Of a stretch of 64,000 nt of DNA, positions 1-64,000 are shown in pieces. The stretch lies in assembly GCA_028820655.1 (NCBI GenBank), contig JAPPIK010000032.1:120250-184249 (forward strand), in the 5' to 3' direction. Position 1 is the stretch's first letter, and each line of letters starts with the position of its first letter. Position numbers and translations under genes: made by a program. Source of the stretch: Candidatus Poribacteria bacterium. Lineage in GTDB: Bacteria > Poribacteria > WGA-4E > JAJDTR01. The notes under the pieces are model-generated. The model was not told where the DNA came from and made no database searches. It was given only the letters and a program-made list of their open reading frames with translations.

Positions 1-2
1 AG

Positions 3-371
3 GTCGCCCGAATTGCCGATGATATTCCCCCTATGGAGGTCTTTGGACCGGAAGAAGGAAACCTCCTCGTTTTGAGTTGGGGAGGAACATTTGGCGCTGT
101 GCGCACGGCGGTTGAACGCAAACAGGGGAACGGCGCATGCGTCTCGCATGCGCATTTGCGGTACCTCAACCCATTACCCAAAGACTTGGGAGGGATTCTT
201 GAGCGGTACCATCAAGTGCTTGTCCCCGAACTCAACCTTGGGCAGCTTAAGCAGTTAATCCGCGCCGAATACTTGATAGCTGCGAAAGGTCTCAATAAGG
301 TGCAAGGTCAGCCCTTTCATGTGTTTGAAGTCGAATCCAAAATTGATGAGTTACTAGAAGGTGAAGCATGA
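3..371 (+). CDS. 2-oxoacid:ferredoxin oxidoreductase, alpha subunit, C-terminal part (truncated by window start)
   Basis: Frame is open through base 3 (VARIADDIPPMEVFGPEEGNLLVLSWGGTFGAVRTAV...), typical KorA C-terminus; overlaps the beta subunit gene by 4 bp. Confidence 0.85.
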   Translation, partial: VARIADDIPPMEVFGPEEGNLLVLSWGGTFGAVRTAVERKQGNGACVSHAHLRYLNPLPKDLGGILERYHQVLVPELNLGQLKQLIRAEYLIAAKGLNKVQGQPFHVFEVESKIDELLEGEA

Positions 372-1414
372 GACAAGAAATATCCGGCCAAGTTCCCGGG
401 GCTGCGCCCACATTAACCAAAAGAGATTTTGAATCAGATCAGGATGTCAGATGGTGTCCCGGGTGTGGCGATTACTCGATACTTGCCCAAACTCAGCGGA
501 TTCTCCCGGAACTGGGGATTTCAAAAGAAAACTTGGTTTTCATCTCGGGAATAGGCTGTTCCAGCCGGTTTCCATATTATATGGATACATACGGTTTCCA
601 CACGATACACGGAAGAGCGCCGACGATAGCGGCGGGCGTTAAAATCGCCAACCCGGATCTTTCCGTGTGGGTAATCACGGGCGATGGTGATGCGCTGTCA
701 ATCGGAGGGAACCACTTCATTCATTTAATGCGGCGTAACTTGGACATCAATGTGCTGCTGTTTAATAACCGAATCTATGGTTTGACAAAAGGGCAGTATT
801 CGCCGACTTCCGAACAGGGTAAGGTGACGTATTCAACCCCGATGGGGTCCATTGAAAACCCCTTCAATACAATCAGTCTCGCGTTAGCGTCTAGAGTATC
901 ATTCGTCGCCAGGTCCCTTGATAGAGATCCCGACCATTTGCGTCGCATCATCAAGGCCGCCTTTGAACACAAAGGGACATCGTTCGTCGAGATTTATCAA
1001 AATTGCAATGTATTCAATGACGGTGCCTTTTTTCAATATACCGAGAAAGAGACAAAAGCTGATAACACCGTGTTCTTGGAACATGGCGAACCGCTGATTT
1101 TCGGAAAGGACCAAGATAAAGGGATACGACTCAATGAACTTCGACCGGAAGTCGTATCACTTACAGGTGGTCAATATACCGTAGATGATCTCATGGTCCA
1201 TGATCAGTATGCAGATGGCCCAACCCTCGCGCATTTCTTTGCTCGAATGACGGACATCCCAAACGTGCCAACACCGGTAGGCATTTTCCGTTCTTTCAAC
1301 AGGCCGTGCTATGAGGATTTCATGACTCAACAGGGGGACGCCGCCAAGCGAGCAAAGGGAGAGGGCGACTTGGAGGCGTTACTTCACACGGGCGACACAT
1401 GGGAGATTGAGTGA
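368..1414 (+). CDS. korB: 2-oxoacid:ferredoxin oxidoreductase, beta subunit (TPP-binding)
   Basis: WCPGCGDYSIL, GIGCSSRFPYYMDTYGFHTIHGRAPTIAAGVK, GDGDALSIGGNHFIH motifs. Confidence 0.92.
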   Translation: MRQEISGQVPGAAPTLTKRDFESDQDVRWCPGCGDYSILAQTQRILPELGISKENLVFISGIGCSSRFPYYMDTYGFHTIHGRAPTIAAGVKIANPDLSVWVITGDGDALSIGGNHFIHLMRRNLDINVLLFNNRIYGLTKGQYSPTSEQGKVTYSTPMGSIENPFNTISLALASRVSFVARSLDRDPDHLRRIIKAAFEHKGTSFVEIYQNCNVFNDGAFFQYTEKETKADNTVFLEHGEPLIFGKDQDKGIRLNELRPEVVSLTGGQYTVDDLMVHDQYADGPTLAHFFARMTDIPNVPTPVGIFRSFNRPCYEDFMTQQGDAAKRAKGEGDLEALLHTGDTWEIE

Positions 1415-1920
1415 ATTTTTTTGCGGATCTCCTCACGCTTCGTCGTCGCCTGATTTCACCCTTCCGATTTTGATTGAATGAGTTTTGATCGGCGTCGTGA
1501 ACCTACCTTGATAACCCGGTCTTGCTGTGACCACTATGCCGATTCGACGTGTCGGTCTCATACATCGGTTGCCAGTAGTATAATCAAGTAGCCCCCGCCG
1601 TCTACATCTCACCTAAGTCCAAGGGAAAGTCGGGTAGTTGCATCTAAACTCCATTGATTCTGTCACATTTTTCCCTCGGAGCCTCATCCCTATTGCCGCT
1701 GTTGGACAACAACCTCCCGGAATTTGGATAATCTTCGAAACGGTCGAACCTTGGGTGAACCCTTCTTCGTGTTCGCCATATTAAACCGGACCCTCTTTAA
1801 TGGGTTCTTGAAGATTGTACACCTCCTTGTCGCGACTGCCATGATTGTCTACTGCAATCATGGAACCTCAAAAGGCATGTCCCTACCGTTATGCCCGATT
1901 CCGGTGATCTGGCAATTTTC

Positions 1921-1956
1921 TTGACTTGGGCATAGGTCAACATTATGATATTGACC
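1921..1956 (+). promoter_or_regulatory. Sigma70-like promoter TTGACT-17-TATGAT with palindrome GGTCAA-N10-TTGACC spanning the -10
   Basis: -35 1921-1926, -10 1944-1949, palindrome 1935-1940/1951-1956, directly upstream of the metal ATPase gene. Confidence 0.6.
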
Positions 1957-1987
1957 GTCCGAACAAAGTTAAACAAAACCTCGAACC

Positions 1988-4360
1988 ATGGCTGAAAAAA
2001 CTCTGAAGTTAGAAATATATTCACTCCTTTCCGGCATCAAAGACGAGAAAGACGGGTGCGTCAAGCGTTTGATGTCGGCTCTCCGGAACCGCCCGGGCAT
2101 CAATGAGGCACATCTGGAACAAAACGGCAATGTCCGGTTGTGTTTGCATTATCAGTCGGAGCTATTATCAACGACGGAGGTTAAGCACGTTGCCGAGCGT
2201 GTGGGGATTGAGGTGAGCGAGCGATTTCGCCATGACTTGATACCCGTCAAGGGAATGCATTGTGCCGATTGCGTTACATCTATACAACATAGAATCAGCC
2301 AAATGACGGGTGTTCTAAGCGTGGATGTCCGATTCGTGTCCAAAAACGTGTGGGTTGAATACGATTCTCACTTTGTTAAACGGGAACAGATTGAAAAGCA
2401 AGTTATACAATTGGGTTATCGTGTGCCGGCCGAGGATATACGTTCTTGGTACATAGAAAACAGGGATTTAATCACTAGTATTTTGTGCGGAATCTGTTTG
2501 GTAATTGGCTGGTCCGGCGAAAATCTCTTTGAATTTCCATTTCCCCTGGACACGGTTCACCATGTGAGTGCTGTAAGTTTATTCTTCTTCTTTGCAGCTT
2601 ACGTATTTGGGGGTTTAGATTTATTTCGCCGTACCATCAACGAGCTAAAACAACATCATGTAGGCATTGAACTGTTGATGGTGGTGGCGTCGATTGGTGC
2701 AGCCTTTCTGGGTGAGTTTAGTGAGGGAGCATTATTGCTGTTTTTGTTTGGGGTAGGGCATGCCCTGGAGGAGCGGGCACTTGACAAAGCACGTAAGGCG
2801 ATTATCAGCTTGGCTGAATTGGCGCCAAAAACGGCGCTTGTGAAAGATGCCGGTGGAGAATCAGAACAAGCCGTAGATGACTTAAAACTCGGAACAATAA
2901 TTATTGTCAAGCCTGGAATGCGAATTCCTGCTGACGGGGTAGTGGTTGCTGGCAAATCTACCGCAAATGAATCCGCCGTAACTGGAGAATCTGTGCCGGT
3001 AGATAAAGAACAAGGTTCTCCGGTGTTCGCGGGAGGCATCAACGGAGATGGTAGCTTGGAGGTCCGGGTAACACGTCTTTCAGATGACACAATGTTAGCC
3101 CGAGTGGTGTCAATGGTCGAGGAAGCACAAACCCAAAAATCAAATTCACAGCGGATAACCGATAAGTTTTCAGGAGTTTTCGTTCCTCTGATTCTCATCG
3201 GTGCTATTTCAATGATTTTGATGCTTGTGTCATTTGGTATTCCATTCAGCGAATCTTTTCTACGGGGAATGGTATTGTTGGTGGCGGCATCGCCGTGTGC
3301 GCTTGCTCTTGGACCACCCTCGGCAATTCTCGCCGGCATCGCACGAGCGGCCCGGAACGGCGTTCTGATTAAAGGCGGAATTCACCTAGAAAATTTAGGA
3401 AAGGCAAAAGCTGTTGCATTCGATAAGACCGGCACCTTGACCAAGGGTAAACCGGAAGTCACGGACGTCATTTCAATTGGCGAAATGGACGTTGATTATT
3501 GGCTGAAAATGGCGGCGGCGGCGGAGAACCGATCTGGCCACCCTATCGCGGAGGCTGTTGTAGATGTTGCCGTGAAGAGAGGCTTCAGGTTACCGGAAGT
3601 GGAGGAAGTTGAATCATTGATTGGACGAGGAATCAGAGCACAGGTGTCAGGTAAAACTGTTTGGGTCGGTAACCTGAAATTGTATAATGAAGCACACCTG
3701 GAAATACGAACATCTGTGCAGGCGCAGGTCGCGAAACTCGAAGAAGAGGGAAAATCTATCATGCTGGTTACTATTGATCAGAAGCCCGTAGGTATAATTG
3801 GAGTTATAGACGCGATGCGTGCGGAATTGGGAACGGTGGTTGCAGAACTTAAACAAATAGGGATTGGTCACACGGTTGTGCTAACAGGTGACAACCCGCG
3901 AGTGGCTTCCTATATTGCCCAACGTGCGGGCATCAAAGAGTACAAAGCGGGTTTGCTCCCCCAAGACAAAGTGATGATTATGCACCAGCTATTGAATTCA
4001 TATGATAGCGTCGTAATGGTTGGGGATGGTATAAATGATGCGCCGGCGCTCGCGAGCGCAACTACTGGCATCGCAATGGGTGGGGCTGGATCGGATCTGG
4101 CTCTTGAAACCGCTGACGCGGCGCTGATGGCTGACGATCTTTCGAAACTTCCCTTTGCCATCGGGCTTGGACGTGCCACGCGGAAAGTCATCTCACAGAA
4201 TCTCTACATAGCGCTTGCGGTGATTGGTGGATTAATTGGTTCGACGATTTTCGGACTGGCAACTATCGGCATTGCCATTATACTTCATGAAGGCAGCACC
4301 ATCCTCGTTGTTCTAAACTCGTTACGTTTGTTACGGTTCCGGCATTTGCCGAACAATTAA
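1988..4360 (+). CDS. Heavy-metal translocating P-type ATPase, P1B-4-like (SPC / HEGST motifs), with N-terminal HMA domain
   Basis: GMHCADC HMA motif; DKTGTLT phosphorylation site; GDGINDAPAL; SPCAL in TM helix; HEGSTILVVLNSLRLL near C-terminus. Confidence 0.93.
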   Translation: MAEKTLKLEIYSLLSGIKDEKDGCVKRLMSALRNRPGINEAHLEQNGNVRLCLHYQSELLSTTEVKHVAERVGIEVSERFRHDLIPVKGMHCADCVTSIQHRISQMTGVLSVDVRFVSKNVWVEYDSHFVKREQIEKQVIQLGYRVPAEDIRSWYIENRDLITSILCGICLVIGWSGENLFEFPFPLDTVHHVSAVSLFFFFAAYVFGGLDLFRRTINELKQHHVGIELLMVVASIGAAFLGEFSEGALLLFLFGVGHALEERALDKARKAIISLAELAPKTALVKDAGGESEQAVDDLKLGTIIIVKPGMRIPADGVVVAGKSTANESAVTGESVPVDKEQGSPVFAGGINGDGSLEVRVTRLSDDTMLARVVSMVEEAQTQKSNSQRITDKFSGVFVPLILIGAISMILMLVSFGIPFSESFLRGMVLLVAASPCALALGPPSAILAGIARAARNGVLIKGGIHLENLGKAKAVAFDKTGTLTKGKPEVTDVISIGEMDVDYWLKMAAAAENRSGHPIAEAVVDVAVKRGFRLPEVEEVESLIGRGIRAQVSGKTVWVGNLKLYNEAHLEIRTSVQAQVAKLEEEGKSIMLVTIDQKPVGIIGVIDAMRAELGTVVAELKQIGIGHTVVLTGDNPRVASYIAQRAGIKEYKAGLLPQDKVMIMHQLLNSYDSVVMVGDGINDAPALASATTGIAMGGAGSDLALETADAALMADDLSKLPFAIGLGRATRKVISQNLYIALAVIGGLIGSTIFGLATIGIAIILHEGSTILVVLNSLRLLRFRHLPNN

Positions 4361-4375
4361 CACTTCAAGGAGAAT

Positions 4376-5422
4376 ATGATTCTCTTAACACGTGCCCTGT
4401 TGAAAATTGATAGGCGACTTTTCTTCATGCTTTTGTTGATCGTTCCCATGGGGTGTAGCATTCAGAGCGAAACTACACGTTCAACCTCCGGATTGGCTAT
4501 CCTTATCATGCTAATCATGTTTGCGGCGTCCTTAGCGGCGGGTGCCATTCCACTTCTAGGCATTCGTACCCGAACGAACCTGTTACGCTGGGCGACCAGC
4601 CTCGCTGCGGGGTTTTTAATCTCGTCCGCGTTGTTGGTTGCTTTACCGGAAGGATTCCGACTCGTAACTGGAGACGAGAGTTCAACTCACATTTCACATG
4701 TGAATGAAAGAAACACACAGCGAAACAACCACAATGAAGTCGATGGTCATGAACACAACCATAGACTCCCTGTCCGGCATTCGTTTAAGTTTGGCGCATA
4801 CCAGACCGCGGGCCTTGCTCTGCTCATGGGATTTATGCTGATGCTGGTAATTGAATCACTAGGCTTCGGTCATGATTTACATGAAGAGCACCATCACGAA
4901 GATGCCGGGGCGGACCATATACATCATCCATCGAGTGCGTCCTCGCGAGGAAAAGGTTTGGCAACGCCGATTGTGATTGGATTGAGTATCCATGCCCTCA
5001 CCGATGGGTTGGCGATGGGGGCCGCGCTGACGACGAACTCCATTTCACTCACGGTACCGCTTATGCTCGGGATAGTTATGCACAAGATGCCTGCGGCGTT
5101 TAGTCTTTCCGCATTTAGCCAACATTCCCATGGAAATGTCCGGCGCACATGGAAAGAGCTAATCGTTTTCAGCTTAGCCACACCGGTGGCGTTATTCATC
5201 GCGTGGCGTGTGTTGGGAGCCTTGGAAAGTTACTGGTTGGGTCTGGCAATATTGACCTCCGCGGGCACTTTGCTCTATGTTGCAACCGTTGATGTATTGC
5301 CCAATGTCATTCATGGGGCGAATCGCAGGATGGTGTTTCTGCAAGTAGCCATCGGTACGGCAGTAATTCTCGCCTTGTCACTTCTTCTTGAGTCTCTCGG
5401 TTTGGGAATACATCCTCATTGA
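4376..5422 (+). CDS. ZIP-family metal transporter with His-rich loops
   Basis: Multiple TM segments; IHALTDGLAMGAAL and MHKMPAAFSL ZIP signatures; HEHNHR and HEEHHHEDAGADHIHH loops. Confidence 0.88.
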   Translation: MILLTRALLKIDRRLFFMLLLIVPMGCSIQSETTRSTSGLAILIMLIMFAASLAAGAIPLLGIRTRTNLLRWATSLAAGFLISSALLVALPEGFRLVTGDESSTHISHVNERNTQRNNHNEVDGHEHNHRLPVRHSFKFGAYQTAGLALLMGFMLMLVIESLGFGHDLHEEHHHEDAGADHIHHPSSASSRGKGLATPIVIGLSIHALTDGLAMGAALTTNSISLTVPLMLGIVMHKMPAAFSLSAFSQHSHGNVRRTWKELIVFSLATPVALFIAWRVLGALESYWLGLAILTSAGTLLYVATVDVLPNVIHGANRRMVFLQVAIGTAVILALSLLLESLGLGIHPH

Positions 5423-5535
5423 ATTATCGGCAATGGGAAAGGGTGATTTGCTGCCGGAGGGTTCAAAATACATGATCTGATTTGAATGTACGTTGTGCTA
5501 ATATCGAATCTGTCTCATTCCAAATATGATCCGTT

Positions 5536-6660
5536 TTGGAGAAAATAATGAGAATTGACCGAATAGATGTGTATTACGTGAGTTTACCCTTGGTGTATCC
5601 GTGGCGCACGGCCTACGGCGAGGATCCAAGTATTCATTCCGTTCTCGTACGAATGGAATCCGAAGGTCAAGAGGGGTGGGGAGAAACGACGCCGCTGAAA
5701 GCCCCGGCATATACTCCCGAATCGGCAATGTCGGTATACCACAACATCGTCGAATACATTGCCCCGGCGATAGTGGGGAAGTCGTTTGAGACCGCAGAAG
5801 GTTTGTTGAATGCCTACAGTTGGATAAAGGGTAACCCGTTTGCAAAGGCGGGACCGGAAATTGCTTGGTGGATGCTGCAAGCAAACATTCAAAACAAACC
5901 CCTTCACGAGTTGATCGGTGGCGAGTTTAGACGGGTTGAAGCGGGGGCCGACTTCGGCGTTCAAGACTCCATTGACATGCTACTGGATAAGATTCAAGGC
6001 GCAGTGGAAGACGGTTTCAAACGGGTCAAGCTCAAAGTCCGTCCCGGTTGGGATTTGGAAATGTTGCGGGTAGTCTGCACTACGTTTTCTAAGCAGACCT
6101 TCCATATTGATTGTAATTCGGGTTATTCGCTGGATGACATCGATTTCTTTAAGCAGGTTGACAAGTTGGGGTTGGCGATGATTGAACAGCCGTTATTCCA
6201 CACCGATCTGCTGGATCATGCCGAATTGCAGAGACAGATCGGCACCCCGGTGTGTTTGGACGAATCCATCACCTCAGTTCGCACTTTTGAATGGGCATTG
6301 AAACTGAAATCCTGTGAAATTCTAAATCTAAAAACCGGTCGCGTGGGCGGCCTGTCGGTGGTGGTCAAACTGCATGACATGGCGCGGGACGCTGGCATAC
6401 CGTGTTGGGTCGGGAGTATGTTAGAAAGCGGGATCGGTGCGGGTATTTTGGTTGAGTTGGGAACCCTTACCAATTTCACGTATCCGGGTGACCTGTTCCC
6501 CAGCCAGTTTTTCTACCGCCAAGATTTGACGGAGCGAGAATTGGTTCTGAATGACGACTGTACGTTCACCCCGTCGCAAGTCCCCGGAACTCCCTACAAA
6601 CCGGTATTGGAGCGCGTGAAGAACGCGGCATTGCATAGCCGCACGATAGAGTCCGAGTGA
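5536..6660 (+). CDS. Mandelate racemase/muconate lactonizing enzyme family protein (enolase superfamily)
   Basis: KLKVRPGWD, DCNSGYS, IEQPL, CLDESI, LKTGRVGG motifs; alternative start at 5548 (MRIDRIDVYY). Confidence 0.88.
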   Translation: MEKIMRIDRIDVYYVSLPLVYPWRTAYGEDPSIHSVLVRMESEGQEGWGETTPLKAPAYTPESAMSVYHNIVEYIAPAIVGKSFETAEGLLNAYSWIKGNPFAKAGPEIAWWMLQANIQNKPLHELIGGEFRRVEAGADFGVQDSIDMLLDKIQGAVEDGFKRVKLKVRPGWDLEMLRVVCTTFSKQTFHIDCNSGYSLDDIDFFKQVDKLGLAMIEQPLFHTDLLDHAELQRQIGTPVCLDESITSVRTFEWALKLKSCEILNLKTGRVGGLSVVVKLHDMARDAGIPCWVGSMLESGIGAGILVELGTLTNFTYPGDLFPSQFFYRQDLTERELVLNDDCTFTPSQVPGTPYKPVLERVKNAALHSRTIESE

Positions 6661-6691
6661 TTAGGAAAATCACAACCTCCGCAAGGTTTGA

Positions 6692-8173
6692 TTAGCGGCT
6701 TAGAACCCTGACGGTCTCCGGGGCAGTGGTCGGCAAACGTTGATCCACCAATTTATCCGGAGGGATGTAATTCGTGTGGTCGGCTATGCTTCCATGCGTC
6801 AGTGCGTAGACGGCAACATTAGTCATGAATCGATAGACGCCGGGAGAGTAGTGCACCGAACGGGTCGGCAGACTCACCGCTTCCATCGCGCACATGTAAT
6901 CGCGCCTGACAGTTATCACGGATAGTTTGTCCGCGATTGATATACCTTCAAGAAAGTTCCGCCTCTGCGGTCGCGTTCCCCACCAGAATATATCGAATCC
7001 GACGGGCGGGCCGCCCATCTCATAGTAGTTGCTGTAAATTTCGTGGTCGTTGGGTATACGTTCAATCTGATACTCCGGCATAACGTATCGCATTTGAGCC
7101 AGAAACAGATGAATCATCGCCTGTGCTGGAGCGTTTACGCCGCAGTCGTCAAATACCATCAGACCACCCTTCTCAATCAGGTATCGACGTAACCCTGCCG
7201 CCTCCGATGGAGTAAAACGGTTGTCTAATCTCCCGCCGCCGTATTGACTTCCGATTAGATTGTGAGAGCGTACAAGGGCGGGATCGTGCCCTGTCATGAA
7301 AACAAGTGGACTCTTTTGCAAGTTGGCGTCAGTTAACCTTATCGCGCCTCCTTCAACATTCATGTCCGCTTTGATTTTTGTGCGTTCATTTATCCATTTT
7401 GTTAGGGCATTGAGTGACGATGAATCAGCCCACCAGTCGGAAAGATTGTGACGGATCCGGGCAAAACGCAGCACACCGCGAATATCCCGCCCCATTCCGA
7501 CAACCTCACCACCTGGCTCACCTCTGGGCAGCGGCGGCACTTCAACGTTGCCAAGTCGAATTTTCCCGGTGACATCGTCGAGGAGGTCCGCATCACGTGC
7601 CGCGCCAACGCTCTTGACCATGGACAGTCCGGGTATTCGAGGTGTCCCCACCGTGTGCTGTACGCTAACGCGCGCCGTGCCGCGCCGTGAGGAGCGATGC
7701 GCTGTTGGAATTCCGGTTTCGACCGGGGTGGAAAAGTCAAGTGCTTCGGGTGCGTCGGAAGTTAAAGGTTCAGCCGACGTGACCGAACGCGGCGACGGTG
7801 CGCTCGACGAAACCACACTTGGGACCCTTGGATGGATCGGCGCCGTAATCTTGATGATCCGGTGTGAAACATCTTGTGGAACCTGTGAATGGACTCTGGC
7901 GCGCAATGGAGATACCATCACGGTTCTCTTTTCTGCTGGAACCAATCCCTCAGTTACCGGACTGTGTTCTCGCACGACCGGCTGGATTGGCGGTTTGACA
8001 ATATGCGGTGGCCTTGGCGGTCTCTGTGGTTTGCTCGGCTGTAGGAAGTCCACGCCTATGAAATTCTTGAAATCTTTGGTCTGGCTCAAGAGGTACAAAC
8101 CGGCAACCAATGCGATTATTATGTGGAGAATCACTGATGTCATGAACGCGCTGGATGTTCTCTTGGTACTCAT
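6692..8173 (-). CDS. DUF4159-like protein with N-terminal TM helix and proline-rich linker
   Basis: N-terminal hydrophobic helix, PxxP-rich region, then FARIRHNLSDWW...GGLMVFDDCG... typical of DUF4159. Confidence 0.7.
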   Translation of the reverse strand: MSTKRTSSAFMTSVILHIIIALVAGLYLLSQTKDFKNFIGVDFLQPSKPQRPPRPPHIVKPPIQPVVREHSPVTEGLVPAEKRTVMVSPLRARVHSQVPQDVSHRIIKITAPIHPRVPSVVSSSAPSPRSVTSAEPLTSDAPEALDFSTPVETGIPTAHRSSRRGTARVSVQHTVGTPRIPGLSMVKSVGAARDADLLDDVTGKIRLGNVEVPPLPRGEPGGEVVGMGRDIRGVLRFARIRHNLSDWWADSSSLNALTKWINERTKIKADMNVEGGAIRLTDANLQKSPLVFMTGHDPALVRSHNLIGSQYGGGRLDNRFTPSEAAGLRRYLIEKGGLMVFDDCGVNAPAQAMIHLFLAQMRYVMPEYQIERIPNDHEIYSNYYEMGGPPVGFDIFWWGTRPQRRNFLEGISIADKLSVITVRRDYMCAMEAVSLPTRSVHYSPGVYRFMTNVAVYALTHGSIADHTNYIPPDKLVDQRLPTTAPETVRVLSR

Positions 8174-8383
8174 AGAATGCCTCCTAAGTCCGATGTCTCG
8201 ATTTTCAGGATGAGTGAATCATGAGCGCACTTACCCTAAATCACCTCATGGACGAGTCTCGAATGTTGGTTAATGGGCGGCGAGGAACCGGATTCCACTT
8301 ACCGGAAAACCCAAAAGATTGTTCCATAGATTGGGAATTTCCGAATTCGGGAAAACCTAAAGATAGAAAACCTCGTTATATTA

Positions 8384-8405
8384 GCCGTGTACCGAGGTAC
8401 ACGGC
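8384..8405. repeat. 22-bp near-perfect palindrome GCCGTGTACC-GA-GGTACACGGC
   Basis: 10-bp perfect arms; second palindrome CCGAATTCGG at 8341-8350 nearby, in the 8173/8738 divergent intergenic region. Confidence 0.7.
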
Positions 8406-8737
8406 GACCAAGAAATGTCATCGCGCGATAGACATTGATTCTGCAGATTGCCAACACCGCAATTTATGTGCCATGCCCTGTAAATCCTTTAACCGTGGGA
8501 TTGTTGGGCAGACAGAACTGTACTGAATCGGTTTGTCGTGCCCGAGATTGGCTAATCATCCTGTGTCTCTCTGTACGAGATGGTGCAATTGTCCGGAGGC
8601 GCCCGTACCATTAGCTCACTCAAAACGACAGTTGTCTCGCTCCGTATGTACGAACCGTGTCCCAATGGCGGAACTCTGGTAGTTAGGGTGTCAAATTAGA
8701 CTACAAGGATGGCAGCATAAGTTGCCAAAGTTTCAGT

Positions 8738-10648
8738 ATGGCTGATCAGCGATCTTTTTCTCCTAGATTAATTCGAGCGGCAGTCATCAGCATCCTTTTG
8801 ATAGCAATTAACACCTACTGGCTGGCTTATGCGGAGATGCTATGGCACACCGCGCACCTGACGACTGTTGCCCTCTCGGTGAATGTACTATTCTCCCTGT
8901 TGATAGTCGCATGGTTAAACATGATCATACGGCGGGTTTTGCCTAGAGCGGAACTCAGTCAGCAGGAGATGCTCGTAATTTTTTCAATGGTGGCAGTGGG
9001 GAGTGCTTTCACGGGACATGACAACATGCCGCGTTTAATGGGGCTGATGCCTTATGCGCATCGTTTTGCAAGTCCCGAGAATGACTGGAGGGCGCTTTTC
9101 TTCCACCATCTTCCCAACTGGCTCATCATCTCTGATCCAAAAACGGTTCAAGACTTCTACCGAGGAAATCGAAATTTTTTTACGGACGGCTATCTTGATC
9201 ATTGGATGACTCCGATTTTTTCCTGGTCGATTGTTGTCTTTCTCTTAATGGTCATTTTTCTTTGTCTGACTGCAATCATCCGAAAACAGTGGGTTGAGAA
9301 TGAAAAACTCTCGTATCCGATAATACAAATCCCGTACGAAATCACGGCACGATCGGGGTCAATGTTTGGAAAACGCCTGGCAATCATCGGCTTTTCAATT
9401 CCGGTAATCATCGGTCTAATCAATGGATTTCACGGCATTGTGCCAAGCCTACCGCGAATCGTCACCGACTATGACCTCAACGTGTACTTTACCCAGAAGC
9501 CGTGGAACGCATTGGGAAGCCTGCCGATTCGCTTAAATGCACTGATGATTGGGATAGCATTTCTTTTGCCCTTGGATCTTCTTTTTTCTTGCGTGTTTTT
9601 CTACTTCATCAACAAGGCACAGCTTCTAATTGGCAGCACAGCGGGTGTCCAGAATATACCCGGATATCCGTTTTTCGGAGAACAGGGAGCGGGTGCCCTG
9701 TTCGCTTTGTTGGTCGCCGCATGTTGGAGCGGTAGGAAGCACATTTCTCGTGTGTTTCGTCATGCTTTGCGTCCGGATCGCATGAGCGACATCGCCGAAC
9801 CCATTCCCTATAGGTGGTCGGTGATTGCATTGTGTCTCTGTCTGCTGATGTTGATGGGTTTTTGCGTTCAAGCGGGAATGTCAGTTTGGGCTTTTTGCGT
9901 TTTCATAGGGGTATATCTATTAATTGTAGTTGGACTTGCGCGTATGCGAGCTGAATTGGGGCCGCCTGTGCATGGAATCGGCTATGTGACGCCGCAATAC
10001 CTGATAGTGTCGATGTTTGGTACACGACGTCTCAGGGCTCCGAATTTGACGATGCTCTCAATGTTGAATTGGCTTAGCGGTGCGACTTACGCATCATTTC
10101 GCACACATCCGATGCCGGATCAGCTTGAGGCGTTCAAACTCGGGAACCGGACGGGAATCCGAAACCGGACAATGTTCGCAGCACTGCTGATCGCCAGCAT
10201 CGCGGGAATCCTTTCAGGTCTCTTGATTTACCCATTTACTATATATAAGACCGGGGTCGCCGCAAATGCGGAACAGATACACGCTGGCGGGTTGGAAACC
10301 TACGCCTTCCTTTCTTCTTGGATGATTAAACCCGAACCTACAAATTGGTTAGCAGTTTTAGTTCTAGCTTCTACCTTCTTTTTCAACCTCGGCGTGATGG
10401 TCATTCGCACTCGATACGTTTGGTGCCCTCTCCACCCTGCAGGCTATGTTATCGGGCTGGCGCCGAACACCCCTGAAGTCATTTGGTTTCCAGTCTTGGT
10501 TGCCATGATCGCAAGGTGGTCGATACTAAAGCACGGCGGCATCAAGGGCTATCGTCGCGCGATACCGTTTTTTATCGGCTTAGCTATTGGTGAAACGCTG
10601 ATGAGTTGCATCTGGGCTATACGAAGTGTTATATTCCATACCACATAA
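8738..10648 (+). CDS. Multi-pass membrane protein, DUF6785/DUF6784-like
   Basis: About 12 hydrophobic segments; NMIIRRVLPRAELSQQEMLVIFSMVAVGSAFTGHDNMPRL resembles this family (from memory). Confidence 0.65.
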   Translation: MADQRSFSPRLIRAAVISILLIAINTYWLAYAEMLWHTAHLTTVALSVNVLFSLLIVAWLNMIIRRVLPRAELSQQEMLVIFSMVAVGSAFTGHDNMPRLMGLMPYAHRFASPENDWRALFFHHLPNWLIISDPKTVQDFYRGNRNFFTDGYLDHWMTPIFSWSIVVFLLMVIFLCLTAIIRKQWVENEKLSYPIIQIPYEITARSGSMFGKRLAIIGFSIPVIIGLINGFHGIVPSLPRIVTDYDLNVYFTQKPWNALGSLPIRLNALMIGIAFLLPLDLLFSCVFFYFINKAQLLIGSTAGVQNIPGYPFFGEQGAGALFALLVAACWSGRKHISRVFRHALRPDRMSDIAEPIPYRWSVIALCLCLLMLMGFCVQAGMSVWAFCVFIGVYLLIVVGLARMRAELGPPVHGIGYVTPQYLIVSMFGTRRLRAPNLTMLSMLNWLSGATYASFRTHPMPDQLEAFKLGNRTGIRNRTMFAALLIASIAGILSGLLIYPFTIYKTGVAANAEQIHAGGLETYAFLSSWMIKPEPTNWLAVLVLASTFFFNLGVMVIRTRYVWCPLHPAGYVIGLAPNTPEVIWFPVLVAMIARWSILKHGGIKGYRRAIPFFIGLAIGETLMSCIWAIRSVIFHTT

Positions 10649-10670
10649 CCTACTGATTCTTGGTAGTGCG

Positions 10671-10919
10671 CCATTATCCCTGTAGGAATAATTTTTACGG
10701 CAAGGGACACTGGTTTTCTGCACCGTGTTTGGCTTTGAAAAGGCCTACCTTGATAGAGACTTCCTAATTCTCTCACTCCAGCGGAGATCAAGCGACTGAA
10801 TAAGAAGCGCGATAGAGATCTTCAATGTCGAGTGTTACTTGAGAGCACGCCATTATCCCTGTAGGATTAATTCATCCGGCAGGAAACACTCATTTTTCGC
10901 TATTTGACAGGTTTTGAAA
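10671..10919. repeat. Two imperfect direct copies of a ~70-bp element (cgccattatccctgtagga...ttttgaaaa)
   Basis: Copies at about 10671-10741 and 10849-10919; downstream of each lies a CTCCAGCGGAG palindrome or half-copy. Confidence 0.65.
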
Positions 10920-10942
10920 AATCGTTCCTTCGCAGTATGGTA

Positions 10943-10972
10943 TCACTCCAGCGGAGTGAGATATCAATAGAA
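10943..10972. repeat. CTCCAGCGGAG-family palindrome followed by ...ATCAATAG
   Basis: CACTCC-AGC-GGAGTG then agatatcaatag; same design as 15664-15693, 58630-58658 and 58680-58708. Confidence 0.65.
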
Positions 10973-11050
10973 CACACTTCCCAGCCTCACCAAGGGCACT
11001 TTGCCTGCTTCTAAAGCGTGGAGGTGTACATGCAACCAACCACATTTCTG

Positions 11051-11086
11051 TTGACAATAAGGTGGGAAAGCGTATAATTTTCCCAC
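11051..11086 (+). promoter_or_regulatory. Promoter TTGACA-16-TATAAT with GTGGGAAA-N9-TTTCCCAC palindrome around the -10
   Basis: -35 11051-11056, -10 11073-11078, inverted repeat 11062-11069/11079-11086. Confidence 0.65.
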
Positions 11087-11222
11087 ATCTATCTTCTGTC
11101 GTGAACACGCCTCGGAACGTGCTTGGCGAATCTAATAAATGGGTTTTAAAGCCGTTAGATTGTTACGACTCGAAGCTTGCGGGGAAGTGTGTCTCGTTCT
11201 GGCGAAGCGTTGAGAAGGATGC

Positions 11223-12065
11223 ATGAACACGAATCTTAGTGGGGCGGAAATAGGCCTCTACCGGAGAAACGGATTCCTCGTAATTTCCGACTTTCTGACC
11301 CACACAGAACTTGAATGGTGGCGTGACGCGGTATATGAATCCATTGAGGAGCATATACGACAGAAAGCCCCTAACAACCAAAAAGAGGAAGGATACTACA
11401 AGCACGTTTTCATCCAATGCGTTAATATTTGGAAGACCAACGAGAAGATTAAACAAATAGCGACCGACCCTCGCTTGGGAAAGTTGGCGACAGACTTAGC
11501 CGGTACATCCGGCGTCCACTTATACCACGATCATGCCTTGATAAAGGAACCGTGGGCAAATCCAACCAATTTTCACATTGACAATCCATATGATCCATAC
11601 GACTCTCGGCAAGGCATCATGCTATGGGTGGCGCTGGATGATGCGACCATCCAAAACGGTTGTATGTATCTACTTCCCGGAACGCACCTCAAGAGCCATT
11701 TCAAGTTCACTGGTGTGCTTGAACGGGAGGGCGTTGGCGGTTTGTTCGATGAATATCCGGATTGGACCGAGATTGAACCATATGTTGCGGAGGTGAAGGC
11801 CGGCGACGCGGTGTTCATTAGTGGGATGATAGCTCATGCCGCTGGTCCCAACATGACGCCGAGGCCGCGCCGCGCCTACGCAATGCTATTCATGCCGGAA
11901 GGAGCCAAGTACAACGGTCGTCGAAGCGGACTCCCTTACGAACTGGTCGAAAAACTTGAGATCGGCGACGTTATCCCCCATCACGAACAGGTACCGTTGC
12001 TATTCTCCTACGGCGTCGACAGCCCAACCCAACGAGCAGTGGTAGCAAGCGAAATCGCGGATTGA
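11223..12065 (+). CDS. Phytanoyl-CoA dioxygenase (PhyH) family protein
   Basis: NFHIDNPYD (HxD), GTHLKSH, HAAGPNMTPRPRRAYAMLFMP distal His/Arg motifs. Confidence 0.88.
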   Translation: MNTNLSGAEIGLYRRNGFLVISDFLTHTELEWWRDAVYESIEEHIRQKAPNNQKEEGYYKHVFIQCVNIWKTNEKIKQIATDPRLGKLATDLAGTSGVHLYHDHALIKEPWANPTNFHIDNPYDPYDSRQGIMLWVALDDATIQNGCMYLLPGTHLKSHFKFTGVLEREGVGGLFDEYPDWTEIEPYVAEVKAGDAVFISGMIAHAAGPNMTPRPRRAYAMLFMPEGAKYNGRRSGLPYELVEKLEIGDVIPHHEQVPLLFSYGVDSPTQRAVVASEIAD

Positions 12066-12128
12066 TTAGCCTATCTAGGAAAGGTCGAAGGACATCTCTA
12101 TGATATCTTTCAGAGCATTAGGGAAAAC

Positions 12129-13115
12129 ATGAGGGGCCATTTCAAAAGAATTGACCTTGTCGTTGACACGCTCGTAGCTGAACCGGGACAGAGATTGGAA
12201 GGGCATTTACATGTGGGCACAATGGAGGACGGTACTCCGATACGGTTGCCGGTCGCGTTGATTAATGGCAACTATCCCGGTCCAACGCTTTACATTCAGT
12301 CAGTAAGTGACGGTGATGAACTGAATGGCCTAGCCGTCACCCACGAGATATTACGCACGGTTCGACCGGACAGTTTGAGCGGCAGAATAATTGTCGTGCC
12401 CATCGTGAATTTTCACGCCTTTCATGCTAGGCAAGCCTTCAGCCCGATTGACAAAAAGAAGATGAACCGGTGTTTCCCGGGCAATCTGAATGGAACGTCA
12501 AGCGAACGCATTGCGCATCTTCTATTTGAATATGCCGTATCTCAGGCGGATTATTGTATTGACCTGCACCAGGGTAGTATCCATCCGATGATTGACGAAG
12601 TCCGCGTGCGTGTCGGCCATAAACATCCCCAACATAAGGCATGCATCGAACTGGCGCGAGTCTTCGGTATTGGGTATATATTTAATGAGAAAGGACCGCA
12701 GGGGCAACTCGCACAAGCCGCTCCGGACAATGGCATTCCTACAATTGATCCCGAACTGGGTGGCTGCATGGGTTGGGATGGAAAGAGCATTGCGAAAGGT
12801 GTACGTGGCGTTCAAAACGTCCTCCGCTACTACGGATTTGCCGAGGGCGATCCCGTACTGCCCGAGAGACAAGTACTTGTGGATAGATTGATGCCGCTTC
12901 TAAGCAATGAAGGCGGTTTTGTGTACTACAAAGTCGGCCTCTACGACGATGTGGCCGCTCATCAGCCGGTAGCCGAAGTTCGTGATGCCTTTGGCAACTT
13001 GCGGGAAGTGATCCGTGCTACGGAAAGTGGAATATTCTGGTCGCACCCGGTGTATCCGAGGGTCGTGACGGGAGGCGTCATTGGCACGATTGGCATTCCT
13101 GTCGACTATATTTAG
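12129..13115 (+). CDS. Succinylglutamate desuccinylase/aspartoacylase family protein
   Basis: LINGNYPGPTLYIQSVSDGDELNG, VPIVNFHAFHARQAFSPIDKKKMNRCFPG, DLHQG motifs. Confidence 0.85.
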   Translation: MRGHFKRIDLVVDTLVAEPGQRLEGHLHVGTMEDGTPIRLPVALINGNYPGPTLYIQSVSDGDELNGLAVTHEILRTVRPDSLSGRIIVVPIVNFHAFHARQAFSPIDKKKMNRCFPGNLNGTSSERIAHLLFEYAVSQADYCIDLHQGSIHPMIDEVRVRVGHKHPQHKACIELARVFGIGYIFNEKGPQGQLAQAAPDNGIPTIDPELGGCMGWDGKSIAKGVRGVQNVLRYYGFAEGDPVLPERQVLVDRLMPLLSNEGGFVYYKVGLYDDVAAHQPVAEVRDAFGNLREVIRATESGIFWSHPVYPRVVTGGVIGTIGIPVDYI

Positions 13116-13292
13116 TGTGCCATCATCGTCCGAGAGTTCGTGTGACGGATTACTTGTACACAATTAGTTTTGGGATTGCTGTATCACTTTCGCCATGTAG
13201 TCCTAGTGTGATAGCGTAAACTTGATTTGAAATTCAGCGTCTTTAATTGTGTTTTCACTAAATGCTTGAAACGGGAGAAGAATAGAAATCAA

Positions 13293-15518
13293 ATGCAACA
13301 GTTATGTAGAGTCGGGTTTATGATGTTTTTCTTCATATTCATTGCGGTGACAATCCGGAATGAATCGATGGCCGATTGGTCCGCATGGCGAGGTCCGGCC
13401 CAAAATGGGACCTCCTCGGATACAGGTTTGATTTCCACATGGTCGCAAGATGGCGAAAACCTGATATGGAAGGCGGATTTCATCGGAAGATCTACGCCTA
13501 TCGTTCTTAACAGGCGTGTGTATGTCATCGGTCGCGTTGGGGAAGAAATCACGGAACAGGAAAGGGTTGCATGCTTTGACGCCGAATCGGGTGGATTGCT
13601 GTGGGAACATCGATTCAATGTCTTTCACAGCACGATTCCATTTAACCGACTCGGTTGGACTAGTCTAGCCGGCGATGCGGAAACCGGCTATGTCTACGCT
13701 CACACAATAAGCGGAATATTTGCTTGTTTCGACGGTGACGGTACGATTGTCTGGTCACGCTCGCTAACGGAGGAGTTTGGGCGTTTCACAGGCTATGGTG
13801 GACGCGTTGTTTCGCCCGTGGTAGACGAAGACCTCGTCATCTTGAGTTTCCTCAATACGAGTTGGGGCAGTCATGCCGCTATGCGCCATCGCTATTTTGC
13901 GTTTGACAAGCGGACCGGAGAAGTTATATGGACGGCAACTCCCGGCGGCCGCCCCAAAGACACGACCTATCCAGTTGCGGTGGTCGCAGAGATCGGCTTA
14001 AGGCGGTTATTGATCGACGGGAATTCGGATGGTCATGTGTATGCGATGGACATTAACACGGGTGAAAACGTGTGGGGCTTTCTGGTCAGCCAGGGACCAC
14101 TAAATTCTTCGGTGGTGGTGGATGGAACGCGGGTCTATGCAAGCCATAATCGAGAGAACACGGACACGACGGTCATGGGGCGTGTCGTATGCATTGACGG
14201 AATCGGAAAGGGTGACGAGTCGAAATCGCATGAAGTTTGGCGCGTCGATGGGATTGAGGCGGGTTACAGCTCGCCGGCATTTCACGATGGACGCCTCTAC
14301 GTTGTGGATAGTGCGGCAAACCTGCACTGTCTGGACGGGGATACCGGTCGCACGCATTGGACGCACAGCCTTGGCACGGTTGGCAAAGGATCCCCGGTGG
14401 TGGCGGATGGAAAGATATATGTCACCGAAGTGAACGGCCATTTCCACATCTTGCAACCGGGTGCGAACGAGTGTACGTCGCTTGACACGGAACAGATTGA
14501 AAGAAATGCCGGGCGCTACGCCGAGATTTACGGTTCGCCGGCGATAGCCTATGATCGGATTTACTTTGCCACCGAGGCGGGGCTCTTCTGCTTGGGGAAA
14601 AACGCACACAGTGTGGCGGCGCTTTCGGGCACTAAACCACCGGAGGCTTTGAGATATGGTTCGGGCGGCCCTGAAACCGACAAAAAGACAATCGAAGCCG
14701 CTGCAGTCCGGATCGTTCCTTCCGAACTCTTGAGCACACCGGGAGAAACGGTTCAATTCAACGTTCATGCTTATGGTGAGTTCGGTAACGTCTTGGGAGA
14801 GAGAATTGGGGCCTGGTCGATTGAAGGATTGAACGGTGTTATTGACGACGACGGAACGTTGAAACTGGAAGTCGGCGATGTTGGGGCTGCGGGCACCGTG
14901 TCGGTCAAAGTCGGCGAGGTAAGTGATACCGCGCGCGTCCGCGTCATCCCCGAATTGCCGTGGCACGAAGATTTTGAATCAATCGAGGAAGGAAAACACC
15001 CTCCGCATTGGGTGCGTGCGTCGGGACGCTATAGAGTCCGAGAGATGGATGGAAACAAAGTTCTCGTAAAGCCGCCTGCGCGTCGCGGACTACACCGGTC
15101 CAACGTATATATCGGTCGTCCGAACATGAGTGATTACACCGTTCAGGTTGATTTAATGGGAACAAAGCCCAAACGCAATCTTCCCGACATGGGACTGATC
15201 GCCAATCGGTACACGCTAGAGATGCAAGGCAATCATCAGCGGCTTCAAGTGCTCTCTTGGCGCTCGGACCTCCGGATGGCAAAGTCGGTTGACTTCAACT
15301 GGGGCCCCAAGGTTTGGTATACCATGAAAATGACCGTTGAACTCATTGACGATAAAGCAGTTGTGAAAGGTAAAGTTTGGCAAAAAGATACACCTGAACC
15401 TGAAGGATGGACGATTACAGTCGAAGACCCGCTGCCGAACCGCGAAGGAAGTCCGGGGATTTATGGCTATTCTCCTGCCGAGATATTTTATGACAACCTA
15501 AGAGTTTGGGAGAATTAG
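13293..15518 (+). CDS. Secreted PQQ-like beta-propeller protein with C-terminal beta-sandwich region
   Basis: Signal-like N-terminus from M at 13293 (ORF open from 13227), WSAWRGPAQNGTS signature, repeated propeller blades, then EDFE...YTVQVDLMG...FYDNLRVWE concanavalin-like tail. Confidence 0.82.
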   Translation: MQQLCRVGFMMFFFIFIAVTIRNESMADWSAWRGPAQNGTSSDTGLISTWSQDGENLIWKADFIGRSTPIVLNRRVYVIGRVGEEITEQERVACFDAESGGLLWEHRFNVFHSTIPFNRLGWTSLAGDAETGYVYAHTISGIFACFDGDGTIVWSRSLTEEFGRFTGYGGRVVSPVVDEDLVILSFLNTSWGSHAAMRHRYFAFDKRTGEVIWTATPGGRPKDTTYPVAVVAEIGLRRLLIDGNSDGHVYAMDINTGENVWGFLVSQGPLNSSVVVDGTRVYASHNRENTDTTVMGRVVCIDGIGKGDESKSHEVWRVDGIEAGYSSPAFHDGRLYVVDSAANLHCLDGDTGRTHWTHSLGTVGKGSPVVADGKIYVTEVNGHFHILQPGANECTSLDTEQIERNAGRYAEIYGSPAIAYDRIYFATEAGLFCLGKNAHSVAALSGTKPPEALRYGSGGPETDKKTIEAAAVRIVPSELLSTPGETVQFNVHAYGEFGNVLGERIGAWSIEGLNGVIDDDGTLKLEVGDVGAAGTVSVKVGEVSDTARVRVIPELPWHEDFESIEEGKHPPHWVRASGRYRVREMDGNKVLVKPPARRGLHRSNVYIGRPNMSDYTVQVDLMGTKPKRNLPDMGLIANRYTLEMQGNHQRLQVLSWRSDLRMAKSVDFNWGPKVWYTMKMTVELIDDKAVVKGKVWQKDTPEPEGWTITVEDPLPNREGSPGIYGYSPAEIFYDNLRVWEN

Positions 15519-15537
15519 CGACTCGCTCCTTGGTGGT

Positions 15538-15637
15538 CTATTCGCTAAGGATTCAATGCTTACGAGACTGGAACAAGGAACGGTTCCACCACTCCGGTAG
15601 GATCAACTGAGCGAATAGCGACCGCGAGAGAGATCCC
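15538..15637. repeat. Bipartite inverted-repeat element, copy 1 (CTATTCGCT...AGCGAATAG plus GATC..GAGATCCC tail)
   Basis: Arms 15538-15546 and 15610-15618; tail ends at gatccc 15637; paired with the copy at 15975-16076. Confidence 0.7.
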
Positions 15638-15663
15638 ATAGAGATCTTCTCCAAGTTGCGATT

Positions 15664-15693
15664 CCCCGCTCCAGCGGAGCGGCATGTCAATAG
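15664..15693. repeat. CTCCAGCGGAG-family palindrome
   Basis: CGCTCC-AGC-GGAGCG followed by gcatgtcaatag. Confidence 0.65.
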
Positions 15694-15974
15694 ATGATCT
15701 AAAAATAGCTTTGCTGCCGACTATTCAAACAGTCGCTGAAGCTGATGATGGAAGGGACAACCGGTCAATCAATCGGACTCGCGGAAGTATCTAGGCGGTT
15801 TTCGCTCGTTCGAGGAGACATGCACTAAAATCAAGGAAGTAAATATTCGAGATTACACTAGTTTATTATGCGGAAGATGAGCATAGAGATCCCATGAATC
15901 ACAGTTCAGACAATGACAAAATTCGACACTCGACACTCAATCATATTTACTTACCGAAACAGCGAATTTGTAGT

Positions 15975-16076
15975 CTATTCACTAAGAATTTAATGCTTAC
16001 GGAACTGGCACAAGAGACGTTTCTACCACGCCGGTAGGTGATCAAGCGAGTGAATAGCGAGCGCGATAGAGATCCC
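15975..16076. repeat. Bipartite inverted-repeat element, copy 2 (CTATTCACT...AGTGAATAG)
   Basis: Arms 15975-15983 and 16049-16057; compensatory change relative to copy 1. Confidence 0.7.
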
Positions 16077-16192
16077 CTCTAACCGCACCGGCACCCAACA
16101 CTAACCAGATTCTTTTGGAAAATAAACCAATTAAACCCTATTAAATTGCAAGCTGCGTTTTTCACAATATTTTCACGAAAAAGGAATAATGA

Positions 16193-17650
16193 ATGTTACG
16201 GATACAAAAGTCAATTGCAGGCGCTGTTGCACTCATCATCGTGAGCGCGTTAGTATATCCAATCAATGTGTTATCGGAGCGCACGAACGATATAGCGATG
16301 TGGGGATTCACGCCGCAACGTAATCTTGTCTCCGACGAAACTGACTTGCCCGAAAAATGGAATCCAAAGACCGGGGAGAACATCAAATGGAAAGCGGAAC
16401 TGGGATCACAATCCTATGCTGGACCGGTTATTATAGGCGGCAAAGTTTTTGTTGGAACTAACAACCAAGCCCTACGCAATCCCAAACTCACCGGTGACCG
16501 CGGTGTCATTATGGCTTTTAACGAGGCTGACGGTGTATTTCTATGGCAAGCGACGCACACCAAACTGCCTGCAGGAAGAGTAAACGATTGGCCTCAGCAG
16601 GGAATTTGTTCCACTCCTTTCATTGAAGGAAATCGGCTCTTTTACATATCAAACCGATGTGAAGTTGTGTGCATTGATACCGAAGGTTTTAGGGATGGCG
16701 AGAATGACGGGCCATTTACAAGTGAAACAGACGCCACCGACATCGATGGTGATATTATATGGACATACGATATGATGGGGGAACTTGACGTTTTCCCTCA
16801 TAATCTTGCCACGTGCTCACCGGTGGGCGCCGGAGATTTGCTCTTCGTTATCACCGCCAATGGAGTTGATGAAGGTCACATTCACATTCCGTCACCGTTT
16901 GCTCCCAGTTTCATTGCGGTGAATAAAAACTCGGGCGAGCTGGTTTGGGAAAGCGATTTGCCCGGCGAAAATATCCTCCATGGTCAATGGTCGAATCCCG
17001 CGTACGCGGAAATTAACGACGTACCTCAGGTGATACTTCCCGGTGGAGATGGTTGGGTGTATTCTCTTGAACCGGAGACGGGAAATCTTATCTGGAAATT
17101 TGATTGCAATCCTAAAGACGCCGTGTGGGAATTGGGGGGAAGAGGAACCCGAAACGCCATTATAGCGACGCCTGTAATCCATAACAACAGGGTTTACGTC
17201 GGAGTCGGACAGGATCCGGAACACGGAGAAGGGGTCGGTCACCTCTGGGCGATCGATGCCACGGGCAGTGGAGATGTGACCGAAACAGGAGCAGTGTGGC
17301 ACTTTGGAGACGAAAATTACCATCGTACAATATCCACTGTAGCGATTCACGACGGATTGTTGTATGCGGCGGACCTGAGCGGATTTGTTTACTGCCTTAA
17401 TGCCGAGACGGGTGAACACTATTGGACCTATGACACGTACGCTGCAATTTGGGGCTCCCCGTTCGTAGCTGACGGAAAGGTATACATTGGCGACGAGGAT
17501 GGGGATGTGTCCGTTTTCAGAACAGGCAAACAGATGGAGCTAATCTACGAAGTCAATATGGGAAGTGCGGTGTACACCACTCCTGTGGCGAAGGACAAGG
17601 TGATATACATTGTGAGTCGAAACACCCTTTTTGCGATTGCCGAGGAGTGA
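16193..17650 (+). CDS. PQQ-binding-like beta-propeller repeat protein
   Basis: Signal-like N-terminus; repeated ETGNLIWKF/AETGEHYWTY blades. Confidence 0.85.
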   Translation: MLRIQKSIAGAVALIIVSALVYPINVLSERTNDIAMWGFTPQRNLVSDETDLPEKWNPKTGENIKWKAELGSQSYAGPVIIGGKVFVGTNNQALRNPKLTGDRGVIMAFNEADGVFLWQATHTKLPAGRVNDWPQQGICSTPFIEGNRLFYISNRCEVVCIDTEGFRDGENDGPFTSETDATDIDGDIIWTYDMMGELDVFPHNLATCSPVGAGDLLFVITANGVDEGHIHIPSPFAPSFIAVNKNSGELVWESDLPGENILHGQWSNPAYAEINDVPQVILPGGDGWVYSLEPETGNLIWKFDCNPKDAVWELGGRGTRNAIIATPVIHNNRVYVGVGQDPEHGEGVGHLWAIDATGSGDVTETGAVWHFGDENYHRTISTVAIHDGLLYAADLSGFVYCLNAETGEHYWTYDTYAAIWGSPFVADGKVYIGDEDGDVSVFRTGKQMELIYEVNMGSAVYTTPVAKDKVIYIVSRNTLFAIAEE

Positions 17651-17892
17651 GAGTGGAAACTCGCGCCGAATACTCCTCCGTCTGATATACTGAACCGCTT
17701 TGAAAGTTACTCGAAGATAGGGGCTATTCAGCAATTAACGAGTTAAATTACTTGCTCGCCGCTTGCATCCAATTGTAGATACGGATGCCTCTGAATTGAG
17801 ATGGATGAAATTGATGGACTGATGGGTATTTGAATTACTCAAGATAAAACCTGTAGCTCCCACAGATTCAAGAATAAATGCACTGAACGCAA

Positions 17893-18870
17893 GTGGTGAC
17901 GATGCCTCGGTCAGTCAGATATAGAACCTATTTTGATGAAGCGTGGAAAAAAGTAGTGGAGCGATTCTTTCCACAGTTTCTCCTATTCTTTGCGCCGAAA
18001 CTATACGAAGATGTGGATTTCTCGCAGTCCTTTACCTTTTTGGATAAAGAGATGCAGCAACTTTCTAAAAAGGGGTTGAAGCAATCCAAGTTAGTCGATA
18101 AATTGGTGAAAATCTATCTAAAAGATGGTAGCGAACAATGGCTGTTGGTTCATATTGAAGTACAAGGCGACGAAGACGAAAACTTTTCGTTGAGAATGTT
18201 CCGCTACTTCTATCGAATCTTTGACCGGTACGGTAAACCAATAGTGAGTATGGCAATTGTTACCGGTCCGGCGAATTGGAAGCCATCACGAGAATACAAA
18301 CTCAAGTTTTATAACAGCGGGGTTGAATTTCAGTATCTGATGTCAACGCTCATGGATTATGAGCGAGATAAACTTTTGGCAGATGATAACCCGATCGCAA
18401 TTGTGGTTTTAGCAGCCCAAGACAGTGAGCGGCTGAGACGACGGTATCGAGCACGATACGATGTCAAATGGCACCTGATACGAATGTTGTATAAACGAAA
18501 TTATACACGCTTAGAGATTCTCGATCTGTTTGATTTTATAGATTGGGTTTTGCAATTGAGTGATAAAGATGAAGAGCGTCTGTGCGAAGAAATCAACAAA
18601 TTAGAGGAGGCGAAACAAATGCCATACATTACAAGCATTGAGCGAATTGGAATTCAGAAAGGATTGCAACAGGGATTGCAACGGGGAGCTCTGGGGGAAA
18701 GTCAGCAACTGATTATTGAAACACTTGATGAACGATTTGGCGCCGTTCCGTCTTTCATTTCTGATGCCATTCTGCAGATTGAAGATCATAATCAGCTCCG
18801 AACCCTGCACCGTAGTGCAATCCGAATCACATCAATTGAAGAATTCCAACAGAAACTGAACAACAATTGA
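17893..18870 (+). CDS. Rpn-family (PD-(D/E)xK) nuclease/putative transposase with DUF4351-like C-terminus
   Basis: LVDKLVKIYLKDGSEQWLLVHIEVQGDEDENFSLRMFRYFYRI; C-terminal LIIETLDERFGAVPSFISDAI. Confidence 0.82.
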   Translation: MVTMPRSVRYRTYFDEAWKKVVERFFPQFLLFFAPKLYEDVDFSQSFTFLDKEMQQLSKKGLKQSKLVDKLVKIYLKDGSEQWLLVHIEVQGDEDENFSLRMFRYFYRIFDRYGKPIVSMAIVTGPANWKPSREYKLKFYNSGVEFQYLMSTLMDYERDKLLADDNPIAIVVLAAQDSERLRRRYRARYDVKWHLIRMLYKRNYTRLEILDLFDFIDWVLQLSDKDEERLCEEINKLEEAKQMPYITSIERIGIQKGLQQGLQRGALGESQQLIIETLDERFGAVPSFISDAILQIEDHNQLRTLHRSAIRITSIEEFQQKLNNN

Positions 18871-18922
18871 ACATGCCGGATTGCCATTTTTTTTTAAGTC
18901 AATATTAATCTCAAATTAAGTC

Positions 18923-20011
18923 ATGGAGATCTTAAACCAACCTCTGTCTCAAAAAGTCAATGATGCACGTGTTCAACTTGACACTCATGTTCGTGAAATC
19001 GTTGGGTGGCATTTCAATCGGGAGACAGGGAGTCCGTTTTGGTTGGAGTTTGCGGATAAACTCGATTTTGACCCGCGAAAGGAAATCGGGGGATACGACG
19101 ACTTAAAATTACTCGGACATTTTCAGGATGAGTGGTTGCGCGGCGGCCCGGTGCGGCGTTGGGTGCCGAAGGCGTACGCTGATGAACCGGTTTACGTGTT
19201 TGAAACGGGAGGTTCTACAGGAATTCCAAAATCTCGCATCAGCATACGCGACTTTCAGATTGACTACGAAATATATAGCGAAACGCTTTCCGATGGAGGT
19301 TTTCCGTATGGCAGTGATTGGCTGATGCTTGGACCGACCGGGCCAAGGCGGTTGCGTCTTGCTGTCGAACATCTGGCGCAGCATCGAGGCGGCATCTGTT
19401 TTCACGTGGATTTGGATCCACGATGGGTGAATAAACTCATCAATTACGGGAAACATCAGGAATTAGACCTTTACAAAAACCACGTTATCGACCAGGCTCT
19501 CAACATCCTGCGAGCGCACGAGTCTATACGGTGTCTGTTCACGACACCGAAGTTACTCGAGGCGCTGTGCGAGAAAATCTCACTGAAGAAGGCGGGGATT
19601 CGCGGTATTTTCTGCGGCGGGACTGAAATGAACGCTCAATTTCACCGCTTCGCACGGGAGGAATTGATCCCCGGGATAGATTTTGTTCCCACCTATGGAA
19701 ACACGTTGATGGGATTAGCGTGCTGTAAACCATTCGATTTAGCCGACAACTATGCCATTATCTATTATCCTCCCCAACCGCGTGCTGTCATCGAACTGGT
19801 CGGCCTGGAAAACACCGAAGAAACAGTCGAATATGATCAGACAGGTCGGGTCATGCTGACCACCCTAACCAAAGAATTTTTCATGCCGCGCTTCCTTGAA
19901 AGAGATGAGGCGGAACGAGCAAGACCGATCGAGAATTATCCTTGGGATGGAGTTGAGAACCTCAGGTTGTTATCTGAGTTAACAGAGTCGGTCGTGGTAG
20001 GCGTGTACTAA
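18923..20011 (+). CDS. ANL-superfamily (AMP-binding) protein, short form, possibly LuxE/PaaK-like
   Basis: VFETGGSTGIPKSR P-loop-like motif, GIFCGGTEMN, VPTYGNTLMG; no C-terminal lid domain. Confidence 0.65.
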   Translation: MEILNQPLSQKVNDARVQLDTHVREIVGWHFNRETGSPFWLEFADKLDFDPRKEIGGYDDLKLLGHFQDEWLRGGPVRRWVPKAYADEPVYVFETGGSTGIPKSRISIRDFQIDYEIYSETLSDGGFPYGSDWLMLGPTGPRRLRLAVEHLAQHRGGICFHVDLDPRWVNKLINYGKHQELDLYKNHVIDQALNILRAHESIRCLFTTPKLLEALCEKISLKKAGIRGIFCGGTEMNAQFHRFAREELIPGIDFVPTYGNTLMGLACCKPFDLADNYAIIYYPPQPRAVIELVGLENTEETVEYDQTGRVMLTTLTKEFFMPRFLERDEAERARPIENYPWDGVENLRLLSELTESVVVGVY

Positions 20012-20170
20012 CCGGCGACAGTCGCTATGCAGAATGGCGGGACTAAAGGCTTGGATTGGTGGGAGAACCGGTGAATCGCAGGCGTCGTGATCACTAGACG
20101 TTGTCCAATCAGTCGACTAGCGTTCTTCGAGGTATATCGAATGGCACCGTGGATTGAATGAGAGGAACTA

Positions 20171-20872
20171 ATGGCTATCAAAATCGAGAAATTGTTTCGT
20201 GCCCCTTACTCTATGCCGAATGGGTTGCAAGTTACCGACGATGGTCTATGGGTCGTTGATCAGATAACGGATAGGGTTGCTCTGCTTGAGATGAAGAACA
20301 CGTCTGAATACGGTGTGCCAAGAGTCGTATCGGAGATTGCGACCGAATCATCCAATACGAGCGGGATGACCTATGGAGGCGGATCGCTTTGGTTGACAGC
20401 GAACGGTGAAGGGAGCCGCTGGAGACCGGCCCGACCAACGGACGCGAACACGGGCGGTTCGGACATACTCAGAGTAGATCCGAAAACGGGCGACACCACG
20501 GAGCGGTATCCGTTGCCCGGTGGGGGCGGAACACACGGTGTTGAATACGACAACTACGACGACGGCTATGTCTGGGTCCAAACCCTCAAGGATGATGTCC
20601 TGCATAAGGTAAAAATTTCCGACTGGTCTGTGCAACACACGATTCCCCTGCCGTATACCCGCGGTCATGGTATGGTGCGATTAGATGATGGTATCTGGGT
20701 CGTGCACACCTCTGACCGTGTCATCGTCAAATTAGACTTGAACGACGGTCGACTAATGGATCGAATTGAAGTGCCGGAACCGCATCCCGAACCGCACGGG
20801 TTGTCAATCTTCAATGGGGGTTTTGTGTATTGCGATGCGACTTCCGGCTGGGTGGCGAAAATCACGTTATGA
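20171..20872 (+). CDS. SMP-30/virginiamycin B lyase-like beta-propeller protein
   Basis: LWVVDQITDRVALLE, LWLTANG, GHGMVRLDDGIWVVHTSDRVIVKLDL blade repeats. Confidence 0.6.
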   Translation: MAIKIEKLFRAPYSMPNGLQVTDDGLWVVDQITDRVALLEMKNTSEYGVPRVVSEIATESSNTSGMTYGGGSLWLTANGEGSRWRPARPTDANTGGSDILRVDPKTGDTTERYPLPGGGGTHGVEYDNYDDGYVWVQTLKDDVLHKVKISDWSVQHTIPLPYTRGHGMVRLDDGIWVVHTSDRVIVKLDLNDGRLMDRIEVPEPHPEPHGLSIFNGGFVYCDATSGWVAKITL

Positions 20873-20921
20873 CGCTCTATTCTGCGTTTCATAACCCGTT
20901 AGATTTTAAAGTAGAGTCCCC

Positions 20922-22349
20922 ATGATACATATTCCAATTCTTCGGGCCGGAAGGTCTTACAAGAGTCTGACTACGGTTGATGTACCTCATGTCAAGGGGG
21001 GTGAACCGGTTGCCCGTGTAAGTCAGGCGAATCAGGGATTGATTGCAAAGGATTTGCATAGCGTCGATCAGAACTGGCGGGCTCTGGAAGCCCTCACCGT
21101 TTCGGAGTTGCTTGTCATTTGTAAAGAGGCGGCACAACTATTCGCGGAAACGGAACTGCCACTGGATGGCGCGTCGCAGTCTCCAGACGATTATGTTCAC
21201 TGCCTTTCTGCCACCACAGGGATGCCCGAATCACTTTGTTGGAAGAACATGGCAAAGATTCGAGTGGTGTTGGAAGAACTTGAGGCGATTCTCGGTGGAT
21301 TGACACGAGGACTAGATCTCTCGGTTCTTGATGAAGGCTGGGGCGTTCAAGATGGGAGGCATCTAAGTTATGTGCCGCAAACCGAGGCGCTAGGCGCGGT
21401 GCTTCCGAACAACTCCCCCGGTGTGCACGCCCTCTGGATTCCGGCGGTTGCACTTAAAACTCCGCTCATTCTGAAGCCCGGGAGTCTGGAACCGTGGACG
21501 CCGTTTCGTATATCACAAGCGTTGATCGAAGCGGGTTGTCCCATGGAAGCGTTTGGGTTTTATCCGACCGACTATTCGGGAAGTAGCGAAATCCTGCTCC
21601 GATCTGGTCGATCTATGCTGTTTGGAGGGGGAACCACGGTTTCACCATGGAAAACTGACTCCCGTGTACAGATACATGGTCCCGGTCAGAGCAAAATCAT
21701 CCTCGCCGACGATACGATAGCGGGCTGGGAAGACTACGCCGATTTGATGGTTGCTTCCGTTGCAGAAAATGGCGGCAGATCGTGTATCAACGCGTCGGGG
21801 GTCTGGGTGCCGTCAGATGGCAAAGAAGTCGCAGAGGCATTGGCGTCGCGTTTGTCGCGAATTGAGGCTAGACCGCTGGATGATCCGGAAGCCGGAATAG
21901 CCGCGTTTCCGAATCCGGAAGTCGCCCATCACATGTCAAATCTTATTGATAGTCATCTCAAAGTGCCGGGCGCAACGGATATCACGGCAATGGTTCGAGG
22001 GACGGAGAGGCTCGCTCAAGTTGATGGATGCACATTCCTACTGCCGACGGTCATTTGGTGTGAAGATTGGCAACACCCTCTCGCAAACACCGAATTCCTT
22101 TTTCCCTTCGTCAGTGTTGTCGAAGTACCTCAAACGGCCATGTTGGAACGCATTGGTCCCACTTTGGTTGTGACGGCCATCACGGAAAATAGAAAATTTA
22201 GGCGTGATTTGACCAACTCACTAGCGGTGGATCGCTTGAATTTGGGGCCCATTCCCACAAATCAGATTTCGTGGGATCAACCACACGAGGGGAATCTTTT
22301 TGATTTTTTGTATCAACAGCGGGCATTACAGATTGAGCCAAGGAGATAA
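20922..22349 (+). CDS. Aldehyde dehydrogenase/acyl reductase (ALDH superfamily, LuxC-like)
   Basis: VLPNNSPGVHALWIPAVALKTPLILKPGSLEPWTPFRI and NGGRSCINASGVWVP (catalytic Cys region). Confidence 0.75.
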   Translation: MIHIPILRAGRSYKSLTTVDVPHVKGGEPVARVSQANQGLIAKDLHSVDQNWRALEALTVSELLVICKEAAQLFAETELPLDGASQSPDDYVHCLSATTGMPESLCWKNMAKIRVVLEELEAILGGLTRGLDLSVLDEGWGVQDGRHLSYVPQTEALGAVLPNNSPGVHALWIPAVALKTPLILKPGSLEPWTPFRISQALIEAGCPMEAFGFYPTDYSGSSEILLRSGRSMLFGGGTTVSPWKTDSRVQIHGPGQSKIILADDTIAGWEDYADLMVASVAENGGRSCINASGVWVPSDGKEVAEALASRLSRIEARPLDDPEAGIAAFPNPEVAHHMSNLIDSHLKVPGATDITAMVRGTERLAQVDGCTFLLPTVIWCEDWQHPLANTEFLFPFVSVVEVPQTAMLERIGPTLVVTAITENRKFRRDLTNSLAVDRLNLGPIPTNQISWDQPHEGNLFDFLYQQRALQIEPRR

Positions 22350-22360
22350 CGAATAAAGAG

Positions 22361-23470
22361 ATGCTCTCCTTCGATTTCCAACCTTCCACCCGTGTAGTCT
22401 TCGGGGAAAACGCGTTAGGTAATTTAGGGAGTTTGGCGAAGGAATTGGGAGCACAGGATGTCTTAATCATCACCGACCCCGGCGTTGCTGAAGCGGGCAT
22501 CGTCGAGAAAGCAGTGGATTTTCTGGTAAAGCAATCTATTAGTTGCGCTGTGTTCCAGGAAGTTGAAGAAAATCCGACTACGAAGCATGTTGCTAACGGC
22601 GTCCGATTTGCTCGCGATTTGGGACAACTTGATCTCATCGTGGGGCTAGGCGGTGGTAGCGCAATGGACTGCGCAAAAGGAATGAACTTTATCCTCACAA
22701 ATGGCGGAGTGATGGAAGACTTTTGGGGTATGGACAAAGCATCCAAACCCATGCTGCCATCGATTGGGATTCCAACGACCGCCGGCACAGGCAGCGAAGC
22801 GCAGTCGTACGCATTGATCGCCCGGGAAGAAAGCCATGTTAAGATGGCGTGCGGCGACAAGAAGGCTCGGTTTCGAACGGTCATTCTCGATCCCGTTTTG
22901 ACCTCGAGCGCGCCCGATGATGTAAGGGCGAGTACGGGAATTGATGCGATCTCCCATGCCGTGGAGAGCCATGTCGCAACGCGTCGGAATCCGGTGTCAC
23001 AGCTATTTTCGAGAGAGGCATGGTGTCTGCTTGAGAACAGTTTTGAGACTGTAATCGTCAATCCAGCCAATCTTGAGGCTCAGAGCCAGATGCTGCTGGG
23101 TGCGCATTACGCGGGGGTTGCCGTAGAGAATTCAATGCTTGGCGCTGCGCACGCATGCGCCAATCCATTGACCTCAAGTTACGGAATCACTCATGGAGTT
23201 GCGGTAGGACTGATGCTCCCGCACGTCATCAAGTTCAATTCTCGGATCATGGGGAAGTCGTATCGGGAGTTGCATTCCTCATCGATTTATGAACGAGTGT
23301 GTGAACTGAAAGCCGCCGCACATTTGCCTGGCATGTTGCGCGATTTTGGAATTGACGAGAGCGATCTGCCAAGACTAGCGGGAGAGGCTGCGAACCAATG
23401 GACGGGGAAATTCAATCCGCGCCCCGCCAATGAAACCGAGTTGCTTCAACTCTATGAATCAGCCTACTAA
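22361..23470 (+). CDS. Iron-containing alcohol dehydrogenase
   Basis: GGGSAMDCAKG, PTTAGTGSEAQSYALI, GIDAISHAVE, ACANPL..YGITHGVAVGLMLPHV motifs. Confidence 0.93.
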   Translation: MLSFDFQPSTRVVFGENALGNLGSLAKELGAQDVLIITDPGVAEAGIVEKAVDFLVKQSISCAVFQEVEENPTTKHVANGVRFARDLGQLDLIVGLGGGSAMDCAKGMNFILTNGGVMEDFWGMDKASKPMLPSIGIPTTAGTGSEAQSYALIAREESHVKMACGDKKARFRTVILDPVLTSSAPDDVRASTGIDAISHAVESHVATRRNPVSQLFSREAWCLLENSFETVIVNPANLEAQSQMLLGAHYAGVAVENSMLGAAHACANPLTSSYGITHGVAVGLMLPHVIKFNSRIMGKSYRELHSSSIYERVCELKAAAHLPGMLRDFGIDESDLPRLAGEAANQWTGKFNPRPANETELLQLYESAY

Positions 23471-24605
23471 ATCCCATAAAGTTTCACACGTTGCGGTTTT
23501 GGTTTTTATAGGATGTATTCTACCTTTCTCGGTTCTGCACGGTGAGGTCACCTCTCACGATTGGCCTAGTTTTCGAGGTAATTCGGCATTAACGGGGGTT
23601 GCTGTGAGCAAATTACCCGTCAGCCTCGAACTGCTGTGGACGTATCAAACCGGGGAAGGCATTGAGTCAACCGCAGCCATCACGGGTGAAACCGTCTATG
23701 TAGGTTCATGGGATGGGCATCTGTATGCGGTCAACCTGTTGACCGGAGAACTCAAGTGGAAATACAAGGCCTCAAACGAGATTAAATCATCCCCGTCCGT
23801 CTTTGGAGACGTAGTATATTTTGGCGATGAAACTGGTGATTTTCACGCGGTGGACGCCAAGACCGGTGTGAAACTGTGGGTTTTCCGCACGGAAGCCGGA
23901 ATTATTTCATCGGCAAATTTCGCCGGTGATCGGGTTATCTTCGGTTCTTATGATCAGTATCTGTACTGTTTGTCCATTAAAGACGGTTCTCTGATTTGGA
24001 AGTTCCAAACCGAGGGTTATGTGCATGGCTCTCCAGCCATTTCTGACGGAGTCGCGGTCGTCACCGGTTGTGACAGCTATCTTCGCCTCATTAGTTTGAA
24101 GAGCGGCCGGCAGGAGAAGGCCATAGAGTTGGGGGACTATATCGCCGCCAGTCCGGCAATGCTGAACCATCGTGTTTATGCCGGGACGTTCGGGAATCGA
24201 GTGTTGGGAATTGACCTGCGAAGCGATAGCATTCTTTGGCGCTATGAGAATCCGAAAAAACAGTTCCCGTTTTACGCGTCGGCTGCCATTACCGAAAATG
24301 TCCTCGTTATCGGTGGCAGGGACAAGATGGTCCACGCCCTCAAGCCGGAGACCGGTGAACTATTGTGGAGCTACAACGTAAAGTCACGAGTGGATTCCTC
24401 GCCGGTCATCGTTGGCACTCGCGCGTTTTTTGGAACCACGGGCGGAGTCATATACGGGTTGAACATTCAGTCGGGCGAGCGGGTTTGGGAATTCGTCACC
24501 GGAGCGTCGATTATGGCGTCCCCGAGTGTTGGCGGCGGTAGGTTGGTGATAGGGTCGGACGACGGAATCCTATACTGTTTCGGTATAAAGGAAGACGATG
24601 AGTGA
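23430..24605 (+). CDS. PQQ-binding-like beta-propeller repeat protein
   Basis: HDWPSFRGNSALTG plus repeated LYAVNLLTGELKWKY-type blades; overlaps the ADH gene, alternative start 23454. Confidence 0.85.
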   Translation: MKPSCFNSMNQPTKSHKVSHVAVLVFIGCILPFSVLHGEVTSHDWPSFRGNSALTGVAVSKLPVSLELLWTYQTGEGIESTAAITGETVYVGSWDGHLYAVNLLTGELKWKYKASNEIKSSPSVFGDVVYFGDETGDFHAVDAKTGVKLWVFRTEAGIISSANFAGDRVIFGSYDQYLYCLSIKDGSLIWKFQTEGYVHGSPAISDGVAVVTGCDSYLRLISLKSGRQEKAIELGDYIAASPAMLNHRVYAGTFGNRVLGIDLRSDSILWRYENPKKQFPFYASAAITENVLVIGGRDKMVHALKPETGELLWSYNVKSRVDSSPVIVGTRAFFGTTGGVIYGLNIQSGERVWEFVTGASIMASPSVGGGRLVIGSDDGILYCFGIKEDDE

Positions 24606-25944
24606 TCAGGGCAAGAATGTGAAGTCGGAACCGGCGACGACACGATCAGATTCAGAAAACACGGAAGTCGGGAGTGTTTTTGTCTCGAACTACCCTCCAT
24701 ATTCCTTCTGGAACACAGAGGCCGTCCCGGATGCTATGGGGATCTTGGACTCGAGTGCGTCCCTAGGAGCACAGCTGGGACTTTATCTCCACATTCCGTT
24801 TTGCCGAAAGCGCTGTAAATTTTGTTATTTTCGGGTTTATACCGATAAGAACAGTTCGGAAATCGAAGTATACCTCGACGCGTTGGCGAGAGAGGTCGAA
24901 ATCTACAGCACTATGCCCGCAATCAACGGCAGACCTCTATCATTTGTCTACTTCGGCGGCGGGACCCCGTCATACATTAGCGCCAAACACTTGAAAGCGC
25001 TTGTTGATCGGCTGAAGAAAGCAATTCCTTGGGATGGTGCAGACGAAATTGCCTTTGAGTGTGAACCTGGCACCCTGACCCAAACCAAGTTAGAAGCTAT
25101 CAGAGAAATTGGTGTGACCCGGTTGAGCCTAGGCGTCGAAAACCTCAACGACGATATCTTGGCGGAAAACGGCAGGGCGCATCTTTCCAAAGAAGTCTAT
25201 CGCGTCATGCCTTGGATCGAAGCGCTCGACTTCGATCAGGTCAATATAGATCTGATTGCGGGAATGGTTGGCGAGACATGGGAAAGTTGGCGTGCAACGG
25301 TCCAACAGACCATTGAGTTGAATCCTGATAGCATTACTATATACCAGATGGAACTGCCGTTTAACGCCACCTATTCACAAGACATTCTTGGCGGTAAAGC
25401 GTTGCCCGTAGCGAATTGGAAAACCAAACGCGAATGGCATAACTACGCATTTGAGCAGTTCGAACTCGCCGGATTCGCGAATTCTAGCGCATACACAATG
25501 GTAAAGAGAGGCAAACCGCGCAGATTTGTCTACCGCGATGCGGTCTGGCAAGGGAGCGACATGATGGGAACGGGGGTTGCTTCTTTTTCGCATATGAGTG
25601 GTGCGCACTATCAGAATGCGACCGGTTGGAAGGACTATATCGGTTCGCTTAAAGCCGACCGACTGCCATTGAGCCGCGCGTTCTTAACAACCCCGTCAGA
25701 GCGCCTTACACGCGAAATGATACTGCAATTGAAATTGGGAAGGATAGACACAGCCTATTACCGCGAGAAGTTTAATGTCGACATACTGGAGGAGTTTGGT
25801 TCAACCTACAAAAAACTGCAAGATGAAGGCATGTTAATTCTCGATGTAGATTCGGTGGAACTGACGAGAAAAGGGTTGCTCCAGGTCGATGGGCTGTTGC
25901 CGGAGTTCTATGCTCCAAAATATCGGAATGCGCGATATACGTAA
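24598..25944 (+). CDS. HemN/HemW-like radical SAM protein
   Basis: LYLHIPFCRKRCKFCYF (Cx3Cx2C), YFGGGTPS, LSLGVENLNDDIL; overlaps the upstream propeller gene by 8 bp. Confidence 0.88.
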   Translation: MSDQGKNVKSEPATTRSDSENTEVGSVFVSNYPPYSFWNTEAVPDAMGILDSSASLGAQLGLYLHIPFCRKRCKFCYFRVYTDKNSSEIEVYLDALAREVEIYSTMPAINGRPLSFVYFGGGTPSYISAKHLKALVDRLKKAIPWDGADEIAFECEPGTLTQTKLEAIREIGVTRLSLGVENLNDDILAENGRAHLSKEVYRVMPWIEALDFDQVNIDLIAGMVGETWESWRATVQQTIELNPDSITIYQMELPFNATYSQDILGGKALPVANWKTKREWHNYAFEQFELAGFANSSAYTMVKRGKPRRFVYRDAVWQGSDMMGTGVASFSHMSGAHYQNATGWKDYIGSLKADRLPLSRAFLTTPSERLTREMILQLKLGRIDTAYYREKFNVDILEEFGSTYKKLQDEGMLILDVDSVELTRKGLLQVDGLLPEFYAPKYRNARYT

Positions 25945-26124
25945 AGAAGACAGGGGCAATGTTAGTTGATTCGCTTCACAAAAGATGATGTGTGAAGTAG
26001 CACGGATCAAATAGCCCATGACCCGTTAGCAATTTAATTGACGCGAATTTTCTTGATAACTGCACAAATCGATAGGGTAAATTCTGGGTCAATCAATAGG
26101 CATATGTCCAAACCTGCAACCGTC

Positions 26125-26156
26125 GAAACCAAGTGTTTTCTTGAAAACTTGGTTTC
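26125..26156. promoter_or_regulatory. Long stable hairpin GAAACCAAGTGTTTT-CTTG-AAAACTTGGTTTC
   Basis: 13 bp with one bulged G and a 4-nt loop. Confidence 0.7.
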
Positions 26157-26235
26157 TTTATGCCACGAAACCGCCGAATCCGAATATTCTTTTGATAACT
26201 TGATTTCCACCCTCACTCAACACGCCAATGTTTGA

Positions 26236-26264
26236 TTGACAACTTAATATCTGTGTGGTATATT
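26236..26264 (+). promoter_or_regulatory. Consensus sigma70-like promoter TTGACA-17-TATATT upstream of the DUF488/RecQ island
   Basis: -35 26236-26241, -10 26259-26264, 17-bp spacer. Confidence 0.75.
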
Positions 26265-26281
26265 TTAACAAGCCATCCGTC

Positions 26282-26395
26282 ATGAAGGGGAACTCATTTT
26301 TTCTGTCGGCATTTTGTTGGCGTTACGATTCCCGAAAACCCGCTCTAGCAAAGGAATCCTCCGTTTCAGGACCTGCCAACACGCGGCTTATATAG
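26282..26395 (+). CDS. Candidate 37-aa leader peptide MKGNSFFLSAFCWRYDSRKPALAKESSVSGPANTRLI
   Basis: Begins ~11 nt after the predicted start of transcription and stops inside the loop of the terminator-like hairpin; no clear Shine-Dalgarno. Confidence 0.3.
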   Translation: MKGNSFFLSAFCWRYDSRKPALAKESSVSGPANTRLI

Positions 26396-26417
26396 ACGCT
26401 CCGTTGGCATCTTTTTT
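26374..26417 (+). terminator. Intrinsic-terminator-like hairpin in the island leader; competing antiterminator pairing with 26315-26321
   Basis: TGCCAAC (26374-26380) pairs GTTGGCA (26403-26409), inner GCG/CGC and CT/AG pairs, then TCTTTTTTC. Confidence 0.65.
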
Positions 26418-26609
26418 CTCACTTAATCGGTTCAATGAGAAATTGTGGCGCGCAACAAGCGGAAATCCAAGCATTCTTTGAGACAAGAGATGATCGAATG
26501 TGGAAACAGATTGAACACAGCAAATTGATAGATGCATTATTACTTTCTAACCCGCTATCCAAGCGTTCCTCAAATGGTGGGCTCAAACTTTTCTTCAATG
26601 TCATGATAT

Positions 26610-27176
26610 TTGTCTTCCATGGATAGGTTACAAGAAGTGCTACCCATTTTTACGATTGGCTACGGTAGCCGTTCGATTGAGCAGTTCATTGACGTCCTGA
26701 AAGTGCATCAGATTGCTTACCTCATTGATGTGCGCTCGGCGCCCTATTCGCGCTACAAACCCGAATTCTCAAAGGAAGCATTGGACGCGGAACTGGGACG
26801 ACACGGAATTCGGTATGTTTACATGGGCGACACATTGGGCGGTCACCCCGATAACAAAGAGTGCTACGATTCGAACGGGAAAGTCGATTACGACAGAGTG
26901 AAGAAGACCGAAAACTACCAAGTCGGAATCAATCGCCTTCAAAAAGCGGTCGCACAGAAGCAGTGCGTTGCTCTCATGTGCAGTGAGGGAAAACCGGAAA
27001 ACTGTCACCGGAGCAAACTTATAGGGGAGACTCTGGAAAAGCGGAACGTACCGATAACTCATATTGATGAAAACAATGAGCCACAGTCTCAAATGCATAT
27101 CATTGATCGCCTTACTGGGGGACAAATGCCATTGTTTGGTGAAGATGAGTTTCAGTCGCGCAAGCGGTACCAATGA
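26610..27176 (+). CDS. DUF488 family protein
   Basis: FTIGYGSRSIEQFIDVL, DVRSAPYSRYKPEFSKEAL, GGHPDN, CSEGKPENCHRSKLI; alternative start 26619. Confidence 0.9.
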   Translation: MSSMDRLQEVLPIFTIGYGSRSIEQFIDVLKVHQIAYLIDVRSAPYSRYKPEFSKEALDAELGRHGIRYVYMGDTLGGHPDNKECYDSNGKVDYDRVKKTENYQVGINRLQKAVAQKQCVALMCSEGKPENCHRSKLIGETLEKRNVPITHIDENNEPQSQMHIIDRLTGGQMPLFGEDEFQSRKRYQ

Positions 27177-27182
27177 TCTACA

Positions 27183-27671
27183 ATGAAACCCAAGATTGTT
27201 ACCATCGGAGTGTATGGATTTGATGAGTCCAGTTTCTTTGAAGCCTTGCGTGAAGCAGAGGTTGATACCTTCTGTGACATTCGCTCCCGGCGGGGATTAC
27301 GTGGTGCAACATACGCATTCGCCAACAGCCAACGCCTTCAAGCCCGACTTGCAGACCTAGGCATTCATTACATTCATCGCAAAGATCTCGCGCCAGCGAA
27401 AGTTACTAGAGATAAGCAGGCGGAAGCAGACAAGGCGGCAAAAATTGCCAAACGCAAACGTACAGTATTAAATGAAGCATTTATAGAGGCATACCATTCA
27501 GATTGCCTATCGACATTTGAACCGGCAAGTCTTCTTAATGACTTTGAAGTGGATACACAGGTCGTAGCGCTGTTTTGCGTCGAAAGAGAACCAGAGGCGT
27601 GTCATCGTTCATTGTTAGCTGCCAAACTGGCGACGGTTCTTAATTTGGAGGTGGAGCATATTGTGCCATGA
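27183..27671 (+). CDS. DUF488 family protein, divergent second copy
   Basis: TIGVYGFDESSFFEAL, DIRSRRGLRGATYAFANSQRL, CVEREPEACHRSLLA. Confidence 0.85.
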   Translation: MKPKIVTIGVYGFDESSFFEALREAEVDTFCDIRSRRGLRGATYAFANSQRLQARLADLGIHYIHRKDLAPAKVTRDKQAEADKAAKIAKRKRTVLNEAFIEAYHSDCLSTFEPASLLNDFEVDTQVVALFCVEREPEACHRSLLAAKLATVLNLEVEHIVP

Positions 27672-30454
27672 AAGTTTTGATAGTTGCGAAAACCAGAATG
27701 GGAAGTGGTGCATGTATTGGGGCGATTACGGAGGACGGAAAAAGCGTTCGATTAATACCGTACGGTGCTGACCCACATGACGGAGCCAATCGGGAATACG
27801 AAATTGGAGACGTTTGGGAGATTTGCGCCAAACCTGCGAGTCAATTGGCCCCGCCACACACAGAAGACATCGTGGTCTACAATAAGAACCGACTTCGCGA
27901 AGCAAAGGACCTCATCGGATCCATAGAAAGATTTATGCCTTCCATGCACGGCAGTCCATTTGGTCTATATGAAGGATTGTTACAAACTACCGGTGACGGC
28001 GCACTGTATGTCACCGAGAAGAGTGGAATTCCCCTATACAGCACAACCTTCTGGCGTCCGGATGTGTCACTTGAGCGCAATACAGAGGGAAGACGTATAC
28101 ACTATTGCTATCCGACCAAGAATGGTGGTTGCACATTTGCTTATGTGGGGTTTGAAGATCGACCGCTTGAAGTGATACCCAAAGATACGCTGCTGCGTAT
28201 CTCGCTCGCTCGACCTTGGCGTCCGAAAGACAGACCGAATGACGAGTTGCGCTGCCATGCACAGATATCCGGTTGGCTCCTCACGGATGAAGACCAAAGA
28301 AAAACGGTACTCTCAAATGATACCGCACGTTCTCGATCTCAGACGACGTCACACTCACCCTCGAAAATCCTTCAAGATGTATTTGGGCATTCACGGTTCC
28401 GTTCGTTGCAGGAGGAAATCGTCGATCACATATTAGACGGTTATGATGCTTTCATTGTCCTGCCAACCGGTGGCGGAAAGTCGCTCTGCTTCCAATTGCC
28501 TGCGCTCATCTTTGACGGCGTGACTGTCGTCATCTCTCCATTGATTTCATTAATGGAGGATCAGGTGATGAAGTTACAACAGCGGAAAGTGGGCGCAACT
28601 TTTCTCAACCACACGGTTGAGTGTTCTGAGTACGTCTCGACGATGCAACGTGTTAAGCGTGGTGAAGTCAAACTACTTTACATGGCTCCTGAAACGCTCA
28701 TGCGACCTGAAATCCTCTTGATGCTTGATGAATCGAATGTGTCGTGTCTTGCAATTGATGAAGCCCACTGTATTTCCCAGTGGGGACACGATTTTCGTCC
28801 GGAATATCGAGAGTTAGTCTCCGTCCGAAGGCGTTTTTCGCACGCAGTTTGCCTTGCACTTACGGCTACTGCTACACCCCGGGTTCAAGAGGACATTAGG
28901 CAATTGCTCTGCATTAGCGAGGAGAGTCAATTTGTCGCTAGTTTTGACAGGGGGAATCTGTTCCTCGCGGTTGAACCAAAAGTTAACATGCTTGAACAGT
29001 CGCTCGCGTTTCTTAATAAACATCGCGGCGACCCCGGTATAATCTACTGCCAAACAAGGGAGCAAGTTGAATCGTTGGCTCATGAGATAGCGCGGCGCGG
29101 CATTCCAACTCTCCCGTATCACGCTGGATTGGACAGCGAAATCCGTAGTAGGAATCAGGACGCTTTCATTACCGGAGAAATTCAGGTGATTGTGGCGACA
29201 ATTGCCTTCGGGATGGGAATAGATAAAGAGGATGTGCGCTTTGTGCTACATACGGGTTTACCAAAAGAACCTGAATCTTACTATCAGGAGATTGGCCGCG
29301 CTGGACGGGATGGCGAGCATGCAGAGTGTCTCCTATTGTTCGGTTGGGCGGATATGGACACCATAAGGCATTTCATCGATCAAGGTACGTCATCTGAGCA
29401 CGAGGGGCGGTTGGACCGATTGAACATACTTGTTGATTGGGCACTTTCAAATGAATGCAGGCGTAAAGGGTTATTAGCTTACTTTGGTGAACGTTATGAG
29501 AATGAAAGTTGTGGAAGGTGTGACAATTGCCGGAAGGAACAGATGAAAAAGGTTGACTTGACTACACAAGCTCAACAATTTCTCTCATGTGCTATACAGA
29601 CAGGCGAGATTTTCGGCGAAAGCCACATCGTTAATGTCCTACGTGGTTCAAAATCACAAAAAGTCATCAATAGCAAACATGATAGACTCTCGACCTACGG
29701 CATCGGTTCAGAGCACAGTAAAGAGGAATGGAGACATGTGGCATTTCAGCTAGTTCAATTCGGATTATTGAACCGAGATTCACAACACGGTAGTCTCCGA
29801 ACGACAGATAAGGGACGGGACGTGATAAATGGAGATGTGCAGTTCTTGGGATTGCCTTGGAATTCGGCAACCCGCAGCGACAAGAATCGTCACAGTTTGA
29901 GAGGGGAGCACGAGAACGGCAAACGCCAATCCGTGATGCACACAATGACAAATCCATTAAAGTTATACGACATTCCCTCGAACATAGAAGAAACTCTCTT
30001 AATGCCGGAAGACGAGGAATTCGATGGAACGCAATTTGAGAAACTGGGCCTTACGTTTGACGAGAAAATTCACAACTGCGCCGCTTACATTAAGAACATC
30101 CGCGCCCAACAGAAGACTTTGGACGCTCACATCGAAATCCTTCAAGAAGAAATGCGTGCACTTCAGGGGAAACGCGAAGAATTGGAGAACAACCGTAAAG
30201 GCGTTGCGCAATACATCAAAGGCTTGCTTGAGTCTCTCGGACTTGAAAAAGCCGGTAACTCTATCCATCGTGTGCGCATCGCCCGTTCTCCACTCACTGT
30301 TGAAGTAGATATGGAAAAACTTGAATCCACATGGATTAAGCGAACAGAGAACGTGTACGCCGATAAGCGCGGAATCATTGAGCACATTAAAAAAACAGAT
30401 GAAACCCCGGATGGGGTCAGGCGTATCGAAAATACTCACCTCCGTGTAAGTTGA
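27668..30454 (+). CDS. RecQ-like DNA helicase with extra N-terminal domain and C-terminal coiled-coil/Gp157-like extension
   Basis: LPTGGGKSLCFQLPAL, AIDEAHCISQWGHDFRPEY, ATIAFGMGIDKEDVRFVLHTGLPKEPESYYQEIGRAGRDG, C-GRCDNC zinc motif; 928 aa with ~230 aa N-terminal and ~150 aa C-terminal additions; ATGA overlap with the upstream gene. Confidence 0.93.
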   Translation: MKVLIVAKTRMGSGACIGAITEDGKSVRLIPYGADPHDGANREYEIGDVWEICAKPASQLAPPHTEDIVVYNKNRLREAKDLIGSIERFMPSMHGSPFGLYEGLLQTTGDGALYVTEKSGIPLYSTTFWRPDVSLERNTEGRRIHYCYPTKNGGCTFAYVGFEDRPLEVIPKDTLLRISLARPWRPKDRPNDELRCHAQISGWLLTDEDQRKTVLSNDTARSRSQTTSHSPSKILQDVFGHSRFRSLQEEIVDHILDGYDAFIVLPTGGGKSLCFQLPALIFDGVTVVISPLISLMEDQVMKLQQRKVGATFLNHTVECSEYVSTMQRVKRGEVKLLYMAPETLMRPEILLMLDESNVSCLAIDEAHCISQWGHDFRPEYRELVSVRRRFSHAVCLALTATATPRVQEDIRQLLCISEESQFVASFDRGNLFLAVEPKVNMLEQSLAFLNKHRGDPGIIYCQTREQVESLAHEIARRGIPTLPYHAGLDSEIRSRNQDAFITGEIQVIVATIAFGMGIDKEDVRFVLHTGLPKEPESYYQEIGRAGRDGEHAECLLLFGWADMDTIRHFIDQGTSSEHEGRLDRLNILVDWALSNECRRKGLLAYFGERYENESCGRCDNCRKEQMKKVDLTTQAQQFLSCAIQTGEIFGESHIVNVLRGSKSQKVINSKHDRLSTYGIGSEHSKEEWRHVAFQLVQFGLLNRDSQHGSLRTTDKGRDVINGDVQFLGLPWNSATRSDKNRHSLRGEHENGKRQSVMHTMTNPLKLYDIPSNIEETLLMPEDEEFDGTQFEKLGLTFDEKIHNCAAYIKNIRAQQKTLDAHIEILQEEMRALQGKREELENNRKGVAQYIKGLLESLGLEKAGNSIHRVRIARSPLTVEVDMEKLESTWIKRTENVYADKRGIIEHIKKTDETPDGVRRIENTHLRVS

Positions 30455-30573
30455 AATGGATAGTGAGTGCCACTCACGGTGACTGTGGTAAATCGTTTAC
30501 AGCTTGGCACTGAGAGTTCAGATCTTGACCTCTAAAACCTTGTTGCAATGAAATGAGATAGGAAGGACTACTA

Positions 30574-31818
30574 ATGAAGAAATTTGCGAATTTATTGGCC
30601 GTATCTTTGTTGCTGATTAGCGGTATTTCAATCGCCGGTGCTACGGATTGGCCTCAGTGGCGTGGCCCCGATAAGGATGGAATCTCTCGGGAAACGGGAC
30701 TTCTCAAAGAATGGCCCGACGGTGGTCCCCAAGTCATCTGGAGAGTACCACTGGGAGAGGGCTTTTCCGGGATGTCTGTCGTTGGTGGGCGAGTCTATAC
30801 GATGTTTTCGGAAGGGGATGATGAGTTTGTTGTTTGTCTTGATGCCTCAAATGGAGAGGAGATTTGGCGGTTTCGATCAGACAGCAACTACCAGGAATCC
30901 ATGGGCGGCAACGGCCCTCGTGCAACTCCAACGATTGACGGAGAGTTGCTCTTTACGGTTACCGCGCAAGGCAAGTTGTACGCTTTAAATACGGCGAATG
31001 GAGCGAAGGTGTGGTCGCACGATCTTCAGGCGGAATTCGGAAGCAAAATGCCCAGATGGGGAGTTTGCACCTCACCCCTCGTTGAAGGCGATTTGCTTTT
31101 GGTTGAGGTCGGCGGGAAGGAAGGAAAATCGATTGTCGCATTTGATAAGACAAACGGCCTCGTCGTGTGGAGTTCCCATACGGACATACTCGGGTATTCC
31201 TCACCCATTGCCGTGACGATCGGTGGGATTCGACAACTCATTGTCTTCACTGGGACTCAGTTAGTCTCCGTTTCGCCCGAAAACGGCAAACTCTATTGGA
31301 CGTACCCTTGGCAGACGCAGTATGATGTCAATGCCGCCACGCCGGTATTTATTCCGCCGGACAAGATTTTCATCTCTTCCGGGTACGGCAAAGGAGCCGC
31401 GGTCGTGCAAATCAGGGTGATGGATTTAACTGAATCCAGCGCCGACATTAGGGCTGTGGAAATATGGAAGAATACAGATATGAAGAACCATTTTGCTACT
31501 TCTGTGCTGCACGGAGATCACCTTTATGGCTTCGACAACGCGATACTGAAATGCATAGATGCGAACTCTGGCGTGGAAAAATGGAAAACACGGGGGTACG
31601 GTAAAGGCACACTCATGCTTGCAGACGACCATCTGATTATTCTCAGTGACCGCGGCAAGTTGGGTTTGGCAGAGGCTACACCCTCCGCTTACACTGAGGT
31701 GGCGAGCGCGGAAGTGCTGAGTGGACTGTGTTGGACGGTGCCGACGCTTGCCAACGGCAGACTCTATGCGCGAAATGAGAAAGAGATGGTCTGTTTAGAA
31801 GTGACGGGACCGAATTAG
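30574..31818 (+). CDS. PQQ-binding-like beta-propeller repeat protein
   Basis: Signal peptide, DWPQWRGPDKDGIS signature, propeller blades. Confidence 0.88.
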   Translation: MKKFANLLAVSLLLISGISIAGATDWPQWRGPDKDGISRETGLLKEWPDGGPQVIWRVPLGEGFSGMSVVGGRVYTMFSEGDDEFVVCLDASNGEEIWRFRSDSNYQESMGGNGPRATPTIDGELLFTVTAQGKLYALNTANGAKVWSHDLQAEFGSKMPRWGVCTSPLVEGDLLLVEVGGKEGKSIVAFDKTNGLVVWSSHTDILGYSSPIAVTIGGIRQLIVFTGTQLVSVSPENGKLYWTYPWQTQYDVNAATPVFIPPDKIFISSGYGKGAAVVQIRVMDLTESSADIRAVEIWKNTDMKNHFATSVLHGDHLYGFDNAILKCIDANSGVEKWKTRGYGKGTLMLADDHLIILSDRGKLGLAEATPSAYTEVASAEVLSGLCWTVPTLANGRLYARNEKEMVCLEVTGPN

Positions 31819-31915
31819 GGTATGTAGGACTTAACGCTAGTTGCTACTGTCAAGATTTTGGACATGCACCGTCGGGTATAATTGAGAATAGCCCATTAAT
31901 CGTGGAGATCTTGTA

Positions 31916-31936
31916 GCACAAACTGTTAGTTTGTGC
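31916..31936. repeat. Hairpin GCACAAACT-GTT-AGTTTGTGC
   Basis: 9-bp perfect stem, 3-nt loop, preceded by TTGTA like the GTAG-hairpins at 38.5, 38.7 and 43.6 kb. Confidence 0.7.
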
Positions 31937-32144
31937 ATCACAAGCATAATTTAACAGATCAAGTGAGAAATCAACCGAGTGGCCAAGAAGAGCCATATAG
32001 ATCCCAAAGCGATACGCAATTCTTGTTCTACAAAGGTGGCAACTTGGGTTAGGACTTAAGAAAAAACAGATATGATAGTTTTCTACGATTTGCCCATGGT
32101 GCCGGTCTGTTGCAAAACCGTGAATATTGATCGTTATTCCTTAG

Positions 32145-33200
32145 ATGAGATATTCACATAACGCTGTGGAGAAGATGACTATGTACCGATGCTACGCTTT
32201 GATTATTGCAATTGCAGTGGGTCTGGCTGCGGTTGTTCCTGTTGCGGGCCTTGCGCAAGTGGAGCAGTGGAATCAAAAGGCGGATATGATGGGTCCCCGG
32301 TTGTTCTTCACCGCTACTGCGGGGGACGGATTGGTTTATGTGATGGGTGGCATGCTTGCGCAGGTTATGCAGAGCACACACGCCTACAACCCGTCTACGG
32401 ACGAATGGAGCGAACGTGCAGACATGCCAACCGCGCGAGCCGGGATGTCCAGTGCCGTAGTTGACGGAAAACTGTACGTCATTGGGGGATGGACCGATAC
32501 CGAACCGGCGATCTCCACCGTTGAAGAATACGACCCGGCGGCGGACACTTGGAGGCAGCGTGCAGACATGCCGACTGCTCGGGCGTTGTTCTCGACCGCC
32601 GCGGTTGACGGAAAGATATACGCCATCGGCGGTATCGCAACGAATATGGGGCCAGTTCTGCCAGCGGTTGAAGAATACGATCCGGTGACGGACACGTGGA
32701 CACGGAAAACGGACATGCCAAATCCGAGATCGGGTATGGCGGCTGCATCCGTCAACGGAAAGATATACGTTATCGGCGGTGCGCCTGCGGTTCAGGGACC
32801 AGTCTTGTCCATGGTTGAAGAATACGACCCAAGAACGGATTCATGGACTCCTATGTCAGATATGCCGACGGGACGAACCGGATTCACGGCGGAAACGGTT
32901 AATGACAGAATTTATGCCATCGGAGGAACCACATTCGTTCAAGGTCCCGGCATGCAAACGGTGGAGGAATACGACCCGGCGATGGACCAATGGGGGGCAA
33001 AGTTGGATATGCCTACGGCCCGCGTGTTTTTGCAGTCGGGCGAGGTGGATGGAAAAATCTATGCTTTGGGAGGCGTTGTGGCAAACATCGGACCGGACAT
33101 TCTCATGACCGTCGAAGAATATGACGCCGGGGTTGTGTCAACTGCAGTAGATCCGATGCTGAAAGTGACATCGGTTTGGGGGGCAATCAAGAAGAATTGA
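32145..33200 (+). CDS. Kelch-repeat beta-propeller protein, secreted
   Basis: Repeats of VEEYDP..DTW....DMPTAR.......DGKIYAIGG; likely start at 32178 (MTMYRCYALIIAIAVG). Confidence 0.9.
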   Translation: MRYSHNAVEKMTMYRCYALIIAIAVGLAAVVPVAGLAQVEQWNQKADMMGPRLFFTATAGDGLVYVMGGMLAQVMQSTHAYNPSTDEWSERADMPTARAGMSSAVVDGKLYVIGGWTDTEPAISTVEEYDPAADTWRQRADMPTARALFSTAAVDGKIYAIGGIATNMGPVLPAVEEYDPVTDTWTRKTDMPNPRSGMAAASVNGKIYVIGGAPAVQGPVLSMVEEYDPRTDSWTPMSDMPTGRTGFTAETVNDRIYAIGGTTFVQGPGMQTVEEYDPAMDQWGAKLDMPTARVFLQSGEVDGKIYALGGVVANIGPDILMTVEEYDAGVVSTAVDPMLKVTSVWGAIKKN

Positions 33201-33201
33201 T

Positions 33202-33873
33202 ATGATAAAGGCTGTAATCTTCGATTTCGATGGACTCATCCTTGACACGGAAAGCCCCGTCTACGAATCTTGGCTGGAAATCTACCAATTGTACGGTTGT
33301 TCATTGCCCATATCCGAATGGTTAAAGTGCGTTGGGACGGCAGATGCCTTCGATCCGTACGATTACCTTGAAGCACAGCTTGGACACGCTCTGGATCGCG
33401 CTGAGCTCCATCAGAAACGGAATGCGCTGAAGAGTAGCCTGATAGATTTGGAATCGGTGATGCCCGGCGTAGAAGATAGAATCGCCGAAGCTCAAGCGCT
33501 GGGACTGAGGCTCGCAGTCGCTTCCAGTTCGCCGAGAAGTTGGGTCGTCGAAAACTTGACCAGATTACACCTCGAACGCCACTTTACTACGATCAAGTGC
33601 TGCGAGGACGTGGAACGTGTGAAACCGGATCCCGCCCTGTATAGGGAGACTTTACGGGCATTGAGTGTGGAGGCGGCCGAGGCCATCGTGTTTGAAGATT
33701 CGCTAAACGGCGTAACGGCCGCCAAGCGAGCCGGTATATTCTGCGTAGCGGTCCCAAACGCGATTACCAGACATTCGTCGTTCGAACTGGCTGACATGCA
33801 GTTGTCGTCTTTGGCGGATATGTCGCTTGCGGACCTCATAAGCGCTACAAATGGCACGGCCCCCGAAAGGTAA
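33202..33873 (+). CDS. HAD-superfamily hydrolase (beta-phosphoglucomutase-like)
   Basis: FDFDGLILDTE, ASSSPRSWV, KPDPALY, FEDSLNGV motifs. Confidence 0.9.
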   Translation: MIKAVIFDFDGLILDTESPVYESWLEIYQLYGCSLPISEWLKCVGTADAFDPYDYLEAQLGHALDRAELHQKRNALKSSLIDLESVMPGVEDRIAEAQALGLRLAVASSSPRSWVVENLTRLHLERHFTTIKCCEDVERVKPDPALYRETLRALSVEAAEAIVFEDSLNGVTAAKRAGIFCVAVPNAITRHSSFELADMQLSSLADMSLADLISATNGTAPER

Positions 33874-33885
33874 ACCATTACGCAA

Positions 33886-35154
33886 ATGAGCGGTATGCAC
33901 CTGTCGACGATTCAACTGGAGAAATTGCAACGCGTGATTTCTTCAGTCTTAAAAGGAAACACATTTTATCGGGGAAAACTGACGTTGGCAGGTATGCATG
34001 AAGAAAGTCAAATCAAATCTGTCGACGATTATCGGCGCTTGCCGTTTACTACCAAGGAGGAACTATCCAACGACCAAACGGCTAATCCGCCGTACGGCAC
34101 AAATCACACCTTTACCCATGACCAATACGTCCGAATCCATCAGACATCCGGAACTACCGGTGCTCCGTTACGATGGTTGGATTCTGCGGAAAGTTGGAAT
34201 TGGTGGGCGCAGTGCTGGAAAGCGGTTTATGATGCCGCGGGAGTGACATCCACCGATCGCATTTTTTTTGCGTTTTCGTTTGGGCCCTTTATCGGTTTTT
34301 GGAGCGCTTACGAAGGAGCGGCGCAAATTGGGGCTTTGTCAATTCCCGGAGGCGGCATGACATCGTTGCAACGATTGTCCGCAATCTTGTTCAACGACAT
34401 CTCGGTTCTTGTTTGCACGCCGACCTATGCACTCCACCTTGCCGAGGTTGCGGAGGCTGAAGGAATAGATATTGCCCAATCAAGCGTCCGTCTCACGATT
34501 CACGCCGGAGAGCCGGGAGCGAGCATACCGTCAACAAAGCAGCGCATCGAAACCGCGTGGGGAGCAAAGTGCTATGACCATGTTGGAGCAACGGAGGTCG
34601 GTGCATGGGGTTTTGAATGTCAAAAACAGAACGGCGTTCATTTGAACGAGGGCGAGTTCATCTTTGAGGTCATTGACCCGGCGACGGGAAGCTCTGCGAA
34701 TCAAGGTGAATTGGTAATTACAAATCTTGGGCGGCTATGTATGCCCGTCATCCGATACCGAACGGGTGACCATGTGAAGTTGTATTCCGGGGCGTGCGAA
34801 TGCGGCCGCTATTTTCGCCGCTTGGATGGCGGCATCATTGGACGCCTTGACGACGCGCTGATCGTTCGAGGCGTCAACGTTTATCCGAGTACGATCGAGA
34901 ACATTGTTCGCGAGTGCCCGGAGGTGGGCGAATTTGCCGTAGACGTGTATCGTCGAGGAGCGCTTGATGAGATGGAAATCCGATTGGAAACTAGCACACC
35001 TGAATACTCCGCTCTTGGGGATGAGGTGAGTCAAGCGATTAGAAAAGCCTTGGGGCTGCGCGTAGCCGCAAAGATCGTCGATCACGGATCGCTGCCGCGA
35101 TTTGAGTTGAAGGCGCGCCGGTTCACAGATCATCGTCAAGATGGAAAAGGGTAA
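33886..35154 (+). CDS. Phenylacetate-CoA ligase-like AMP-binding protein
   Basis: HQTSGTTGAPLRW, DHVGATEVGAWGFEC, YRTGD, LDGGIIGRLDDALIVRGVNVYPSTIE. Confidence 0.9.
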   Translation: MSGMHLSTIQLEKLQRVISSVLKGNTFYRGKLTLAGMHEESQIKSVDDYRRLPFTTKEELSNDQTANPPYGTNHTFTHDQYVRIHQTSGTTGAPLRWLDSAESWNWWAQCWKAVYDAAGVTSTDRIFFAFSFGPFIGFWSAYEGAAQIGALSIPGGGMTSLQRLSAILFNDISVLVCTPTYALHLAEVAEAEGIDIAQSSVRLTIHAGEPGASIPSTKQRIETAWGAKCYDHVGATEVGAWGFECQKQNGVHLNEGEFIFEVIDPATGSSANQGELVITNLGRLCMPVIRYRTGDHVKLYSGACECGRYFRRLDGGIIGRLDDALIVRGVNVYPSTIENIVRECPEVGEFAVDVYRRGALDEMEIRLETSTPEYSALGDEVSQAIRKALGLRVAAKIVDHGSLPRFELKARRFTDHRQDGKG

Positions 35155-35177
35155 ACCATGTACTGGAATATTGCCGC

Positions 35178-36353
35178 ATGAGACGGCGCGACTTTCTCAA
35201 ACTTGTACCACTGAGTGTCATGCCCCAATTGCTGTCAGGGTGTTCGGGAGTCGGTGATCTTTTTAACGATTCCGTTGAAGATGAGAAGTTTGCCCTCGCT
35301 GGATTTCGGGTTGATACGCTTGTGTCGGGATTGGACACCCCGTGGGAAATCGCGTGGGGGCCCGACGACATGATTTGGGTGACGGAGCGCGGTGGAACCC
35401 TTCGACGCATAAATCCGGTTAGCGGTCTTGCAGCAAGCGTAGAAGATGTCGACGTAACAGAGATTGGTGAGAGCGGTTTGCTGGGATTGGCTTTCCACCC
35501 CGATTTTGATGCGCAGCCGTTTGTCTATCTCGTTCACTCTTTTAGCATCGGGAATGAAATACGCAATCGGCTGGTGAGGAGGCGCTTCAACGGTGTCACT
35601 CTCGAAGCTGGCGAGGTACTGCTAGACGACATTCCGGGTGACGGTATTCACAACGGGTCGCGTCTTGCCATCGGTCGCGATCGCTTACTCTATATGACGA
35701 CCGGGGATGCCAATCGCCCGCACCTTTCACAGGAACTGGATTCAGTTGCTGGAAAGGTACTTCGCTTAACATTGGATGGTCTGCCCGCGCCGGGAAATCC
35801 CTTTGGAACGGCAATATACTCGTACGGACACCGCAATGCTCAGGGATTGGTCTTTCATCCCGATACGGACGACCTCTACTTGACGGAACACGGTCCGGCG
35901 GACAACGATGAGGTCAACCGGGTCGAAATAGGACGGAACTACGGATGGCCTAACGTCCATGGATTTTGCGATAATGATGTTCGAATCGAGGATGATTTCT
36001 GCGAGCAAAATCGAGTCGCGGAGCCGGTGGCAGCTTGGACGCCAACCGTGGCTCCATGTGGCGCGGACTTTTACAACTCCAACCTCATACCCGGATGGAA
36101 AGGGAGTTTTCTCTTTACCGCTCTTAGAGGGGAAGCTCTCATCAGATTGATGCTTTCTCCGGATGGCAGTCGGGCGGTCAACGAGGAGATTCTATTTGAG
36201 AGTGAGTTTGGAAGATTACGTGATGTATTGGTGGGCCCTAACGGTCAAGTTTATCTTGCGACAAGCAACCGGGACGGACGCGGTAACCCATCCCCGGATG
36301 ATGACAGGATTCTGCGCGTCGTGCCGGAGTTGGTAAAAGTTGAGAGCGTTTAG
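35178..36353 (+). CDS. PQQ-dependent sugar dehydrogenase (glucose/sorbosone dehydrogenase family), Tat-lipoprotein
   Basis: MRRRDFLKLVPLSVMPQLLSGCSG; GLDTPWEIAWGPDDMIWVTERGG; YSYGHRNAQGLVFHP. Confidence 0.9.
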   Translation: MRRRDFLKLVPLSVMPQLLSGCSGVGDLFNDSVEDEKFALAGFRVDTLVSGLDTPWEIAWGPDDMIWVTERGGTLRRINPVSGLAASVEDVDVTEIGESGLLGLAFHPDFDAQPFVYLVHSFSIGNEIRNRLVRRRFNGVTLEAGEVLLDDIPGDGIHNGSRLAIGRDRLLYMTTGDANRPHLSQELDSVAGKVLRLTLDGLPAPGNPFGTAIYSYGHRNAQGLVFHPDTDDLYLTEHGPADNDEVNRVEIGRNYGWPNVHGFCDNDVRIEDDFCEQNRVAEPVAAWTPTVAPCGADFYNSNLIPGWKGSFLFTALRGEALIRLMLSPDGSRAVNEEILFESEFGRLRDVLVGPNGQVYLATSNRDGRGNPSPDDDRILRVVPELVKVESV

Positions 36354-36401
36354 TCAAGAGATTGTATCCATACGGTCGAATCAACCGTCTCAAGTAAGTC
36401 A

Positions 36402-37676
36402 ATGAAAAAATACGATGCTATAGAGGCGCAATGTTACGACTTGATAGTCATCGGCGGTGGTCCGGCGGGTAGCACCGTTGCAACTTTGGTCGCTCAAGAA
36501 GGACACCGTGTGCTACTGCTTGAGCGTGATCGGGAACCTTGCTTCAAAATCGGAGAGTCCCTCATTCCTGCGAGTTATTGGACCTTTGAACGGCTGGGTA
36601 TGATAGAAAAACTGAAAGCAAGTCATTTTCCTAAAAAATATAGCGTTCAGTTCTACTCTCAATCGGGAAAAGCCTCTGCGCCGTTCTATTTCTACGAAAA
36701 TGACCCGCATGAAAGTTCCATGACCTGGCAGGTTCTCCGCAGTGAATTTGACGAGATGCTGCTCGAAAACGCTCGGAGCAAAGGTGTAGAGGTCCGACGC
36801 GGAGTCAGCGTTCATAGTGTGTTGTTTGAAAAAGATCGAGCGATTGGCATACGGGCGAAATTCTCAGATGGAAGCACATCGAATCTGTCAGCACAGGTAA
36901 CCGCTGATTCAACAGGGCAAAGCGCGCTGATTTCCCGACGATTGAAAATCAACGCCACTGAGCCGAAGCTCAAGAAGGCTTCAATATTCACCCACTTTGA
37001 AGGGGGAATCCGCGACGAAGGAATCGATGAAGGGGCTACGTTGATTTTGCACACCGAGAACAAAGATTCGTGGTTCTGGTATATTCCGCTTCCATACGAT
37101 CGTGTAAGCGTGGGAGTCGTTGGATCGATCGATTATCTTCTGCAGAACCGCCGCTCGAATGGGGCGCAACTAGACGCCGAAGCTATTTTTCAGGCGGAGC
37201 TAGAGAAGTGTCCCGCCTTGAAGTGGCGAATAGAAAACGCGAAGCAACTGTTCCCGGTCAAAACAACAAAGGATTTTTCCTATCGTGCTCGGCAGATCGC
37301 CGGGAATGGCTGGGTGCTCGCGGGGGATGCGTTCGGCTTCTTGGATCCGGTTTATTCCACAGGCCTGTTTTTGGCGCTTAAGTCCGGAGAAATGGCGGCT
37401 GACGCGATCAACGGAGCGTTTGAAAGTGGCGACGTATCAGGGGAACGGTTAGGACAGTTTGGTGCGGAGTTCGCGAAAGGCATGGAGTCTTTTCGGAAAT
37501 TGGTATACGCCTTCTATACGAAAGAGTTCAGCTTCGCAAACTTTTTAAAGCGATATCCGGAGTGTCAGCAAGGGGTGATCGATATCTTGAGCGGAAATGT
37601 GTTCACGAAAAATGTGGACAGAATCTTTGTACCAATGGCACAGATGTGTTCTCTTCCCGAGGAAATTACACTATAA
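36402..37676 (+). CDS. FAD-dependent oxidoreductase, flavin-dependent halogenase-like
   Basis: GGGPAGSTVA Rossmann motif, KIGESLIP, WFWYIP (WxWxIP), FLDPVYSTG (FxxPxxSxG). Confidence 0.75.
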   Translation: MKKYDAIEAQCYDLIVIGGGPAGSTVATLVAQEGHRVLLLERDREPCFKIGESLIPASYWTFERLGMIEKLKASHFPKKYSVQFYSQSGKASAPFYFYENDPHESSMTWQVLRSEFDEMLLENARSKGVEVRRGVSVHSVLFEKDRAIGIRAKFSDGSTSNLSAQVTADSTGQSALISRRLKINATEPKLKKASIFTHFEGGIRDEGIDEGATLILHTENKDSWFWYIPLPYDRVSVGVVGSIDYLLQNRRSNGAQLDAEAIFQAELEKCPALKWRIENAKQLFPVKTTKDFSYRARQIAGNGWVLAGDAFGFLDPVYSTGLFLALKSGEMAADAINGAFESGDVSGERLGQFGAEFAKGMESFRKLVYAFYTKEFSFANFLKRYPECQQGVIDILSGNVFTKNVDRIFVPMAQMCSLPEEITL

Positions 37677-37754
37677 ACGCATGTGTTTCTACAAACTGAG
37701 CAATAGAGAAAGATGGTTTAACCATGGTCTGTATCGAGTCTTGCCGCGATAATA

Positions 37755-38492
37755 GTGAACATGTCGTTTGATTGGATCTTCTTTGACTGCTTCAATACTC
37801 TCATTGACGATTTCACTCCAGACGGTGATGAGTCGGGCGTGAAGCCTATATTGGGTCTTCCCGTGGCCGCTGGGTTTTACGCCACGGAAGCCGAATTTAA
37901 GGTCGATTACGATAGATGGAAGAGAGGTCGGTGGAGCGGCAACGACTGGGGAGAGGTTGACCTGGCAGTTCGACTCAAGGAAATCCTAACGACAAAAGAT
38001 GCTAGCCGAAAGGATGAAGTTCCCGCGCTAGTAAATCGAATGATGCGTCGGTTTAAGTTGGAATATACAAACACGCTACGGCTTACACCGGGAATCTGTG
38101 AGATGCTAAAGCGGTGGCGTGACATCGTTAAAATGGGCGTAATTTCAAATTTCTACCTGCGAGATTGGCCGCAACGGATGCTCATGAAATTCGGTTTGTA
38201 TGATTACTTTGATTTCGTCATAGACAGTGCCTCGTTCGGCTTCAAAAAACCCGGGCAGACAATTTACTTAGGAGCGCTTCAACGAGCAGCGATTTCAGTC
38301 GATCAGGCGGAGCGTGTGCTTTTTATTGGAGACAACCTCGCCAACGATGTTCTTGCGCCAATGGAGTTGGGGATGAAGGTTATCTATTTGGATCGTTCAA
38401 ATGATCGACCAACATCAGAGCTGGTTCCTGAGGGTGTATCATCAATCAAATGCTGGACTGAATTCAAACCGGAAAATTTTCAAGGCTATTAG
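37755..38492 (+). CDS. HAD-superfamily hydrolase
   Basis: FFDCFNTLID, GVISNFY, KKPGQTIY, FIGDNLANDVLAP. Confidence 0.85.
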   Translation: MNMSFDWIFFDCFNTLIDDFTPDGDESGVKPILGLPVAAGFYATEAEFKVDYDRWKRGRWSGNDWGEVDLAVRLKEILTTKDASRKDEVPALVNRMMRRFKLEYTNTLRLTPGICEMLKRWRDIVKMGVISNFYLRDWPQRMLMKFGLYDYFDFVIDSASFGFKKPGQTIYLGALQRAAISVDQAERVLFIGDNLANDVLAPMELGMKVIYLDRSNDRPTSELVPEGVSSIKCWTEFKPENFQGY

Positions 38493-38527
38493 AATCTGTT
38501 TGGAAACTAGATGGGAGAGTTGTAGTT

Positions 38528-38802
38528 GTAGGGTGCGCATGGCGCACCAGCCTTGAGAGTACCAGCACGCGATCGACAGAGTGAAAAGCAAAGGAAATAG
38601 AGATCCTGAATGTGTATAGAAATGCCAAAACCCCGTGCACCTAAGCCCAAGTTGTAGGGTGGGCACCGCCCACCATTTCTCGTAGGGTGCGCATGGCGCA
38701 CCGGCCTTGAGCGTACCAGCACGTGATCGACTGAGTGAAAAGCGAAGGAGATAGAGATCCTGAATGTGTATAGAATTGCCAAAACCACATCCACCTAAGC
38801 CC
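38528..38802. repeat. Two 121-bp direct repeats (38528-38648, 38682-38802), each beginning with a GTAGGGTGCGC hairpin
   Basis: Gap-free alignment with about 10 differences by eye; a third hairpin GGTGGGC-ACC-GCCCACC sits between them. Confidence 0.85.
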
Positions 38803-38929
38803 CAGAGGGATCAAGCGAGTGCATAACGATCAAACGACTGAATAAGGCGTGCCATAGCAAATCCCGTGCGATAGAAATCCCACAAGTACATAGCAGACAA
38901 TAATAAAAGCTTGAGAAAACTTCCTACAT

Positions 38930-40003
38930 ATGACAAAAAATGGATTTACTGCTGATGGTTCAAACAGGCTCTTAACCGCATCTTCAAGGAGCGCATACAT
39001 GTATTTTAGGGAAAATACCCGTTACCGAAAAGGCGTTGCAAGTGTAGTAATAGCTATCTTTTTATGTTTCAATCTCTTCTCTGCGACAGGTGCATGGGCA
39101 GATAAGCATGGCAAACGACAATTCCTGAGTATCGGCACGGCACCGCCCGGGGGCGCATTTTTTGTGGTGGGCGGCGCCATCGCCCTAGTGGTTGGCGAAA
39201 ACGTCGATGATCTGAATTGGGAGGTTACCGCCGAAGCCACGAAAGGAACGCAAGAAAACATTCGGCGCCTCGCGAGAGGTGAGTTGGAGTTTGCACTTGC
39301 GAATGCCGCCATTTCCTATTTTGCGGTTCGAGGCGAAGGGGCATGGAAGGGTGAACAGCCTATTCGCGCCGTGATGACGCTTGCGCCAAACGTCGCGCTA
39401 TTCATCACGCCAAATTCCTCCGGCGTGACACAAATTGCGGATATGAAAGGTAAGCGCGTAGTAGTCGGTCCCGCAGGCGCCGGATTCGAATACTTCTTGA
39501 AGCCGATTCTATCCGCACACGGCCTAACCTACGAGGATTTCACGCCGCTCAACAATACGCAGGCTGGTGCGGTCAACATGTTGGCGGACGGCTCGGCAGC
39601 CGCTGCATTCTTGGGCGGTGCGGTTCCGACAGCATCCATTACCCAGGCTGCCTCTTCTCAAGACATACTGTTCGTTCCTTTTGATCCGGAGGCAAAAGGA
39701 CGTTTAATTAACGATTATCCGTTTTTTGAATCGGCGACTATTCCTGCGGAGACGTATCGGAACCAAAATATACCATTCGACGGAATGAATGTTGGTGCGA
39801 TGCATCTAATAGCGTCGGCGGATCAATCCGAAGAAGACGTATATCAATTCACTAGGATTCTTTATGAACACCGAGCGGAAGTGGTGAAGAAACACCCTGC
39901 CGGAAAAGCTATCAATCCGAAGAATATCGTAAAGGATACGGGCACAACCTTTCATCCCGGCGCGGTACGTTATTACAAGGAGATTGGCATTTGGCACGAA
40001 TAA
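38930..40003 (+). CDS. TAXI-family TRAP transporter solute-binding protein
   Basis: FLSIGTAPPGGAFFVVGGAIA, ATKGTQENIRRL; TM-like N-terminus; probable start 38999. Confidence 0.9.
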   Translation: MTKNGFTADGSNRLLTASSRSAYMYFRENTRYRKGVASVVIAIFLCFNLFSATGAWADKHGKRQFLSIGTAPPGGAFFVVGGAIALVVGENVDDLNWEVTAEATKGTQENIRRLARGELEFALANAAISYFAVRGEGAWKGEQPIRAVMTLAPNVALFITPNSSGVTQIADMKGKRVVVGPAGAGFEYFLKPILSAHGLTYEDFTPLNNTQAGAVNMLADGSAAAAFLGGAVPTASITQAASSQDILFVPFDPEAKGRLINDYPFFESATIPAETYRNQNIPFDGMNVGAMHLIASADQSEEDVYQFTRILYEHRAEVVKKHPAGKAINPKNIVKDTGTTFHPGAVRYYKEIGIWHE

Positions 40004-40036
40004 TTGCGGATTCTAACTTGAAAAGGAGACCTCATT

Positions 40037-40786
40037 TTGGCACAAGCAGACAAACCTAATATCGGTTACGATGACACTCCGTTTATTCCCAATTCGGAAT
40101 GGAGAGTCCACGATGGAAGACGGCCTCAACCGAGGGTCGTCACGCCCGGCACAGAAAGTTCACCAACCGCAGGGGGCAATCCCCCTTCAGATGCGGTAAT
40201 ACTGTTTGACGGCTCGGATCTGAGTCAGTGGGTGGGACGTGATGGTGCCGCTCAATGGAAGATTGAAAATGGTTACATGGAAGTTAATAAGACCGGAGAC
40301 ATTCAAACCGTTGAGCACTTTGGACACTGCCAGTTGCATGTGGAATGGGCGACTCCGTCCAAGGTAGAAGGCGATAGTCAAGGACGCGGCAACAGCGGTG
40401 TATTTCTGCTAAATGAGTATGAGATTCAGGTGCTGGACGGCCATGACAACCCGACCTACGCGGACGGTGGGGCAGGCGCCATCTACGGACAGTGGCCCCC
40501 GCTTGTCAATGCCTCCCGGAAACCCGGTGAATGGCAATCCTACGATATTTTCTTCGTTCCCGCGCAGTTTGATGGAGAGAAGCTACTGACACCGTCGTAT
40601 GCTACCGTGGTGCACAACGGGGTCTTGGTGCAGCACTATCAGGAGATACTGGGGCCGACAGGCCATGGCGGCGCCCCCTCCTATGACTCGCCCCATCCGC
40701 CCGAAGGACCGATCAAGCTCCAGGACCACGGCAATCCGATGCGCTTCCGAAACATTTGGGTACGCAGGCTTGAGAGCCGGGACTAG
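40037..40786 (+). CDS. DUF1080 (3-keto-disaccharide hydrolase-like) protein
   Basis: ILFDGSDLSQWVGRDG, GRGNSGVFLLNEYEIQVLDG; TTG start with AAAAGGAG upstream. Confidence 0.88.
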   Translation: MAQADKPNIGYDDTPFIPNSEWRVHDGRRPQPRVVTPGTESSPTAGGNPPSDAVILFDGSDLSQWVGRDGAAQWKIENGYMEVNKTGDIQTVEHFGHCQLHVEWATPSKVEGDSQGRGNSGVFLLNEYEIQVLDGHDNPTYADGGAGAIYGQWPPLVNASRKPGEWQSYDIFFVPAQFDGEKLLTPSYATVVHNGVLVQHYQEILGPTGHGGAPSYDSPHPPEGPIKLQDHGNPMRFRNIWVRRLESRD

Positions 40787-40788
40787 GA

Positions 40789-42738
40789 ATGACCTCCCTC
40801 CAACGCCTCCGCCAAACGCTCTTTAAGGGATTCGCCGTTATCCTAGGTTTGTTTGTGCTCGTGGAGGTCAATTATCCCCATCTATTACCCCAGTCCCAAT
40901 TGGCGCTTTTCGCCATGTTGGGACTGGTTCTCGTCTTTCTTAAATTTCCTTCTCATTCGAAATTAGCTGAAAACACCGTCTGTCAATGGTTGGACCTTAC
41001 CTTAGCCTTCGGTGCCATTGTTTGCTTCGGTTATGTGTTGGCTCAGTCCGAGCCGTTGCTAAGGGGGTTTTGGATTGACGATCAGCCTCTCGGCAACCGC
41101 GCCGGAAACGAACAGTCCATCGACTATATGATTGGTCTGTTAGGATTGGTGCTGGTTTTGGAAGCCACACGGCGGGCGATAGGCTTGACCCTCCCGCTCC
41201 TTTGCCTAGCTTTTCTGCTATATGCAGTTGCGGGACAATCATTGCCCGGGTGGTTGATCCATCGGGGACACTCGTGGGAACGAGTAGTGAGTCAGACGTT
41301 CTTGCATAGCCAAGGGGTGTTTGGAGTTGCCTTGAAGGTGATGTTTACCTATGTGTTTTTGTTTGTGCTGTTTGGCACCGTGCTTGAGAAAACAGGCGCG
41401 ACACACTATATCATCGGTTTCGCCAGGCGGATGTTTCGCAAAAGTGTCGGTGGCCCGGCGAAAGTTGCCGTCATTAGCAGCGGCATGATGGGGTCGTTGT
41501 CCGGCAGTGCCGTAGCCAACACGGCTACCACCGGGACATTTACCATCCCGATGATGCGAAGCGCGGGATTTCAACCGACTACTGCTGCTGGCATTGAGGC
41601 CGCGGCTAGTTCTGGCGGCGCACTTGTACCACCCATTATGGGGGCGGGCGCCTACATGATGCTTGAAATTGTGTCGCCTCCCGTGACCTATCTGCAAATA
41701 ATCAAGGCAGCGCTCATCCCTGCCCTCCTCTACTATGGAGCACTCCTTCTCATCGTACACTTCCGTGCCAAACTGGTTGGCGCGGCCGCGGAAGCGCCGA
41801 GTCAGCAACTTGAGGACAAAAACCCAACTGCACCGGGGCTTGTGTTTTGTACCGGCTTCTGTGTACTTATACTGTTCTTGGTACTCGGTTACACCCCATT
41901 TCGCGCGGTTACGTGGGGATTGATTGCCGTGCTTGTTTTGAGTGTGTTTAGTCGACACACACGAATGGGATTGCGCGAACTAGTGGAGGCAATAGTAAAA
42001 GCCGCTCACGGTGGAGTATCGCTGATTGCGGCGGCATCATGCGTCGGGCTAATTCTCGGTGTTGTGTTACTGACAGGAATTGGCACAAAGTTGCCGGGAA
42101 TGCTTATACCGTTAGCCCAGAATAATCTGATTTTTGCGTTGTTACTTCTGATGATTTCGACCATTGTCCTTGGGATGGGGTTACCTTCGTCAGTATGTTA
42201 TCTCCTTATGGCAACTTTGGTTGGATCTGTTTTGACCGACTTGGGATTGGTTCCGCTTGCCGCGCATCTTTTCATTTTTTATTTCGGAATGATGTCCATG
42301 GTGACGCCGCCGGTTGCGTTGGCGGCTTATACGGCGGGTGCCATTGCGAATGCCAACATCATGAGGACGGGATTCGCCGCTTTCAGATTTGCGTTGGTAG
42401 GTTTCGCTCTGCCCTACGCGTTCGTGCTGCGTCCGGAGTTATTGACCTTGTCTTCGGATGGGGGCACGGCGGGAATTTGGCCGATTGTGGGTAGTGTGGG
42501 CATTACCGCGCTTGGAATTGTGCCATTGGCTGCAAGCGTCGCGGGTTTTCTAATGGCGCCTTTAGCCCTTTGGCAGAGGTTGGTATTCTTTGCAACAGCG
42601 ATGGGATTCATTCTCGTTCGCTCCGCGATCTGGCTGCATTTGCCCGCGTTAGGTGTCGTGGTGGCGATAGGGATCTTAAACTGGCGCTCAAGTGCGTCGA
42701 TGGATGAGAATCCACAACATCGGGAAGGTGATTCTTGA
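40789..42738 (+). CDS. TRAP transporter fused 4TM/12TM permease
   Basis: Many TM helices; GSLSGSAVANTATTGTFTIPMM, EAAASSGGALVPPIMGAGAYMM. Confidence 0.93.
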   Translation: MTSLQRLRQTLFKGFAVILGLFVLVEVNYPHLLPQSQLALFAMLGLVLVFLKFPSHSKLAENTVCQWLDLTLAFGAIVCFGYVLAQSEPLLRGFWIDDQPLGNRAGNEQSIDYMIGLLGLVLVLEATRRAIGLTLPLLCLAFLLYAVAGQSLPGWLIHRGHSWERVVSQTFLHSQGVFGVALKVMFTYVFLFVLFGTVLEKTGATHYIIGFARRMFRKSVGGPAKVAVISSGMMGSLSGSAVANTATTGTFTIPMMRSAGFQPTTAAGIEAAASSGGALVPPIMGAGAYMMLEIVSPPVTYLQIIKAALIPALLYYGALLLIVHFRAKLVGAAAEAPSQQLEDKNPTAPGLVFCTGFCVLILFLVLGYTPFRAVTWGLIAVLVLSVFSRHTRMGLRELVEAIVKAAHGGVSLIAAASCVGLILGVVLLTGIGTKLPGMLIPLAQNNLIFALLLLMISTIVLGMGLPSSVCYLLMATLVGSVLTDLGLVPLAAHLFIFYFGMMSMVTPPVALAAYTAGAIANANIMRTGFAAFRFALVGFALPYAFVLRPELLTLSSDGGTAGIWPIVGSVGITALGIVPLAASVAGFLMAPLALWQRLVFFATAMGFILVRSAIWLHLPALGVVVAIGILNWRSSASMDENPQHREGDS

Positions 42739-42824
42739 AGGATTTGCGGCAGGCTTGTAAGCGCAACTTTGGCGGCCCTTTGGGAACGTGTTACCGGATT
42801 AGCGGGCTTTCATATAGCCCAGAA

Positions 42825-43538
42825 TTACGCTCTGCCGTAAACCGGAATGGAAGCTCCGTTAATAACGGCGGCATCATCGGAGGTTAGAAATTGGATTACC
42901 TTCGCGATATCGGTTGGGGAGACCCAGAGGGAATGATCTTCGTCCGGCATCGCCGATCGATTTGCAGGAGTGTCAATGATACTTGGCATAATGGCGTTGA
43001 CGTTAATTCCAATATCCTTAACCTCTTCGGCAATCGACTCCGTGAGGACGCGCACACCGCCCTTGGAAACACAGTAAGCGCTTAAACCGGCTATTCCACT
43101 TAAGCCCGCGCGCGCCGAGACGTTGACAATTTTTCCCGACTTGCGTTCTTTCATGTGGGGCAAGATAGCCTTGCAGGAGAGAAACGCCGACTTCAGATTA
43201 AGATTCATCATCGCTTCCCAATCCTCTACGCTCAGATCGGAAACAGGAATCCCACCCTTGAAACCGCCTACGATATTCACCAAGATGTCGATTTTACCGA
43301 ACTTGTCCAACACAGTTTGGAAAAAGGAATCGACCTCCGCTTCCTCCGTAGCGCTGGCACGGATGAGCGTCACACGCGATATTAGGTCGCCTACCTCTTT
43401 CTCGAATCCTTCAATCTCGTGATCATATATAAACGGGATAGCAACTTGGCAACCCTGTCTCAGATACGCCTCGCAAACCGCTGTGCCCAATGCGCCTGTG
43501 CCACCAGTAATAGCAACGCTACAATCCTGTAACTTCAT
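42825..43538 (-). CDS. SDR-family oxidoreductase
   Basis: GGTGALGTAVC, NIVGG, YCVSKGG motifs. Confidence 0.9.
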   Translation of the reverse strand: MKLQDCSVAITGGTGALGTAVCEAYLRQGCQVAIPFIYDHEIEGFEKEVGDLISRVTLIRASATEEAEVDSFFQTVLDKFGKIDILVNIVGGFKGGIPVSDLSVEDWEAMMNLNLKSAFLSCKAILPHMKERKSGKIVNVSARAGLSGIAGLSAYCVSKGGVRVLTESIAEEVKDIGINVNAIMPSIIDTPANRSAMPDEDHSLWVSPTDIAKVIQFLTSDDAAVINGASIPVYGRA

Positions 43539-43594
43539 TTGGAGACCCTTCTTGTAAGATTCGTATTGTTAGTTTAGCTCAACTTTGTATATTT

Positions 43595-43618
43595 GTAGGG
43601 TGGGCACTGCCCACCATT
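43595..43618. repeat. GTAGGGTGGGC-ACT-GCCCACC hairpin element
   Basis: 7-bp perfect stem; same as the 38.65-kb element except for loop base. Confidence 0.75.
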
Positions 43619-43794
43619 CCCTGTAAGGTGTGATCAACCGACTGGCTGATTTTAGTCCATCGCGTGTACAAACGTTAAAAAACCTCGGTTTCTGTGTCCC
43701 ATTTGGAAAAAGGTGGCAATCTCGGCGAATTCAATTCGCGGCGGAAAATTCAATAGACGGGGTATAGCAGGGAAGCTATGAGTCCCAAATCTAC

Positions 43795-44811
43795 CTAATC
43801 CTGTTCCACTGCTCTTTGTACAACCCCAATACCTGGACGGTTTGGAAGGATTAGCCTGCCGTCCTTCAGTGTAACCCCGCTGTAAGGATCATTCGAAATT
43901 AACAGGTGGCTATCAAGGTCGACGTAGTCGACCAGCGGCGTCAGATGTGCCGCTGCCGTAATGCCGAGCGAACTTTCAATCATGCAACCCATCATGATTT
44001 GCAACTTGTGGGCGCGTGCGACATTTATGATACGCATCGCTTCGACGAGCCCGCCGCACTTTACCAACTTGATATTGACACCGTCCACACAATCGGCGAG
44101 TACGGGAACGTCGGCTGCGCGTTTGACACTTTCGTCCGCAATTATCGGGATGTCTGAGTGTTCACGAATATACTTCAATCCTTCCAGATCGTCCGCCGCT
44201 GTCGGTTGTTCAACGATGTCAACGCCTAAAGGAGCAAGCTCGCGAATCTTTCGAACCGCTTCTTTCGGCGACCACGCCGTATTGGCATCCGCATATATTG
44301 GTTTGTCCGTAACTTCGCGAAGCGCACGCACAATCTGGAGATCTTGACGTGTCCCAAGCTTTACCTTTAGAATTGCATAATCTTTCGCCTCACGAGTCTT
44401 CTGCTGCATAACATCCGGTGAATCTAACCCAATCGTATATGAAGTCGGCGGCGTCGCGTTAGGATCCAGTCCCCACAGCCGGTACAACGGTACTCCCAAT
44501 GTTTTGCCGAGCCTGTCGTGGAGCGCCATGTCTATGGCGGACTTGGCGGCATAATTGCCGCCGAGGGCGGAATGGAGTTCCGCCATCACGCATTGAATCG
44601 CGTCCAGATTGCCATCAAGACAGGGTGCCAGAATCTCCAAAGCGGTCCGCACAGTTTCGACTGTTTCGCCGTAGAAACGAGCAGGAGGTGACTCTCCGAG
44701 TCCTCCGTCGATTTCAACGGAAACCACTTGCCGATATTCGTCGACGGCGCGGCGCGCAATCTTGAAGGGATGAAGCAACTTGAGATCTACTACTCTGTGG
44801 TGGATACGCAT
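43795..44811 (-). CDS. Enolase-superfamily dipeptide epimerase/MLE-like protein
   Basis: LKVKLG, YADANTAWS, VEQPTAADDLEGL, IIADESV, NIKLVKCGGL. Confidence 0.88.
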   Translation of the reverse strand: MRIHHRVVDLKLLHPFKIARRAVDEYRQVVSVEIDGGLGESPPARFYGETVETVRTALEILAPCLDGNLDAIQCVMAELHSALGGNYAAKSAIDMALHDRLGKTLGVPLYRLWGLDPNATPPTSYTIGLDSPDVMQQKTREAKDYAILKVKLGTRQDLQIVRALREVTDKPIYADANTAWSPKEAVRKIRELAPLGVDIVEQPTAADDLEGLKYIREHSDIPIIADESVKRAADVPVLADCVDGVNIKLVKCGGLVEAMRIINVARAHKLQIMMGCMIESSLGITAAAHLTPLVDYVDLDSHLLISNDPYSGVTLKDGRLILPNRPGIGVVQRAVEQD

Positions 44812-44907
44812 GGCGTAGGTTGGCGGGCTATCTTACGCTGCCGACATGTTAATGATTGGAGGGAGGCGCCTCCGGGCCGAAAACCGAATCTGTACCGCTG
44901 CGTCGGT

Positions 44908-45963
44908 TTAGTTGAGCTCCGACTCTTCGGCATATCGTCGAGCGATTGATTCCAGCGGGAGTGGCTCATAATCGACCCTGTTTCCGATCTCTCCGAAGCT
45001 CAACATTCGGGATTTTATTATTTCTTTCATTGCATCACGGGCTGGGGTCAAATAACTGCGTGGATCGAATTCCTCCGGGTTTTCCGCGAGGAATTTGCGA
45101 ATCGCTCCGGTTATTGCCAAGCGGCTATCGGTGTCCACATTGATTTTGCGAACGCCATTCTTGATCCCAAGTTGGATTTCTTGGACGGGCACGCCCCAGG
45201 TAGGTCGGATCTCGCCGCCATGGTCATTGATGATGTCCTGTAGGGATTTGGGAACGCTCGACGATCCGTGCATCACGAGATGGGTGTTCGGAAGCAATCT
45301 GTGGATTTCAAGGATTCGATCCATGGCAAGCACTTCACCGTCTGGTTTACGGCTGAATTTGTACGCACCGTGGCTTGTTCCGATAGCAACTGCAAGCGCG
45401 TCCACGCCTGTACGCTCAACAAACTCCACCGCTTGCTCGGGATCTGTGAGGAGTTGTTCGTGTGACAGTACGCCTTCCGCCCCGTGTCCATCTTCTTTCT
45501 CGCCTTCACCCGTCTCAAGCGATCCGAGGCAACCTAGTTCACCTTCGACGGTGACGCCTTGCGCGTGCGCCATCTCGACAACATGCCGTGTCACCTGGAC
45601 GTTATATTCAAAATCCGCAGGGGTTTTCCCGTCTTCCATCAGTGAACCATCCATCATCACGCTAGTGAAACCCATCTCTATCGCCGATTTACACGTTTCC
45701 GGGCTATTCCCATGATCCTGATGGAGTGCAACCATCACGCCCGGATATAGCTCAATGGCGGCCATCATAAGATGGTGTAGAAATCGGTCGTTGGTATATT
45801 TTCGCGCGCCTCGACTTGCCTGAATGATTAGCGGAAACCCCGTTTCACGCCCGGCTTCCATAATCGCTTGAACCTGCTCCATATTATTGACGTTGAATGC
45901 GCCAACTCCGTAGCCGCCAGCCGCGGCTTCATCAAGGATTTGTCGCATTGATACTAGTGGCAT
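44908..45963 (-). CDS. Class II fructose-bisphosphate aldolase family protein
   Basis: [40 protein letters not shown]-like [17 protein letters not shown]. Confidence 0.9.
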
Positions 45964-46155
45964 TTCTTCTCCCCATTCGAGTTAATGGAATTTTACCGTA
46001 ATCTCTTTCAATACAAGATTCAGTCTGATATCCCGCTTAAGTGTATATCGTCGAACTGAGGTCCATCAGTCATTTACGTCGCACAGAATTTTCAAGTGTT
46101 CGCGTCTGAGTCTCTACTACAATCCACTTACGACAATTCATCAATCGATCATCCA

Positions 46156-47196
46156 TCAATAATCGCGTTCAACAACAAATCTCACCAGAGGAACAAAAAG
46201 GTTCTTTGCTTGGTTATCCGGTATGTGGACGAATCGCTGTGCAAATTGAGCGCATGCCTGTTCCACCAGCGCTTCGGATCGCTTTTGTGCATACGCAATT
46301 GATTGATACTTCTCCATGAGTGACAATACTTCATTGATGTCGGCTGTGCTTTTGTTGTTTCGACTTCTAGCCATGATTTCGACGACGCTGTCCGCCTCGT
46401 CAGCTGTGCACGAATTGACCAAATGTATCAGCACCAGCGTGCGTTTGCCCTCGCTAATATCTCCGGCAATTTCTTTACCGTATTGCCCCTCGTCCCCGGT
46501 GAGGTTCAGTACATCATCCTGAATTTGAAACGCGACACCCAAGTTCTGGCCGATGTCAATGAACTGGTCCACATCAGCTTTTGCTGCTCCTGCCGTAATC
46601 GCCCCCAAGCGGCACGGCGCAATGGACGTGTACCAAGCGGTCTTTTGCACGCACATCGTCCAATAGTCACCTTCTGTAAGATTCCACTGGTTGTTGTGAA
46701 CCCAGCTTAGTTCCACGTGTTGCCCCTCGACGACTTGATTGCTCAGCCGTGTGAATTCGGCGAGTACCTGAAATGCGACCTCGTGTCCGAGTATCTCGGC
46801 GTTCCGATGTAGCATCTCCCACATTTTACAGTGGAGCGCATCCCCTGCGTTAAGCGCTAACGGAACGCCATATTTCTGATTCAGACATGGTTCCCCGCGG
46901 CGGAGATCGGACCCGTCTTCGATGTCGTCATGGATTAGCAACCAGTTCTGTAGAAGCTCAAGCGCCGCCGCGGTATTGAAAGCCTTTTCGGGATCACCGC
47001 CAAACGCTTCACAGATCAGCAAACAGAGAGCGGGGCGGAGTCTTTTTCCGGATCTCTGAGGATAATCACGCATCATGTCGTAGAGACATTGCACCTCATC
47101 TCGACTATGTTCTGACGGAAGAAAATCTAGAATGTAAGCATCAATCGCTGGTTTTACTTCGCCAAGAAATTCCTTCAACACCTTAGCATCTGCCAT
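46156..47196 (-). CDS. Polyprenyl synthetase family protein
   Basis: HDDIEDGSDLRRGEPC first Asp-rich motif; FQIQDDVLNLTGD second motif. Confidence 0.93.
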   Translation of the reverse strand: MADAKVLKEFLGEVKPAIDAYILDFLPSEHSRDEVQCLYDMMRDYPQRSGKRLRPALCLLICEAFGGDPEKAFNTAAALELLQNWLLIHDDIEDGSDLRRGEPCLNQKYGVPLALNAGDALHCKMWEMLHRNAEILGHEVAFQVLAEFTRLSNQVVEGQHVELSWVHNNQWNLTEGDYWTMCVQKTAWYTSIAPCRLGAITAGAAKADVDQFIDIGQNLGVAFQIQDDVLNLTGDEGQYGKEIAGDISEGKRTLVLIHLVNSCTADEADSVVEIMARSRNNKSTADINEVLSLMEKYQSIAYAQKRSEALVEQACAQFAQRFVHIPDNQAKNLFVPLVRFVVERDY

Positions 47197-47379
47197 AACC
47201 TTGGATTTGACCTTCCGCTGTAAATTTCTGGCAAAGTTGGGCCTTCAGAAATCAACCAATGCATTCTTCACATTCCTGGCTGTGCCCGCCTACTCAGAGA
47301 AAACGGCAATCCTATACTGTTCGTTTCCATCGGTTGCCTTGGTAGGGTTGGGCGCAGTATTGTTAGGGCTACTTACCAC

Positions 47380-48339
47380 CTATGCGTCGCCATCTGGGTG
47401 CATGAGAATTTTAAAGGAGGGTTCCGGGCTGTGGATTAAATCTAGCGCGTCCGGAAACTGAACAAGTGGGAAATGGTGGCTGATAATCTCGGTGAGATTG
47501 ACTCTCCTTGATTTGGCAAGCCCGATTGCCCGTTCAAACTTGCTGCCAAAACTGTGCACACCGACAATCTTAAGTTCGCGATAGAAAATGTCGTATGGTT
47601 CTACAGTCATCGTTGCGTCAGGTGCCGCAACACCGAACAGAAGGAATTTGCCTCCCCATTTTGTAAAACCGAGCATCTGTTCCTGAGCGCTCGGATTTCC
47701 GGTAGCATCGATAGTTAGATGAAACTTTCTCGGGTGCGCATCCAAAAGCTGTTCCTTGAGATTGTGGCTTGCATCGAAAACTTCGTCCGCTCCCAATTCC
47801 TTCGCTTTCGTCAGTTTTTCCGTTGCAATATCCGCGACCGCAACCGACTGTGCACCGGCGAGTTTGGCAACCTGCATGAGAAGCAGCCCGATGGGACCTG
47901 CACCGACAACCAAGACCTCGTCGCCGATATTCACGCCAACGGTGTCAATACCGTTGATAACGCAGGCTAGGGGTTCAACCAGCGCTCCTTCGTCGTAACT
48001 GAGGTCGCCTATCTTGAAGGCGTTGCGTTCTCGCACCTTTACGAAGTCCTCGAACCCTCCCGGTGCAGACACGCCGTAACCCGCACCCGGATGAACGGTT
48101 ACGCGGTCGCCCGGGACCAACCTCGTGACATTTTTTCCCACTTCGACAACCTCGCCCGAGAATTCGTGTCCGGGAATTACAGGAAAATATCTCCCGTATT
48201 CTCCCTTTAGAATATGGAGGTCGGTGCCGCAGATTCCTGCCGAATGAACTTTGAGTAACACCTCGTCGTCCCCGTGTTCCGGTATATCTGTTGTTCCGAC
48301 TCGCAACGTGTCGATAGCATCGAAAAATACTGCTTGCAT
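47380..48339 (-). CDS. Medium-chain (zinc-type) alcohol dehydrogenase lacking structural zinc loop
   Basis: SAGICGTDLH, PGHEFSG, GAGPIGLL; no Cys cluster between GDRV and GGFEDF. Confidence 0.88.
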   Translation of the reverse strand: MQAVFFDAIDTLRVGTTDIPEHGDDEVLLKVHSAGICGTDLHILKGEYGRYFPVIPGHEFSGEVVEVGKNVTRLVPGDRVTVHPGAGYGVSAPGGFEDFVKVRERNAFKIGDLSYDEGALVEPLACVINGIDTVGVNIGDEVLVVGAGPIGLLLMQVAKLAGAQSVAVADIATEKLTKAKELGADEVFDASHNLKEQLLDAHPRKFHLTIDATGNPSAQEQMLGFTKWGGKFLLFGVAAPDATMTVEPYDIFYRELKIVGVHSFGSKFERAIGLAKSRRVNLTEIISHHFPLVQFPDALDLIHSPEPSFKILMHPDGDA

Positions 48340-48400
48340 CTTGGACCTTTCAAATCTTTTGTTAATGGACTGGCTCCGATTTAGTACATTATACCCGGCA

Positions 48401-49357
48401 TTATGAAACCTGAGGATGCATTAGAATCTTGAGCGACGGTTCCGGTCCGCGCGTTGTTTCAATGGCTTTGGCGAATTCGGCCAGGGGGAAATGATGGCTG
48501 ATGAGGTCCACGAGCTTTACGCGTTTCGCTTTGGCAAGTGCCAATGACCTCTCAAATTTGTTGCCGAGCGAATATGCCCCGATAATCTTTAGTTCACGTT
48601 TGAAAATATCATAAGGTTCGACTCCCATGATGGCCCCGGGCGAAGCGAATCCAAATACTAATACCGTGCCTCTATCAGCAGTGAAACTGAGAAGCTGTTC
48701 TTGCGCTTTGGGATTTCCCGTGGCGTCAATGGTCAAATGGAATCCGTCGGGATGCGTGGCACGAAGCTGGTCCTTGAGATCTTTGTCTACGACAATGGTC
48801 TCGTCCGCACCGAGCTCCTTGGCTTTCTCGAGCTTTTCTTCCACGACATCCGTGACGGTCACCGAGAGTGCTCCGGATAATTTTGCCACCTGTACCATTA
48901 ACAAACCGATTGGACCCGCGCCGGCTACGAGCACCTCATCGCCTAAAGTAACCCTCGCGCTATCGATAGCGTGGACGATACAGCCCAAAGTTTCTATCAA
49001 CGCACCTTCATCGTAGGTGAGATCGTCTAGGGGATGGGCGCGTGAGGCGCGTACTGCGACATAATCTTCAAATCCTCCGGGTATCAGTGTTCCGTAGCCA
49101 ACTCCCGATGGATTCACCGTCACACGGTCACCTGGGCTGTGAGTGGTGACCTTCTTCCCGATTTCAACGACATCTCCGCAGAATTCATGACCGGGGATAA
49201 CCGGCAGCACGCCAAACTCCCCTTTGAGAATGTGAAGGTCGCTCCCACAGATTCCAGCCGATCTAACACTCAGCAGCACCTCGTCGTCGCCGGGTGTAGG
49301 AATCTCCCTAGTCCCGACGCGTATGGTCTCAATATCATCGATATATACGGCTTGCAT
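48401..49357 (-). CDS. Medium-chain (zinc-type) alcohol dehydrogenase, paralogue of the neighbouring gene
   Basis: SAGICGSDLHILKGEFG, PGHEFCGDVVE, AGAGPIGLLMVQVAKLSGA. Confidence 0.88.
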   Translation of the reverse strand: MQAVYIDDIETIRVGTREIPTPGDDEVLLSVRSAGICGSDLHILKGEFGVLPVIPGHEFCGDVVEIGKKVTTHSPGDRVTVNPSGVGYGTLIPGGFEDYVAVRASRAHPLDDLTYDEGALIETLGCIVHAIDSARVTLGDEVLVAGAGPIGLLMVQVAKLSGALSVTVTDVVEEKLEKAKELGADETIVVDKDLKDQLRATHPDGFHLTIDATGNPKAQEQLLSFTADRGTVLVFGFASPGAIMGVEPYDIFKRELKIIGAYSLGNKFERSLALAKAKRVKLVDLISHHFPLAEFAKAIETTRGPEPSLKILMHPQVS

Positions 49358-49392
49358 CCTCCTCGCCTTTCATCCCCACCTATCTGGGGCGA

Positions 49393-50793
49393 TTAGTTAA
49401 AAGAAAAGTATCGCTCCTTGGCATGCTCCGCGGGCCACATATCCAGCAGTTCCAATGTTTCAATGTAATCGTAGTTCTCGAACATCTCCTCTAGTTCTTG
49501 TTGTGTTTTTCGAGGTGCGGGACGTGCAGGTAGGTTTGCAAAATTGAAAGCAATCTGTGCGTTTACAGCGGCAGATTCGGTCAGTCCGGGTACGTAAACC
49601 TTATCAACCGTATCTGCCGTGGTATGGACGAAAGCAAAGTCATTCGGGTGGTAGGGCGACGTATGCGCGAGCATCGCTGGGACACCGTTCAAGAAAAATG
49701 GGAACTGGTCAACTCCGTACCATCCGGGACGATCTACCGAAACCTTGTATGGAGGAAGGTCTTCGCCATCAATACGAAAACGCACAGAAACATCTTCCAT
49801 TATGGGTTTGAATTCATCGATGGCGTTGATACTAACTCCGTTCGGTCTCCCTCCCTGACCGTCATTGTTCAGCATCAGGATGGTATTTTCGAGTTCGTCG
49901 CAATGTTGATGCGTGTAAGCCCATGCGCCAACCAACCCAACCTCTTCGCCGCTAAAGAGCGCTACAATAATAGAGCGCTTTATGTGTTCCTGATTTTGGA
50001 TGAGTGCGCGCGCCGCTTCAACAATGGCGGCGACTCCGGCCGCGTTATCCGCCGCTCCCGGTGCAATATGGTGCGAGTCGTAATGTGCCCCCATAACGAT
50101 ATGCTCGGGAGTATCCTCCGTTCCGGAAATCTCGCCAACGACGTTCCAACCATCTTTTTTCTCGAAACGGCTATCAAGAGTTAGTCGTAACTTGGCAGTT
50201 CCCTTCCTCTGCTCAAGGCGCCGCAAGAAATCGTGGTCCTCTTTACTTATGCTAGCGACCGGAATCTGCGCTGCCTTTGCGTAGACGCAGGCGCGTGCCG
50301 AGAGATGCGATCCCGGAAAACCAAATGCCTCGAGCAAGGCGATGGCGCCGTACTCCGTAGCTAACGGAGTTTTCAGGTGACGCGGGACTGGATCGTAAGG
50401 TGCAACAACGATCCGCCCTTTCACGCGTTCCTTGTGTTCCTCAAGTTCCGCGCGATCACATCGCTCAAGTAACACAAATTCACCCTCAACTCCGACTGTG
50501 GGTGTAGAGGCGGACAAAGCGGAACAGCGACAGCCGAGTTTTCGTTCAATAGGCGCTATGATGCGTAACTCTTCTCTTTCTGCTCTCCATGCTTGATGCG
50601 GAAATGCCTCGGCACGGACATTATCTAGTCCGTATTGAGAAAGCGTTTCGATTAAGAAATCTCGCGCTTTAATTTCGTTTGGACTTCCAATTAGGCGGGG
50701 ACCAATGTCATCGGCAAGGACAAGCAGGTTTTCATACGCTTCCGAGTTGGCAAAGATTTCATCAACAATCCGGTTTTCGATCACTAGATTCAT
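49393..50793 (-). CDS. M28-family metallopeptidase
   Basis: MGAHYDSHHIAPGAADNAAGVAAIVEAARAL, FSGEEVGLVGA, LNNDGQGG. Confidence 0.9.
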   Translation of the reverse strand: MNLVIENRIVDEIFANSEAYENLLVLADDIGPRLIGSPNEIKARDFLIETLSQYGLDNVRAEAFPHQAWRAEREELRIIAPIERKLGCRCSALSASTPTVGVEGEFVLLERCDRAELEEHKERVKGRIVVAPYDPVPRHLKTPLATEYGAIALLEAFGFPGSHLSARACVYAKAAQIPVASISKEDHDFLRRLEQRKGTAKLRLTLDSRFEKKDGWNVVGEISGTEDTPEHIVMGAHYDSHHIAPGAADNAAGVAAIVEAARALIQNQEHIKRSIIVALFSGEEVGLVGAWAYTHQHCDELENTILMLNNDGQGGRPNGVSINAIDEFKPIMEDVSVRFRIDGEDLPPYKVSVDRPGWYGVDQFPFFLNGVPAMLAHTSPYHPNDFAFVHTTADTVDKVYVPGLTESAAVNAQIAFNFANLPARPAPRKTQQELEEMFENYDYIETLELLDMWPAEHAKERYFSFN

Positions 50794-50931
50794 ATGCTAC
50801 CGCTCCACTCATATTTTTACAGGGGAACAAGACGCGGTTGGAATCATACTTAAATCAGGTGAACGTTGTCGAGCCAAACACCTTGCGCCCTTGAGGGCGC
50901 CTGTCAATCATATGCAAGTTAATTGATAATC

Positions 50932-50960
50932 AGAATACGCGAAAATAAAACCATTGTCAA
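50932..50960 (-). promoter_or_regulatory. Minus-strand promoter TTGACA-17-TATTCT for the M28 peptidase gene
   Basis: TGTCAA 50955-50960 and AGAATA 50932-50937 on the plus strand. Confidence 0.6.
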
Positions 50961-50971
50961 GATAATTCACC

Positions 50972-50999
50972 TTGTAATCACCTCAAAGTCGTGTATAAT
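50972..50999 (+). promoter_or_regulatory. Promoter TTGTAA-16-TATAAT for ppc
   Basis: -35 50972-50977, -10 50994-50999; leader hairpin AATCCAA-ATC-TTGGATT at 51028-51044. Confidence 0.6.
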
Positions 51000-51078
51000 A
51001 AATTCTGGATTTTTGGGCTGGCATTTAATCCAAATCTTGGATTTTGCCATCCGTTCACCCTAGAAATAGAGGAACATC

Positions 51079-53841
51079 ATGGACAGTTGGCGAGGCTTAA
51101 AAATAGAGGTTGAAGGCACTGGCATTACGACGTCTTTGAGCGAGCAAGTGCATCTGTTGGGATTGCTTCTCGGTCATGCCATTCGGCAACAGGCGGGCGA
51201 TGAAATCTTGGGGTTGGCCGAACAGTTGCGAATCCTCTGCAAAGATGCGGCAACCACGGGAAAAGAGGAGCTTCGAGACCGGGCGGGGGAAATCATCCAA
51301 TCGCTGTCGAGGGAACAGATTGTTTGGTTGCTTCGTGCGTACACCGGGTTTTTCTATCTCGTCAACAAAGCGGAACAGCGCGAAATCGTACGCATCAACC
51401 GCGAGCGGCAGAGCAACGCGACCACCGGAACTCCACGAGTGGAATCAATTGCCGAAGCTATCCACTACCTCAAAAAGTCAGGTGTACCGTTCGAGAATGT
51501 ATTGACGTGGATAGGGCGTTTGGACATTCAACCGACATTCACCGCGCATCCCACCGAAGTCCGCCGACGAAGTATAGCGCGCAAACAGCAACAGGTTGCC
51601 GACCAACTCAAAAGGCTACAAACACAGATTCTCCTTCCGTCGGAGCGCGACAATGTCATTAGGGATATCTATTCTCAGATCGCACTCCTGCTTGCGACTG
51701 ACGAGGTTCGGATTGAACGTCCCTCTGTAATTGATGAGGTGGAACATGCTCTCCATTTCTTGAGTACTTGTGTATGGCAGACCGTACCTCAGTTGTACGG
51801 CGATTTGCGGGAGGCGCTCAAGGTATATTATGATCGAGATGTCGAATTACCCACATTTCTGCGATTCCGTTCGTGGGTTGGTGGGGATCGCGACGGTAAT
51901 CCCAATGTAACCGCCGAAATCACACGTGCCGCGCTGCGACTCAACCGGGAAACTGTCATCGACCTTTACTCAGACGAATTACGCCTCCTATGGCATGACT
52001 TGAGCATCTCAAGTCACATTAATCCTGTACCGGACGAATTGATAGAGTCCTTACAGGAAGATTCAAATAGTGGATTATTAACGGAAGATGAGATTCATCC
52101 ATTCTCGAATGAGCCGTACCGGATCAAGGTCGGCTATATCATGGCGCGACTGAGACAGATGCGCGATGGGGCGAATTTAACAACCGAAAATAGATACGAC
52201 TACGCCAGTTTCGTTAGCGATCTTGAGTTGATTCAACGCTGCTTAAGGGGCAGTAATTTGCCCGAGCTTGCCGAAACGGGCCACCTTGCGGACTTAATTG
52301 TCCGTGCACGAACATTTGGATTCCATCTTACGACGCTTGATATCCGTCAACACAGTAAGATTCACGAGGGAGCGGTAGGGCAATTGTTAGCTACCGGAGG
52401 GGTATGTACGAACTATAGTTCTCTTTCGGAGGAGGATCGCCTTAAAATCCTCGAACGTGAACTGCAAAACAAACGACCGTTGTTACCTCCCAAAACAGAA
52501 ACCACGGGCGAAGCACAATTGATGCTTGAGGTAATGGAGTTGGTTGTAGAGGCTGTGGAATGTGACCGGGACTCGATCGGAAGTTACATCATTAGCATGA
52601 CGGACGCCGTGAGCGATGTCCTTGAGGTGTTACTCTTGCTTAAAGAGGTCGGATTGTGGCATTACGATGATGGAAAGGTGCATTGCGTTGTCGATGTAGT
52701 GCCTCTGCTTGAGACCATAAACGATCTTGAGCGGGCGGAGTCCCTGATGGCGTCACTATTCGCGAATCCCATCTACCGTCTTCATCTCAAAGCGCGTAAC
52801 GACTTCCAAGAGATCATGCTGGGTTATTCCGACAGCAACAAAGACGGCGGTTACTGGATGGCAAACTGGTCGTTGCACAAGGCGCAGGCGGTGTTAGCTC
52901 GCGTTTGTCAGCAATTTCAGGTTGAGATGCGACTGTTTCACGGACGTGGCGGAACCATAGGACGCGGCGGTGGCAGAGCGAATCGCGCAATCTTCGCCAT
53001 GGCACAGGAGACGTACAACGGGCGTATCCGCTTTACCGAGCAGGGCGAAGTGATTTCTTTCCGGTACTCTCTACCCGGTATCGCCCACAGGCACCTGGAG
53101 CAGATAGTCAACGCCATGCTAAAGACGATGCACCCTGAAACCTCAAATTTGGGGCAAGACTCGAACCCGATGATGGAATTCCTTGCCAGCGAATCTATGA
53201 AGGCTTATCGCAATCTAATCGATGACGATGAATTCTGGCCTTGGTACGTGCAAGTCACTCCAATTGAACAGATCAGTCATCTGCCGATTGCCTCACGTCC
53301 GGCATCGCGCAAAGCCGGCAGCGAAGTCGACTTTGAGGATTTGCGTGCCATTCCTTGGAATTTTTCGTGGATTCAAACACGTTACAATGTGCCGGGGTGG
53401 TATGGAATGGGTAGTGCACTAAGCAAGTACATAGATGAACGTCATAACGGCTCCGATGAATTACAAGAATACTATCGCAATTGGCCCTTCTTTCGCGCTG
53501 TGGTCGACAATGCACAAGCGGAAATGGCTAGGGCGCGTCTCGATATGGCGAAACGGTATGCTTCCCTTTCGGATGGTACATTTCACGAACGGATACGACA
53601 CGATTTTGAACTCGCGCAGCGTGCCATTCTACAAATCACGGGCCAATCCGAGCTATTGGACAACAACCCCGTTATTCAGAAATCCATCAGACTCCGTAAT
53701 CCGTACACCGATGTGTTAAACTTGCTCCAAACCGAACTGCTCCGGCGCTGGAGGCAGTTGCCTGAAGACAAATCGGAACTGCGTCAATCCATGTTCTTGG
53801 CTATCAATGGCATTGCTGCGGCGATGCACAGTACGGGATAA
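51079..53841 (+). CDS. ppc: Phosphoenolpyruvate carboxylase
   Basis: FTAHPTEVRRRS, GYSDSNKDGGYWMANW, FHGRGGTIGRGGG motifs over 920 aa. Confidence 0.97.
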   Translation: MDSWRGLKIEVEGTGITTSLSEQVHLLGLLLGHAIRQQAGDEILGLAEQLRILCKDAATTGKEELRDRAGEIIQSLSREQIVWLLRAYTGFFYLVNKAEQREIVRINRERQSNATTGTPRVESIAEAIHYLKKSGVPFENVLTWIGRLDIQPTFTAHPTEVRRRSIARKQQQVADQLKRLQTQILLPSERDNVIRDIYSQIALLLATDEVRIERPSVIDEVEHALHFLSTCVWQTVPQLYGDLREALKVYYDRDVELPTFLRFRSWVGGDRDGNPNVTAEITRAALRLNRETVIDLYSDELRLLWHDLSISSHINPVPDELIESLQEDSNSGLLTEDEIHPFSNEPYRIKVGYIMARLRQMRDGANLTTENRYDYASFVSDLELIQRCLRGSNLPELAETGHLADLIVRARTFGFHLTTLDIRQHSKIHEGAVGQLLATGGVCTNYSSLSEEDRLKILERELQNKRPLLPPKTETTGEAQLMLEVMELVVEAVECDRDSIGSYIISMTDAVSDVLEVLLLLKEVGLWHYDDGKVHCVVDVVPLLETINDLERAESLMASLFANPIYRLHLKARNDFQEIMLGYSDSNKDGGYWMANWSLHKAQAVLARVCQQFQVEMRLFHGRGGTIGRGGGRANRAIFAMAQETYNGRIRFTEQGEVISFRYSLPGIAHRHLEQIVNAMLKTMHPETSNLGQDSNPMMEFLASESMKAYRNLIDDDEFWPWYVQVTPIEQISHLPIASRPASRKAGSEVDFEDLRAIPWNFSWIQTRYNVPGWYGMGSALSKYIDERHNGSDELQEYYRNWPFFRAVVDNAQAEMARARLDMAKRYASLSDGTFHERIRHDFELAQRAILQITGQSELLDNNPVIQKSIRLRNPYTDVLNLLQTELLRRWRQLPEDKSELRQSMFLAINGIAAAMHSTG

Positions 53842-53881
53842 TTGTCGAAAAAGAGTGGGTTCACAAATTTAGAGGACGCAG

Positions 53882-55237
53882 ATGATTGAGGAAACGCTAT
53901 ACCAAGAAAAGTACCGGCCCCAGTTTCACTTTACCGCGAAAAAGAACTGGCTGAACGATCCAAACGGTCTGATTTATTATGATGGTGAATACCATCTATT
54001 CTTTCAACACAACCCTTCAGGCATAAACTGGGGAAATATGACGTGGGGTCACGCCGTGAGCACGGATGTGGTGCACTGGGAGCAGTTTTCTCATGCGATT
54101 GAACCCGATGAGTTGGGGACAATTTTCTCCGGCTCAGGGGTCGTGGACTGGAACAACACCACGGGATTTCAAACAGGACAAGAAAGTGTTCTGGTTGCTA
54201 TCTACACATCCGCGGGAGAGTTCGCCCCAAAGGAAACACCCTATACCCAGAGCATCGCCTATAGCGTTGACAGGGGACGGACATGGACAAAGTACGAAGG
54301 GAATTCCGTGCTTTCCAATCTTGCCAAGGGTAACCGGGACCCGAAAGTGTTTTGGCATAAGCCTACGAAGAAATGGGTGATGGCGCTCTATTTGGAAAAC
54401 AACGATTTCGCGCTTTTTGGATCACCAGACCTCAAATCTTGGACAAAACTGTCCGATGTCCATTTGCCGGATGCGAGCGAATGTCCGGATCTTTTTGAGT
54501 TGCCGGTGGATGCAGACCAAAACCGCACCAAATGGGTGTTCTGGGGAGCAAATGGACGGCATTTCATTGGGACGTTTGACGGGGAACATTTTGATGCGGA
54601 AAGCGACGTGTTGCAAACCGAACACGGAGCGAATTGTTACGCCGCGCAGACATGGAGTGACATACCGTCGTCCGATAATCGACGATTGCAGATAGCTTGG
54701 ATGAGTGGAGGTAAGTACCCCGATATGCCATTCAACCAACAGATGGCTTTTCCGTGCGAGTTGACATTGCGAACCACCGCCGACGGTATCCGGTTATTCC
54801 GTAAGCCCGTGAAGGAAATTGAAACTATACACAAGCGGCGGCATACATGGAATGATGAGAAATTGACTCCTGCAGCCAACTTGCTTGATGGTATTGAAGG
54901 CGAGTTGCTCGATATTCGGGCAGAGATTGAACTTGGCGATGCGAAAGCGGTTGGGTTTGGGGTGCGAGGGGAGAACATACATTTCGATATCGACTCACAG
55001 AGGTTGGCTTGTCTTGAAAAATCCGCGTCGCTTCAACCTATCAACGAACGGATATCATTACAGATTCTGGTCGATCGTACGTCGATAGAAGTGTTCGGTA
55101 ACGACGGTCGAGTGTCGATGTGCTCCTGTTTTCTTCCGGACATGGCGGACAGAAGCCTGAAAATCTTTGCCTCCGGCGGAACTGCCTGCATCGTCTCTCT
55201 GGATGTATATGAACTCCATTCCGCTTGGTCACCTTAG
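53882..55237 (+). CDS. Glycoside hydrolase family 32 (invertase/levanase-like)
   Basis: WLNDPNGL, RDPKVF, ECPDLF motifs. Confidence 0.95.
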   Translation: MIEETLYQEKYRPQFHFTAKKNWLNDPNGLIYYDGEYHLFFQHNPSGINWGNMTWGHAVSTDVVHWEQFSHAIEPDELGTIFSGSGVVDWNNTTGFQTGQESVLVAIYTSAGEFAPKETPYTQSIAYSVDRGRTWTKYEGNSVLSNLAKGNRDPKVFWHKPTKKWVMALYLENNDFALFGSPDLKSWTKLSDVHLPDASECPDLFELPVDADQNRTKWVFWGANGRHFIGTFDGEHFDAESDVLQTEHGANCYAAQTWSDIPSSDNRRLQIAWMSGGKYPDMPFNQQMAFPCELTLRTTADGIRLFRKPVKEIETIHKRRHTWNDEKLTPAANLLDGIEGELLDIRAEIELGDAKAVGFGVRGENIHFDIDSQRLACLEKSASLQPINERISLQILVDRTSIEVFGNDGRVSMCSCFLPDMADRSLKIFASGGTACIVSLDVYELHSAWSP

Positions 55238-55361
55238 CGATCATACGGATAATTGTCGCGTTTTTTGTAGCCTTGGTCTGAAACGTGGAAATTGCATGCT
55301 TGAACCATCGATGTTTATAATCGCTTTTGCCAACACATCAAGATTAGCTTAAGGTATAAAC

Positions 55362-56240
55362 GTGGATAAAGAGTGTGTAAAGCATTGCTTAAAGGAGGAT
55401 GAACGCGCTGCATTTGAACGCGACGGGTTGCTTGTGATAAAGGACGCGCTTCCCGCCCCAATGGTCAAAGACCTCGGTGAGATTGTAGGGCGGTTGGGAT
55501 CTGGCGACAATATCTTTGCCAAAGATGAGTTGTTTGTGGAACTGCTTGATTGGCCGCGCACCTTTCCGAAGGTCTTCGGAGTTCTCGGATGGAATATTCA
55601 TTCGTACTACACACAAATTGTCGTCAGTCCGCCGCAAGAAGAGAGTATGCGCCAAACGAAACGTCGACGGGGTTGGCATCAGGACAGTGATCGGATAAAC
55701 GCCGACATTGAACCGGGGATTCAGCCTCGGCTATCTGTAAAGGTGGGGTATTTCCTGACGGACGCGTCGGAGGGTGGTCGGGGAAACTTTAGCGTGATTC
55801 CCGGCAGTCACCGAAAAAGGGAAATTGAACTACCGGATGACGGCGTTTCAGATCCCGAGGGGGCAACGGAGGTAAAAGTTCCTCCAGGCACCGCAGTCAT
55901 GTTTGATCGACGTCTATTTCACGCACCGGGCCTCAATCGGTCGGATATCACGCGCAAGGCGCTCTTTATCGGTTACAGCCACCGATGGATCCATCCGCGT
56001 GATGAAAGAACGGTTTCGCATCTGATCGAGCGTTCCGATCCGATACGCAGACAGTTGCTAGGTGCAAAGACCGGCGCGATGGGGACTTCAAGTCCGCGTG
56101 AAGAGGATGTGCCGCTGAGGTCATGGATGCTGGAACACTTGGGCGAGGTAGCCGTTGCCGATTGGTACGCGCGCATAGTGGGCGCGCAGTCCGTGTCATT
56201 TGGACGCAACCATTCCGATCCGCGGCCATCCGAGTCCTAA
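55362..56240 (+). CDS. Phytanoyl-CoA dioxygenase family protein
   Basis: GWHQDSDRI (HxD), VIPGSHRKRE, HAPGLNRSDITRKALFIGY. Confidence 0.85.
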   Translation: MDKECVKHCLKEDERAAFERDGLLVIKDALPAPMVKDLGEIVGRLGSGDNIFAKDELFVELLDWPRTFPKVFGVLGWNIHSYYTQIVVSPPQEESMRQTKRRRGWHQDSDRINADIEPGIQPRLSVKVGYFLTDASEGGRGNFSVIPGSHRKREIELPDDGVSDPEGATEVKVPPGTAVMFDRRLFHAPGLNRSDITRKALFIGYSHRWIHPRDERTVSHLIERSDPIRRQLLGAKTGAMGTSSPREEDVPLRSWMLEHLGEVAVADWYARIVGAQSVSFGRNHSDPRPSES

Positions 56241-56270
56241 GACTGGTGTCTGTTGACTACAGATCCAATC

Positions 56271-56681
56271 CTACGAATAAACCGTGAGGATGAGATTTCG
56301 CCTACCTCCGCGATTCCTGAACTCGCACAAGTAGATTCCTTGCCAGATTCCGAGATTCAACCGGTGGTTGGTAATCGGTATACTGACTGAAGATCCGACA
56401 AGCGCCGATTTGATGTGCGCAGGCATATCATCCGTGCCTTCTACCGTATGAACGTAGTGGTCGGCATCTTCGGCAATTAAGAGGTTGAAGCTACTTTCAA
56501 AATCCTCCCTTACCGTAAAATCCGCGTTTTCATTGATGGTTAACCCAGCCGATGTGTGTTTGATGAAAACGTGGAGGATTCCATTCTCCGGCAATGAACC
56601 CACCTGCTGAAGAATCTCCTCGGTGATCAGATGAAATCCTCGGTGATACTCCTTCAGAGTGAGTTCGACTTGACGGATCAT
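56271..56681 (-). CDS. YjbQ/UPF0047 family protein (secondary thiamine-phosphate synthase type)
   Basis: HVFIKHTSAGLTINENAD, WQGIYLCEFRNRGGRRNL. Confidence 0.93.
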   Translation of the reverse strand: MIRQVELTLKEYHRGFHLITEEILQQVGSLPENGILHVFIKHTSAGLTINENADFTVREDFESSFNLLIAEDADHYVHTVEGTDDMPAHIKSALVGSSVSIPITNHRLNLGIWQGIYLCEFRNRGGRRNLILTVYS

Positions 56682-56783
56682 ACTTCAACGAGAATAACAC
56701 GTTACTGCGGGCGAGGTCCGCAGCGAATTGGCGCAGCCCAACTAGCGCCCGCCTACTGATCGATAATTGGCAATAACTCCACG

Positions 56784-57593
56784 CTAGTTGACTACGGTGT
56801 TTTGAAGAACTCCGATGCCTTCGATTTCAACTTCCACCGTATCCCCAGCCGCTAGTGCTGTCGTTGTGCCCGGTGTACCCGTGAATATGGCATCGCCCGG
56901 CTCAAGCGTCATCACTTGCGAAACGAAACTGACAATAGTCGGCACGGGGAAAATGAGGTCGGCGGTCGTTTGTGACTGAACCGCGTTTCCGTTGATTCGA
57001 GTCTCCAGTTGGAGGTTGCCGTAATCTACGTCGGTAGCAATGGCGGGACCCATGGGACCAAACGTGTCGCAGGCTTTTCCGCGCCACCATTGCATATCGT
57101 TGTGCTGCCATGTACGTGCGCTTACATCGTTTCCGCATGTGACACCCAAGATATTGTCAACCGCTTCTTCCGGGGTTACATTTCGAGTGCGGTTCTTTAT
57201 GACAACGACTAACTCACCCTCGGCGTGAACATCATCATCGCCCACCGGCAACACTATTTCGCCATTCGGATCGTTAATGCACGAGGGAGTTTTGATGAAC
57301 ATCTCTGGATTCTTGGGTTCTGGTTCGTCTCCCAAATGGCTGCGATAATTTAACCCTACCGCCAAGATTTTTGACGGGACTGTTGGTGCGAGTAATTTTA
57401 CATCGGCACGTGCGACAGTCGCGCCGCTTTCCTCGCACGTTCCGAAGATGTCGCCATTTAGTTCTGAAATCGTGTCGCCGGAAAGGATTCCGTAGGAGAC
57501 ACTGCCGTCCACTTCATACCGAACATATTTCATATCTTGATTGTCCTCCGATTGTAAAACGCGAATTTTGCTTAATTGATTCCACGTTTCCAC
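56784..57593 (-). CDS. Fumarylacetoacetate hydrolase family protein
   Basis: KILAVGLNYRSHLGD, EGELVVVIKNRTRNV, GTPGTTTAL; likely start at 57533. Confidence 0.92.
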   Translation of the reverse strand: METWNQLSKIRVLQSEDNQDMKYVRYEVDGSVSYGILSGDTISELNGDIFGTCEESGATVARADVKLLAPTVPSKILAVGLNYRSHLGDEPEPKNPEMFIKTPSCINDPNGEIVLPVGDDDVHAEGELVVVIKNRTRNVTPEEAVDNILGVTCGNDVSARTWQHNDMQWWRGKACDTFGPMGPAIATDVDYGNLQLETRINGNAVQSQTTADLIFPVPTIVSFVSQVMTLEPGDAIFTGTPGTTTALAAGDTVEVEIEGIGVLQNTVVN

Positions 57594-57833
57594 ACATTAG
57601 TCTGCACACTGAATCATGGGATTTGCTGTCGCACGTATTGAAGTAATGTTAAAAAACCGAACTACTGCGGTATTGCGGAACCTCCTCGAATTATCAGTTT
57701 ATAGGGACGCAGCCCATTGAATGCTAATGTTAACTCTGGGGTGTTTGCCTAGCTTTTGGGGCTCCTGCGCCCGCACCCGCGAGCGCAGAAGAAACACCTC
57801 TGAACCGTGAAAAGAGACCGGAACAACAATTGA

Positions 57834-58271
57834 TTATTCGCTAGAGCCCGATCTTAGCAAGTGGATACCTAACGCGCCATTCAGCAGCGGTAGTGTGGCA
57901 TCAAAGAGAAGCCATATCATCGATCGAAGGCTGCCGTCCACCGCTGTAAAGCCTGCTCCGACATCGCTGATGCCAAACCAGTTCCACAAGAAAATTATGG
58001 CTACGAACATGAATCCGTAAAATTGCGTGTTCGCTGCCACGAACTCTTGGACACTCGAATTCGCGCCGGCGCGGCTCATACGGATGTAGCCAAAAATCAA
58101 CCCTAGAATAATGGAAATGAGAGAGAGCGGGTTGATGATGTCCCAGGTGGAACTATACGGACTATCCTCGGTGGAAGTGTGGTAAATCGGCTCAATCACT
58201 GTCTGAATTGCGACTATCGCCGCAATTATAATCAGGATTACACCTATGACTCGCTTAAGGCCTTCCATCAA
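57834..58271 (-). CDS. Small membrane protein of unknown function (about 4 TM)
   Basis: Hydrophobic segments; ORF with plausible Shine-Dalgarno (AAAGGAGGATA in minus strand). Confidence 0.6.
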   Translation of the reverse strand: MMEGLKRVIGVILIIIAAIVAIQTVIEPIYHTSTEDSPYSSTWDIINPLSLISIILGLIFGYIRMSRAGANSSVQEFVAANTQFYGFMFVAIIFLWNWFGISDVGAGFTAVDGSLRSMIWLLFDATLPLLNGALGIHLLRSGSSE

Positions 58272-58419
58272 AATATCCTCCTTTTCCTTTCAGGTAAAGT
58301 TAAATCCCGGGCGCAAGATGAAGGAACAATTGTGCTTTCGTCTAGGTCCGAAGGATCAACGATAATGATGAGCGAAACCGAACTGCAATCGTGGAGTTTT
58401 TGGTAGGCGACTGACATGG

Positions 58420-58470
58420 CTGTTAGAGTCCGTGAATCCTTTCACCATATTTGGTTCACGGTTCTAACAG
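58420..58470. repeat. Imperfect inverted repeat CTGTTA..CCGTGAA / TTCACGG..TAACAG
   Basis: Arms 58420-58436 and 58455-58470. Confidence 0.65.
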
Positions 58471-58629
58471 TGGCAACTCAGATTACGCTAGAAACGGTCA
58501 TCACTCTAGCACAGAGTCGGAGAATTGTCAAGCCGAAATTTTGTTGGATGGATAGAGTTTACGTACTGGAATCTTCGTTCCAATTTGAAAACTTGATTTG
58601 TAGATATGGCAATCACATCTGTACGCTCC

Positions 58630-58708
58630 AAAGCGCCAGAGGCGCGACAGGTGTATAGTCCTGAAAACAGTAAAGTAACAAAGCCCCAGCGGGGCGAAAG
58701 GTTTATAG
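58630..58708. repeat. Two CCAG-loop palindromes (58630-58658, 58680-58708) with covarying stems
   Basis: aaagcGCCAGAGGCgcgacaggtgtatag and aaagcCCCAGCGGGgcgaaaggtttatag. Confidence 0.75.
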
Positions 58709-58742
58709 GTCGCTTCCCTACTCGGCGCGTTCTATGCCCCCT

Positions 58743-58768
58743 CGGTCTGGATTGGCAAATCCAGACCG
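58743..58768. repeat. 11-bp perfect hairpin CGGTCTGGATT-GGCA-AATCCAGACCG
   Basis: Direct reading. Confidence 0.75.
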
Positions 58769-58829
58769 GTGCACCAAACAGTTTCGAACATTCGAAAAGG
58801 CTCCAATTACACGCGAAAACTCCGGCAAC

Positions 58830-61010
58830 TCATCGTATCACTGCCATTTTTCCCAACTCGCGCACATACTGCTTATTGCGGGAAACGGAGAGGACGTAAA
58901 GATACACGCCAGTCGCGATTGAGCGGTTTTGGTTGGATTCAAGATCCCAAACGAAGCGACCGGCTCCTATCACATCACGTATCAGGTCTGAGTGAACCAC
59001 ATCGCCGGAGGTTGTGAGAACATCTAATTCAATTTCGTCGACAAGCTGAAAGTCCGGTATTGCGAAATCGAACGTTATTCGCGTTTCTCCAAGGGGAAGC
59101 GGGTTTGGGTAGACGCGGACTCGCGAGACTTTCAATTCGTTAGATTCTATCTTGCCTTCACGAACGGTTAGATGATATGAATCGAGGGCGTTGAAGCCAG
59201 CGCGTGATTCGACAAGAATGAACAACGCTTCGGATTTGACGGGACGGAACACGATATGCTGGTTGGTCAGTTCCGTAGTGACTCCATCTACTATTTTCCG
59301 GCCGGACCCGTCAAGCAGAGACAGCTTGAATTCAACATCATGAGGAACGTCGGTCAGCGTGATAATTATCGCGTCCCCGATAACCGCATCAAGGCGGTAA
59401 TAATCGCGCCTATCGTCCGCATTGAAAAGGAAAGACTCGTACCTTTGGTCGAGTTCGATAGGATGGGCAATTTCAGGATTGTCATTTGGTTCGTACGTAT
59501 CTCCAAAAGACACCAAGAGCGGAATTAAACTCCCTTCTGCGCCTATGTTCGTTATAGAGATTCCGGTTGGTGATCCATCGTTCGCATTGGTGTTTGGACG
59601 GCTCGCAGGCGTGAAAGATATCTGATTGTCGTTCGCCGAATATGCAGCCCCATCGGTAACAAATCGAATATCGATCTGATCCGGATTATCCGGGTTCACG
59701 CCGCGGTGTTTCGGGTCGTTCGGATCTTCCAGCCAGATTTGCCCGGCAGCATCGAAGTGTGCGGTCGAAGGACGGAACACAGTCTCGTCTATGTGCCAGA
59801 TCAGAATCCCGGATTCAGGCAGGTGTGTGTCAAACATAGCGCCGGATTCCCGATTCCGGTTCTCGATAAGGAAGAACTCGCTGCTGTTGCCCAATGCATC
59901 CACCTTGCCGGGGATATCGATTTTGAACAGCACGTTGTGAGACGGTGGCAGTTCAAAACTTGGGACAGACAATTGCGTCGCGGTTTCCACAACGTCTATT
60001 GGCTGAATCCATCCGTGCCGGCCGGTTTCCGGACGTGCGTCGAAATCCCATTTGAGGTAACCGATGATGTGACTGGGCTTCAGACCGTCCCCGATTCCAT
60101 TAACCAAATCGCCTTGATAAGGCCCAGAGAAGCCCATCAATCCCCATTTGTGGTCATTTGGGTCGGTGAAAGGCGTACCGTAAACGTCGGGCGCGCCGAA
60201 ATCGTGGAAGAACTCATGAAAGTATATTCCGAGGTGAGGTTTGGCAAAACTGGGTTCCTCCGCCACGATTGAGGCGCTCTCAATTCGCACGCCATCAAGA
60301 ACGGTGTTCACCCCTCGCACGAGAATTGACCAGATATCTCTCGGCTTCAGGGTCGAGGCTTCATCGTCCCCCGCGTGGATGATGATAATGTGGTCGACGA
60401 CGCCGTCTTTATCGCGGTCATATTGCGAGAAATCGACAATAGGATCCACCGCGATGCACGCCTCCCGGGTAAGTTCCCTGCACTGCGCCTCGCTTATTCG
60501 TCCCTCTCCGTAATATGCCATCGGTTTTGGCGCGCGAACCCATCCGTCACCCTTCGGAATGACTCCGCCTGCGGGTCCAGGCTGCACGTCCATCTGGCCG
60601 TAAGAGACTTCATAGTAGTAGGTTTTCAGTGAAACCTCCTCCTCGCCAAACAGGTATCCGTTAATCTCGGCACCGCTTCGAGATCCGGGTTGATCGGAGA
60701 AATCAACCTTTATACCGAGGATGTATTCCACTCCATCCGGCTGTGGCAAAACCTGTGTGCGAACAAAGCAACAACCTTCAAGAGCGCGTTGAAACTCCCT
60801 GCTGCTTTCCGGCCGCTTGGATCTAAACTCCCCGGTGGCAGGATCCTTGTCGAAGAAGAGATAGGGGTTCGGCGGGGCGGCGTGGCAGAAGGCATTGAAA
60901 ACTAAATAAAGCGGTATGGATAGGAAGACGGAATTCGCGTGGTGTACGGCGAGCCCCAGCCGGTACGTCCACGATTCGCTCTTGAATTGTTTAGGGCGTG
61001 GTTGTTTCAA
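58830..61010 (-). CDS. Secreted M6-type metalloprotease with C-terminal FlgD/sorting-like Ig domain
   Basis: GIYFHEFFHDFGAPDVYG (HExxH), VDHIIIIHAG, C-terminal VYPNPLPLGETRITFDF...GVYLYVLSV. Confidence 0.85.
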   Translation of the reverse strand: MKQPRPKQFKSESWTYRLGLAVHHANSVFLSIPLYLVFNAFCHAAPPNPYLFFDKDPATGEFRSKRPESSREFQRALEGCCFVRTQVLPQPDGVEYILGIKVDFSDQPGSRSGAEINGYLFGEEEVSLKTYYYEVSYGQMDVQPGPAGGVIPKGDGWVRAPKPMAYYGEGRISEAQCRELTREACIAVDPIVDFSQYDRDKDGVVDHIIIIHAGDDEASTLKPRDIWSILVRGVNTVLDGVRIESASIVAEEPSFAKPHLGIYFHEFFHDFGAPDVYGTPFTDPNDHKWGLMGFSGPYQGDLVNGIGDGLKPSHIIGYLKWDFDARPETGRHGWIQPIDVVETATQLSVPSFELPPSHNVLFKIDIPGKVDALGNSSEFFLIENRNRESGAMFDTHLPESGILIWHIDETVFRPSTAHFDAAGQIWLEDPNDPKHRGVNPDNPDQIDIRFVTDGAAYSANDNQISFTPASRPNTNANDGSPTGISITNIGAEGSLIPLLVSFGDTYEPNDNPEIAHPIELDQRYESFLFNADDRRDYYRLDAVIGDAIIITLTDVPHDVEFKLSLLDGSGRKIVDGVTTELTNQHIVFRPVKSEALFILVESRAGFNALDSYHLTVREGKIESNELKVSRVRVYPNPLPLGETRITFDFAIPDFQLVDEIELDVLTTSGDVVHSDLIRDVIGAGRFVWDLESNQNRSIATGVYLYVLSVSRNKQYVRELGKMAVIR

Positions 61011-61418
61011 TATGTTGTGCTCCTGTCTTCAAAGCATCTGCCCCTGATATGGAGAGGATGATTTAAAGACGCAATATCGATAAATTCAACGTGAATTAGG
61101 GACACTGTGATGACAGGTCATCCTGCATGGCTTTTCAAATTCCTGTTAGACACGCGGGTTCCAAGTTTCGGTTCATTCTAATCAGTTGCCGGTTCGGTGT
61201 CAATATGATTGTTCTCACCTGACGCAAAGTGAAAACGAAAGCCTTATAGAGGCAGAAAAATGTCTCGGTTCGATCGGCGCGCAACTCCTGGCGGAGCTCT
61301 CATTTTTGCTTGCATTCGCGTCTCGCATTCTGCAATAATTACGCGACTTTGGTACAATAACGCTCGCAATTATATTGATAACGGATTCACGAAAGGTTGT
61401 CTCGCGAAAAAGTAAAAC

Positions 61419-62189
61419 ATGTTCACCTACGACTATCATATTCACACCAGACTTTCCCCGTGCGCCGATAAGCACCTTAGTATTGACATGATCGTCCAGA
61501 TTCAACAGAGCCGCGGGATGGAGGAAGTTGGGATTACCGACCACGACTTTAGCTACGGCTCCCGAACCAAGAACATCGATCGGGCGCGAAAAGCGATTGA
61601 CGAGTGTGAATCATCTATCGTCGTCCGGTTGGGGGCGGAATCGCACATGCTTGAATACCGGGTGCCATCAATCGATATCCGCTTCGCGGCGTACTTCGAT
61701 TATATCTTGATGGCGCCAAATCATTATCATTTTCGCGGCGTGGCGCGTCCGACGCATCTGATGGATCCGAGGAAGGTAGCCGTGCACGAGCTATATATGT
61801 TTGAAGCCGCGATTGCGTGTCCCATCACGGACGTCGTTGTGCACCCGTTTGTTCTGTCGCCCGAGGTTTTCGGTTTTTCCAAAGAGGGATTCTCGGAGTT
61901 CGGGCGTGAAGTGATGGACTACCTTGATCAGAAGCGGTTGATAAATCAGCTCGACGCGGCATCGCAACGCGGCATTGGTATCGAGATTAGCCCCAAGTTC
62001 ATCAAATACAATCAGCCGCATCTCGTCGAGTTTTATCAACTGTGTTTGGACCGAGAGGTGAAATTGATGATCGGCAGCGACGCGCACAATGCCCAGCAGT
62101 TGGAGGAGTTAGTGATGCTTGAGCCGGTACTGAAAGAGTTAGGGGTTTCGGAGGAGTGCCTGTGGCGGCCACGGGAGTGGCAGTGGTAG
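61419..62189 (+). CDS. PHP-domain metal-dependent phosphoesterase
   Basis: DYHIHTRLSPCADK, GITDHDF, GSDAHNAQQL. Confidence 0.88.
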   Translation: MFTYDYHIHTRLSPCADKHLSIDMIVQIQQSRGMEEVGITDHDFSYGSRTKNIDRARKAIDECESSIVVRLGAESHMLEYRVPSIDIRFAAYFDYILMAPNHYHFRGVARPTHLMDPRKVAVHELYMFEAAIACPITDVVVHPFVLSPEVFGFSKEGFSEFGREVMDYLDQKRLINQLDAASQRGIGIEISPKFIKYNQPHLVEFYQLCLDREVKLMIGSDAHNAQQLEELVMLEPVLKELGVSEECLWRPREWQW

Positions 62190-62335
62190 GCGAACTGCTC
62201 CTGAACCGAAGGCAACGCTAAACACTCGGTCTGGGTTGCCTCTTTGAAATCAATATACTCAATTTCGCGGAATCTCTGCCGGTAGTTGGGTGTGGAATGC
62301 GGTGCAGAAGATTCTATGAAAAGGAGTGAAAAGCC

Positions 62336-62920
62336 ATGAAGTATCAACACACGTACAACACAATTTCAAGGTGTGTGCTCATCTTTGCCGTTCTGAGCAT
62401 CTGCATCATTCTTGCCTCTTGTGACGAGAAAATCACTTTAGATCTCGTTGAGCCGGAACCTACCAAAGACACCACGGATAATACGACCGGGGAGATGATG
62501 CCGGTACAACCGATTGCTCTACCGGGACTTCCAGCCGACATCACCGGTTACAACCAATGGCTGAAGCTGAATGCCGAACCGATTCCGCCTGTAGCTGGAA
62601 GCGATCCGCACCGCGGTACCAAGGATGTGTACGTGAATCAGGAGCGCGATGTGCTTGCTCCGGCCGGACGACAGCAGTATCCGTACCCGGATGGGAGCAT
62701 TGTAGTGAAAGAGTCACGCTCTGACGCGGGTTTTATCCGGCTTGTTGCCATTATGCGGAAGAAGGCGGGTTCCAATCCCGGAGGAAATGATTGGGAGTAC
62801 GAGGAGTACATACGCCGCGATGCGGATTCCCCTTTCCCAGGTCCACTGACAGGTGCATTCTGCCAACGTTGCCACTCGGACGCCAGGGACCGGGACTATG
62901 TGTTCACGGTGCTTGAATAG
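62336..62920 (+). CDS. Cytochrome P460-like haem lipoprotein
   Basis: Lipobox IILASC, P460-type YVNQ...GSIVVKES..., C-terminal CQRCH haem-binding motif. Confidence 0.7.
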   Translation: MKYQHTYNTISRCVLIFAVLSICIILASCDEKITLDLVEPEPTKDTTDNTTGEMMPVQPIALPGLPADITGYNQWLKLNAEPIPPVAGSDPHRGTKDVYVNQERDVLAPAGRQQYPYPDGSIVVKESRSDAGFIRLVAIMRKKAGSNPGGNDWEYEEYIRRDADSPFPGPLTGAFCQRCHSDARDRDYVFTVLE

Positions 62921-63022
62921 GAGGAATCCGCAGACATCCGATTTTGCCGCACGTTTGCGAAAATTCGGAGTTGTGTGCTTGCGTTCATATACACCCTCCT
63001 AACTCAATGGAGAATTGAATAG

Positions 63023-63808
63023 ATGGCGGAGGCGCTCCGGCTTGTTCCCCAACCTGACCTGGCGGGTCGAGTGAAAGCAATTCAGGATGACGGCTTTGTG
63101 TATTTCCCAAGCGCAATGAGTTCTGCTGAAATTGCTGAACTCCGCTCTGCGATGGATCGCCTGGAAGACGTTCCCGAATACTTTGATAGGGTACACGAGT
63201 CTTGGTCGAGGCACTTTAACAACGCCTTTAATCGTGACGAGGTTTTCTTAAAGTACCTTGATAAACCGGGAATTATAGAGTTGGCGGAAGAGATTCATGG
63301 CGAGGATTGCCACGTCATCGGGATGACCGCGTGGATAACCGGTCCGGGACGTCCGGAACAAAAGCTGCATGTCGATTATCTGCCGATTAGCCTACCGGAG
63401 GATATCTTGGCGGATCCGCGGGTGAATATCCCCGTCTTCATTACTACTGCCCACTTCTATCTTGATGATTTGTATGAAGAGCTGGGTCCAACGAAATTTG
63501 TGCCTGGCAGCCATCTGTCGGGGCGTGGACCGGGAGGCGACACCGAGTGGAAGACCGTTGGCGAACACAGCATTCTCTGTAAAGCCGGCGATGTCGTTAT
63601 GTTCCGGAGCGAAGTGTGGCACCGAGGGTCTGCGAATACCAGCAAACAGGAACGATACTTGCTTCAGGTTCATTATGCTCAACGAATGATCACACAGAAA
63701 TTTCCGCCGTATTTGAACAGGTTTCAGTTCGACGAGGAGATTCTGACTCGGTTGACTCCGCGGCAGCGGCGCTTGCTGGGCGAACACCGCTCCAGCAACT
63801 ATGATTGA
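63023..63808 (+). CDS. Phytanoyl-CoA dioxygenase family protein
   Basis: KLHVDYLPI (HxD), FVPGSHLSGRGPGG, VWHRGSANTSKQERYLLQVHY. Confidence 0.88.
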   Translation: MAEALRLVPQPDLAGRVKAIQDDGFVYFPSAMSSAEIAELRSAMDRLEDVPEYFDRVHESWSRHFNNAFNRDEVFLKYLDKPGIIELAEEIHGEDCHVIGMTAWITGPGRPEQKLHVDYLPISLPEDILADPRVNIPVFITTAHFYLDDLYEELGPTKFVPGSHLSGRGPGGDTEWKTVGEHSILCKAGDVVMFRSEVWHRGSANTSKQERYLLQVHYAQRMITQKFPPYLNRFQFDEEILTRLTPRQRRLLGEHRSSNYD

Positions 63809-64000
63809 GAGAGAACTAATGCGTGAATGCGTGCTGAGTGAGTCCCGCGAGAGAATAGACATCCTTCTAAAATCCATATACTTACAGTAGTCTCGGCGGC
63901 TGGAGCAACTATGCCGTTTGGCAATCTGCCGAGCATCGTCTCAACTTCACAATCGCGGGGTTCACATTCCATGTTTTTCCATAGTTGCGATGTTTGCCTC

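Follow-up and report, generated by a model that had tools for sequence, protein, structure and literature searches.

In the 64,000-nucleotide stretch of poribacterial DNA considered here (the window), a promoter and the structured leader behind it form one of about 40 dispersed copies of a repeat, and not an attenuator confined to a single locus. The sequence is probably a copy of a dispersed mobile promoter-attenuator, in which a bistable leader RNA gates readthrough into the co-oriented gene that follows. The repeat family, the covarying alternation between two pairings, the U-rich tail, the co-orientation, the MITE ends of one subfamily and the insertion at the window locus are all computed; transcription, termination and a cellular signal that sets the balance are inferred. 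The original prediction had described a leader with three pairing segments; the dispersal into about 40 copies, the MITE sister subfamily and the insertion relative to a sibling genome were absent from it.

The window copy and its relatives

The element occupies an intergenic stretch of about 675 bp (25945..26618, plus strand, like the promoter, boxes and genes described below), of which the part with dispersed homologues in the same genome runs from 26204 to 26587 (38 BLAST matches; 38–40 matches to covariance models). Just 5′ of the element, at 26123-26158, stands a palindromic repeat, GAAACCAAGTGTTTTCTTGAAAACTTGGTTTC, a 36-bp piece of which has dozens of copies in the sibling genome; it could terminate transcription from the radical SAM gene. 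The promoter (26236..26264) is present as originally described, with TTGACA at 26236-26241, a 17-bp spacer and TATATT at 26259-26264; it agrees with the consensus at 11 of 12 positions and carries a TG before the -10 hexamer, and its spacing places the predicted transcription start at 26271. Promoters of this class, with the conserved spacer, occur at 87 sites genome-wide, compared with 0 for a reversed-pattern control. Many sites with the pattern TTGANNACTTWAC...GTATAWT stand without the core described below and head other repeated leader families (for example L111/L112/L114, L118/L120/L125 and L122-L124), some of them with GTTAGCC...GGCTAAC pairs.

Past the predicted start the window copy carries a T-run (26297..26302; 6–8 T, or T-rich sequence, in most copies), followed by four boxes. 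Box 0 (TGTCGGCAT, 26304..26312), a further upstream segment that the original prediction did not contain, is a potential partner of box 1 and does not change in step with the base that switches in box 2. Box 1 (segment 1; TGTTGGCGT, 26315..26323) is a partner of box 2 and a candidate antiterminator, and box 2 (segment 2; CTGCCAACA, 26373..26381) is common to both of the competing helices. Box 3 (segment 3; GTTGGCAT, 26403..26410) is the other partner of box 2 and a candidate terminator, and is followed by a U-rich tail (26411..26418). Between boxes 1 and 2 lies a conserved AACCCGCTCTAGCAAAGGAA (26337..26356; consensus AACCCGCNCYANCAAAGG), which forms the apical hairpin of the 1:2 fold and is a candidate sensor or binding site. 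At the T-run and its homologous positions a small GC-rich hairpin, varying among copies, often precedes the 6–8 T, and this T-run just before box 0 may be a second, early terminator or pause.

The first downstream gene encodes a DUF488 domain (26619..27176, with an alternative TTG start at 26610) and is followed by a second DUF488 gene (27183-27671) and a DuOB-RecQ-Gp157 fusion (27668-30454). The best-matching PADLOC models for the genes of 26619-30454 are PDC-M45B and DpdF, and the sibling counterpart of the locus is an 811-aa open frame with DUF488 at its start (G001 C100:13202-15635).

When 26200-26609 was compared with its own genome by BLAST, 38 places were found, at 66–85% identity, with the long ones at 66–80%. 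A covariance model, R1, built on an alignment of 31 of these places (A2), matched 38 sites in the window's genome, 14 in G001 and 1 in G014, and a second model, R2, matched 40, 15 and 1, respectively, with no copy in the other 82 genomes of the phylum (85 in all). G001 is a sibling species and the sole same-genus genome among the 85, and G014 belongs to a different family. The sole copy outside the genus (L058/L099, G014 C91) sits on a 4-kb contig of that other-family genome and may reflect either contamination or transfer. What stays constant is a short unit, comprising the promoter and a core of about 120 nt, and older copies have nothing else in common. Two further observations concern individual loci: L091 and L032 precede the same downstream gene (proteins 90% identical) with unrelated upstream DNA, the element being of the GTTCACAT type in one species and of the GTTGGCAT type in the other, and the long leaders of L010, L013, L021, L023 and L024 contain tandem units such as GATCAAGCGAGTGGATAGCGA...GCGATAGAGATC, arranged as a mosaic across loci.

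Competing helices and the terminator-like end

The three segments originally proposed to pair exclusively were recovered in the window, with segment 1 (TGTTGGC) at 26315-26321, segment 2 (TGCCAACA) at 26374-26381 and segment 3 (GTTGGCA) at 26403-26409, the last followed by TCTTTTTTC. Taken alone, the leader RNA of the window shows no unusual stability relative to shuffles (z -0.53), and the long loop of the 2:3 hairpin keeps it off the list of a simple consensus terminator scan. No Rfam family matched at gathering score in the window; with the threshold relaxed to E of 1, the window element and L013 5400-8500 likewise gave no match. Judged from the window alone, then, the three-segment pattern could be chance; it is the comparison among copies that makes it non-random.

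In the window's genome boxes 1, 2 and 3 read GTTRGCAT / ATGCYAAC / GTTRGCAT, with a variable base that is G/C/G in some copies and A/T/A in others and switches jointly, and in most copies of the sibling genome they read GTTCACAT / ATGTGAAC / GTTCACAT, so that across copies the three segments co-vary as G/C/G, A/T/A and C/G/C, together with a neighbouring pair. In A3, an alignment of 46 copies from three genomes that was fitted to the 1:2 structure and so leans towards that helix, 94.6% of the cells of helix 1:2 and 93.8% of those of helix 2:3 are paired. For 1:2 the switching column pair is AU in 15 copies, CG in 13 and GC in 13, with a neighbour that is GC in 30 and AU in 13; for 2:3 it is UA in 15, CG in 14 and GC in 13, with a neighbour that is CG in 29 and UA in 13. 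The covariation score of either helix in A3 was reached by 0 of 500 shuffles, slid registers paired in at most 45% of cells, and both helices are retained in 41 of the 46 aligned copies. The same outcome for both helices was obtained from A1, a MAFFT alignment of 31 copies from the window's genome that was not fitted to a structure, and the inner hairpin of the 1:2 fold covaries too. Box 2 and box 3 states are concordant in all 29 copies and box 1 and box 2 states in 28 of 30. On a tree built without the box columns, in which many branches are weakly supported, the A-state arises about five separate times, and these roughly five independent switches, many on such branches, are the whole basis of the covariation within the window's genome; the box state of L011, A/C/G, looks like an intermediate. 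Homologous leaders thus preserve the alternating complementarity that had been put forward as a check, and the exclusive 1:2 versus 2:3 alternation is strongly supported.

Boxes 0, 1 and 3 carry one motif and box 2 its inverse. A box 0:box 2 antiterminator was considered and rejected, as the two boxes agree at the switching base in only 14 of 28 copies. Box 0 and box 1 can form at least 7 of 8 pairs in 40 of 46 copies, a figure to be read in light of the motif being partly self-complementary through G-U pairs; 80% of cells also pair between box 1 and box 3 in a comparable register. In one copy (L105:6001-6123, oriented), TGTACCTATT, which is normally located downstream of box 3, stands in place of boxes 0 and 1, and boxes 2 and 3 are still complementary. 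An integron attC-like site, suggested by the inverted AAC...GTT cores, was rejected by inspection: the copies do not lie in cassette arrays, and the core letters of the boxes do not fit the attC consensus.

The terminator-like end after segment 3, also part of the original prediction, recurs among the copies: at least 4 T are found within the 8 nt after box 3 in 40 of 46 copies, compared with 11% of background windows, and these tails have several different sequences. They are often imperfect (CTCTTTCC, CTCATTTC), and therefore termination could be weak. Hairpin energies average about -10 kcal/mol for 2:3 and about -16 for 1:2 with its inner hairpin. When the growing window RNA was folded, 1:2 was predicted until box 3 emerged and 0:1 plus 2:3 thereafter, and the full window fold takes 0:1 plus 2:3 at -37.1, compared with -33.1 when 1:2 is forced. 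The 0:1 pairing, weakly supported because its motif is partly self-complementary, would give the topology of a four-segment attenuator.

It had further been proposed that translation of a 37-codon ORF (26282-26395) controls readthrough. The ORF exists in the window but is not conserved across the 26 copies with a nearby promoter, where the ATG is missing, the frame is 2–39 codons long or the counterpart is out of frame; the frame shifts stem from changes in T-run length. A leader-peptide attenuator was therefore rejected, and translation-coupled control is unsupported because the ORF is not conserved.

Orientation, downstream genes and rival readings

With the downstream gene defined as the nearest ORF of at least 150 aa, that ORF lies on the same strand as the element in 46 of 47 copies (p=7e-13), and upstream ORFs divide 30:21. 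Box 3 is broken in L086, the sole exception. The genes that follow the copies are unrelated to one another and include Der/EngA, thymidylate kinase, a lyase, a transketolase-like protein, ECF sigma factors, PhyH, FIST and polysaccharide export genes, among others. The original placement of the leader upstream of a co-directional gene is thereby borne out by the family as a whole. The distance from core to gene has a median of about 590 nt, which is unusual for a classical attenuator. With the switch placed downstream of the promoter, transcription would have to read through it to serve the gene.

The mechanism that we consider probable is as follows. The element would bring to its site a sigma-70-type promoter and a bistable leader RNA of about 120 nt. 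In one state box 1 would pair with box 2, and in the other box 2 would pair with box 3 to give a terminator-like hairpin and U-rich tail, with box 0 possibly holding box 1. If 1:2 persists, transcription from the element would cross the switch into the adjacent co-oriented gene, and if 2:3 forms, it would end as a short RNA of about 147 nt. A cellular signal would set the balance between the two, perhaps through the conserved AACCCGCNCYANCAAAGG hairpin.

Co-orientation alone supports promoter use and is no proof of attenuation, and the alternative that must be taken most seriously is that the element spreads and persists only for the promoter that it offers the next gene, the core being a passive or mRNA-stabilising structure in the 5′ UTR with no termination switch. 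Co-orientation needs nothing beyond a promoter, promoters of this class also stand at the head of other repeat families that lack this core, the tails after box 3 are often imperfect, and MITE promoters are well known (PMC10969869). Yet a passive stem needs no dual complementarity of box 2, whereas 41 of 46 copies keep both helices, compensatory changes occur in both, and the U-rich tail is retained in differing sequences, so that we regard a promoter with a passive leader as unlikely, although it deserves some weight.

As an alternative to the leader, the original prediction had offered a stand-alone sRNA of about 147 nt (26271-26417). Extended to the family, this would make each copy a trans-acting RNA ending at the 2:3 hairpin, with the downstream genes transcribed from promoters of their own. 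The elements do have a promoter, a terminator-like end and many copies, and MITE-derived sRNAs are known in Coxiella (PMC10969869); an attenuated short RNA, moreover, would arise under the leader and the sRNA readings alike. However, action in trans would not explain why 46 of 47 copies face the next gene or why an alternative helix that abolishes the RNA's own terminator is kept, and in the window our promoter scan lists no further promoter on the way from the element to the gene. Because the copies are co-oriented and the genes downstream of them unrelated, a leader is favoured, and the sRNA is disfavoured to the point of being improbable.

That the boxes are DNA sites for a transposase, recombinase or regulator, incidentally forming direct and inverted repeats and co-evolving with the protein, would fit the motif shared by boxes 0, 1 and 3 and inverted in box 2, as well as the differences in box type among subfamilies, but is very improbable given that both box types coexist in one genome, that the boxes lie mid-element, away from the transposon ends, that the inner hairpin covaries too and that box 0 has the motif yet ignores the switch, which argues for RNA pairing and not independent protein sites.

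Mobility, known systems and significance

The promoter-attenuator reading, to which we return here, is joined by evidence that the family moves. The GTTCACAT subfamily is a MITE, with simple elements of 496–601 bp. Several of its copies carry the terminal inverted repeat CAGGGGAAACGCATCTRA at both ends, about 25 bp upstream of the promoter and some 390 bp past the start of the core, with 0 matches for the reversed pattern. Target duplications of 10 bp are intact in L092, L093 and L094 (10/10) and nearly so in L088 and L098 (9/10), and no target duplication was found in L090, L096, L097 and L089. The same terminal repeats occur at 103 sites in the sibling, again with 0 for the reversed pattern. 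Most of these 103 CAGGGGAAACGCATCTAA sites in G001 form pairs about 236 bp apart, too short for promoter plus core, and thus outline a second element of about 236 bp that is sometimes found beside the long one (L090, L093, L097). Transposon ends were seen in the GTTCACAT subfamily only; for the window's own GTTGGCAT subfamily there are no clean transposon ends, and no terminal repeat lies within 2.5 kb of its core in the window. At the corresponding locus of the sibling about 70 bp (C100:13142 to about 13212) separate the radical SAM gene from the DUF488 gene, compared with about 675 bp in the window, and the window copy therefore lies in inserted DNA. At several other loci the sibling is empty or has a much shorter intergenic stretch where the window's genome has an element. 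In the single orthologous pair of copies that was found (L095/L102), differences number 0 of 29 positions in the promoter and 0 of 35 in the boxes, compared with 7 of 89 in the rest of the core and 20 of 251 in the rest of the element.

Amino-acid operon attenuators such as that of trp consist of consecutive segments with competing pairings, the last hairpin being terminator-like. The family described here shares these competing segments and the terminator-like last hairpin, but it differs in that no leader peptide is conserved, many unrelated genes are involved and the copies are dispersed and mobile. Mobile attenuators, in which transposon terminators lie upstream of unrelated genes, have been proposed from an analysis of premature terminators (PMC2965389). 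The likeness to these is close, with a transposon-borne, terminator-like sequence directly upstream of unrelated cellular genes and exaptation as a 5′ regulator, and the family has the hallmarks of unrelated downstream genes, presence or absence between sibling genomes and a MITE subfamily. That study presents its cases as insertion-sequence terminators, 3′ or 5′, whereas the family here has its own promoter, a covarying alternation of antiterminator and terminator, and near-strict co-orientation. BIME/REP attenuators likewise are repeats upstream of genes with candidate terminators and antiterminators, but BIMEs are mosaics of short palindromes unrelated in sequence to this family, and no such promoter is described for them (PMC2965389).

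Promoter-bearing MITEs are known, and roles for MITEs as riboswitches or terminators have been called conceivable (PMC10969869). Correia repeat enclosed elements of Neisseria and other promoter MITEs resemble the present family in being small and non-autonomous, in having terminal inverted repeats and in driving adjacent genes from sigma-70-like promoters. For these elements the open-access literature consulted (PMC2649163, PMC10969869) describes no conserved alternative RNA fold past the promoter; in the present family the promoter is internal, and a structured leader separates it from the 3′ end of the element. The pneumococcal BOX, RUP and SPRITE repeats are also dispersed, with folded transcripts that are sometimes long 5′ leaders, but they are enriched between convergent genes and read as parasitic (PMC3049150), the opposite of the arrangement here, where 46 of 47 copies point towards the gene that follows; the present family also has a promoter of its own. 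Within the open-access literature compared, what would be new here is a mobile attenuator with its own promoter and with covariation for both states.

The usual view is that attenuators arise separately at each gene. With a mobile cassette that unites promoter and switch, a genome could bring many genes under a single RNA-based control through insertions. It is possible, and we put it forward tentatively as a somewhat unlikely extension of the reading above, that a transposable family carrying a promoter and a bistable RNA switch as cargo has brought dozens of unrelated genes, including the essential der/engA and tmk, under one signal, and so built a regulon through transposition of a riboregulator. 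With about 55 natural copies, covariation behind them and empty sites in a sibling genome, the family gives a concrete test set for the ideas that MITEs can serve as riboswitches or terminators (PMC10969869) and that transposon terminators can become attenuators (PMC2965389). As its copies point into many unrelated genes, the leader may be a portable on/off control.
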